From an uncultured Clostridia bacterium (GTDB lineage: Bacteria; Bacillota; Clostridia; Lachnospirales; CAG-274): a DNA stretch of 46,734 nt. Position numbers and translations under genes: made by a program. This document shows, piece by piece, positions 1 through 46,734 of this stretch. Position 1 is the stretch's first letter; each line of letters begins with the position of its first letter. A model generated the notes under the pieces. The model had not been told where the DNA came from. It did not search any database and was given only the letters and a program-made list of their open reading frames with translations. The stretch spans positions 1 to 46,734 of the forward strand of contig CANRNM010000003.1 in the NCBI GenBank assembly GCA_947631975.1, written 5' to 3'.

Positions 1-95
1 AATCCGACGATGCCGTAAGGCATCGCTTTCCCGAAGGGAAAGTTCTGATACCCGAAGGGCGACTGAAGGGTAAAAAATATTTTATCGACACGCAG
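1..95 (-). mobile_element. Terminator-nested element, copy C (truncated by window edge)
   Basis: Minus strand CTGCGTGTCGATAAAATATTTTTTACCCTTCAGTCGCCCTTCGGGTATCAGAACTTTCCCTTCGGGAAAGCGATGCCTTACGGCATCGTCGGATT, nearly identical to the left part of copy B. Confidence 0.6.
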
Positions 96-119
96 AAACA
101 CCCCTTATCGGGGGTGTTT
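96..119 (-). terminator. Terminator hairpin of mocA (gene-proximal copy)
   Basis: AAACACCCCCGATAAGGGGTGTTT hairpin just after the mocA stop; followed by the element end CTGCGTGTCGAT. Confidence 0.75.
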
Positions 120-689
120 TTATATTTGCTCGTCTATGTCCGTCAGCTCCCTGTCGGCTATGGGAACTAGAACGGCATCGTCGATATGCCTTTTTATTAT
201 GCTCTTGCCTCCCCTGTCGCCCTTGAGCTTCATAAGCTCCGCTCTGTAGGCAGGCGAAAACACCGCGGGGTTTGATATATTGCCAGCGCTGTCTTTAAAG
301 CAGGCAATACCGCGCTTTGAGGATATATATTCCCTCACAAGCTCTATGAGGCTTTCGGGGCGCATATAGGGCATGTCACACACCATAAAAAGAATCGAGT
401 TACCGCTCGTAGAGCTCTGCACGCCTATTCTAAGCGAGGCGGAGATGCCCTCCGAGCTTTGGGGATTGTATATGTATTCCGCGCCCTTTTCAAGGCATAT
501 TTTTTTTATTTCGTCATAGCGCGATACGGCTTTCACGCCGTCTATATGCTCGGGAAGGCTTTTTTTGAGGGCAAGCGCGTTGTCAAGAGCAATGCCGAAA
601 AGCGTCCTGCCCTCAAAGCCGTAAATGAGCTTGTTTTCTCCGAAGCGTCTGCCATAGCCCGACGCCGTAAGAATTATGTCGATCTTCAT
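120..689 (-). CDS. mocA: MocA-like molybdenum cofactor nucleotidyltransferase (NTP transferase family)
   Basis: N-terminal LTASGYGRRFGENKL, an LAAGxSxRxGxxK-like NTP-transferase motif; last gene of the molybdenum hydroxylase cluster. Confidence 0.8.
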   Translation of the reverse strand: MKIDIILTASGYGRRFGENKLIYGFEGRTLFGIALDNALALKKSLPEHIDGVKAVSRYDEIKKICLEKGAEYIYNPQSSEGISASLRIGVQSSTSGNSILFMVCDMPYMRPESLIELVREYISSKRGIACFKDSAGNISNPAVFSPAYRAELMKLKGDRGGKSIIKRHIDDAVLVPIADRELTDIDEQI

Positions 690-2974
690 TTCTTTTTCAT
701 TCCGTTGTATATCTTTTCGGGCGTTATGGGAAGCTCCCTTATCCTTACGCCCACGGCGTTGTACACTGCGTTTGCTATTGCGGGAGGCGGAGTGTTTATG
801 ACTATCTCGCCTATAGACTTTGCGCCGAAGGGTCCCGTAGGCTCGTAGCTCGGCTCAAATTCCACCTGTATGTCGCATATGTCCTGCCTTGTGGGTATCT
901 TGTACTGCATGAGGGAGTTGCTGAGCGTTCCGCCCTTTTCGTTGTATACCACATCTTCATAGAGCGCCATGCCTATGCCCTGAACAAGTCCGCCCTCCGT
1001 CTGTATTCTGGCAAGGTTGGGATTTATGACTGTTCCGCAGTCCACCACCGCCTTGTAGTTTATAAGCTCCGTCTTGCCCGTTTCCTTGTCCACCTCTACC
1101 TCTGCCATGCCCACCATGAACGGGGGCGGAGATATGGGCGAGGAATGGCTTTCCGTAGCGCAGAGAGCTTCTGCGTCGTTGTTGTTCTGCGAGCTGTAGG
1201 CGATGTCCTTTAGAGATATTTTTTTGTTATTTTTTGTGTTTATTATCTCCCTGCCGTTAAATTCCATATCCTCCTCGCCGCACTCAAGGAAGGGCTTGGC
1301 ATAATGCTTGAGCTTGGCTATGAGCGTCTCGCAGGTCTTTACGACAGCCATACCCGTTATATAAGTGGTGCTTGAAGCATAAGAGCCCGAATCATAGGGC
1401 GATGAATCCGTGTCCACTCCGTGGACTATTATGTCGTCCACATCGCAGCAGAGGCAGTCCGCAGCCATCTGCGCAAGTATGGTGTCGCAGCCCGTGCCCA
1501 TATCCGACGCGCCTATAAGAAGCGTATAGAAGCCGTCGTCGTTTACTCTCAATGTAACGGAGCCAGTGTCAAGAGAGGATATGCAGGAGCCCTGCATTGC
1601 CATAGCCATGCCCACAGCCCTTATTTTTCCGTTGCCCATATCCTTGGAGGGGTATTTGCTGTCCCAGTCCATGAGCTCTCTTGCTCGCTCCAGACATCTG
1701 TCCAGAGCGCAGCTGTTGGCAGGCTCTCCGTAATATGCGTACATGGTGTCGCCCTCGCGCACCATATTTTTTTCTCTTATCTTTATGGGGTCTATATTCA
1801 GCATATGCGCAAGCTCGTCGATTGCCGACTCCATGGCGAACATACCCTGCGGAGCGCCGTAGCCTCTGTATGCTCCCGCCGCCATATAGTTGGTGTAGAC
1901 CACGTCATACACAAAGCGGTACGCCTCCGCCCTGTTGTAGAGCGGTATGCTCTTGTGTCCGCTTAGACCCACCGTCGTGGGACCATGCTCGCCGAAGGCT
2001 CCCGAGTTGGAGAGAGTGTACATGTCTATGGCTTTTATGGTGCCGTCGCGCATAGCGCCTATTTTGAGCTTTATCTCCATCTCGTGGCGGGGCGATGAAG
2101 CCGTCTGGCTCTCCTGCCTTGTGTATATCATCTTGGCTTTTTTGCCCGTTTTGTATGTTACAAAGGCGGGATACATCTCCATTACAGCCGTCTGCTTTGC
2201 GCCGAAGCCTCCGCCTATTCTCGGCTTTATTACCCTTATTTTTGACTTGGGTATACAAAGCGCGTTTGAAAGTATGCGCCTCACATGGAAGGGTATCTGC
2301 GTGGAGGTAACAACATTCAGCCTGCCGTATGTGTCCATGTACGAATACGCTCTGAAGGTCTCCATCATAGCCTGCTGATTTGCCTGTGTGTGATATGTGT
2401 TTTCAAAAACAACGTCGCTTTCGGCAAAGGCTTTTTCAAGGTCGCCGTGCTCCGAGGTCTCGCTTGCGCAGAGGTTTCTCTTGTTGTCCGCGCCCACGGG
2501 ACAGAGCGAGCGCCAGTTGTCCTCGGGGTGCACCAAAATTTCGTTGTCCTTAGCCCTTCTGAAATCCAGAAGAGGCTCAAGCACATTGTATTTTACCTTT
2601 ATGAGCTTGAGCGCCCTGTCCACCGCTTTTTCGCTCTCGCCTGCGACTATAGCCACGGCGTCGTCCACAAAGCGCACTCTCTTGTCAAGTATAAGCCTGT
2701 CGTAGGGGCTCGCCTCGGGATAGGTCTGTCCCGCTATGCTGAAACGCTCGTTGGGAACGTCCTTATATGTAAACACAGCCTCTATGCCCGGCACCTTCAT
2801 GGCTGCGGATATGTCTATATCCTCTATGAGAGCGTGGGCGTGAGGACTTCTTAAAAGCTTCACCGTAAGGCAGTCCGCGGGCGCAAGGTCATCGGTGTAC
2901 ACGGGCTTGCCCGTTACCAGCGCCATGGCGTCCTTTTTTCTGACAGGTCTGTTTACATTCTTATATTCACTCAT
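686..2974 (-). CDS. Molybdopterin-binding subunit of a xanthine dehydrogenase-family (selenium-dependent) molybdenum hydroxylase
   Basis: 762 aa; GGGFGAKQ, GAYRGYGAPQG and C-terminal GPFGAKSIGE motifs typical of the XDH large subunit; adjacent 2Fe-2S and FAD subunits. Confidence 0.92.
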   Translation of the reverse strand: MSEYKNVNRPVRKKDAMALVTGKPVYTDDLAPADCLTVKLLRSPHAHALIEDIDISAAMKVPGIEAVFTYKDVPNERFSIAGQTYPEASPYDRLILDKRVRFVDDAVAIVAGESEKAVDRALKLIKVKYNVLEPLLDFRRAKDNEILVHPEDNWRSLCPVGADNKRNLCASETSEHGDLEKAFAESDVVFENTYHTQANQQAMMETFRAYSYMDTYGRLNVVTSTQIPFHVRRILSNALCIPKSKIRVIKPRIGGGFGAKQTAVMEMYPAFVTYKTGKKAKMIYTRQESQTASSPRHEMEIKLKIGAMRDGTIKAIDMYTLSNSGAFGEHGPTTVGLSGHKSIPLYNRAEAYRFVYDVVYTNYMAAGAYRGYGAPQGMFAMESAIDELAHMLNIDPIKIREKNMVREGDTMYAYYGEPANSCALDRCLERARELMDWDSKYPSKDMGNGKIRAVGMAMAMQGSCISSLDTGSVTLRVNDDGFYTLLIGASDMGTGCDTILAQMAADCLCCDVDDIIVHGVDTDSSPYDSGSYASSTTYITGMAVVKTCETLIAKLKHYAKPFLECGEEDMEFNGREIINTKNNKKISLKDIAYSSQNNNDAEALCATESHSSPISPPPFMVGMAEVEVDKETGKTELINYKAVVDCGTVINPNLARIQTEGGLVQGIGMALYEDVVYNEKGGTLSNSLMQYKIPTRQDICDIQVEFEPSYEPTGPFGAKSIGEIVINTPPPAIANAVYNAVGVRIRELPITPEKIYNGMKKK

Positions 2975-3437
2975 TGCCTGCCTCTCCTTTCACAGACTTC
3001 AAATAATTTTTTATGGCTCTCAGCTGTCCCACATAGCCCGTGCAGCGGCAGAGATTGCCCGCGAGATATTCCTTTATTTCCTCCTCCGTGGGGTTCTTCA
3101 GCTCTCTTTTCATAGCCAGCACATTCATTATAAATCCGCTGTTGCAGAAACCGCACTGCTCCGCGCCCTCGTCCGCAAGAAAGGCGCCGAACTCCTCCGC
3201 CTCGCTCTGAAGTCCCTCCAGAGTGGTGATATGCTTGCCGTCGGCGCGCATGAGGGGGAGGGTGCATGAGAGTATGGGCTTGCCCTCGAGCCACACCGTG
3301 CAGAGCCCGCAGTTTGAGGTCTCGCAGCCTCTTTTTACGCTGTAGCAGCCCTTGCTCCTTAAGTATTCGAGCATGGGCGTATCGGGCTCCACGCTGTCCT
3401 TTATAAGCTTTCCGTTTATCCACAGTTTAATGTCCAT
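2967..3437 (-). CDS. 2Fe-2S subunit of molybdenum hydroxylase
   Basis: 156 aa; CETSNCGLCTVW and CGFCNSGFIM...NLCRCTGY motifs. Confidence 0.95.
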   Translation of the reverse strand: MDIKLWINGKLIKDSVEPDTPMLEYLRSKGCYSVKRGCETSNCGLCTVWLEGKPILSCTLPLMRADGKHITTLEGLQSEAEEFGAFLADEGAEQCGFCNSGFIMNVLAMKRELKNPTEEEIKEYLAGNLCRCTGYVGQLRAIKNYLKSVKGEAGNE

Positions 3438-3441
3438 AGGC

Positions 3442-4251
3442 TCACCCCTTATCCAAAATTGACGCTACGGTGCGCCTTGCAAGCACCTCGGCAATGTGCC
3501 TTCTGTAGTCTGCGCTTGCTCTTAGATTGCTTTCGTATGCATATTGCGAGCTTATCCAAAGAGCGTAAGCGTCTACTGCCCTTTCGGCTTCCTCGTAAGA
3601 CAGTGAAAATATATCCTTTAATATGCTTTCGTCATCCCGCCTAAGCTCCGCCCTTGAGGGTCTTGCGCCTATAGCCGAAAATGCGCCGTCCTCCCTGAAG
3701 GCGTGGGCAAATGTAAGCACGGGGAAATCCGTCTGCTGATTTCTGAAGGACGAATATGCCATTTTAAGCGGAGTTTTTTTGACTATTATATTTACGAGTA
3801 TATCGTTGTCGTAGGGCAGCTTGGCAAATTCATGAAGAGGTATCACGCCTCCCTTGTAGAGCTCGGCGAAGCTATCCATCACCATAAACACCGTGAGCAC
3901 GTCCGAAAAGCCGAAGCGTCCGAAAATGCTTCCGCCCACGGTAACCGTATTTCTAAACTGCGTGCCCACTATGTGCCTCACGCTTTCCTTTACGGCGCCG
4001 TTTGTGTATGCGTTGAGCCCTTCGTGCTTTTCTATGTCCCTAAGCGTAACCATTGCGCCTATTGTAAAGCTCTCGTCGGTCTCCGTTATTTTGTCAAGAC
4101 CCAGCCTTGATATGTCTATAACGCTGCCCCACTGCCTGTTTCCAAGCTTGAGCCAGCCGTTTCCGCCGACTATTGCCGCGCTTTTTTTGCTGTTGAGTTC
4201 ATAAGCCTCACCGAGGCTTTCGGCAAATATATATTCATTGCATCTCAGCAT
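3442..4251 (-). CDS. FAD-binding subunit of molybdenum hydroxylase (CoxM/XdhB-like)
   Basis: 269 aa; IVGGNGWLKLG and HIVGTQFRNTVTVGGSIFGRFGFSD motifs; in operon with the other subunits. Confidence 0.9.
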   Translation of the reverse strand: MLRCNEYIFAESLGEAYELNSKKSAAIVGGNGWLKLGNRQWGSVIDISRLGLDKITETDESFTIGAMVTLRDIEKHEGLNAYTNGAVKESVRHIVGTQFRNTVTVGGSIFGRFGFSDVLTVFMVMDSFAELYKGGVIPLHEFAKLPYDNDILVNIIVKKTPLKMAYSSFRNQQTDFPVLTFAHAFREDGAFSAIGARPSRAELRRDDESILKDIFSLSYEEAERAVDAYALWISSQYAYESNLRASADYRRHIAEVLARRTVASILDKG

Positions 4252-4334
4252 AACCCTTCCTGCCTTTCAATTTCATATATTACTCTTTAATTTTACAATA
4301 AAATCAAAAATAATACAACAGAAATTGCAAAAGC

Positions 4335-4574
4335 TTATGCGTTATCCTCCATAATGCTGTCAAAATGCGTGGGAAATACCCTGTTTCTGCACACTATGTC
4401 GTATATTCTTTGGGCTCTTTCGCCGTCGTTTATAATTTTGCTCCTGCAAAATTCCTCAACGCTTCCGTTATCCTCCAGCACTCCCGCAATAAAATATTCC
4501 TTCTCCTCTTTTACCATCATTATGTAGAGTGTAAACCTGTCCGCCCGCAATACGGACGCTCTTTTGACCGTCAT
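4335..4574 (-). CDS. Small conserved protein, possibly DUF6514-like
   Basis: 79 aa; RBS-like AGGAGG upstream; C-terminal RNRVFPTHFDSIMED resembles DUF6514 proteins (from memory, unverified). Confidence 0.5.
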   Translation of the reverse strand: MTVKRASVLRADRFTLYIMMVKEEKEYFIAGVLEDNGSVEEFCRSKIINDGERAQRIYDIVCRNRVFPTHFDSIMEDNA

Positions 4575-4922
4575 TGTTTTTGCCTCCTTTTTTATAATGT
4601 ATTATAACAAAACAAGCACAAAAAGGCAATATTAAAATATAACAAAAAGTACTATATATAGTGCCGTTCCAAATTAAACAACACTAAATATGCCGTTTTT
4701 GGGATATAAATTTTTTAAAAAAATTTTTATTTATTTTACATTTGAAGCCTTGGCTCAAAAAATAAATACCGAGCTTGATTTTTTTGCGATATGCCAAAAT
4801 AGGCATAAAACTTGTACAAACCGTTTGCCGTGCATAAAAAATACAGCGGTCAAAAAATTTTAATTTATAAAGCAGGTTTAGATTTTAAGCACAAAAAGTA
4901 TTGTAAAAAATGCACAAAAAAA

Positions 4923-4945
4923 GACGCCGTCAAAATGACGGCGCC
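4923..4945 (-). terminator. Duplicate copy of the permease terminator hairpin, with an intact U-tract on the minus strand
   Basis: GGCGCCGTCATTTTGACGGCGTC followed by TTTTTTT; identical to the copy at 5198-5220. Confidence 0.8.
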
Positions 4946-4946
4946 T

Positions 4947-5194
4947 CAGACTGTCGAAAAAGTATTTATAAAAAATTTTTCTATAACTGTCTCTTAGATT
5001 TAGCGGAATAAAGAACGACATAAAAGGCTCCCTCCGGGAGGGAGCTGTCGCCCGTAGGGCGACTGAGGGAGAATGCGCAACTAACAATATTATACTCCTT
5101 CCACCGCCTTCGGCGGTCCCCCTCCCTCGGTGAGGGAGGCTTACCTAGCATTCACAGAACAACTGAAGGATCAAAAAGCATTTTATCGACACGC
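4947..5194 (-). mobile_element. Terminator-nested non-coding element, copy A (~248 bp)
   Basis: Minus strand: left end GCGTGTCGATAAAATGCTTTTTGATCCTTCAGT, right end TAAATACTTTTTCGACAGTCTG; flanked by identical 27-bp AAAGACGCCGTCAAAATGACGGCGCCT at 4920-4946 and 5195-5221. Confidence 0.6.
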
Positions 5195-5197
5195 AAA

Positions 5198-5220
5198 GAC
5201 GCCGTCAAAATGACGGCGCC
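5198..5220 (-). terminator. Gene-proximal terminator hairpin of the NCS2 permease
   Basis: GGCGCCGTCATTTTGACGGCGTC hairpin 15 bp after the permease stop. Confidence 0.75.
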
Positions 5221-5235
5221 TTTATTATATTTGCT

Positions 5236-6672
5236 TTATGCCTTTGCTTCTTCCTTATTTTCCTTGGGTTTATCCTGCGGAAGTATGATGTTGAGCGCTA
5301 TTGCCACAACTGCTGCGGGAACTATGCCCGAGCCGCCGAATATGAGCGATATAGCCTCGGGAAGCTTGGCAAGAGCCGCAGAGTTTGCGCCGAGTCCGTA
5401 GCCAAGACCGAGAGCAACTGAAATTATGGTTATGCTTCTTGCCGTAACGGGATTCTTTGTAACGAGCTGAATACCGCTGACAACTATAGAAGAAAACATA
5501 ATTACGGCTGCGCCGCCGAGTACGGGCTGGGGCATAATTGAAACTATAGCCGCAAGCTTGGGGAACAGACCGCAGAGAATGAGGAATATTGCGCCCATTG
5601 AAAGCGTGAAGAGATTTACGACCTTAGTTATTCCCACAAGACCTACGTTCTGGCTGAAGGAAGTGTTGGGAAGCACGCCGAATATGGCTGCAAATGACGA
5701 GCCTAAGCCGTCGCACATAACGCCGCCCGAAAGCTCCTTGTCGCTTGCCTCTCTGCCGAGACCGCCTTCGGTTATGCCGGATATGTCGCCGACCGTCTCA
5801 ACAGCCGTAACAATGAACATTATAAGCATGGGAAGTATTGCCTTTGCGGAAAATACAAAGCCCAGAACCTCGCCTGCGGAATCCTTTAAAAGATACATGG
5901 GTCTGGGAACGGAGAACCATGCGGCGTCTCTTACCTTTGCCCAGTTCAAAACCCATGCCTTTGCAACCTCGTTGCCCGTTTCGGGGTCTACCACAGTGGT
6001 GGGAAGTATCTGCGACATGATTATAACCAATATGTAGCCCGCTATTATGCCGAAAAGTATGGAGGATGCGCTTAACATACCCTTTGTGCCGTGCTTAAGA
6101 GCTATTATTACAATGAGCACTACCATACCTACAAAGAGGTTTTCAAGCGAAGCGTAATCCACTGCGCCGCTGCCTCCCGCAAATGAAGCAACGCCCACCG
6201 CTATGAGCGAAAGACCTATCGAAAGAACCACGGTACCCGTTACAACTGCCGGGAAGAACCTTCTGAGAGGCTTTAAGAAGCTTCCGAGTATGGTCTCAAA
6301 TATACCGCCTAAGAACGAGGCAGCCATGAGCGCGCCGTATGCCGCAACTCCGCCGCCCATAACGCTTGCTATGCTGGAGCTTACGCCTATGAAGCCCGAG
6401 CTTGTACCCATTATTATGGGGAGCCTTGCGCCAACGGGACCTATGGTGAAAAGCTGTACCAGAGTAACTATACCCGCAACGAGCATGGCGTTCTGCAAAA
6501 GCGCTATCTGAAGCTCCGAGCCCGAGCCCAGACCGCAGGCGCCCGTTATGATAAGAAGCGGGGTAAGGTTGCCCACAAACATTGCCATTACATGCTGCAA
6601 TCCAAGAGGTATAGCCTCTCTTAAAGGCACCTTGCCTTCCAGTTGGTAAACACTTGTGTATTCCTTTGACAT
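5236..6672 (-). CDS. NCS2-family purine/xanthine/uracil permease
   Basis: 478 aa polytopic membrane protein; ETVGDISGITEGG and GLGSSFAAIFGVLPNTSFSQNVG motifs of nucleobase:cation symporter-2. Confidence 0.93.
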   Translation of the reverse strand: MSKEYTSVYQLEGKVPLREAIPLGLQHVMAMFVGNLTPLLIITGACGLGSGSELQIALLQNAMLVAGIVTLVQLFTIGPVGARLPIIMGTSSGFIGVSSSIASVMGGGVAAYGALMAASFLGGIFETILGSFLKPLRRFFPAVVTGTVVLSIGLSLIAVGVASFAGGSGAVDYASLENLFVGMVVLIVIIALKHGTKGMLSASSILFGIIAGYILVIIMSQILPTTVVDPETGNEVAKAWVLNWAKVRDAAWFSVPRPMYLLKDSAGEVLGFVFSAKAILPMLIMFIVTAVETVGDISGITEGGLGREASDKELSGGVMCDGLGSSFAAIFGVLPNTSFSQNVGLVGITKVVNLFTLSMGAIFLILCGLFPKLAAIVSIMPQPVLGGAAVIMFSSIVVSGIQLVTKNPVTARSITIISVALGLGYGLGANSAALAKLPEAISLIFGGSGIVPAAVVAIALNIILPQDKPKENKEEAKA

Positions 6673-6790
6673 TTTTCTTCTCCTTTTCTTTAGATTTTAA
6701 TAATACATATGATATTATACTATTTTTGACTTTTTTTGTAAACCGAAAAATTAAGAAAAATGTAATATTTTTTTAAATTTTATTTTAATT

Positions 6791-7753
6791 TTAACTGTCA
6801 TATCTCTTTTCTATAAGCTGCGCCGTTATGCTCACGGCTATTTCCGCAGGCGTTCTGCTCACTATGTCTATTCCCGCAGGGCATATTATTCTTTTTATAT
6901 CCTCATCGCTATAGCCCGCTTTTTTGAGATATTCCCTCGAAAACTCCGCTTTTTTACGGCTTCCCAGCATACCTATATAGCGCGCGGGAGTTTTAAGTGC
7001 GAAAATTTCCGCCTCCATGTCGTATTTGTGCCCCCTCGTCATTATGAGTATATAGTCCTTTTCGCCTATTGACGGTATGTTGTCAAGGCGCTTATAGTCG
7101 GTCTCTATCACCTCGTCAGCCGTTGAAAACGCGTCGCCTTCAAGAAGCTCCCTTCTGTCGTCTATGACTATATATCTCAAGCCCAGACGTTCAAGTATGA
7201 ATGCGCACTCCGAGGCGACATGCCCCGAGCCGAATATGAACACCCTGCCCTCGTCGCAGAAGGTGTCATAATAATATTTTCTGCCTTCGGCTTCGATAGT
7301 GCCGTTTTTGCCGCCGCAGTCCATGTCCTCGCATATTTTTATGTCGCCTCTGTCCATGGGCAGGAGCAGAGAATATTTTTCTCGGTTCTTTTCATTTTCC
7401 TCCGCTTTTTCAAAGAGCCTTTCGTTTTTTTCGCATGGCGCAACAACGCAGTAAAGTAGCTCCGCCTTGCCTCCGCACACCATAGAGAGGTCGCCGCCGA
7501 GGTCGTAATTTTTTAAAAGAACTTCGTTATTCTCCTTGCCGTCGTGAGAAGAAATGAGAGCCTTTGCGGTTTTTATGGCTGTGTTTTCTATAGCTCCCCC
7601 GCCCACCGTGCCGTATATACTGCCGTCAGAATCGACAAGCATATACGCTCCGCGCTTCACGGGCGACGAGCCCTCGGAGGAAACGGCGCAGACTATCGCC
7701 GCAGGTCTGCCCGTTTTTATATGCTCTTTTATTTTTTCATACATTTCTTTCAT
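6791..7753 (-). CDS. XdhC/CoxI-family protein (molybdenum enzyme maturation)
   Basis: 320 aa; VSSEGSSPVKRGAYMLV, GTVGGGAIE, FIFGSGHVA and YIGMLGSRKK motifs. Confidence 0.93.
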   Translation of the reverse strand: MKEMYEKIKEHIKTGRPAAIVCAVSSEGSSPVKRGAYMLVDSDGSIYGTVGGGAIENTAIKTAKALISSHDGKENNEVLLKNYDLGGDLSMVCGGKAELLYCVVAPCEKNERLFEKAEENEKNREKYSLLLPMDRGDIKICEDMDCGGKNGTIEAEGRKYYYDTFCDEGRVFIFGSGHVASECAFILERLGLRYIVIDDRRELLEGDAFSTADEVIETDYKRLDNIPSIGEKDYILIMTRGHKYDMEAEIFALKTPARYIGMLGSRKKAEFSREYLKKAGYSDEDIKRIICPAGIDIVSRTPAEIAVSITAQLIEKRYDS

Positions 7754-8546
7754 TGTTTATCTCCCTGCACACAAGCTCCAGAACGCTCCCCGCTATACAC
7801 CTTGCCTTGTCGGATATGGTGAAGCAATTTTCATATTCCCTGGGGCGGGGGTCTATATCCGCAATTTTGAAGCCCTCGTTTACGGCATAGCCGTCCCTTA
7901 TCATTCCCCTTATTATGCCGTCTATGGAGGCATAGACGGGCGAAGCGTCTATATGGGCTATAACATCGCCCTTTTTAACGCCGTCGCCTATGCTTTTTTC
8001 GGATTTGAATATTCCCTTTTCCTTGGAATATATCACCCTGTCGGCAGTGTGCCCCGCTATATTTCCGGGCACTCCCGTGTTAGGCAGAGCGCCGCCTTTT
8101 TCTATTATCCTGCCTAAATTATGCCCTCTCATTGTTTCTATCACGAAGTGGGCGTCCTTTCCCGCCGTAAAGCCTGGTCCAAGCGCTATGACAAGGGGAG
8201 CCATGTCTATAGATGTGCCTATATTTTTCTTGGCTATCACGGCGTCCACAAGAGCGCGGGGCTTTATTTTTTTTATGCTTTCGCCCTTTTTGTCGGGTAT
8301 GACGGGCACAAAGCCTTTTGATATCATTTCAAGAGCCTCTTCGGCATTTTCCGCCTTTATAGCCGTAACGCCCTCTACGGTCTTTCTGCCGTCGTATACA
8401 GCCTCGCAGAAGGACACCTGCCGTCTTATGGCTGAGGGTCTTTCGCTTTCAAGCGCAATAACGGGGAAGCCTGCCGAAAACAGGCGGTGAATACTGCCCG
8501 TGGCAATGTCTCCCCCGCCTCTTACTATAATTATATTGTTATTCAT
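7737..8546 (-). CDS. yqeB: EF2563/YqeB family selenium-dependent molybdenum hydroxylase system protein
   Basis: 269 aa; VRGGGDIATGSIHRLFSAGFPVIALE and IALGPGFTAGKDAHFVIETMRGHNLG; within the SDMH cluster. Confidence 0.9.
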   Translation of the reverse strand: MNNNIIIVRGGGDIATGSIHRLFSAGFPVIALESERPSAIRRQVSFCEAVYDGRKTVEGVTAIKAENAEEALEMISKGFVPVIPDKKGESIKKIKPRALVDAVIAKKNIGTSIDMAPLVIALGPGFTAGKDAHFVIETMRGHNLGRIIEKGGALPNTGVPGNIAGHTADRVIYSKEKGIFKSEKSIGDGVKKGDVIAHIDASPVYASIDGIIRGMIRDGYAVNEGFKIADIDPRPREYENCFTISDKARCIAGSVLELVCREINNERNV

Positions 8547-8557
8547 ATAAACATCTC

Positions 8558-8800
8558 CTAAAAATAGAGCTCCAGCTCGGCAATACCTTCAATTCCTTGC
8601 GGAAGGCTTAAAATAATGTCCTTGAAAACCGCAAATTCTTCTATATCCATGCGCCATGCCAGCCCGCAGCCCGCGTCGATCTGCGGAGGGAGCGGTATGA
8701 GCCTGCCCTTTATGTTTTTTTCCCCGCACATTTTTTCCATAGCCATTGCCTGCGTTGTGGTCTCAAAGGCTATCACCGTAAATTTCTTTTTTGTCCTCAT
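8558..8800 (-). CDS. DUF3343 (putative Se/S carrier-like) protein
   Basis: 80 aa from internal start MRTKKKFTVIAFETTTQAMAMEKMC...GRLIPLPPQIDAGCGLAWR; the track ORF N-terminus overlaps the desulfurase gene. Confidence 0.8.
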   Translation of the reverse strand: MRTKKKFTVIAFETTTQAMAMEKMCGEKNIKGRLIPLPPQIDAGCGLAWRMDIEEFAVFKDIILSLPQGIEGIAELELYF

Positions 8801-9939
8801 ATTTTGTCCTCTGCTATGGAGCGCAGAGCTCCGAGCGCAAATTCGATCTCCTTTTCCGTATTGTAATAGGAAAAGCTGAAACGCACCGCGCCCCGCTTTT
8901 CCGTGTCCAGCGCCCTGTGCATGAGGGGCGCGCAGTGCGCTCCCGCTCTCACGCATATTGAATACCTATTCCATAGTATATCCGCGGTCTCCGCCGAGTA
9001 AAGATCTCCTATGTTGAGGGATACCACAGCCGTTCTTTCGCCGCCGAAGCTGCCGTAGAGCTTAACGCCCTTTATTTTTTCAGCCTCGCCGTAAAAATGC
9101 TCCGAAAGCTCCTTTTCTCTTTTGTATATGGCCTTTATGCCCTTTTGGGCTATGAAATCCAGCGACGCGTCAAGCCCCGCTATGCCGTGCGAATTGAGCG
9201 TGCCCGCCTCGTGAGCTTCGGGCATGGACGAGGGGTGCTCCTCATTGAAGCTCTGTATACCGCTGCCGCCCGTTTTAAGCGGAGGAAGCTCCACGCCCTC
9301 TCTTATATATATACCGCCCGTTCCCTGCGGCGCCATAAGCCCCTTGTGTCCCGAAAAGCAGAAAATATCAATGCCGTCTCCTTCTATATCCACGGGAAAA
9401 CAGCCTGCCGTCTGCGCTCCGTCGACCACGAGAAGCAAACCGTGTCTGCGGGCGATATCGGATATTGCAGATATATCCGTTACATTTCCCGTTACGTTTG
9501 AGCTGTGTGTAATGACTATGGCTTTTGTGTCATTTCTTATGGCTTTTTCTATGTCGCTGCAGCTTATGCTTCCCTCGCCGTCAGCGCCTATGAGCGTTAG
9601 CTCTGTGCCGTGAAGCCTGGCGCAGCGGTAAAGAGGGCGCAGAACGGAGTTGTGCTCGCATACTGTCGAAATGCAGTGTCCGCCGTTTTGGAATATGCCG
9701 TTTATGGCTATATTGAGCGCCTCCGTGGCGTTGTGAGTGAAAGAAAGCCTTTCGGGGGACGAAAAGCCCAGAAGCCCCGCAAGCTTTTCCCTTGCGCCGT
9801 ATACGAGCCTTGAAGCCTCGAGCGACGGAGAATGAGCGCCTCTTGAGGGATTGCCGAAGCTGTCGAGAGCGTAAAGCACAGCCTTGCCAACGGCGGGAGG
9901 TCTTTGAAGCGCCGATGCGGCGCAGTCCATGTATATCAT
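8797..9939 (-). CDS. Cysteine desulfurase family protein (EF2568-type, class V aminotransferase)
   Basis: 380 aa; YMDCAASALQRP, SFTHNATEALN, CFSGHKGLMAPQGTGG (PLP lysine), RAGAHCAPLMH motifs. Confidence 0.93.
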   Translation of the reverse strand: MIYMDCAASALQRPPAVGKAVLYALDSFGNPSRGAHSPSLEASRLVYGAREKLAGLLGFSSPERLSFTHNATEALNIAINGIFQNGGHCISTVCEHNSVLRPLYRCARLHGTELTLIGADGEGSISCSDIEKAIRNDTKAIVITHSSNVTGNVTDISAISDIARRHGLLLVVDGAQTAGCFPVDIEGDGIDIFCFSGHKGLMAPQGTGGIYIREGVELPPLKTGGSGIQSFNEEHPSSMPEAHEAGTLNSHGIAGLDASLDFIAQKGIKAIYKREKELSEHFYGEAEKIKGVKLYGSFGGERTAVVSLNIGDLYSAETADILWNRYSICVRAGAHCAPLMHRALDTEKRGAVRFSFSYYNTEKEIEFALGALRSIAEDKI

Positions 9940-10535
9940 GGCTTTATTATGCGCGCTGCGCGCGACATTCTCTCCACTATTTCATACATATTCGTTACCC
10001 CGCCTATTTTAAGCTTTTCGCTGAGTCCATAGTGCTTAAGGCAGGTACCGCAGGTAAGTATCTCAACGCCGTGCTCCGCAAGATAGCTTATATCCTCCAG
10101 AGATGCGGAGCCCTCGCAGGTGAGCTTGGCTCCGCCGTTGTAGAAAAGCACGGCTTCGGGGAGGCTTTCCTGCTGTGTGAGCGCAAATATAAAGCTCTTC
10201 ATGAGCATTGCGCCCAATGTGTCGTCGCCCGAGCCCATAAAGCCCGAGGATATAACGGCTATGCTTCCTCCGGATTCGGCTGCGGCGGGAGCCTGCTCCT
10301 CCTTTTCGGTCTGCTCCTCGCCCACCGTCATTATAACGCTGTAAAGCTCGTCGCTTATTTTTTTGCTTTTGACCTTGTAGCCCTTTTGGTTTGCCATTTT
10401 GGTGAGGTTCTGCACGGCTATTTCGTTGTCCACGAGCGTTTCCACCGTGCCCGAGCCCTTAAGCTCCTTTATGGCGTTCTTTGTCTTTACCACCGGTATG
10501 GGGCAAACATCGCCCACCGCGTCTATTTTTATCAT
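9936..10535 (-). CDS. yedF: Sulfurtransferase-like selenium metabolism protein YedF
   Basis: 199 aa; TusA-like DAVGDVCPIPVVKTKNAI N-terminus plus DsrE-like C-terminal domain; next to selD. Confidence 0.9.
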   Translation of the reverse strand: MIKIDAVGDVCPIPVVKTKNAIKELKGSGTVETLVDNEIAVQNLTKMANQKGYKVKSKKISDELYSVIMTVGEEQTEKEEQAPAAAESGGSIAVISSGFMGSGDDTLGAMLMKSFIFALTQQESLPEAVLFYNGGAKLTCEGSASLEDISYLAEHGVEILTCGTCLKHYGLSEKLKIGGVTNMYEIVERMSRAARIIKP

Positions 10536-10548
10536 AATTTAGCTCCTT

Positions 10549-11571
10549 TCAGCTCACATATATTTCATTTTTGTCTTTTGCTGTTATTTCGCCTATTATA
10601 GAGGCGGGCATACCCGCCGAGCGAAGCTCCTCCGCGAGCCCTTCGCCCTCGTCGGCGCCTATGGATATGAGCAGACCGCCCGATGTCTGGGGGTCGAAAA
10701 GTATCTCCTCCACAGCGAAGGGTATATTGTTGAACTCAATATATTGCTCCGTGAAGTTCCTGTTTCTCTGCGCCGCCGCAGTCAGCAGAAATTCGTCCGC
10801 ATAGTCGAGCGCCCGGCGTATAACGGGAACGCTTCCGCTTATTATATGCGCCGACAGCCTGCCCGAGAGCATTTCGTGAAGGTGTCCCATAAGCCCGAAG
10901 CCCGTAACATCCGTGCAGGCGTTTACATTGTACTTCCTGCATATTTCCGAGGCGTATTTATTGAGTGCCGTCATGGAGGCAACAGCCTCGTCCATGGCGT
11001 CCTGCGAGGCTTCGCCCGCTCTTGAAGCCGTGCATACTATCCCCACGCCCAGCTTTTTGGTGAGTATGAGCACATCGCCTTGCTTAGCCGTGTTGTTGGC
11101 AAGTATCCTTTTGGGCGAAACTATGCCGTTTACGGAAAGCCCGTACTTCACATCGCTGTCGTTTATGGAGTGTCCGCCTGCGAGTATCCCGCCCGCTTCT
11201 ATCACCTTTTCGGCTCCGCCCTGCATTATCCTTCCCAGTATGTTCATGTCCATTTTTTCGGGGAAGCACACTATGTTGAGCGCCGTTATAACGTCGGCGC
11301 CCATGGCGTAAATATCGCTTAGAGCGTTTGCCGCCGCTATCTTGCCGAAGGTGTAGGGGTCCTCCACCATGGGCGGGAAGAAATCAAGCGTCTGCACAAC
11401 GGCTATATCCTCCGTAATTTTATACACTGCTGCGTCATCACGGCTGTCATAGCCCACCATGAGGTTGGCGTCATATTCGCCCCTCGGGAGCTTTTCAAGC
11501 ACCTTTGAGAGCACGCCCGCGCCGAGCTTTGCCGTACAGCCTCCGCCCTTGCAGAACACGATATCACTCAT
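10549..11571 (-). CDS. selD: Selenide, water dikinase SelD (Cys form)
   Basis: 340 aa; [14 protein letters not shown] (catalytic Cys/Lys region), [46 protein letters not shown]. Confidence 0.97.
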
Positions 11572-12298
11572 AAAATTTCCCCTCCTTAAGAGCGGATATT
11601 ATAACATCCGAAACACCGTTTTTGTTGAGAAGCTCTTTTATGTAAAGAGCGTCCTTCAATAAATCTTCATTGTCGCATTTATTCAGCAGGGCATAATATC
11701 TCATGCCCTCCGTGTTTTTTCTCTGTCCCTCGTAAGACGAGAGCATAAGGGCTATGTCCTCCGCCGTTATTATATGCTCCTCATCGCAGCCGAGAAGCTC
11801 TGCCGCCCTTTCCGCCCTGAAGCAGGCGTCTTTAAGCCTCCTGCCGAGAGCGTCGAGCCCCGCCGAGCCTATCGCAATGTCGCTTTTTGGATATATGGCG
11901 GGCTCGTGGCTTTCGGGAGCCTTGAAGGACAGGGTCTTTGCGCCGTCAGCCTCTATGATAACGCTGTCCGCCATGGATATATATTCCCCTATATTTTCGG
12001 GAGCTGTGAGCTTGTTATCACTGCTTTTTCTGCCTATCACGGCATAGCGTCCCTTCTGCCAAAGGCGCCTTATTTCCTCGGCGTTTTCGGCTTCAAAGCG
12101 AGCAGGGCGCAGTATGTGGGCTGTGGTGGTAACAAGGGTGTTGTGTCCCCTCCCGGCGTATTGCTCCGCCAAGAAATACATAAGCGTTGTCTTTCCGCCC
12201 GCGCCCACTATGGATATTATATGTCCTTTCTCGGCGAGAAAGGGGAATATCTTTTCAAGCCGGTCGGCATTTTTTTCATTTATACAGCGGTTTGTCAT
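11564..12298 (-). CDS. yqeC: Selenium cofactor biosynthesis protein YqeC
   Basis: 244 aa; [21 protein letters not shown]-loop, [27 protein letters not shown]. Confidence 0.92.
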
Positions 12299-12419
12299 AT
12301 ACTAACCTCCGGGCATATACTAATATTATTCTACAACATACTGCAAATTTTTTCAATATTTACAACTCAAATAAATTCTGCTATACTTGATATATCTATT
12401 ATTTTATGGAAGTGATGAT

Positions 12420-13022
12420 ATGACTAACGAGCTCAGGCTTTTTAAAATAGACAATATGATAGGCTGGGATCAGGAGCAGTTTTCCGACTGGTGGATGAAC
12501 AAGGGCGGCTGCGGAGCCGTTACCGCCTGCGACTGCTGTATATATCTGGCAAGGGAATTCGGCATGACAGAGCTATATCCCTTCGACTGCGAAAGCCTCA
12601 CAAGAGAGGACTATATAAGCTTTTCAAAAATAATGAAGCCCTATTTGAGCCCAAGGATATCGGGCATAAATACTCTTGAAATATTTATAGACGGCTTTAA
12701 CGAATATTTAAACGGCGCAGGCTGTGCAAATTTGGAAATGACGGCGCTATACAGCAGCTGTGAATATGAGGCCTACAAAAACGCCGTTAAAACACAGCTT
12801 GACAAAAGGCTCCCCGTGCCTTATCTCAACCTTAAGCACAAAAATCCCATATTTGACGACTTTGTGTGGCATTGGTTCTGGCTGGCGGGCTATACCGAGG
12901 TCGAAGATATATTCATGGTAAAAATAATATCCTACGGCGAATACAAGTGGTTCGACCTAAGAGAGCTGTGGGACAGCGGCTACAGCGCAAAGGGCGGTAT
13001 AGTGCTCCTTGACATAGTGTGA
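12420..13022 (+). CDS. Uncharacterised protein, putative papain-fold/C39-like cysteine peptidase
   Basis: 200 aa from ATG 12420 after a GGAAG RBS-like sequence; GGCGAVTAC candidate nucleophile and WHWFWLAGY...VKIISYGEYKWFDLRELW C-terminal His region. Confidence 0.6.
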   Translation: MTNELRLFKIDNMIGWDQEQFSDWWMNKGGCGAVTACDCCIYLAREFGMTELYPFDCESLTREDYISFSKIMKPYLSPRISGINTLEIFIDGFNEYLNGAGCANLEMTALYSSCEYEAYKNAVKTQLDKRLPVPYLNLKHKNPIFDDFVWHWFWLAGYTEVEDIFMVKIISYGEYKWFDLRELWDSGYSAKGGIVLLDIV

Positions 13023-13039
13023 AAAAAAATAAAGGCTCC

Positions 13040-13498
13040 TTAGCTCGGATGCCTTCTTTCGAGCTCAAGAAGCCTTTTTTTGATGTCCGTTCCGCCCGCG
13101 TAGCCCACAAGGCTGCCGTCTGCGCCTATCACTCTGTGGCAGGGAATGACTATCATTATGGGGTTTTTGTTGTTGGCTCCGCCCACAGCCCTGCACGCTC
13201 TTGGATTTCCTATGAGCTTGGCTATTTCGCCGTAGCTTCGGGTCTCGCCGTAGGGTATTGTGCAGAGCGCGCGCCACACCTTTTTTTGAAATTCCGTGCC
13301 CTCGGGCGCAAGAGGGAGAGTAAATTCTGTTAATTTCCCTTCAAAATATTCCTTAAGCTCAAATAATGCCTTCTTCTGAAGCCTTGAGGGCTCGCCCTGC
13401 GACAAGTCGCCGTCGGTGAGGCATATTTCCGTTACAGCCTCGCCGTTGTCGCTTATTTTCATACTGCCTAAGGGCGATGAAAAAACATAATAACTCAA
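13040..13498 (-). CDS. ogt: Methylated-DNA--[protein]-cysteine S-methyltransferase
   Basis: IPCHRVIGADGSLVGYAGG and PYGETRSYGEIAKLIGNPRACRAVGGA; TTG start at 13498 with AGGAG RBS fits better than the track ORF start, which overlaps the upstream kinase gene. Confidence 0.92.
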   Translation of the reverse strand: MSYYVFSSPLGSMKISDNGEAVTEICLTDGDLSQGEPSRLQKKALFELKEYFEGKLTEFTLPLAPEGTEFQKKVWRALCTIPYGETRSYGEIAKLIGNPRACRAVGGANNKNPIMIVIPCHRVIGADGSLVGYAGGTDIKKRLLELERRHPS

Positions 13499-13514
13499 TT
13501 TAACAGCTCCTTTT

Positions 13515-14354
13515 TTAAATGCGGGATATTCTCTTTTCGGCATAGTCCACCGAGAGAGTGAGGGCTTCCTCGTAGCCTCTGCCGTCAAGCACATAGTGAA
13601 TGAAGGCGGCAAGCATTGTGTCTCCCGCTCCCACCGTATTTTTCACCTTAACTCCGTTGCCCTCGGCATAATAGCTTTCTTCGGCGTTCACAAACACCGC
13701 GCCCCTCTTGCCCATGGACACGAGCACATTCTGCGCGCCCATGTCGCAGAGCCTTCTGCCGTAGAGCACGGCGTCGTCGTATGTGTCCACACTGCAGCCG
13801 AATATTTCGCCCAGCTCCGCATTGTTGGGCTTTATGAGATAGGGCTTGTATTTCAAAGTATTTGTGAGCAGACTGCCCGTTGCGTCAACTATGAATTTTC
13901 CCTCGGCATTTTCCATTATATAGGCGTAAATGTCCTTATCAAGCCCGTTGCACACAGAGCCCGAAAGCACCACATAGTCGTCCTCCTTGGTGCTTGAGAG
14001 CATGCAAAGCCTGTCCACATCGCTCTTTGAGGCTATGCATCCGCTGCCGTTTATGGCGGTCTCGCTCTCTCCCACAAGCTTTATGTTTATTCTGGAATTT
14101 CCCAGCACCTTTATGAATTTATGCGGTATTGCCGCCTTGTCAAGCTCCTCCGTTATGGCTTTTCCAACGGTGCCTGCCATAAGTCCGCAGGCAATGCTTT
14201 CAACGCCAAGCTCCTTTAGCACTATGGACACATTTATACCCTTTCCGCCCACGCGGAGAGTTTCGGAATGGCTCCTGTTTATCCTGCCCTTGCCGAGGCT
14301 GTCGACCTCCATTATATAGTCGAGGCTGGGATTTAATGTAAATGTGTATATCAT
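13515..14354 (-). CDS. PfkB-family hexose kinase (1-phosphofructokinase / tagatose-6-phosphate kinase-like)
   Basis: 279 aa; [43 protein letters not shown]. Confidence 0.9.
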
Positions 14355-14944
14355 TTATATTCCTCCTGATTTGCAAAAGTAACCGTAGACCTTTCGGCGT
14401 CCATGGACTCCACAATGGCGAGGGATTCGAGATGATAGCCCAGGTTTCTTATGGTCCTTCCGCCGTTTTGGAAACCCTTTTCTATAACTATGCCTATGCC
14501 CTCTACCTTTGCGCCCGCGTCGTTCACTATGGATATAAGCCCCTGGAGAGCGCAGCCGTTTGCAAGAAAATCGTCAATTATAAGCACTCTGTCGTCGGAA
14601 TTGAGGAAGCTCTTTGAAACCACAACCTGATTTTTGCACTTATGCGTGAACGACTCCACCTCTGCCATGTACACGTCGCCTTCTATATTTATGCTTTTAG
14701 ACTTCTTTGCAAACACCACGGGCACGCCGAAGTGCTTTGCCGCAACGCAGGCTATGCCTATGCCCGAGGCTTCTATAGTTATTATTTTGTTTATATCGCA
14801 GTCCTTAAACCTTTTTTTGAACTCCTTGCCTATCTCGTCAAAAAGCTCTATGTCCATCTGGTGATTCAGAAAGCTGTCCACCTTTAACACATTGCCTTCT
14901 CTCACCACTCCGTCGCGGAGTATTCTTTCTTCCAGAAAATTCAT
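14351..14944 (-). CDS. xpt: Xanthine phosphoribosyltransferase
   Basis: 197 aa; [33 protein letters not shown]-terminus, [21 protein letters not shown] loop. Confidence 0.92.
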
Positions 14945-15121
14945 AGCCTTCTCCTTTCAAACAAGTTTATTTAACATTATTATATATAAATTGACGGCAA
15001 TTTGCAATATATTTATTCACAGGGAAATAAAAACCCATTCACTCCCTTAATGTAGGGGCGAACGCAGGGGCTGTCCTGCGAAGCCGGGACTGTCCCCAAA
15101 GTTAGGATAAACCTATCAGCC

Positions 15122-15217
15122 GGGGACAGTCCCGCAGTGTCCAAAACTTATTGACTGCCGGCAGCAAAAAAATACCATAACAGAGAGCAGACAACATTCA
15201 TTTTCGGGACAGTCCCC
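15122..15217 (+). repeat. 96-bp repeat bounded by GGGGACAGTCCC palindromes, copy 1
   Basis: Shares GGGGACAGTCCCGCAG, TATTGACTG, ATAACAGAGA-CAGACAA and TTTTCGGGACAGTCCCC with the inverted copy at 43378-43474. Confidence 0.75.
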
Positions 15218-15241
15218 GTTCTCGCACAAATTGCACTATTT

Positions 15242-15270
15242 TTATGTAGGGGCGACCTGTGGTCGCCCGC
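15242..15270. repeat. Dispersed palindromic repeat TGTAGGGGCG...CGCCCG
   Basis: Similar sequences near 16925-16950, 19380-19410 and 19502-19527. Confidence 0.6.
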
Positions 15271-15273
15271 AAA

Positions 15274-15304
15274 AAAAGAACCGACCCTCAAGCCGGTTCT
15301 TTAC
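15274..15304 (-). terminator. Terminator of the rpsF-ssb-rpsR operon
   Basis: AAAGAACCGGCTTGAGGGTCGGTTCTTTTTTT on the minus strand after the rpsR stop. Confidence 0.8.
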
Positions 15305-15312
15305 TCTTTTAA

Positions 15313-15543
15313 TTACTCTGCCACATAAGCCATGAGCGCAACGTGTCTTGCCCTCTTTACGGCTGTAGTGAGAAGTCTCTGATGCTTAGCGCAGTTGCCT
15401 GTTATTCTTCTGGGCAATATCTTACCTCTTTCGGAAACAAACTTCCTGAGCTTGGCAACATCCTTGTAATCTATAGAAGTAGCCTTCTCTGCGCAGAAAA
15501 CGCAGACCTTCTTCTTTCTCCTGCCACGCTTTTTATTTATCAT
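15313..15543 (-). CDS. rpsR: 30S ribosomal protein S18 (Zn-ribbon, C+ type)
   Basis: [68 protein letters not shown] favours the start at 15543 over the longer track ORF. Confidence 0.97.
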
Positions 15544-15585
15544 AGCAATATCCTCCTTACTTAAAAAATCCAAAAATTCCGCTTA

Positions 15586-16041
15586 TCAGAACGGTAAGTC
15601 CTCGTCGTCGGCGTCGCTGTCTATGCTGAAGCCTGCGGAGGGCATCTGTACGGGAGCGCTCGGAGCCTCGCTTGCTCCAAAGCCCTGCTGAGCCTGTGAA
15701 GCCTCTCTCTCGGCTCTGCTCTCCAAGAAGTCAAAGTCGTCCACCACTACCTCGGTAACATATCTCTTGTTGTCCTGCTGGTCCTGGTAGCTCCTTGTCT
15801 GTATCCTGCCCTGAACGGCTATTCTGTTGCCCTTGCGGAAATACTGCCCTATGTTTTCGCCTCGTCTGCCGAAAGCCACGCAGTTTATGAAGTCCGCCGT
15901 GGGCTCGCCCTCCTGCCTGTTTCTGGAGTAGGGCTTATCTACAGCCACCGAAAAGCTGCATACCGCCAAGGGCTCTGCGCCCTGCGAATATCTCACCTCG
16001 GGGTCTCTCGCCATTCTGCCTATCAATATAACTCTGTTCAC
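15586..16041 (-). CDS. ssb: Single-stranded DNA-binding protein
   Basis: MNRVILIGRMARDPEVRYSQG... C-terminal DEDLPF. Confidence 0.97.
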   Translation of the reverse strand: MNRVILIGRMARDPEVRYSQGAEPLAVCSFSVAVDKPYSRNRQEGEPTADFINCVAFGRRGENIGQYFRKGNRIAVQGRIQTRSYQDQQDNKRYVTEVVVDDFDFLESRAEREASQAQQGFGASEAPSAPVQMPSAGFSIDSDADDEDLPF

Positions 16042-16055
16042 AATGACGCCCCCTT

Positions 16056-16343
16056 TTAGTCCTCATCGCTGACAATGAGATAACGGAGAACCTGCTCGTT
16101 GATACGCATACGAGACTCTATCTCTGCGGGAGCAGTGGGCTCTGCGCTGAACTTGATGAACTCGTAAATACCCTCGTTCACCTTCTGAATTTCGTAAGCA
16201 AGTCTTCTCTTTCCCCAATCGTCAATGTTCTCAACGCTGCCGCCGAATCTCTCTATAAGAGCCTTAACGCCCTCGCGAGCCGCTGCTAACGCCTCCTCGT
16301 CCAAAGATGGGGAATAAACTACACAAAGTTCATACTTTTTCAT
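16056..16343 (-). CDS. rpsF: 30S ribosomal protein S6
   Basis: MKKYELCVVYSPSLDEEA...WGKRRLAYEIQKVNEGIYEFIKF; operon with ssb-rpsR. Confidence 0.97.
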   Translation of the reverse strand: MKKYELCVVYSPSLDEEALAAAREGVKALIERFGGSVENIDDWGKRRLAYEIQKVNEGIYEFIKFSAEPTAPAEIESRMRINEQVLRYLIVSDED

Positions 16344-16509
16344 CTTTTTGCACCTCCTTCTGGTCTTTGACCCTTGCCCTCGGCAAGAGTAAGGATAAAA
16401 TTACCTGTGATTTGCCACGAAGCTTATTTTATCATATAAATATAAGGAAGTCAAGAGGTTTTTTGCAGGCTTTTTGCAGCGCTTTTTTGGAAAATGTGAT
16501 AGTCTTTGC

Positions 16510-16538
16510 TTGACATATGGTATAAATTATGTTATCAT
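16510..16538 (+). promoter_or_regulatory. Sigma70-type promoter for a candidate antitoxin RNA
   Basis: TTGACA - 17 nt - TATCAT. Confidence 0.65.
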
Positions 16539-16544
16539 ATAAGC

Positions 16545-16640
16545 ACAAAGGGAACAACATACAGTTGTCCCTCTAAAGTTTGGTTATATTAAATAGCCGT
16601 TATTTAGTTGGAGAAGAACTGAAAGCGGCTATTTTAATAT
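16545..16640 (+). ncRNA. Candidate antisense (antitoxin) RNA with two stem-loops, the second a possible bidirectional terminator
   Basis: GGGAACAACATACAGTTGTCCC hairpin, then AAATAGCCGTTATTTAGTTGGAGAAGAACTGAAAGCGGCTATTTT, directly downstream of the plus-strand promoter. Confidence 0.5.
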
Positions 16641-16718
16641 GCAAAGAATTAAATATGTAAATATCAATACATCTCTGCAAAGCAGCAGAAACAGTATCAA
16701 TTTTAAATACTTTTTCAT
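16629..16718 (-). CDS. Candidate 29-aa hydrophobic type I toxin-like peptide (not in the ORF track)
   Basis: MKKYLKLILFLLLCRDVLIFTYLILCILK*; stop codon overlaps the terminator stem; AGGGGG upstream; an in-frame upstream ATG would give 37 aa, so the start is uncertain. Confidence 0.5.
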   Translation of the reverse strand: MKKYLKLILFLLLCRDVLIFTYLILCILK

Positions 16719-16866
16719 TATACATACTATTCCCCCTTTCATAGAATCCCAAACATTTTTATCCTATAACATAGGCATCAAACCTTTGAAATCATATTAA
16801 GAGGAGGGACAACCGCATTAAGTCATACCCTTTGTGAGATCAAGGCTTTTGCCCATCCCTAAAATT

Positions 16867-16895
16867 ATTATAGCATAATATGGAAGCTGTTTCAA
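16867..16895 (-). promoter_or_regulatory. Sigma70-type promoter for the candidate toxin mRNA
   Basis: Minus strand TTGAAA - 17 nt - TATAAT, convergent with the plus-strand promoter at 16510. Confidence 0.6.
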
Positions 16896-17152
16896 TGATA
16901 AATGTATAAAGAGGTGTATTTTCTGCGGGCGTGCAATGCACTCCCCTACAGGCAAGTGCAGAGGTTTATATTACATTATGAATTATTTTGTCCGTGCGAG
17001 CCGTTTGTCTGAGCCGTAGGCTCAGGTAACGAAAAGCTCGCACTGTAACGATTCTTTTGTGCGGTATTAATTCCACTAAACTAATGGGCACAAAAGCCGT
17101 TAGGGGTGTGGGGCGACTCGGAACGCCCCACGCTTTTTGCTTCTTTTTGTGC

Positions 17153-17225
17153 GCAAAAAGAAGAGAAAGAAATCTTTTATGCAAAAAGAAGAGAAAGAAA
17201 TTTTTTACGCAAAAAGAAGAATAAA
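17153..17225. repeat. 28-bp tandem repeat (~2.6 copies)
   Basis: GCAAAAAGAAGAGAAAGAAATCTTTTAT repeats starting at 17153, 17181 and 17209. Confidence 0.8.
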
Positions 17226-17402
17226 ATTTTACTTGCTTTTTTAAAAGCGAGGGAATAGCCTCGCAACATCAATAAAAACTCCCCCTTCATATTGTATAAA
17301 ATTAACAAATTTTTAATAATCAACATTATACCTCTTGAAAAGCAAAAAACGTTGTGATATGATAAAAATAGCGACAAATGCGATTTATAAGGATGGTTTT
17401 TT

Positions 17403-18056
17403 ATGAAGCTTAGTTCAGACAACTTCCCTCTCTATGCCATTACCGACAGGCGTTGGCTCAAAAATATGAGCCTCCCCGAGGCGGTGGAGCTTGCTATCGA
17501 GGGCGGAGCGGGGCTTATTCAGCTGAGAGAAAAAAATCTTCCCTATGATGAGCTTAGGGCGCTCTCGCTTGATGTGCACAATATCACATCGCAGCGCAAT
17601 GTCCCCCTTATAATAAACGACGATGTAAGGCTTTGCGCCGATATAGACGCCGAGGGCGTGCATGTGGGCGCGGAGGATATGTCCGTCGCCAAGGCAAGGG
17701 AGATACTTGGAAATAACAAAATTATAGGAGCTACGGCAAGAACTCTTGAAAGAGCCGTTGAGGCTTGCGGCGAGGGCGCGGACTATCTGGGCATAGGCGC
17801 AGTGTTCGACACCTCCACCAAATCGGGCACCACCCGCATGACAAGGGAGCTTGCGCGCAGCATAGCAAACGCTGTAGATATACCCACATTTGCCATAGGC
17901 GGCATAGACAGCGGAAATATACTCTCGCTCTCGGACTATGGCATAAGCGGAGTGGCAGTCGTGTCCGCGGTGTTTGCACAGGACGATATAAAAGGCGCCT
18001 GCAGGGAGCTCTGTTCTCTCGCGGCAAAGGTATGTAAAGGCAGGGATATTTTATGA
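17403..18056 (+). CDS. thiE: Thiamine-phosphate synthase
   Basis: 217 aa; YAITDRRWL, GLIQLREKNL, LIINDDVRLCADIDAEGVHVGAEDM, YLGIGAVFDTSTKSG motifs. Confidence 0.94.
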   Translation: MKLSSDNFPLYAITDRRWLKNMSLPEAVELAIEGGAGLIQLREKNLPYDELRALSLDVHNITSQRNVPLIINDDVRLCADIDAEGVHVGAEDMSVAKAREILGNNKIIGATARTLERAVEACGEGADYLGIGAVFDTSTKSGTTRMTRELARSIANAVDIPTFAIGGIDSGNILSLSDYGISGVAVVSAVFAQDDIKGACRELCSLAAKVCKGRDIL

Positions 18057-19282
18057 AAAAGGTATTGAAAAATAACAAAGGCTTCACTCTTATTGAGCTT
18101 ATAGTCGTGCTTGTTGTGCTGACTATTCTCATGTGCCTTACTGCGCCCTCCGTTTTCGGCTACAGCAGAAAGGCGCAGGAAACGGCGGCTATAGAGGAAT
18201 GTAAGGGTGTTGTTTCTGCCGTTATTGATATTTTCAGCGATGATTATGTGAATACCGGAACAAGAATAACGGGAACTGAATGCCTTAATACAGAGAGAGG
18301 CAAAGAAATTATTGATGAAGCCAAAAGAATGGCAGATGTTGACGGTAATGTAAACGGTGCTTGGGTAAGAGGAAATGAACAATACATTCTTTCTCATCTT
18401 GTTTATGAATGGTCGGATAATCTTTGGGTAGTTTATGATAAAGGCGAATATAAGATATATAAAGGCAAAAACGATACACCGGCGGAGGATAAGGTAGACG
18501 GAACTGAACCTTCGGGTAAGCCCAAGAATGAGCCCTCAAATAGTTATAATCCCGACGGCGGGGATGATGGAGAAGAAAGTACAAACGGGTTTATGCAAAC
18601 GCCTACAGCTGCCACAACAGAAGCAGCAACAGAGGCTACAACTAAGGCGCCCGAGCCTACTACAAAGGCACCCGAACCGACTACGGAGAAGACACCCGAG
18701 CCGACAACTGAAAAGACACCGGAAACTCCCACAATGAAAGATAATGACGGCAATGTATATGCCTTTGGAGAAGGTCGTTGGGAAGATATAAAGCGTAATT
18801 CACAAGTAACTAATCCAGGAGATCCATGGGGAAGTATGGTTGGTGGAGATGCCAATAGTGTTACAATGATTAATGGTTATGCATACTCTGATTCATCAGG
18901 AATATATGTTTGTGTTGCAAATGAGGTTTGTGGTCCTGATCTTGATCCTAATATGACAATTGAAGAGTATTATAATAGAATGCCAGATAGTGAAAAATGG
19001 AGATTAATAAAAGTAGACATAAATAGACCTGTATTTTTGCAGAAGGATTATGATCAAGATAAATTAGCAGGCGGTGGTTGGATTGATAATGTTTATTATG
19101 AAAAGGACCCCGATAACTATGTTATTTTAACACAGGGCGATATAAAATGTGTTGACGGAAACTATTATGTATGGTCGCCTGACGATGATTCTACAAGAAA
19201 TTCTATAATATCATGGGCACCTGATGGGTTGATTAGGCTTAGCTATTTCTGGTTTGACGGTCGATTTACAAAATTCCAATAA
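18053..19282 (+). CDS. Type IV prepilin-like protein with Thr/Pro-rich linker and unknown C-terminal domain
   Basis: 409 aa; class III signal KNNKGFTLIELIVVLVVLTILM; linker EATTKAPEPTTKAPEPTTEKTPEPTTEKTPETP; ~180-aa tail. Confidence 0.85.
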   Translation: MKKVLKNNKGFTLIELIVVLVVLTILMCLTAPSVFGYSRKAQETAAIEECKGVVSAVIDIFSDDYVNTGTRITGTECLNTERGKEIIDEAKRMADVDGNVNGAWVRGNEQYILSHLVYEWSDNLWVVYDKGEYKIYKGKNDTPAEDKVDGTEPSGKPKNEPSNSYNPDGGDDGEESTNGFMQTPTAATTEAATEATTKAPEPTTKAPEPTTEKTPEPTTEKTPETPTMKDNDGNVYAFGEGRWEDIKRNSQVTNPGDPWGSMVGGDANSVTMINGYAYSDSSGIYVCVANEVCGPDLDPNMTIEEYYNRMPDSEKWRLIKVDINRPVFLQKDYDQDKLAGGGWIDNVYYEKDPDNYVILTQGDIKCVDGNYYVWSPDDDSTRNSIISWAPDGLIRLSYFWFDGRFTKFQ

Positions 19283-19306
19283 TAACAATAAAAAATGTTT
19301 AAGTTC

Positions 19307-19333
19307 AAGCCCGCTTTATGCGGGCTTTTTTAT
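19307..19333 (+). terminator. Terminator downstream of the prepilin gene
   Basis: AAGCCCGCTTTATGCGGGCTTTTTTATT. Confidence 0.85.
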
Positions 19334-19816
19334 TGCTGACGGGGATAGCCTTCCGTTCCTTTCAAAAATCTGTACTTCCTTTATGTAGAAGCGACCTGTG
19401 GTCGCCCACGGGAGACCGAAGGCCGGTCGTTTTGCTTCGCAAAACTGCTCGCCCATGCAACCAAGGCTCGCCCCTACAAACCAATATATGAACTAATCAC
19501 TTGTAGGGGCGTGCATTGCACGCCCGTCCCCCCCCTCAGTCAGACTAAAGCCTGCCGGCTCTCCCTAAGGGCGACTGAGGGAAAAATTTCCTCCCTTTAA
19601 ACTTAACTTTAACAAGTATTTTACACAAAAAAGTTATTAATTTTTTGTGAAATGTGCTATAATTTTTTTCGGGGCTAAAAAAACGCTTTTTTTTTCTTGT
19701 ATTTGAATAAAAAAAGTTTTATTATAGTATATAGCTGATAATGTCCGAAGGTATGCGGGCATAAAAAATTAAACTATTCAATCAGTCAGCAAAGATTGAA
19801 ATAAGGAGGATTTTAA

Positions 19817-22800
19817 ATGCACAAGAACTTGAAAAGAATTGTAAGTGCGGTTCTTTCTATGGCAATGGTATGCTCAAGCATTACCTTTGCAGGCGTTACA
19901 AGCGCTGCTGCTGCAGAAAGCATCAAGGGTGCAAGTGCAGGCTGGCATGAAACGGCTTACACAGAGTGGACACCCGTCGCAGACGCTGCCAAGTACGAAG
20001 CATATGTTAAGAAGGCTTCTGACAGCGCTTGGACACAGCTTGACGACGAGCTTATACGTCAGTATAACACATACTGCCGTGCAGACGCTCTCGGACTTGC
20101 GGCAGGCACTTACAATATGAAGATTGTAGCAAAGAACGCTTCAGGCACTGAAATAGCAAGCTATGAATCGCCTGCTGTTACAGTTGACAATTATAAGCGT
20201 TCGGGCTTTGCCTTTTCACCGGCTTCACCCGCCAAGTCATCATCGGGCGGATATAATGACGACGGTACAGTAAAGGCAGACGCAAGGATAATTTATGTAA
20301 CAGACGCAAACAAGGACACTGTTTCACTTCCTGTTAAGTCAGGCAAGTCCGAAGTAGACTGCGTTGGTCTCGGCGCAATAATAAAGGCTCTTGAAAAGGG
20401 TGATGAGACAAGACCTCTTATTGTAAGATTTATAGGTCATGTTACAGACCCAAAAACATCGGAGCAGAAGCTTAATCAGGTAGACATCAAGCGTTCAGAG
20501 GCTCCCATTACATTTGAAGGCATAGGTCCCGATACCATCATAAAGTTTGGCTTCAATGTAGTTGAGTCCACAAATATTGAGTTCAGAAACATGGGTTTCA
20601 AGGATATGACTACAAAGGACGAGGACGGCGTTACTATAAAGGGCGGTCAGAATATCTGGGTACACCACTGTGATTTCTATTACGGCGGTCAGGGCTCTGA
20701 CGCAGATCAGGCAAAGGGCGACGGTTCCGTTGACTTAAAGGATGCATCAAATTATATCACAATTTCCGATAATCATTACTGGGATTCGGGAAAGGTTAAT
20801 CTCTGCGGTTTAGGCAAGGAGCCCCCGAACTATATCACTTATGCAAGGAACTGGTTTGACCATTCCGATTCAAGATGTCCCAGAGTAAGAGGTTATTCGG
20901 TTCATGTATACAATAACTTCTATGACGGCGTTTCAAAGTATGGCGTTGGCGCTACAAACGGCAGTTCTGTATTTGTAGACAGCAATTACTTCAGAAACAC
21001 CAATGACCCCGTTCTTATTTCAAAACAGGGTACAGACGCTCAAGGCAGCGGTACATTCTCGGGTGAGCCCGGCGGTATCATCAAGATGTACGGCAACATC
21101 ATGATGGGCGAATATTACAAGTACATCGAGGGTACAAATGCAGACGGCACATACGGCAACAATGCAGACGGTTATTCCGTACAGAACAGAACGGATACTC
21201 TTCCGTCATCACTTGTTACAAGGGCAGGCGGCACATCTTACAACAACTTTGATACAAAGGTTGATCTCGTTGCCGATGATGTTCTGGAAGCAAAGGATGT
21301 TCCCGCATATGTTGTTAAGGAAGCAGGTCGTACAAACACAAGTAATTTCAGATATGACTTTGCAAGCGGTAATGCTACCGATAAGGATTATGAAGTAGAT
21401 CCTAACCTTACAAAGCAGCTTGCAGACCTCAAGCCCACCATTATAAACTATGGCGGCGAAGTTAAAGTTAAGCCCAACACATCGGCTGCTCCCGAGAGCA
21501 CACTCGGCGTAGACGGCAACAAAGCTTATCAGGAAAAGGCTGCGGCTTATGATGCAAGAGTAAAAGACCTTCCCGCAGAGAGCGACCCCGCAGGCAATAA
21601 GGCAACAGGCGGTTCGGGCAGCAGCACGGGCGGAGAAGTAATAGGCGCAGCAGACCTTGTGCTTGACGGTTTTGCAGATATCCCCGAGGGAGAATATTCA
21701 AGCAGCAACAAGGCAACGGGCAGCTATGGCACAGACGGCGCTTTCAAACTCATAACAAATACTACCGACAAGGTTACCGTAAGCGAGAGCAAGGGTATTG
21801 CGCTTGGCGGCGGCGGCGACTTTGCAACAGGCAAGAGACTTATATCCGTAGATGTTAAGGAAGCAGGCAAGATATTTGTTTCGGGTGAATCCACAGGCTC
21901 GGATACAAGAACTATAAATATACTTGATTCAACAGGTAAGGTCGTAGGAACTATAGCAACAAGTTCAAATGCTTCCGTTGACCTTCCCGAAGCAGGTACT
22001 TATTATATCTGCTCATTAACAAAGGGTATAAACATTGAGAGAGTAGAGGTTTATTACGGCTCAAGTTCAACCGAGACTCAGACTCAGCCGACAACATCTT
22101 CTGCAACTACCACAACATCGGCAACTACTACAACATCTGCAACTACCACAACAACAGATCAGTCGCAGACAACAACTAATCCTTCCACAGAGAAGGATAC
22201 CGAGAATACTACGGAAGACCCATACGAGGATCTTTACGGCGATGTCAATAAGACAGGCGAAAGAAAGATAGACGACGTAGATATTCTTCTTACTCAGATA
22301 CTCAAGGGCAGCGTTGCTCCCGACCCCGGCAGAAACGATGTTAACCTTGATAATAAGGTAGATTCTCAGGACGTAGCAATGATACTCCAGAAGATACTTG
22401 ATTCTTCATACACTATGCCTTGCGAGGGCAAGGTCGACCTTGGCGGCGGCTCAACGCCCGAACAGCCCACAGAGGGCACAACGGCAGCGCCCACAACTCA
22501 GGCAGGACCTACTCAAGCTACTACACAGGCACAGGAGACGACCGAGAAGGCTCCCGAGACTACAACGGAAGCAGCACCTACTACAACAACGGCACAGGAG
22601 AATCCTTCCGAGGGCACAACGGCAGGTATAGTTTCAACTCCCGTTGAGCTTGGTAATGCTGAAACGGGCATTGATTCGGATGATCCCAACGACACAGGCG
22701 CCGGCGTAAGCGTAACACATGACGATGCTACTAAGACATGGACACTTACCGACAGTTCCTCAACAGCAGCGGCAAAGCTTACAATACCTTTTGCAGAGCA

Positions 22801-24379
22801 GACAAAGGGTAAGGTAGTAATATCGGGTACGGCTACTCCGACCAAAGTCGGCAGCAAGTGGATGTTTATTCAGATAAGAGGCAAGAAAGCGGACGGCACA
22901 GCTTCAGAAATAGTTGGCTTTGGCGGCGGCGAAACATCGGGTGATCTTTCGGTAAGAAAGAACGGCTCGGCTTATACAAAGCTTGGCACTCTTGAAGCTA
23001 ATAAGAAGTATGAATATACAATAGTTATTGATTTGGACGCTAAGACAGCCGATGTAACTATTGACGGTATAACAACGACCTTGACAGATCTTGATGTATC
23101 TTCTGTTGATTCCGTATTTTCAACTACATCAAAGAAAGTAGTGGATAGAAATGTTTCACTTTCAGATCCTTATGTAGGTATAGTTGAAGGCGGCAGCTCA
23201 ACACCCGAACAGCCCACAGAGGGCACAACGGCTGCACAGGCTACAACAACAGCACAGCCCACAACAGCTGCACAGCAGACGACCGAGAAGGCTCCCGAGG
23301 CTACAACAGAAGCAGCACCTACTACAACAACGGCACAGGAGAATCCTTCCGAGGGCACAACGGCAGGAGCATTCAGATTTGACTATACTCCCGAGTATGT
23401 AGCAGGTAAGACATTGGCTGCAGGCGATGTAATCTTTACAAAGGACGGCGTAACCATATCTGCGGGTCAGGCTCTTGAATATCAACAGAGATCAAAGGAA
23501 GAGAAGGACAAAGACGGTCTGGGTGATGCAACATTTGGCGGTGTTGTACAGGAAAACAGACTTAAGTCAACAGGTATTAATACATCTTTGAAACTTGACG
23601 GCGGATCATCAACAAATTATCGTGTAATGGCTAAGATAGAGGCAACAGCGGCAGCTAAGGTTTCTCTTGCAATGATAATTCCCGAGGGTAAAGGTCTCTT
23701 GTTTGCAGCTATTGACGGCAACAATGCACACACAGTCAAGAATATAGATACAACAACTGCAAGATTTGAGATAGTAACTGTTGATCTTAAGGCAGGCGAT
23801 ACTGTTTATCTTATCGGTCAAAGCACTAACCCCGAGATCTACGGCATTGATGTTGACGCTGTAGAGGGCGGTTCAACACCCGAACAGCCTTCCGAGACAA
23901 CTTCATCCGAACAGTCTTCCGAGACTACTTCATCCGAGCAGCCGTCAGAGCCCGAAACTTCCGCACCTTCGGGCGAGGGAGCAAATGCAGGCGATAGCTG
24001 GACAGCAACAGAAGGCGGAACAATGCCTAACTGGATAACTGGTATAACAGCTTCAGTAACACCAGATAATAAGCGTACTGCATATTCAACCGATAATGGC
24101 AGTGTATTTAATGACACTATAGTAATTGCTAAAAATAGTAAATTTTCTGTTACTTTGAAGGAGCCCGGAACTATAGTTCTTTATATGGCTGCAAACAATA
24201 ATGCTGCAAAAGATAAGGTTACTGTAACAGATCCTACAGGAAAAGAAGTATACAGTGGTGCAATGCCCGGCAGAGATGATTCAGCTGCTAAACCGGCAAA
24301 GATAACAGCAACAACAGCAGGCACATATGAATTTGCTAATGCATATGAAGCTTTGTTATTCAAGATTGCTGTAGAATAA
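19817..24379 (+). CDS. Secreted multidomain pectate lyase (PL1-like) with internal type I dockerin and additional C-terminal modules
   Basis: 1520 aa; signal peptide; VWHHCDFYY-type parallel beta-helix (NIWVHHCDFYYGGQGSD, YARNWFDHSDSRCPRVRGYSVHVYNNFYDGV); dockerin repeats DVNKTGERKIDDVDILLTQIL and DVNLDNKVDSQDVAMILQKIL; Thr-rich linkers. Confidence 0.92.
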   Translation: MHKNLKRIVSAVLSMAMVCSSITFAGVTSAAAAESIKGASAGWHETAYTEWTPVADAAKYEAYVKKASDSAWTQLDDELIRQYNTYCRADALGLAAGTYNMKIVAKNASGTEIASYESPAVTVDNYKRSGFAFSPASPAKSSSGGYNDDGTVKADARIIYVTDANKDTVSLPVKSGKSEVDCVGLGAIIKALEKGDETRPLIVRFIGHVTDPKTSEQKLNQVDIKRSEAPITFEGIGPDTIIKFGFNVVESTNIEFRNMGFKDMTTKDEDGVTIKGGQNIWVHHCDFYYGGQGSDADQAKGDGSVDLKDASNYITISDNHYWDSGKVNLCGLGKEPPNYITYARNWFDHSDSRCPRVRGYSVHVYNNFYDGVSKYGVGATNGSSVFVDSNYFRNTNDPVLISKQGTDAQGSGTFSGEPGGIIKMYGNIMMGEYYKYIEGTNADGTYGNNADGYSVQNRTDTLPSSLVTRAGGTSYNNFDTKVDLVADDVLEAKDVPAYVVKEAGRTNTSNFRYDFASGNATDKDYEVDPNLTKQLADLKPTIINYGGEVKVKPNTSAAPESTLGVDGNKAYQEKAAAYDARVKDLPAESDPAGNKATGGSGSSTGGEVIGAADLVLDGFADIPEGEYSSSNKATGSYGTDGAFKLITNTTDKVTVSESKGIALGGGGDFATGKRLISVDVKEAGKIFVSGESTGSDTRTINILDSTGKVVGTIATSSNASVDLPEAGTYYICSLTKGINIERVEVYYGSSSTETQTQPTTSSATTTTSATTTTSATTTTTDQSQTTTNPSTEKDTENTTEDPYEDLYGDVNKTGERKIDDVDILLTQILKGSVAPDPGRNDVNLDNKVDSQDVAMILQKILDSSYTMPCEGKVDLGGGSTPEQPTEGTTAAPTTQAGPTQATTQAQETTEKAPETTTEAAPTTTTAQENPSEGTTAGIVSTPVELGNAETGIDSDDPNDTGAGVSVTHDDATKTWTLTDSSSTAAAKLTIPFAEQTKGKVVISGTATPTKVGSKWMFIQIRGKKADGTASEIVGFGGGETSGDLSVRKNGSAYTKLGTLEANKKYEYTIVIDLDAKTADVTIDGITTTLTDLDVSSVDSVFSTTSKKVVDRNVSLSDPYVGIVEGGSSTPEQPTEGTTAAQATTTAQPTTAAQQTTEKAPEATTEAAPTTTTAQENPSEGTTAGAFRFDYTPEYVAGKTLAAGDVIFTKDGVTISAGQALEYQQRSKEEKDKDGLGDATFGGVVQENRLKSTGINTSLKLDGGSSTNYRVMAKIEATAAAKVSLAMIIPEGKGLLFAAIDGNNAHTVKNIDTTTARFEIVTVDLKAGDTVYLIGQSTNPEIYGIDVDAVEGGSTPEQPSETTSSEQSSETTSSEQPSEPETSAPSGEGANAGDSWTATEGGTMPNWITGITASVTPDNKRTAYSTDNGSVFNDTIVIAKNSKFSVTLKEPGTIVLYMAANNNAAKDKVTVTDPTGKEVYSGAMPGRDDSAAKPAKITATTAGTYEFANAYEALLFKIAVE
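22236..22420 (+). other. Dockerin type I domain coding region (internal)
   Basis: Two Ca-binding-loop repeats: YGDVNKTGERKIDDVDILLTQIL / NDVNLDNKVDSQDVAMILQKIL. Confidence 0.85.
22447..22626 (+). repeat. Linker-coding repeat L2 within the pectate lyase
   Basis: Encodes GGSTPEQPTEGTTAA...TTEKAPETTTEAAPTTTTAQENPSEGTTAG; near-identical to 23191-23367. Confidence 0.85.
23191..23367 (+). repeat. Linker-coding repeat L3 within the pectate lyase
   Basis: Contains GCAGCACCTACTACAACAACGGCACAGGAGAATCCTTCCGAGGGCACAACGGCAGG, identical to L2 and offset by 741 bp. Confidence 0.85.
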
Positions 24380-24393
24380 TCAATCTAAAATTA

Positions 24394-24418
24394 ACAGAGG
24401 GAGATTTCTCCCTCTGTT
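24394..24418 (+). terminator. Gene-proximal terminator hairpin of the pectate lyase (U-tract truncated)
   Basis: ACAGAGGGAGATTTCTCCCTCTGTT followed by CTGCG rather than a U-tract. Confidence 0.75.
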
Positions 24419-24869
24419 CTGCGTTTCGATAAAATGTTTTTTTTGACCCTTCAGTCGCCCTTCGGGTATCAGAACTTTCCCTTCGGGAAAGCGATGCCTT
24501 ACGGCATCGTCGGATTAATCTTTCCGATTCAAATGCCAGCTTCCCTGCATTGCACCGAAAGATTTATCGGACGCCGCCTAAAGTTGGGGACAGTCCCAAC
24601 TTCGCAGGACAGTCCCCTTTGACCGATAGGAACAGTAAAACAGGGCGGCGGCTTTCGGCGTAGCCGAAAGTGCTGACTTCGCAAGGACGCCTTATAGTGT
24701 TGTATCCTCTGGGTGGAAGAAATCTGCCGTTAGATTTTAAAACATTATAAGCCGTCCTTTAGCCCGTTAGGGCGTAAGGGAAGGGGGACCAATTCAAGCA
24801 AAGCTTGCTTTGTGATGAATTGGTGGAAGGGTTTATATTTGGTATAAATTTACTTTTTCGACAGTCTGC
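24419..24869 (+). mobile_element. Terminator-nested non-coding element, copy B (~451 bp)
   Basis: Left end CTGCGTTTCGATAAAATGTTTTTTTTGACCCTTCAGTCGCCC; right end TATAAATTTACTTTTTCGACAGTCTGC; flanked by the identical 25-bp terminator hairpin on both sides. Confidence 0.6.
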
Positions 24870-24898
24870 ACAGAGGGAGATTTCTCCCTCTGTTTTTT
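24870..24898 (+). terminator. Duplicate copy of the pectate lyase terminator with intact U-tract
   Basis: ACAGAGGGAGATTTCTCCCTCTGTTTTTTT. Confidence 0.85.
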
Positions 24899-25250
24899 TG
24901 TGATATTCTGCGGCTAAGGAAACTGCCCACTCTAGAGCCGTCGGGTACAATTTTCCGACTTGTCGGTTAGGTAAGGAGCAGCTTCTCACATTTTTTACAC
25001 AAGTATATTAAATATTTTGCAAAAAAAGAGCGCCTACACACGTAAGCTCTCTTTTCTTATTTTTTGTTTTGCTTCACTTTTTTCTTTATATTTTTTTCTT
25101 TTAAGCGTTGGGTACATATTTTCTGAAATGAGTTGCCGTTATACTCCGTATACGATAACCAAATGAAATTATCATATCTAAATTATACCATTTTCTGTTT
25201 GATAAATGATAATTTAGCCCTTCAAAACCTACTTCACCTTCATAATGCAA

Positions 25251-26012
25251 TCAAAACGGCTGCAACCTTATATACACATCTCTTCTCTTATCCCCCAATG
25301 CGGGGAATTTTTCCCTATATTTTGTTACATCGTTTTCTAAATCTACGGTCATTGTGCCCTCTTTATTTTCTGCCGAAGCGAGCATATTTCCGTCGGGGTC
25401 AATGAGCGCGCTGCCGCCCCCATATCGTATGTCCCCTATATCGCCCGTACAGTTTATGCCCATCACATAGCATCTGTTTTCTATTGCCCGCGCCTTTAGA
25501 AGCGTGCTCCAGTGCTCCTGCCTTGCCTCGGGCCAGTTGGCAGGCACTATTATTATATCCGCCTCGTATGCCCTGAAAATTTCGGGGAAGCGGAGGTCAT
25601 AGCATATGGCAGGCAGAAATTTAAAGCCCATAAATTCAAAGGGCGAAAGCTTATCTCCGCCCTTGAAATATTTATTCTCCCCGCCGTAGCTGAAGGGGTG
25701 TATCTTTACATAGTCCGAAAGCACCTCGCCGCCGTCTGTTACGGTGTAGTGATTTTCAGCCTTTTCTCCGTCCTTGAATACCCAACCGAAGCCCACGGCT
25801 TTGCCGTATTTCTTGGAAAGCGTGTTCATTTTGTGCAGGGTATATCCGTCGTTTTCGCCCGTAAGCTCGGTGTTCATGGAAAAGCCCGTAAAGCTCATCT
25901 CGGGAAACAGCAGTATATCCGCAGAGCTTTCGGCGATGAGCCTCTCGGCATTTGAAATATTTTCGCTTTTGTTTTCCCACACAATTTTTGTCTGGCAGAT
26001 ATCAACGCGCAT
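25251..26012 (-). CDS. Carbon-nitrogen hydrolase (nitrilase superfamily, omega-amidase-like)
   Basis: 253 aa; LLFPEMSFTGF (Glu), DYVKIHPFSYGGE (Lys), PAICYDLRFPEIFR (Cys) catalytic triad. Confidence 0.92.
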   Translation of the reverse strand: MRVDICQTKIVWENKSENISNAERLIAESSADILLFPEMSFTGFSMNTELTGENDGYTLHKMNTLSKKYGKAVGFGWVFKDGEKAENHYTVTDGGEVLSDYVKIHPFSYGGENKYFKGGDKLSPFEFMGFKFLPAICYDLRFPEIFRAYEADIIIVPANWPEARQEHWSTLLKARAIENRCYVMGINCTGDIGDIRYGGGSALIDPDGNMLASAENKEGTMTVDLENDVTKYREKFPALGDKRRDVYIRLQPF

Positions 26013-26029
26013 AGCGCCACTTCCTTAAT

Positions 26030-28075
26030 TTATTCGGCAGTATACGCAAGTATACAGCTTCCCTGCGCCCTGCACTTGACCTTCAGACAGCCGTCCTTTA
26101 CGGAATAATGCTGTTTCTGCGTGTCCCAGTCGCCCTCGCCGGATTGCAGTATCCTTGTGAACACGGTGCCGTTTTTCACCTCCGTGCGCCATGCGGGCAC
26201 GGTTATTTCCTGCGATGTGTCGTTGTTGTTTATTATAACTATTATTTTCTCCTTGTCCGTCCACCTGCCGTAGCACATTATGCCGTAGCCCATGTAGAGA
26301 TAGTCGAGCGAGCCGAATGAAAGCGCTCTGTATTTCTTGTGTATGGCTATCAGCTTTTTGTAGTACCTTATGAGATCCTTGTCCTCTCTGCCCCAGGGAT
26401 AGGGACGGCGGCAGTCCGGGTCTGTCCAGCCCGTAAGCCCCGCTTCATCGCCGTAGTATATCGTGGGCGCGCCTATCCATGTCATCTGGAAGGTGATGGC
26501 TTCGCGCATTATGTCCTTGTTTATGCCCGTGTTCGCCTCCTCGCTTCCCATGGTGTGGAGCCTGCCCATTTTTTTGTTTGTCCTTGTGAGGAATCTTGAA
26601 TGGTCGTGATTTGAGAGCTCGTTCATGGCTACGGAAAGACTCTCATAGCTGAAGCGCGACATAAAGTAGCGCATACTGCTCTCAAAGTCCGCAGAGTTAT
26701 TGAATTTATCCCAAGCGCACTGCTCGCTGTGCTTTTCCATGCCCGTCAGAAACCATGTGATGGGCTCCATAAAGGCGTCGTAGTTCATGACCGTGTCCCA
26801 CTGGTCGCCTCCGAGCCAGTCCTTCGGGTCGCCGTAGTGCTCGGCAAGTATTATGGCGTCGGGGTTTGCCTCCTTCACAGCCTTTCTGAAGTCGCGCCAG
26901 AACTGCATATTGTATTCCTTGCTCGTGCAGAGGTCGGCAGCCACATCAAGCCTCCAGCCGTCTGCGTTGTAGGGAGGCGACACCCACTTTTTGCCTATGC
27001 CTATAATGTAGTCGTAGAGCTCCTTGGAGCCTTCAAAGTTCAGCTTGGGGTGGTTTGCGTGTCCCCACCAGCCGTCGTAGTTCTCGTTGCCGGGCCAGTG
27101 TCCGCCGTGCCAGCTGAAGAAGTTGTGATAAGGACTGCTCTCGCTCATGAAAGCGCCGTCGGGATAGCCGTTTCTTTTGTAGAAGCCCTCCCTGTCGAGC
27201 CACTTGTTGAAGGCTCCGCAGTGGTTGAAAACGCCGTCCAATATGACCCTTATGCCGTTTTTGTGCGCAAGGGCTATAAGCTCTGCCATAAGGGCGTTGC
27301 TGGCTTCAAGGTTCTCCTTGTCGGTGGTCCTTATCATATACATGCTGGCTTCGGCGTTGTCCTTTTTGCCGTCCTCAAGGGGCTTTCCGCCGTCGTTTAT
27401 TATAACTCCGTAGTGGGGGTCAACGCTGTCGTAGTCCTGCGTGTCGTATTTGTGGTTGCTGGGCGATACAAAAATGGGATTGAAATATATTACCTCCACG
27501 CCTAAATCTCTGAGGTATTCCATCTTGTCCATAACGCCCTTGAGATCTCCGCCGTAGAAATTGCACACATCCAGATTTTCAACGGGAGCGTCCCAGTCCT
27601 TTACAGCCTTTGCCGTAACGCCGAGATAGGCGTATTCGTTGTCGACTACGTCGTTTGTTTTGTCGCCGTTGTAGAAACGGTCTACATATATCTGATACAT
27701 AACGGCGCCCTTTGCCCAGTCGGGCGTCTTAAAATCGGGTATCACAATAAAGTTGAAGTCGGGATTGAGGTTTTTTACAAATCCCTGCTTGTTGTAGTAG
27801 TACACTCTTTCCTTGTTTTTAAGCTCAAAGTAATATTCCGCCCTTTCGCTGCCGCAGGTCAGGGTATAGCTGTAGTAGTCGAACCTTTCGTCGCTTTCGG
27901 CAACGCGCATGGTATGCTTTTCTCCGCCGTAGCAGAGCTTGACGGTGTCTATGTTGTCCCTTGCGGTCCTTATCCTCACGGAAAATTTCTCGCCCGCAGC
28001 GGGAGAAACAGGCCGTCTGTAGTTCTCGCTCTCATCGGAAAAAACAGCGTCTATATTTACATATACGAAATTCAT
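26030..28075 (-). CDS. Glycoside hydrolase family 13 enzyme (neopullulanase/cyclomaltodextrinase-like)
   Basis: DGVFNHCGAFNKW, GWRLDVAADL, AEHYGD, NELSNHDHSRF conserved GH13 regions; no signal peptide; M16 (MNFVYVNIDAVF) is a plausible start, track ORF begins at 28120. Confidence 0.92.
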   Translation of the reverse strand: MNFVYVNIDAVFSDESENYRRPVSPAAGEKFSVRIRTARDNIDTVKLCYGGEKHTMRVAESDERFDYYSYTLTCGSERAEYYFELKNKERVYYYNKQGFVKNLNPDFNFIVIPDFKTPDWAKGAVMYQIYVDRFYNGDKTNDVVDNEYAYLGVTAKAVKDWDAPVENLDVCNFYGGDLKGVMDKMEYLRDLGVEVIYFNPIFVSPSNHKYDTQDYDSVDPHYGVIINDGGKPLEDGKKDNAEASMYMIRTTDKENLEASNALMAELIALAHKNGIRVILDGVFNHCGAFNKWLDREGFYKRNGYPDGAFMSESSPYHNFFSWHGGHWPGNENYDGWWGHANHPKLNFEGSKELYDYIIGIGKKWVSPPYNADGWRLDVAADLCTSKEYNMQFWRDFRKAVKEANPDAIILAEHYGDPKDWLGGDQWDTVMNYDAFMEPITWFLTGMEKHSEQCAWDKFNNSADFESSMRYFMSRFSYESLSVAMNELSNHDHSRFLTRTNKKMGRLHTMGSEEANTGINKDIMREAITFQMTWIGAPTIYYGDEAGLTGWTDPDCRRPYPWGREDKDLIRYYKKLIAIHKKYRALSFGSLDYLYMGYGIMCYGRWTDKEKIIVIINNNDTSQEITVPAWRTEVKNGTVFTRILQSGEGDWDTQKQHYSVKDGCLKVKCRAQGSCILAYTAE

Positions 28076-28254
28076 TTTTGCCAGAAGCAATATTCGCTCT
28101 ATATAAGTGTACTTATCCATATAAATTACCTCTTTAACGCCTTTAAATGCAGTCTTACATTAATTTTAAATTTAAAATGCCCCGTTGTCAACATCTATTC
28201 ACATTATAAAGGTGTTATAAAATAAAACTTTGTGTAAAGCTTATTTCTTTTTTA

Positions 28255-29478
28255 TTACTTTACTATCTTTCCCGAAGCCACATCCACATTGAAGGTCTCT
28301 GTTTTGCTTTCCTCCGTGGGAGCCTCTGCGCCGTTTTCATAGCGTGTTTCGCTGTAGGTGTTTGTAACGGTCGCAATGTCGCCCTCAAAGCTTACGTCGC
28401 ATAAGCAAGTGTAGATATAGGGCACCTCAAAGAGCTTCTGCGGAGGGTCGTTGTAGTATTTCTCGGCATCGGCGCTGTATTTTTCTATAAAATCGCTGCC
28501 CGCCTGCTTTGCATCCTCCTCAAATTTTTTGTTTATGTCGGCGTTCTGCTCTCCTTCAAACTCGGGATACTGCACAATTATATTTATATAAGGAGTTTCG
28601 TCCTTCGCCGTCTTGTTCTCGCCGTATTCCTTTATTGTATAATTATGCACGGACTTGGCCTCGGCCTCATCGAGAGCCTTTGCCGTCTGTCTGTATTGTT
28701 CCAGCTTGTCGCTGTCAATATGCGCGCCGAATATGACTACATAGTTTATTTCGTCCTCCAATGCTCCGCTTGAAGCCGTGTATTTAACTGTGAGTATGCC
28801 TGCCTCGCAGGAGGTCTCGCAGGTTATGGCGTCGTTTTCACTCGATGCCTCGGCAAGCGAAAGGGCAGCCTGCTCTGCGTCCGACTTCATGAGCTTGTTG
28901 AGCTTTTCGCGTGCCGTAAAGGGCGCCTTGTCCGATATAACGGGATAAGAATAGCTTACGGAAACACTGTTTTCGCTGTTTTCTGCGGAAGCGTCGGCAA
29001 ATGTTATGTCGAGCTCCTCGGGAACTTCGTTGTCATATACTGTGGGCGGAGTTATGCTCACTCTTTTATCGGCTGCGTCCCATTCCACCTCCGCTCCGAG
29101 CACCTCGGAGAGCACTCTCAAGGGAACCATTGTCCTACCGTTTATTATCTGAGCGGGTACATCGCTTTCAACAGTCGAAAGGTCGCCTATGGCGACGGTT
29201 TTTGAGCCTATCTCTATGTCGCACACTATTCCTCCGAGGCTTGCCTCGCAGAGCTTTATATCCTCAAACCACTTTACCTCCGCGCCCATCTTTTCAAACA
29301 CTGCGCGGAAGGGTACAAGCGTCCTGCCCTCGATTATAACGGGAGCCTGGTCGCCCGTGAAGTCTATCTTTTCGCCGTTCACCTCAACGCTCACTCCGTC
29401 GTCCGCATAAGCGGGAGCGCACAAAAGCGCCGAAAAAGCAAGAGCCGAAGCCAGCAGTAAAGCATTTAATTTTTTCAT
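28255..29478 (-). CDS. Secreted protein with copper amine oxidase N-terminal (stalk) domain and DUF3298/DUF4163-like C-terminal region
   Basis: Signal peptide; APVIIEGRTLVPFRAVFEKMGAEVKW and PAQIINGRTMVPLRVLSEVLGAEVEWD repeats. Confidence 0.85.
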   Translation of the reverse strand: MKKLNALLLASALAFSALLCAPAYADDGVSVEVNGEKIDFTGDQAPVIIEGRTLVPFRAVFEKMGAEVKWFEDIKLCEASLGGIVCDIEIGSKTVAIGDLSTVESDVPAQIINGRTMVPLRVLSEVLGAEVEWDAADKRVSITPPTVYDNEVPEELDITFADASAENSENSVSVSYSYPVISDKAPFTAREKLNKLMKSDAEQAALSLAEASSENDAITCETSCEAGILTVKYTASSGALEDEINYVVIFGAHIDSDKLEQYRQTAKALDEAEAKSVHNYTIKEYGENKTAKDETPYINIIVQYPEFEGEQNADINKKFEEDAKQAGSDFIEKYSADAEKYYNDPPQKLFEVPYIYTCLCDVSFEGDIATVTNTYSETRYENGAEAPTEESKTETFNVDVASGKIVK

Positions 29479-29652
29479 TGTAATGTCCTCCTTTGAATAG
29501 TATTAATGCTTTAATTATAACATAAAAAAAGCATATCCGTCAATATATGTTAGCATCTTACCCTATTATACCGACATATTTTCGTGAAGTATACCGCTTG
29601 ACGAAGCAGACAAAATCTGTTAGCATTATAATATAGTATTGCTACGTGTCGA

Positions 29653-29742
29653 TAAAATACTTTTTTGACCCTTCAGTCGCCCTTCGGGTGTCAGAACTTT
29701 CCCGAAGGGAAAGTTCTGATAGGCGTTAGCTTGACTGAAGGG
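29653..29742 (+). repeat. Partial/degenerate copy D of the terminator-nested element family
   Basis: ACGTGTCGATAAAATACTTTTTTGACCCTTCAGTCGCCCTTCGGGTGTCAGAACTTTCCCGAAGGGAAAGTTCTGATAGG...TTGACTGAAGGGG. Confidence 0.6.
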
Positions 29743-29984
29743 GTATGATTTGTATGTAAAAAATTCATACAATAAGATATTCTATTGACACAAACCGTCT
29801 TGACAAGTCAAGGCGGTTTTTTGCTTCAAGCTCCGACAAGACCGCGCGCCATGTAAAATTAACAACTTTATTACAAAAATACAATTGATATTTATACAGA
29901 AATCTGTTATAGTATATGTGTATAAATATTGCGGAGCGCATCCGCCTTTATATAAATAAAAATACATACAGCGAGGTAATAAAA

Positions 29985-30704
29985 ATGGAAAAGCTTGATC
30001 TACTCTATGTGGGCAAGGCAAAAAAGGTGTTTTCTACGGACGACCCCACGCTTTGCATATTTGAATACAAGGACGACGCCACAGCCTTCAACGGACTTAA
30101 AAAGGGCTCGTTCGAGGGCAAGGGCATAATAAACAACCAAATGGCAAACTTTATTTTCAGACTTCTCGAAAAAGAGGGCATAAGGACTCATCTTGTGGAG
30201 GAGCTTTCTCCGCGGGAGACGCTTGTCAAAAGGGTGGATATAATACCCCTTGAGGTAATAGTAAGAAATATTGCGGCAGGCTCCTTCTCAAAGAGATACG
30301 GAGTAGAGGAGGGCACGCCCTTCATATCGCCCACTCTTGAATTCAGCTACAAAAACGACGAGCTGGGCGACCCCCTCATAAACGACTACCAGGCTATAGC
30401 CCTCGGAGCAGTAACAAGAGAAGAAATAGACGAGATATCCGACATAGCCTTCAAGGTGAACGAGGGACTCAAAAAGATATTTATGAACATAGGCATAAAG
30501 CTTGTGGACTTCAAAATAGAGCTTGGCAGGACAGCCGACGGCGAGATAGTGCTTGCCGACGAGATAAGCCCCGACACCTGCCGTCTTTGGGACGCAGAGA
30601 CAAACAAGAAGCTTGACAAGGATAGGTTCAGGCTGGATCTCGGAGAGTTCGGAGACGTATACAGAGAGGTATGGGGAAGACTTACGGAATATTACGGAAA
30701 GTAA
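29985..30704 (+). CDS. purC: Phosphoribosylaminoimidazole-succinocarboxamide synthase
   Basis: MEKLDLLYVGKAKKVFSTDDP...IIPLEVIVRNIAAGSFSKRYG...DEISPDTCRLWD; start M24 of the track ORF. Confidence 0.96.
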   Translation: MEKLDLLYVGKAKKVFSTDDPTLCIFEYKDDATAFNGLKKGSFEGKGIINNQMANFIFRLLEKEGIRTHLVEELSPRETLVKRVDIIPLEVIVRNIAAGSFSKRYGVEEGTPFISPTLEFSYKNDELGDPLINDYQAIALGAVTREEIDEISDIAFKVNEGLKKIFMNIGIKLVDFKIELGRTADGEIVLADEISPDTCRLWDAETNKKLDKDRFRLDLGEFGDVYREVWGRLTEYYGK

Positions 30705-30727
30705 AAGCTCATTCGGAGGTATGAATA

Positions 30728-32110
30728 ATGGCTAAACTTCATGAGGAATGCGGTGTGTTCGGCATATATGAGCCCGAAGGCAATCCCGCAGTTACTGCTT
30801 ATTACGGGCTTGTGGCTCTGCAGCACAGAGGACAGGAGGGCTGCGGAATAGCCGTAAACAGAGACAGAGAAATATATCACTACAAGGACCAGGGGCTTGT
30901 GAACGAGGTTTTCGACGAGGAAAAGCTCGAAAAGCTCAAGGGCAGAATGGCAATAGGTCATGTGAGATATTCCACGGCGGGAGGCTCGCTGAGAGAGAAT
31001 GTTCAGCCCCTTGTGCTCAGATATGTCAAGGGACAGCTTGCCATAAGCCACAACGGCAACATTACAAACGCCGCGGAGATACGCTCCAAGCTCGAGAGAA
31101 ACGGCGCCATATTCCAGACTACGGCTGACACGGAGATAATAGCCTATCTCATAGCCAGAGAGAGGATAAATTCGGGCTCTATAGAAAAGGCTGTCAAGAA
31201 TGCCATGAAGCTTCTTAAGGGCGCTTTTTCGCTTATAGTCATGAGCCCCAACAAAATGGTGGCGGCAAGAGACCCCTGGGGCTTCAGACCGCTTTCGCTG
31301 GGCAAGAGGGACAACGCCATAATTTTTTCAAGCGAGACCTGCGCCTTTGACGCCATAGACGCGGAATTTGTAAGAGATGTTACTCCCGGCGAGATAATAA
31401 CAATAGAGGACGGCGAAATGCGAAGCGACACGGAGCTCTGCGGCAGTCAGAGGACGAGCCTTTGCATATTCGAGCATATTTACTTCGCGCGCCCCGACAG
31501 CTCCATAGCGGGCGAGGTGGTGCACGAGTGCCGAAAGAGGGCAGGCGCCTTCCTTGCAAAGCAGTCGCCCGTGGAGGCGGATATAGTCATAGGCGTGCCC
31601 GATTCGGGACTTTCCGCGGCTCAGGGCTATTCCGAGGAAAGCGGTATACCCATTGATACGGGCTTTATAAAGAACAAATACATAGCCCGCACCTTCATTA
31701 AGCCCACGCAGTCCGACAGAGAGATAGCCGTTAAGCTCAAGCTTAATGTGCTCAAGAGCGCAGTGAACGGCAAGAGAGTCATAATGGTGGACGACAGCAT
31801 AGTAAGAGGCACCACGAGCGAGAGAATAGTCAGTCTTTTAAGGGACGCGGGCGCAAAGGAAGTGCATGTGAGAGTTTCCGCTCCGCCCTTCACATGGCCC
31901 TGCTTCTTCGGCACTGACATACCCGACAGGGACCAGCTCATAGCCAACAGCCACACCATAGAGGAAACGGCAAAGATAATAAATGCCGACAGCCTCGACT
32001 ATCTCAGCATTGAAAATCTGCATAAGATAGCGCCGAATAGCAGCTGCGGCTTCTGCGACGCCTGCTTCACGGGCAATTACAGCGTAGAAGTGGAGCATCT
32101 GCTGAAATAA
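30728..32110 (+). CDS. purF: Amidophosphoribosyltransferase
   Basis: ECGVFGIYEPEGNPAV, LQHRGQEGCGIAV, MVDDSIVRGTTS, SSCGFCDACFTGNY. Confidence 0.97.
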   Translation: MAKLHEECGVFGIYEPEGNPAVTAYYGLVALQHRGQEGCGIAVNRDREIYHYKDQGLVNEVFDEEKLEKLKGRMAIGHVRYSTAGGSLRENVQPLVLRYVKGQLAISHNGNITNAAEIRSKLERNGAIFQTTADTEIIAYLIARERINSGSIEKAVKNAMKLLKGAFSLIVMSPNKMVAARDPWGFRPLSLGKRDNAIIFSSETCAFDAIDAEFVRDVTPGEIITIEDGEMRSDTELCGSQRTSLCIFEHIYFARPDSSIAGEVVHECRKRAGAFLAKQSPVEADIVIGVPDSGLSAAQGYSEESGIPIDTGFIKNKYIARTFIKPTQSDREIAVKLKLNVLKSAVNGKRVIMVDDSIVRGTTSERIVSLLRDAGAKEVHVRVSAPPFTWPCFFGTDIPDRDQLIANSHTIEETAKIINADSLDYLSIENLHKIAPNSSCGFCDACFTGNYSVEVEHLLK

Positions 32111-32126
32111 AAAACGGAGGATAAAT

Positions 32127-33557
32127 ATGAAAAACGAATACGAAAGCCCCCTCAATTCCAGATATGCAAGCGAAGAAATGAAAGCCATATTTTCGCCCGA
32201 CATGAAGTTTCGGACATGGCGCAGGCTGTGGATAGCGCTTGCCGAAGCCGAGAAGGAGCTGGGGCTTGACATAACACAGGAACAGATAGACGAGCTTAAG
32301 GCTCATAAGGACGATATAAACTACGAGGAAGCGCAGGAGAGAGAAAAAATAGTGCGCCACGACGTAATGTCGCATGTGTACGCCTACGGTCTGCAATGCC
32401 CCAAGGCTAAGGGCATAATCCACTTAGGCGCCACAAGCTGCTATGTCGGCGACAACACGGATGTTATAATAATGGTGGAAGCCATGAAGCTCATACGCGC
32501 GAAGGTGCTTTCGGTCATAAATAAGCTCTCTGCCTTCGCCATGAAATATAAGGATATGCCAACTCTCGGCTTCACTCATTTCCAGGCGGCGCAGACCACT
32601 ACCGTCGGCAAGAGAGCCTGCCTCTGGATACAGGACCTTATGATGGATCTGGAGCAGATAGACTTTGTGCTCTCAAACGCAAAGCTCTTGGGCTCAAAGG
32701 GAACAACGGGCACACAGGCTTCGTTTATGGAGCTCTTCGAGGGCGACACGGACAAGGTGAAAAGGCTCGACCTTATGATAGCCGAAAAGCTCGGCTACAG
32801 CGGTGTGTTTGCTGTCAGCGGTCAGACCTATACCAGAAAGCTGGATTCCATATTCTTAAATGTGCTCAGCGGTATAGCACAGAGCTGCACCAAGTTTTCA
32901 AACGATATGCGCCTTTTGCAGCACCTTAAGGAAATGGAGGAGCCCTTCGAGAAAAATCAGATAGGTTCTTCCGCCATGGCTTACAAGAGAAATCCCATGA
33001 GAAGCGAGAGAATAGCCTCTCTTGCAAGATATATCATGACCGACGCCCTCAATCCTGCGATCACGGCTTCGGCGCAGTGGTTCGAGAGGACGCTTGACGA
33101 CAGCGCAAACAAGCGTATAGCAATACCCGAGGCTTTCCTCGCCTGCGACGCTATACTCAATATATATTTGAATGTTGCGGGCGGACTTGTGGTCTATCCC
33201 AAGGTCATAGAGCGCAGGCTTATGGAGGAGCTTCCCTTCATGGCTACCGAGAATATAATGATGGACGCCGTTAAAAGAGGCGGCGACAGGCAGGAGCTCC
33301 ACGAGAGGATAAGAGAGCTCTCCATGGAGGCGGCAGCCGTTGTGAAGCAGGAGGGCGGAAAGAACGACCTTATGGAGAGGATAGCCAAGGAGCCCATGTT
33401 CGGCATGAGCCTTGAGGACCTTTACAAGGTGCTGGAGCCCAAGAACTTTGTGGGCAGGGCGCCTCAGCAGGTAGAGGAATATATCACGGAGCAGGTACAG
33501 CCTGTTCTGGACAAGAATAAGCAGAGCCTCATAGGCGATGCCGAATTGACTGTCTAA
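32127..33557 (+). CDS. purB: Adenylosuccinate lyase
   Basis: IIHLGATSCYVGDNTD, TLGFTHFQAAQTTTVGKR, GSSAMAYKRNPMRSERIASLAR (fumarase/aspartase signature). Confidence 0.97.
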   Translation: MKNEYESPLNSRYASEEMKAIFSPDMKFRTWRRLWIALAEAEKELGLDITQEQIDELKAHKDDINYEEAQEREKIVRHDVMSHVYAYGLQCPKAKGIIHLGATSCYVGDNTDVIIMVEAMKLIRAKVLSVINKLSAFAMKYKDMPTLGFTHFQAAQTTTVGKRACLWIQDLMMDLEQIDFVLSNAKLLGSKGTTGTQASFMELFEGDTDKVKRLDLMIAEKLGYSGVFAVSGQTYTRKLDSIFLNVLSGIAQSCTKFSNDMRLLQHLKEMEEPFEKNQIGSSAMAYKRNPMRSERIASLARYIMTDALNPAITASAQWFERTLDDSANKRIAIPEAFLACDAILNIYLNVAGGLVVYPKVIERRLMEELPFMATENIMMDAVKRGGDRQELHERIRELSMEAAAVVKQEGGKNDLMERIAKEPMFGMSLEDLYKVLEPKNFVGRAPQQVEEYITEQVQPVLDKNKQSLIGDAELTV

Positions 33558-33571
33558 AGGGAGGTTTTTAT

Positions 33572-34843
33572 ATGATAAGAGCTATTGTGGGCGCCAACTG
33601 GGGCGACGAGGGCAAGGGCAAGATAACGGATATGTGCGCGGACAGCTCCGATATAGTTGTGAGATTTCAGGGCGGAGCCAACGCGGGACACACCATCATA
33701 AACGACAAGGGACGCTTTGCCCTGCATCAGCTTCCCAGCGGTGTTTTTCACGAGCATATAACAAATGTCATAGCAAACGGCGTTGCGCTCAATGTCGCCT
33801 CGCTCAAGGAGGAAATAAAACAGCTCACCGACGCGGGAATCAAATTCAATCTTCTCATAAGCGACAAGGCGCAGGTGCTCATGCCTCACCATGTGCTCAT
33901 GGACGTATACGAGGAGGAAAGACTGGGCGACAAGAAATTCGGCTCCACAAAGAGCGGTATTGCGCCCTTCTTTGCCGATAAGTATTCCAAGACGGGCGTG
34001 CAGGTGTGGGAGCTCTACGACGAGGAGTTTCTGCTCGAAAAGCTTAAGACAATGTATGAAAAGGTGAATATACAGTTCAAGTACCTCTATGACAAGGAGC
34101 CCGTGGACTATATGGAGGTATTCGATATATTGAAGGGCTATGCAAAGTTTATAAAGCCCCATGTCGCAGACACCTCAAAGTTTTTGAGGAATGCAATAAA
34201 GGAGGGCAAAAATATACTTCTCGAGGGTCAGCTCGGCTCTCTCAAGGATACCGACCACGGAATCTATCCCTATGTTACAAGCTCCTCCACTCTTGCGGGC
34301 TATTCCGCAGTCGGCGCAGGCATACCGCCCTATGAGATAAAGAACATAACCGTTATAACGAAGGCTTATTCCTCGGCTGTGGGCGCAGGTCCTTTTGTAA
34401 CGGAGCTTTTCGGCGATGAAGCCGACGAGCTTAGGAGAAGGGGCGGCGACAAGGGCGAATTCGGCGCCACTACGGGCAGACCCAGGAGAGTGGGTTATTT
34501 TGACGCCGTTGCCACACGCTACGGCTGTGAGATACAGGGCGCAACGGAGGTTTGCATGACCTGCCTTGACGTGCTCAGCTATATGGATACCCTCCATATC
34601 TGCACGGGCTACGAATACGAGGGCAAGGTATACAAGGACTTCCTCACCACCGATAAGCTCTATAAATCAAAGCCCGTATATGAAACTCTCCCCGGCTGGA
34701 AAAGCGACATAAGGGGCATAAAGAGCTATGACGAGCTCCCGAAAGAGGCCAAGGCTTATGTGGAATTTATTGAAAAGGAGCTGGGCGTGAAAATATCTAT
34801 GGTCAGCAACGGACCCAAGAGAGAGGAAATATTATATAGATAA
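33572..34843 (+). CDS. purA: Adenylosuccinate synthetase
   Basis: IVGANWGDEGKGKITDMCADSSDIVVRFQGGANAGHTI; LLEGQLGSLKDTDHGIYPYVTSS. Confidence 0.97.
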   Translation: MIRAIVGANWGDEGKGKITDMCADSSDIVVRFQGGANAGHTIINDKGRFALHQLPSGVFHEHITNVIANGVALNVASLKEEIKQLTDAGIKFNLLISDKAQVLMPHHVLMDVYEEERLGDKKFGSTKSGIAPFFADKYSKTGVQVWELYDEEFLLEKLKTMYEKVNIQFKYLYDKEPVDYMEVFDILKGYAKFIKPHVADTSKFLRNAIKEGKNILLEGQLGSLKDTDHGIYPYVTSSSTLAGYSAVGAGIPPYEIKNITVITKAYSSAVGAGPFVTELFGDEADELRRRGGDKGEFGATTGRPRRVGYFDAVATRYGCEIQGATEVCMTCLDVLSYMDTLHICTGYEYEGKVYKDFLTTDKLYKSKPVYETLPGWKSDIRGIKSYDELPKEAKAYVEFIEKELGVKISMVSNGPKREEILYR

Positions 34844-34918
34844 ATTGCACAAAATTAAAATCAAAAGTCGGCATAATTATACAGATTAAATAAAAAAAGG
34901 CAAAATTCAATTTTGTTG

Positions 34919-34947
34919 TTGACATTTTAAATTTATGTGAGTATAAT
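34919..34947 (+). promoter_or_regulatory. glnA promoter
   Basis: TTGACA - 17 nt - TATAAT. Confidence 0.75.
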
Positions 34948-34961
34948 AATTTACATAACAA

Positions 34962-35003
34962 GGGTGTTTGGATACTGTGTATCCAAGCACCCGTTTTGTT
35001 TTT
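34962..35003 (+). promoter_or_regulatory. Terminator-like hairpin in the glnA 5' leader (candidate attenuator)
   Basis: GGGTGTTTGGATA-CTGTG-TATCCAAGCACCC stem (13 bp with one G-U) followed by GTTTTGTTTTT, between promoter and start codon. Confidence 0.6.
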
Positions 35004-35071
35004 GCAAAAGCAAAAGCGGGCAATACCCGCCGAAAATTTCTAAGTTTTTTAAATCGGAAGGAGACTTTAAA

Positions 35072-36406
35072 ATGGCTAAGTACACAAAGGAACAGATCAT
35101 TAAGATTTGTGATGAAAACGATGTTGAGTTTATAAGACTTCAGTTTATCGACGTTCTGGGCATACCCAAGAATGTTGCCGTTACTCGCTCACAGCTTGAA
35201 AAGGTGCTTGAGGACGGTATGATGTTCGACGGTTCTTCAATAGAGGGCTTCGCAAGAATAGAGGAGTCCGATATGTACTTAAGACCCGATCTTGATACAT
35301 TCGTTATTTACCCCTGGAGACCCCAGAAGGGCAAGGTTGCCAGATTTATATGCGATGTTTACGACAGCAAGAACGAGGTGCCTTTTGAGGGCGACCCCAG
35401 AGGAATTCTTAAAAGACAGATGGCGGAGGCTGAAAAGCTCGGCTATACATTCAATGTAGGTAATGAGTGCGAGTTCTTCTTATTCAAGACGGACGACGAC
35501 GGAAGACCTACTACCGATACAAACGACGAGGCAGGCTACTTCGACCTTGACCCCGTAGACCTCGGCACGGACGCAAGAAGGGATATCTGCCTTACGCTCG
35601 AGGCAATGGGCTATGAGATCGAGGCATCTCACCATGAGGTTGCAGAGGGTCAGCACGAGATAGATTTCAAGTATGCGGACGCTCTTACAACTGCCGACAA
35701 CGTTGTTACATTCAGGCTTGTAGTTAAGACTATCGCCAAGAAGTACGGTCTTCACGCTACATTCATTCCCAAGCCTATATTTGGTATAAACGGTTCGGGT
35801 ATGCACACCAATATGTCGCTTTTCAAGGACGGCAAGAACGCATTTTTCGATCCTACTACGGAGCTTCAGCTCTCCGACACCGCTTACAGCTTCATAGCAG
35901 GTGTGCTTAAGCATGTTGCGGGCATCACGGCTGTTACAAATCCCCTTGTTAACTCCTACAAGAGACTTGTACCCGGCTATGAGGCTCCCTGCTACATTGC
36001 TTGGTCTGCATCAAACAGAACGGATATCATAAGAATACCCGCTTCAAGAGGCGCAGGCACAAGAATAGAGCTTAGAAGTCCCGACCCGTCAACCAACCCA
36101 TATCTCTGCCTGGCATGCTGTCTTGCTGCAGGTCTTGACGGTATCAAGAACAACCTTCCCGCTCCCGAGAGCGTAGATGTAAACCTCTTTAGGTCTACTC
36201 AGGAGGAAAGAGACGAGCTCGGCGTAAAGAACCTTCCCGGCAACCTTTATGAGGCTCTCAGAGTTATGGAGGAGGACGGACTTGTTAAGGAGGTTCTCGG
36301 AAAGCACGCTTATAAGGCGTTCTATAAGTCAAAGATGGCTGAATGGGATTCGTTCAGAATGTTCGTAAGCCAGTGGGAGATAGATAATTATTTGAGCGTA
36401 TATTGA
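35072..36406 (+). CDS. glnA: Type I glutamine synthetase
   Basis: [37 protein letters not shown]...[34 protein letters not shown]; start M46 of the track ORF with GGAAGGAGA RBS. Confidence 0.97.
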
Positions 36407-36433
36407 TGCTATGTCAATATACTTTATATAGAA

Positions 36434-36463
36434 GAAGAGGCTGGAAACAGCCTCTTTTTTATA
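36434..36463 (+). terminator. glnA terminator
   Basis: AAGAGGCTGGAAACAGCCTCTTTTTT. Confidence 0.85.
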
Positions 36464-36542
36464 TTAACTTCTTTAATTTTAAAGAAGTAAGAAATTTTTA
36501 TTTTATTTTCAAAACCAATAAAATATATTTTTCATTTATCAT

Positions 36543-37313
36543 TCATCTTAACCCGCTCACAAACGCCTTCACCTTTTCTATATCGCAGTCGGTTTCGGCT
36601 ATTTTTCTTATTATGGCGGAGCCTATTATACAGCCGTCGGCGAACTCGTCGAATTTATCCACATCGGCTTTGCAGGATATGCCGAAGCCAATGCAGGCGG
36701 GGGTGTCCGTGTTTTTCTTCACTTCCTTCACGAAGCCCTCCACTCTGGAGTCAAATTCCTTTCTCTCGCCCGTAACGCCCATGGACGAAACGCAGTAAAC
36801 AAAGCCCTTTGCGTCCTTCACAAGTGTGGGTATCCTATCGCCCGATGTAAGCCCCACAAGGGGTATCATATATATGCTTGTCTTGTCCACAAGGGGCTTG
36901 AACTCGTCATATTCCTCATAGGGAAGGTCGGGTATTATAAGTCCGTCTATGTCGGCTCTTATGCAGTTTTCCAAAAATCTCTCCCTGCCGTAGCCGAGTA
37001 TGGAGCTGTAGTACACCATTATGCAGAGGGGTATGTGGCTCCTTTTTCTGACATTTTCTATTATTCTGAAGGTGTCGTCTATCCTATAGCCGCCCTTGAA
37101 GGCTCTTAAGCCTGCCGCCTGAATGACGGGACCGTCGGCGAGGGGGTCGGAGAAGGGTATGCCCAGCTCTATTATGTCCGCGCCCGCCTCCTCAAGAGCG
37201 TAAACGAGCCTTTCGGTATTTTCGACGGAGGGATCGCCCGAGCAAATGTAGGGAATGAGCGCTTTTCTGCCCTCCGCCTTTATTTCGTTGAACCTTTTGT
37301 CTATCCTGTTCAT
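36543..37313 (-). CDS. trpA: Tryptophan synthase alpha subunit
   Basis: MNRIDKRFNEIKAEGRKALIPYICSGDPSVE, DIIELGIPFSDPLADGPVIQAA. Confidence 0.96.
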   Translation of the reverse strand: MNRIDKRFNEIKAEGRKALIPYICSGDPSVENTERLVYALEEAGADIIELGIPFSDPLADGPVIQAAGLRAFKGGYRIDDTFRIIENVRKRSHIPLCIMVYYSSILGYGRERFLENCIRADIDGLIIPDLPYEEYDEFKPLVDKTSIYMIPLVGLTSGDRIPTLVKDAKGFVYCVSSMGVTGERKEFDSRVEGFVKEVKKNTDTPACIGFGISCKADVDKFDEFADGCIIGSAIIRKIAETDCDIEKVKAFVSGLR

Positions 37314-37317
37314 AAAA

Positions 37318-38502
37318 TTATATCTCCTTTCCAAGATACTTTGCAACGGTGTGCACGTCCTTGTCGCCTCTGCCCGAAAGACAGACAACTATAATGTCAT
37401 TCTTATCCATAGAAGGAGCGTCCTTCATTGCCTGCGCAAGAGCGTGGGAGCTTTCTATGGCGGGCATAATGCCTTCCAGCCTGCAGAGCGCCTTGAATGC
37501 CTCTATGGACTCGTCGTCCGTTATTGATGTGTATTCCACTCTGCCTATGTCGTGCAGATAGGCGTGCTCGGGACCTACGCCCGGATAGTCCAAGCCTGCG
37601 CTTATAGAATAAGCCGTCTTTATCTGTCCGTCCTCGTCCTGGAGGAGATAAGTCTTCATGCCGTGCAGTACGCCCACCTTTGAATTGGGCGAAAATGCCG
37701 CCGCGTGCTCGCCCGTTTCAAGTCCGTGGCCTGCCGCTTCTACGCCTATGAGCTTAACGCCCTCGTCGCCCACGAAGGGATAAAACATACCTATGGAGTT
37801 GGAGCCGCCGCCCACGCAGGCATAAACCTTGTCGGGAAGTCTGCCCTCGGCTTCAAGCATCTGTCTGCGGGTCTCCTCGCCTATTATCTTCTGAAATTCC
37901 CTTACCATTGTGGGATAGGGGTGGGGTCCCACGGCAGAGCCTATGATATAAAATGTGTCCTCGGCTCTTGCGACCCATGTTCTTATAGCCTCGTTTGTGG
38001 CGTCCTTGAGCGTGCCCGTGCCGCTTGAAACGGGAACTACCCTTGCGCCCAGAAGCTCCATTCTGAAAACGTTGAGCTTCTGCCTCTCTATGTCCTCAAC
38101 GCCCATGTAAACCTCGCAGTCCATGCCGAAAAGCGCAGCGACCGTAGCCGTAGCAACGCCGTGCTGACCTGCGCCCGTCTCGGCTATGACCTTTGTCTTG
38201 CCCATTTTTTTGGCAAGAAGCGCCTGCGCGAGGGCGTTGTTTATCTTGTGCGCGCCCGTGTGATTGAGGTCCTCCCTCTTTAAATATATCTTGGCTCCGC
38301 CGAGCTCCTCTGTGAGCCTTTCGGCAAAGTAAAGAGACGAGGGTCTGCCGACATACTGCTTCATGTAGTACATGTAGTCGTTTTTGAATTCGTCCGTGGA
38401 GCAGTATTCCTCAAACTCCTTTTCAAGCACCTTCAAAACGCTCATAAGAGTTTCCGGCACAAACTGACCGCCGTAAATTCCGAAGTCCTTTTTAATTTCC
38501 AT
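37318..38502 (-). CDS. trpB: Tryptophan synthase beta subunit
   Basis: [55 protein letters not shown]. Confidence 0.97.
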
Positions 38503-39118
38503 AGTTCTCTCCCTTTCTTACAGTGTGTATCAACTGCTTTATTTTTTCATAGCTTTTATAACCGTTCTCCTCCACGGAGGAGCTTAAGTCCACCACATTG
38601 GGCTTTACTATGCCGTATGCCCTAAGTATATTTTCATGGCTTATGCCGCCCGCAAGCACGGTGAAATATTTTCTGCTGAAGCTCTCCGCCGTCTGCCAGT
38701 CGAAGGTCCTGCCCGTGCCGCCGTATTTGTTTCCGCTGTCGGAATCGAGCACGAAGCCGTCGGCATTTGTGTAGTCCTCCGCCTTTTCAAGGGCGGAAGC
38801 GTCCTTCATGACTATCGCCTTCCAGACGGGCAGGCTTATTTTACCGCAATCGGCGTTGCTCTCGTCGGAGTGGAGCTGACAGATATCGAGCTCCGCTCTT
38901 TTGGCAAGGTCTATTATTTCGTCTATGCCGTGCTCAGCAAATACGCCCACGGTCTTTATGTCGGGTCTCAGGCGCTTTTTTATTTCGAGCACCCTTTCGG
39001 GCATCATGTTACGCCTGCTCTTTTCAAAGAACACAAAGCCCGCGTATTTTATTTCCTCAAATTCGCTTATATAGTCCGCGTCCTCGGGTCTTTGCAGACC
39101 GCATATCTTAATCGTCAT
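38492..39118 (-). CDS. trpF: Phosphoribosylanthranilate isomerase
   Basis: [61 protein letters not shown]. Confidence 0.94.
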
Positions 39119-39884
39119 ACGCTTTTCTGAACTCCATTGCTTTTTGGCGTATATCGGGGCATTTCATGAAGCTTTCGCCCACCAGGATACCGTCGATATC
39201 CGCCTGTTTGAGTATCCTCACATCCTCGGCGGTGTGTATGGAGCTTTCGCTTAGCACGACCTTGTCCTTGGGTATTCTCTCCCGCAGTCTTACGGTAGTG
39301 TATATATCCTCGCTGAAATCCAGCAGATTGCGGTTGTTTATGCCTATTATCTCCGCTCCAGCCTCGAGCGCAGTTTCTATCTCCGCCTCGTTGTGAGTTT
39401 CCACAAGAGGCTCCAAGCCTGCGCCCCTTGCGATGTCTATATATTCCTTAAGCCTTAATGCGCTGTCAAAAAGCGCCGTTATGAGGAGCACGGAGGACGC
39501 GCCCAGCTCTCTCGCCTCGAATATCTGCATTGCGCTTATAACGAAGTCCTTTCTCAAGAGGGGAAGCGGTATGCTTTTGTGTATGTCGCTGAGATATTCG
39601 GGCTTGCCCATGAAGAATTTTTCCTCCGTGAGCACGGATATGGCGTCTACTGCTCCCTCGTATTCCCCGGCTATGGCAACGGGGTCGAAATCGGGGCGAA
39701 TGAGTCCCCTTGAGGGCGAAGCCTTCTTGACCTCGCCTATTATGGAAAGACCCTTCCTTTTCATTGCCGCCTTGAAATCGGCAACGGGGCTTTCCATGGC
39801 TTTGCAAAGCCTCTTTACATCAAAGCTGTAGCTGTGCCTTTCAAGATATTTTTTCTTTTCAGCCGTTATGTCGTCGAGTATCAT
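39108..39884 (-). CDS. trpC: Indole-3-glycerol-phosphate synthase
   Basis: IIGEVKKASPSRGLIRPDFDPVAIAGEYE, ISVLTEEKFFMG, LLRKDFVI, IIGINNRNLLDF. Confidence 0.96.
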   Translation of the reverse strand: MILDDITAEKKKYLERHSYSFDVKRLCKAMESPVADFKAAMKRKGLSIIGEVKKASPSRGLIRPDFDPVAIAGEYEGAVDAISVLTEEKFFMGKPEYLSDIHKSIPLPLLRKDFVISAMQIFEARELGASSVLLITALFDSALRLKEYIDIARGAGLEPLVETHNEAEIETALEAGAEIIGINNRNLLDFSEDIYTTVRLRERIPKDKVVLSESSIHTAEDVRILKQADIDGILVGESFMKCPDIRQKAMEFRKAYDD

Positions 39885-39885
39885 A

Positions 39886-40452
39886 TCAAAGCTTTCCTTT
39901 CACAAAGTTTTCAACTATCCTCATGCCCTCGGGGGTGTTTATGCTCTCGGGGTGGAACTGGAGTCCTATAACATCGTAGTCCTTATGCTTTATTGCCATT
40001 ATTTCGCCGTCGGAGACAGCCAGCACCTTGAGGCAAGGCGGGAGGGTTTCAGCCTGTACGGAGAGCGAATGATATCTTGCCACCTGCATGGGGCTTGAAA
40101 TGCCCTCGAATATGCCTCTGCCGTCGTGCTCCATGAAGGAATACTTGCCGTGGCAGAGCTCCTTTGCGTTTGTTACCACTCCGCCGTAAGCCACGGCTAT
40201 TGACTGATGACCGAGGCACACGCCCAGAAGCGGTATTTTTCCGCCTACCGTTTTTATTATCTCAATGCAGTTGCCCGCCTCCTCGGGGGTCTTGGGTCCC
40301 GGGGATATGACAACTCTGTCGGGCGACATTTCAAGTATATCCTTGCCCGTTATGCTGTCGTTTCTGTATACCCTTATATCGCTGTCGAACTCGCCGAGAT
40401 ATTGATAGAGATTGTATGTAAAGCTGTCGTAATTGTCCACCAGAACTATCAT
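39886..40452 (-). CDS. trpG: Anthranilate synthase glutamine amidotransferase component
   Basis: LVDNYDSFTYNLYQYLGE, VVISPGPKTPEEAGN, LLGVCLGHQSIAVAYGG, GLQFHPESINTPEGM; not fused to TrpD. Confidence 0.96.
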   Translation of the reverse strand: MIVLVDNYDSFTYNLYQYLGEFDSDIRVYRNDSITGKDILEMSPDRVVISPGPKTPEEAGNCIEIIKTVGGKIPLLGVCLGHQSIAVAYGGVVTNAKELCHGKYSFMEHDGRGIFEGISSPMQVARYHSLSVQAETLPPCLKVLAVSDGEIMAIKHKDYDVIGLQFHPESINTPEGMRIVENFVKGKL

Positions 40453-41843
40453 TATACCTCGCCTCCTATCGTCTTGACAAGAGCACGCACCTTGTTGTGG
40501 CTCTCCTCATATTCCATTTCGGGCACGGAATCGGCAACTATGCCCGCGCCCGCCTGCATATAGACTTTTTTGTCCTTTATTATCATAGTCCTTATGGCAA
40601 TGCAGGTGTCCATATTTCCGTTGAAGTCAAAATATCCCACCGCTCCGCCGTAAAGCCCTCTTTTTTCCTCCTCGAGCTCCTCTATTATCTCCATAGCCCT
40701 TATCTTGGGCGCGCCCGAAAGCGTGCCTGCGGGAAGGAAGGTGGAAAGCACGTCGAAGCTGTCCTTATCCGCCTTTTTGGTACCCTCCACGAGGGAAACA
40801 AGGTGCATAACATGGGAGTAATAGTGCACCTGCATAAATTCGTCCAGATGTACGCTGCCTATCTCGGCTATGCGCCCCATGTCGTTGCGGGCAAGGTCAA
40901 CGAGCATTGTGTGCTCCGCCCTCTCCTTGGGGTCGTCCAAAAGCCCCTTGGCTATCTCTATGTCCTCGTTGGGCGTCCTGCCCCTCTTTCTTGTGCCTGC
41001 TATGGGACAGGTGCGCACCTTGTCGCCCTTTACCTCCACGAGCATTTCGGGCGACGAGCCCGCAACATGGTATGTGCCGAAGTTAAAGTAGAAAAGATAG
41101 GGCGAGGGATTTATCGCCCTAAGCCTTCTGTATAGGTCTATGGGCTTGTCGTCCGTTTCGGCTGTGAGCCTCTGCGAGAGCACCACCTGGAAAATATCAC
41201 CGTCGTATATGTATTTCTTGGCTTTTTTAACTATGCCCTCGTATTTTTCCTTAGTCATGTTAGATGTGAACTTTATGGGCGAGGGCTCCTTTATCTCGTA
41301 GCGTTCCTGAGGAACGGAGGACATTACCTCCCTTTCCATTCTGTCGAGCACGGGTTTTGCGTCCGCCTCGTTTTCCGCAAGAGCGACTATTTTTATTCTG
41401 TCGTGAAGGTGGTCGTAAATTATAAATTCGTCAAACGCCATGAAGTGTACCGTGGGCGTATCGACTATTTCGGGGTTTTCATCGGGCAGCTTTTCGTACT
41501 GCCTTATTATGTCGTAGCTCATGGCGCCCAAGAGTCCGCCCGTGAACGGCAGGTCGTGCTCGTCGGTTACGCTGAAGCTCTTTAAAAAGCTCCTCACATT
41601 GTCCAAAAGCCTGCCCTTGAGCTCTGTTTTTTTGCCTCTTTCTTCTATTATAAGGCTGTCGTTTCCGCTGAGCACCGCCATGGGGTTCTTGCCCATTATG
41701 GAAAAGTTGGTCTTGCCCTCGCCGCGGCTCTCCAGCAGGAAGCCGAGCGCGTCTCCGACATACTTGTAAAAAATGGTTATGGGGGTCTCGGTGTCGCCCG
41801 AAAATTCCCGCACAAAGGTCTTCAATTTTTTCATTTTTTTCAT
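40452..41843 (-). CDS. trpE: Anthranilate synthase component I
   Basis: IFQVVLSQRLTAETDDKPIDLYRRLRAINPSPYLFYFNFG, IAGTRKRGRTPNED, HTMLVDLARNDMGRI; approximate start within the track ORF (40452..41873). Confidence 0.95.
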   Translation of the reverse strand: MKKMKKLKTFVREFSGDTETPITIFYKYVGDALGFLLESRGEGKTNFSIMGKNPMAVLSGNDSLIIEERGKKTELKGRLLDNVRSFLKSFSVTDEHDLPFTGGLLGAMSYDIIRQYEKLPDENPEIVDTPTVHFMAFDEFIIYDHLHDRIKIVALAENEADAKPVLDRMEREVMSSVPQERYEIKEPSPIKFTSNMTKEKYEGIVKKAKKYIYDGDIFQVVLSQRLTAETDDKPIDLYRRLRAINPSPYLFYFNFGTYHVAGSSPEMLVEVKGDKVRTCPIAGTRKRGRTPNEDIEIAKGLLDDPKERAEHTMLVDLARNDMGRIAEIGSVHLDEFMQVHYYSHVMHLVSLVEGTKKADKDSFDVLSTFLPAGTLSGAPKIRAMEIIEELEEEKRGLYGGAVGYFDFNGNMDTCIAIRTMIIKDKKVYMQAGAGIVADSVPEMEYEESHNKVRALVKTIGGEV

Positions 41844-41892
41844 TCTCCTTTTCAATGACTTATTTAATTTCAAGCGGTCGAAGATGAAACTA

Positions 41893-42130
41893 GGTCAAAA
41901 AAAGACCTTGCCCGAGTTGGACAAGGTCGAAAATACGCCTTAATAAAGCCACCAATCCCGTATACCTACATATACTGTCTCTGTAACGGGAGAACCCGCT
42001 GCAAGCTAATAAGCCAAAACGCCGTTCGCCGCAGGTCTCATAAGTCCATTCGTCTGAAACCTCCGCACTGACTTGCACCCTCCGTCAGCTCTCTGTAGCC
42101 TCGGTCAAAGATTACTACTCTTAATCATCG
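41893..42130 (-). promoter_or_regulatory. T-box (tRNA-Trp) riboswitch leader upstream of trpE
   Basis: Minus strand: GATTAAGAGTAGTAATC, CAGAGAGCTGACGGAGGGTGCAAGTCAGTG, specifier TGG in GACGAATGGACTTATGAGACC, GGTGGC T-box-like core, then GACCTTGTCCAACTCGGGCAAGGTCTTTTTTT terminator. Confidence 0.85.
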
Positions 42131-42198
42131 ACATTCATTTGAAATTAAACATAGTATAGCACAATTAAGCTGCTTTGTAAAGCCCTTTTTTTATTTTT

Positions 42199-43221
42199 TT
42201 ATTTTCTTTTAACATTGCCTATGTCCGTAACTATCTCATAGCCCGCATTTTTTACGCGGTTTTCAAGACAACTCCTGCACTGCGCCGACTCGTCGCCCGT
42301 GCATATCTTGTTGTCATAGAGCGAATAGAGCTTTCTTACGCTCACGGGCGAAAGATTGGGCATGACCACATTTGCTCCCGCCTTGAGTCCCATTTCTCTG
42401 CCCATGGGGTGTATTGTGCCTAGAGCCGTTGTGGAGGGCAGAAGCGCCCAAGGGAAGACAAGGCGCAGTATAGAAATGAGCCTCAGCGTAAGCTCAAGGC
42501 TGCCGCTCTCGTATTTTGCAAAGGGCGTGTCGTTGTGCCTTATGAAGGGTCCTATGCCTATCATATCGGGCTCCAGCTCCATCAGAAAGCGAATGTCCGA
42601 CACAAGGTTCTGCGCAGTCTGAAACGGCGAGCCCACCATAAAGCCCGAGCCCACCTGATAGCCTATCTCCTTGAGGTCGAAAAGGCATCTTTTCCTGTTC
42701 TCAAGGCTCATTGAGGCGGGGTGGAGCTTGGAATAGTGCGCATTGTCCGCAGTCTCGTGCCTTAAAAGATAGCGGTTTGCTCCCGCCTTATAGAACGCCT
42801 CGTAGCTCTCCCTGCTCTTTTCGCCTATTGAAAGAGTTATGGCGCAGTCCTCATATTTACGGCGTATGGCGGAAATAATATCACATATGAGGTCGTCGCC
42901 GAAATACGGGTCCTCTCCGCCCTGGAGCACAAATGTGCGGAAGCCCAGCCTATAGCCCTCCTCGCAGCAGAGGAGTATCTCCTCTTTGGTGAGGCGGTAG
43001 CGCTCAAGCCTGCCGTTGCCGTGCCTTATACCGCAGTAATAGCAGTTGTTTTTGCAGTAGTTAGTAAACTCTATGAGCCCTCTTATGTACACGGCTCTGC
43101 CGTATACCTGCCGCCTTATTTCGTCCGCGCGCTCTCTTAAGCCCTCGCAGCCGTTCTCTATGACGCGTATAAGCTCGCCGTCCGTGAATGTTCTGTTTTC
43201 GAGTTTTTTTATGATGTCCAT
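42199..43221 (-). CDS. hydE: [FeFe] hydrogenase H-cluster radical SAM maturase HydE
   Basis: IEFTNYCKNNCYYCGIRHGN radical-SAM CX3CX2C; FVLQGGEDPYF; MVGSPFQTAQNL; C-terminal CTGDESAQCRSCLENR. Confidence 0.88.
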   Translation of the reverse strand: MDIIKKLENRTFTDGELIRVIENGCEGLRERADEIRRQVYGRAVYIRGLIEFTNYCKNNCYYCGIRHGNGRLERYRLTKEEILLCCEEGYRLGFRTFVLQGGEDPYFGDDLICDIISAIRRKYEDCAITLSIGEKSRESYEAFYKAGANRYLLRHETADNAHYSKLHPASMSLENRKRCLFDLKEIGYQVGSGFMVGSPFQTAQNLVSDIRFLMELEPDMIGIGPFIRHNDTPFAKYESGSLELTLRLISILRLVFPWALLPSTTALGTIHPMGREMGLKAGANVVMPNLSPVSVRKLYSLYDNKICTGDESAQCRSCLENRVKNAGYEIVTDIGNVKRK

Positions 43222-43265
43222 TGCTTTTGTCCTTCTGAAAATTTGGACAGCTCCCGTAAAGGCTT

Positions 43266-43360
43266 GGGGACAGTCCCTGTGTTTATTTAGCTTTCTTTAA
43301 ATATAAGGCTTATACATTGCCGTTTGGGACTGCTTATTGTTTGATTTAGGGACAGTCCCC
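43266..43360. repeat. 95-bp segment bounded by GGGGACAGTCCC / GGGACAGTCCCC palindromes
   Basis: Same boundaries and length as the 96/97-bp elements, but with a different interior. Confidence 0.5.
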
Positions 43361-43377
43361 GCACTTGCAGCATGGAT

Positions 43378-43474
43378 GGGGACTGTCCCGAAAAGCTCTA
43401 TTGTCTGTTCTCTGTTATAATGTTGTTCTTCTTATGAACAGTCAATAGATTTTATATTCTGCGGGACTGTCCCC
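43378..43474 (-). repeat. 97-bp repeat bounded by GGGGACAGTCCC palindromes, copy 2 (inverted)
   Basis: Reverse complement aligns along its length with 15122-15217. Confidence 0.75.
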
Positions 43475-43655
43475 ATAATCATACCTAATTAATATGATTA
43501 TAAATAACAGAGCGTCGGAAGTCAAGCAAAAACCCGCTTTTTTACCCCAAAATAATTGTACACCGAATTTTAACAATTTTATGCTTGCATTATTGTCTGA
43601 AATGTGATATAGTTCTCTCTATGGGAAACAAATGTACATAGAGGGTGAACATAAA

Positions 43656-44099
43656 ATGAATGGAAATTCGGACTATTACATTGTTGAAGGAAGGGTACTG
43701 CCCGAGGTCTTTCTTAAGGTCGTGGAGGCAAAAAAGCTTTTGGACAGAGGAGAGGCAGGCTCGGTACAGGACGCTGTCGAAAAAGCGGGAGTGAGCAGGA
43801 GCGCTTATTACAAATATAAGGACTGCGTTTCGCCCCTTAACGGCAACACAAGGGGCAAAATAGCCGTGCTTGCATTCGATCTCGAGGACAAGGCGGGATT
43901 GCTCTCGCTTGTGCTCAACATCATGGCAGAGCACGGAGCAAATGTGCTCACTATCAATCAGACCATACCCGTCGGAGGCGTCGCAAACGTTACAATAACG
44001 GCTGACACCGAAAATATGACGGCAGGCGTGAAAGAAATGCTTGAAGGCATATCAAAAATAAAGGGAGTTTTAAGACTCAAAATAATAGCAAGGGAGTGA
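43656..44099 (+). CDS. ACT domain-containing protein (PheB/UPF0735-like)
   Basis: YYIVEGRVLPEVFLKVVEAKKLLDRGEAGSVQDAVEKAGVSRSAYYKYKD plus C-terminal ACT domain; adjacent to hom. Confidence 0.88.
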   Translation: MNGNSDYYIVEGRVLPEVFLKVVEAKKLLDRGEAGSVQDAVEKAGVSRSAYYKYKDCVSPLNGNTRGKIAVLAFDLEDKAGLLSLVLNIMAEHGANVLTINQTIPVGGVANVTITADTENMTAGVKEMLEGISKIKGVLRLKIIARE

Positions 44100-44105
44100 A
44101 AGGCA

Positions 44106-45347
44106 ATGGCAGTCATTGCGGTTTTAGGCTACGGCACTGTAGGCTCGGGTGTTGTGGAGGTAATGAACACCAACAAAAAGAGCATAGAATCAAGGACGGG
44201 ACAGAGCATAGACATAAAGTATGTTCTGGATCTTAGGGACTTCCCCGGCGACCCCGTGCAGGAAATAATAACGCACAACTACGACGACATATTAAACGAT
44301 GAGAGCGTAGAAGTGGTGGTAGAGGTGATGGGCGGAATAAATCCCGCTTACACATTTGTAAAGAGCGCCCTGCAAAAGGGCAAGAGCGTGTGCACCTCCA
44401 ACAAGGAGCTTGTGGCGGCGCACGGCGCAGAGCTTATGCGCATTGCAAAGGAAAACAATGTCAACTTCCTCTACGAGGCGTCCGTGGGCGGCGGCATACC
44501 CATTATAAGACCCATAAACAGGAGCATAACCTCCGACAAGATAGAGGGCATAACGGGCATATTAAACGGCACCACCAACTATATGCTCTCCAAGATGACG
44601 GAGGACGGCATGGAGTATGACGATGTGCTCAAAATAGCTCAGGAGAAGGGCTATGCCGAGAGAAACCCCGCAGCCGATGTGGAGGGACACGATGCCTGCC
44701 GAAAGATAGCCATACTCGCTTCTCTGGCTACCGAAAAGACCGTGAGCTATGACGACATATACACGGAGGGCATAACGAACATTTCAAAGACGGACATAGA
44801 ATATGTAAAGAACATGGGCTGCGCAGTAAAGCTTCTGGCTTCGGCAGGCTTTACGGGCGGCAAGGTATGGGCGAGAGTTGCGCCTGCCATAGTCGACAAG
44901 GACAGCCCCATGAACATGGTGAACAATGTGTTCAACGCCATACTTTTAAGAGGCAATATGCTGGGCGACGTAATGTTCTACGGCAGGGGCGCGGGCAAGC
45001 TCCCCACAGCCGCAGCCGTTGTGTCCGACATAGTTGACGCCGTGAAGCACAAGCACGTGAACCTCGGCATAGGCTGGTCGGAGCAGAAGCAGGAGCTTGA
45101 AAGCATAGACAGCATAAGCGTAAGAAAGTTCGTAAGGATAGAATACGACGACATAGACAGAGCAAAATCTGCCGTAAAGCATATATTTAAAACGGAGGAG
45201 TTTATGGAATACTTCGACGGCGAGCTTGCCTTCGTAACCGACAAGGCGGAGGAAGGCGACATAAACGACAGGCTCAATATGCTTTTGAACAGCGAGGGTA
45301 TTTCCGACATACTCAATACAATAAGAATGGAAGACATGGAGGCATAG
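44106..45347 (+). CDS. hom: Homoserine dehydrogenase
   Basis: VLGYGTVGSGVVEVM, VCTSNKELVAAHG, GGGIPIIRPINRSI, GILNGTTNYMLSKM; C-terminal ACT region. Confidence 0.97.
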   Translation: MAVIAVLGYGTVGSGVVEVMNTNKKSIESRTGQSIDIKYVLDLRDFPGDPVQEIITHNYDDILNDESVEVVVEVMGGINPAYTFVKSALQKGKSVCTSNKELVAAHGAELMRIAKENNVNFLYEASVGGGIPIIRPINRSITSDKIEGITGILNGTTNYMLSKMTEDGMEYDDVLKIAQEKGYAERNPAADVEGHDACRKIAILASLATEKTVSYDDIYTEGITNISKTDIEYVKNMGCAVKLLASAGFTGGKVWARVAPAIVDKDSPMNMVNNVFNAILLRGNMLGDVMFYGRGAGKLPTAAAVVSDIVDAVKHKHVNLGIGWSEQKQELESIDSISVRKFVRIEYDDIDRAKSAVKHIFKTEEFMEYFDGELAFVTDKAEEGDINDRLNMLLNSEGISDILNTIRMEDMEA

Positions 45348-45351
45348 CATT

Positions 45352-46578
45352 ATGTTGATAGTAAAGAAATTCGGCGGTTCATCGGTGGCAAATGCCGAAA
45401 GAATAAAGCATGTTGCCGAGACTATAGTTAAAAGCTACAGAGAGGGCAACAGGGTGGTCGTTGTGCTCAGCGCACAGGGCGACACAACGGATGAGCTCAT
45501 AGAAAAGGCGGCTGAAATAAATCCCCACGCAAGCAAAAGAGAGATGGATATGCTCCTCTCCACGGGCGAACAGCAGTCGGTCGCTCTTATGGCTATGGCT
45601 ATAGAGGCTCTCGGCTATACCGTGATATCGCTCAACGCCTTTCAGTGCAAGATATATTCCACATCCACCCACGGCAACGCAAGGATAAAGGATATATCCA
45701 CGGAGAGGATAATAAACGAGCTCGAGAGAAAGAACATCGTTATAATAACGGGCTTCCAGGGCTACAACAGACGCCTTGACGTAACAACGCTCGGCAGAGG
45801 AGGCTCCGACACGTCGGCAGTCGCTCTTGCGGCAAAGCTCGGCGCAGACCTCTGCGAAATTTATACCGATGTGGACGGCGTTTACACCTGCGACCCCAGA
45901 ATAGTCAAGAATGCCAGAAAGCTGGACGAGATAACATATGACGAAATGCTGGAGCTTGCAAGCCTCGGCGCAAAGGTGCTCCATAACCGCTCCGTAGAGC
46001 TTGCCAAGAAATATAATGTAAATTTAGTTGTTCGCAGTTCCATGCACGATACCGAAGGAACAGTTGTTAAGGAGGAAACAAAAGTGGAAAAAATGCTGGT
46101 AAACGGCGTTGCCGTAGATAACGATGTTGCAAGAATATCCGTAATAGGAGTTAAGGATAAGCCCGGCGTGGCTTTCAAGCTTTTCTCACTCATGGCTCAG
46201 AAGAAGATAAGCGTCGACCTCATAATTCAGTCCATAGGACGAAACGACACGAAGGATATATCCTTCACGGTTACAAGAGGCGAGATGGAAGAGGCTGTTA
46301 AGATACTCGACGCCAACAAGGAAAGAATAGGCTTTGAGAGCATAAGCTACAACGACAAGGTGGCTAAGGTGTCCGCTGTGGGCGCAGGCATGGCTACAAA
46401 CCCCGGCGTGGCTTCCACATTCTTCGAGGCGCTCTATGACGCCGGAATAAATGTAAAGATGATATCCACATCGGAGATAAAAATATCCGTGCTCGTGGAT
46501 GAAAATAAGGCTAATGCCGCAGCCGAGGCTATACATGATAAGTTCATAAGCGAAGGCATACAGGCAGGAAACAACTAA
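45352..46578 (+). CDS. lysC: Aspartate kinase
   Basis: VKKFGGSSVANAERIKHVA, VTTLGRGGSDTSAVALAAKLGADLCEIYTDVDGVYTCDPRIV; C-terminal ACT repeats. Confidence 0.97.
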   Translation: MLIVKKFGGSSVANAERIKHVAETIVKSYREGNRVVVVLSAQGDTTDELIEKAAEINPHASKREMDMLLSTGEQQSVALMAMAIEALGYTVISLNAFQCKIYSTSTHGNARIKDISTERIINELERKNIVIITGFQGYNRRLDVTTLGRGGSDTSAVALAAKLGADLCEIYTDVDGVYTCDPRIVKNARKLDEITYDEMLELASLGAKVLHNRSVELAKKYNVNLVVRSSMHDTEGTVVKEETKVEKMLVNGVAVDNDVARISVIGVKDKPGVAFKLFSLMAQKKISVDLIIQSIGRNDTKDISFTVTRGEMEEAVKILDANKERIGFESISYNDKVAKVSAVGAGMATNPGVASTFFEALYDAGINVKMISTSEIKISVLVDENKANAAAEAIHDKFISEGIQAGNN

Positions 46579-46583
46579 GAAGG

Positions 46584-46609
46584 AAAGGAAGCGGATGACG
46601 CTTCCTTTT
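46584..46609 (+). terminator. Terminator downstream of lysC
   Basis: GGAAGCGGATGACGCTTCCTTTTT. Confidence 0.8.
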
Positions 46610-46734
46610 TAACTATCATATTTACTTTTTATAAAAGTAAGTATAATTCTTCTTTTTGCGCACAAAAAGAAGCAAAAGTTTTCATTTTTTACTTTTTGAA
46701 AAGTAAATAAAATTTTTTATTTTTCTTTTTTTTC

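Follow-up and report, generated by a model that had tools for sequence, protein, structure and literature searches.

A non-coding element between two copies of a terminator hairpin in a Clostridia genome: a probable IS1182-type MITE with whole-hairpin target duplication

The window, a DNA stretch of 46,734 nucleotides from an uncultured Clostridia bacterium, is contig C3 of a 2.02-Mb genome (151 contigs, 92% complete). It contains a non-coding element of 450-451 bp (24419-24868/9), which is very probably a non-autonomous transposon (MITE) of the IS1182 type that, as judged from sequence comparisons, duplicates the whole terminator hairpin serving as its target.

The element is bordered by two copies of the 25-bp sequence ACAGAGGGAGATTTCTCCCTCTGTT, at 24394-24418 and 24870-24894 of the + strand, which are identical in all 25 positions. 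In shuffled versions of the window the expectation for a 24-bp match of this kind was 0.00, even if three mismatches were allowed. Each copy folds into a hairpin, one with 11 pairs and the other with 10. Only the right copy is followed by a T-run on the + strand (TTTTTTT), and for this reason it alone scored as a + strand terminator, predicted to be the working one; the left copy, whose + strand T-run has been lost, scored as a terminator on the - strand only. The element itself (24419-24868, + strand) is an enlarged copy of the A subfamily described below, with the left end CTGCGTTTCGATAAA and the right end TTTTTCGACAGTCTG. It has no open frame of at least 100 amino acids, and its interior is strongly self-folding (z = -6.6). 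The initial annotation had described the paired terminator copies, the element of about 451 bp between them and the loss of the U-tract on the left, and all of these were confirmed.

The same holds for a second complete copy with the same ends (copy A), which occupies 248 bp on the - strand (4947-5194) and is bracketed by the 27-bp hairpin AGGCGCCGTCATTTTGACGGCGTCTTT, with the left-end copy of the duplication at 5195-5221 and the right-end copy, followed by a T-run on the - strand, at 4920-4946. Two partial copies were missing from the initial annotation: the left part of a copy cut by the contig edge (1-95, - strand), which adjoins the hairpin AAACACCCCTTATCGGGGGTGTTT, and a truncated left half without hairpin duplication (29640-29713, + strand). 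The terminator at the window start has an ortholog in the genome G006 (locus L093), which holds an element of a different subfamily in the opposite orientation, indicating that this site was hit twice independently. The window also has a copy of a second dispersed family (16506-16878, - strand; about 400 bp, 14 matches in the genome), which has a conserved ORF of about 41 amino acids, carries promoter-like boxes at both ends that are directed towards its interior, and is often bounded by GGGCTGAGG..TCAGCCC terminators. It resembles a small gene that has an antisense partner.

The elements belong to a large family, dispersed in gut Clostridia, whose ends read (C)TGCGTGTCGATAAA and TTTTTCGACAGTCTG. 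The genome contains dozens of these ends: TGTCGATAAAAT occurs there 35 times and TTTTTCGACAGTCTG 32 times in exact form, and element ends were found about 40 times. The sequence GCGTGTCGATAAA was counted 40, 18, 29 and 52 times in the genomes G000 (the window's own), G003, G005 and G006, respectively, while controls with the reversed pattern yielded 0-1. Outside this genome the ends, in multiple copies, were found in three of the six other species of the genus that were examined and in all five examined species of a sister genus. Window-type elements are 85-450 bp long and non-coding. The subfamilies have only their ends in common, the interiors being palindromic in A and C, RNA-like in B and short in D. 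The short inverted motif that had been noticed in the ends, TGTCGAwAAA, is indeed present (core TGTCGA...TCGACA). The left and right MITE ends agree at no more than 11 of 15 positions, which speaks against the IS1182 reading given below. None of the solo left ends that were examined in the genus belonged to a large element with the same left end. At four loci (L032, L051, L087, L377) terminators are followed by TTTTTGCGTG, which resembles a relic of the MITE left end, but no element is present there. REP/REPIN, BOX, RUP and Correia-type repeats are likewise small, dispersed, intergenic and mobilised in trans, but their ends, targets and duplications differ from those of the window elements.

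An autonomous relative was found by allowing any distance between the right end and a matching upstream hairpin. At this locus (L155, genome G011) the order is hairpin, B-type MITE, hairpin, a 1,511-bp IS, hairpin. The IS has the ends CAGTCTGTCAATAAA and CAGTCTGTCAAAAAA and lies in a 25-bp hairpin site, which also holds a MITE. Its ORF encodes a transposase of 475 amino acids, which matched the IS1182 model NF033551 with 417 bits (cut-off 270) and has the domains PF13751, PF05598 and PF01609. The initial annotation had recommended looking for such a full-length, transposase-encoding relative. Homologues of the transposase occur across the order in elements of 1.5-1.65 kb with CAGACTGT-type ends. 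The end of one IS1182-family element, CAGACTGTCGAAAAAGT (L348), is identical to the MITE right end, which is also similar to the IS ends at L349, L375 and L346; the match of the left end is weaker.

The IS1182-family elements have the same type of target and duplication as the MITEs. Six of them (L349, L354, L356, L358, L365, L375) are flanked by perfect whole-hairpin duplications of 22-35 bp. Among 12 plasmid-borne copies from Clostridia, Bacilli, Fusobacteria and Proteobacteria, six have perfect duplications of 21-30 bp, and whole-hairpin duplications around members of the family span Clostridia to Rhizobium (21-35 bp). The IS1182-family elements with CAGACTG ends (ISEfa7-like ones and those at L349, L354, L405, L406, L409, L410, L411) have matching CAGACTGT.. 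ends and a hairpin foot at each end, and many show perfect whole-hairpin duplications; they differ from the 85-450-bp non-coding window elements in being autonomous and about 1.5-1.7 kb long. At six further IS1182 loci (L352, L353, L360, L408, L412, L414) the hairpins abutting the ends differ between the two sides. Because an autonomous relative occupies one of these hairpins and whole-hairpin duplications surround IS1182 elements, the window-type elements are best read as IS1182-mobilised MITEs with the feet of hairpins or cruciforms as targets. The MITE family almost certainly uses a transposase of the IS1182 family.

No IS1182 transposase gene was found in G000, G005 or G006, and the case for mobilisation in trans therefore rests on the relatives. 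The lack of the gene in the host could mean that some other transposase cuts these ends and that their likeness to IS1182 ends is convergent. We regard this as improbable: the identity of the MITE end with that of an IS1182-family element, the presence of MITE and IS in the same hairpin at L155 and the common type of duplication speak against it, and since the assembly is fragmented and 92% complete, a repeated IS may be missing from it.

Still less probable is mobilisation by a TnsB-like transposase of the IS1202 family, with which the initial annotation had speculatively linked the long duplications. Members of this group do make duplications of 16-28 bp and have TGT...ACA ends (PMC10132070), comparable to the core TGTCGA...TCGACA. 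However, no IS1202/ISNCY_2-type transposase was found in the genus, where the model NF033594 had no match, and none of 48 family genomes gave a match above the cut-off. No hairpin target has been reported for IS1202 elements, no conserved target was found for the long-duplication group (PMC10132070), and both the ends and the whole-hairpin targets match IS1182-family elements instead, the family to which the autonomous relatives belong. The proposal of a trans-mobilised MITE that duplicates whole terminator hairpins was supported by the duplications, the empty sites and the transposase-encoding relative, whereas its link to IS1202 was not.

When the genome and its relatives were searched with the element ends and the flanks compared, as had been proposed, 75 of the 91 complete copies with both flanks available had a direct duplication, nearly always of a whole hairpin, and a perfect stem of at least five pairs lay inside 69 of these 75. 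The clean duplications (n = 54) measured 18-34 bp, their length following that of the stem in the sequences compared, and in 47 of the 54 the midpoint lay no more than one base from the hairpin dyad. The median hairpin score of the duplications was matched or exceeded by just 0.25% of random segments. The 16 copies without a scored duplication count against the IS1182-MITE reading; most of them nevertheless carry a hairpin on each side. In three cases (L093, L161, L177) the two hairpins have diverged, and in five MITEs (L034, L035, L039, L043, L052) they are unrelated. These copies may be recombinants, or products of an event in which the two ends attacked different hairpins; in a search for recombination partners, L035 was matched by a related hairpin from a different species, and no other convincing partner turned up. 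At two loci (L082 3060-3780 and L101 3010-4375) a third copy of the hairpin is found past the element and separated from it by a small gene, which gives the impression that the gene, too, is bracketed by hairpin copies. A third hairpin at L040 was first read as a sign of a second transposon, but it belongs to a dispersed small-gene family with its own GGGCTGAGG..TCAGCCC terminators.

Unoccupied sites having one terminator (empty sites) were also found, as the initial annotation had suggested. In G005 the end of the corresponding gene is followed by one copy of the terminator of the window element, T-run included; a similar lone hairpin is found in G006, where the match is short. The site of L157 (G011) has an uninterrupted counterpart, 75% identical, in L171 (G014). 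At L055 a D-type copy is nested in an internal hairpin of an A-type element, which is uninterrupted in L043. The five MITEs with two different hairpins would fit the notion that paired hairpins arose as separate terminators, or by ectopic duplication, and that the repeats between them are unrelated, but the exact duplication in most copies, the precise junctions with the element ends and the one-hairpin empty sites make it very unlikely, and for the typical copy the empty sites refute it.

The B-type elements (L031 1003-1239; L204-L224; L155 3867-4103) are MITEs with a conserved, covarying fold. They have six helices in common and conserved unpaired stretches. In 20 sequences 18 pairs changed on both sides, compared with 9.2 in shuffles; in 28 diverse copies, whose alignment was fitted to the model, this was true for 50 of 57 pairs, compared with 31.5 in shuffles. 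Of 392 genomes from the order, 71 contained the fold according to a covariance model, and among 20 distant copies a hairpin-like duplication is still recognisable in 7. Rfam had no match at the gathering threshold, only weak ones at chance level (E up to 1), and searches of plasmids and phages with B-type DNA gave no matches. A viral contig in IMG/VR (L225, 782-803) carries the conserved core of the fold. Paired bases in hairpins of mobile DNA can be kept by correction at the DNA level as well as by RNA function. It is conceivable, but we hold it for the less likely case, that the B subfamily is a mobile structured RNA with a fold of about 176 nt and conserved unpaired bases, present in multiple copies across the order, transcribed by read-through from captured terminators and having an independent function, either in regulation or in aiding its own spread. 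Terminators are also the neighbourhood into which group IIC introns insert, without target duplication; together with the RNA-like fold this could point to an intron-like or other RNA-based retroelement, a very improbable origin given the inverted-repeat ends, the long target duplications, the lack of any Rfam match at gathering, introns included, and the similar insertion of the A, C and D subfamilies, which lack the fold.

For the IS1182-mobilised MITE we propose the following pathway. A DDE transposase of the IS1182 family, supplied in trans, would excise or copy the element via its ends CTGCGTGTCGATAAA and CAGACTGTCGAAAAA, and insertion would take place at the foot of a terminator hairpin. 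As the stagger would be the hairpin itself, gap repair would leave a full hairpin on either side of the element. Upstream, the U-tract would be lost, and the downstream copy would keep it, so that the gene would still be terminated, now after the element. The cruciform intermediate, the cleavage chemistry, the supply in trans and read-through into the element are what we infer in this scheme.

The scheme corresponds to pathway b in Figure 13 of PMC5678879, where a joining reaction at the 5' feet would cause the stem-loop to be duplicated in its entirety. According to a review mentioned in the same paper, palindromes are the targets of some IS1182 members. The staphylococcal IS1272 / TnSha1 likewise has an IS1182-family transposase and targets hairpins, often terminators, with no primary sequence consensus, but the hairpin is deleted or replaced on insertion and no duplication results (PMC4923244, PMC5678879). 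The elements described here, by contrast, are MITEs of high copy number, and they duplicate the hairpin in full. We found no report of whole-hairpin duplication in the literature searched (ISfinder was outside the search, and its curators may hold cases), and as far as we could find it has been documented previously only as a hypothetical branch of the published model (PMC5678879).

The family thus supplies numerous natural cases, empty sites included, of transposition in which the target duplication is an entire hairpin, and in which the size of the duplication would be set by DNA structure and not by a fixed stagger. It opens the drawn but undocumented branch of the IS1272 model to testing, and through it a transposase family becomes connected with an RNA-like fold that is widespread and as yet unnamed. 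For the host, it would explain how dozens of insertions could take place downstream of genes without loss of termination.
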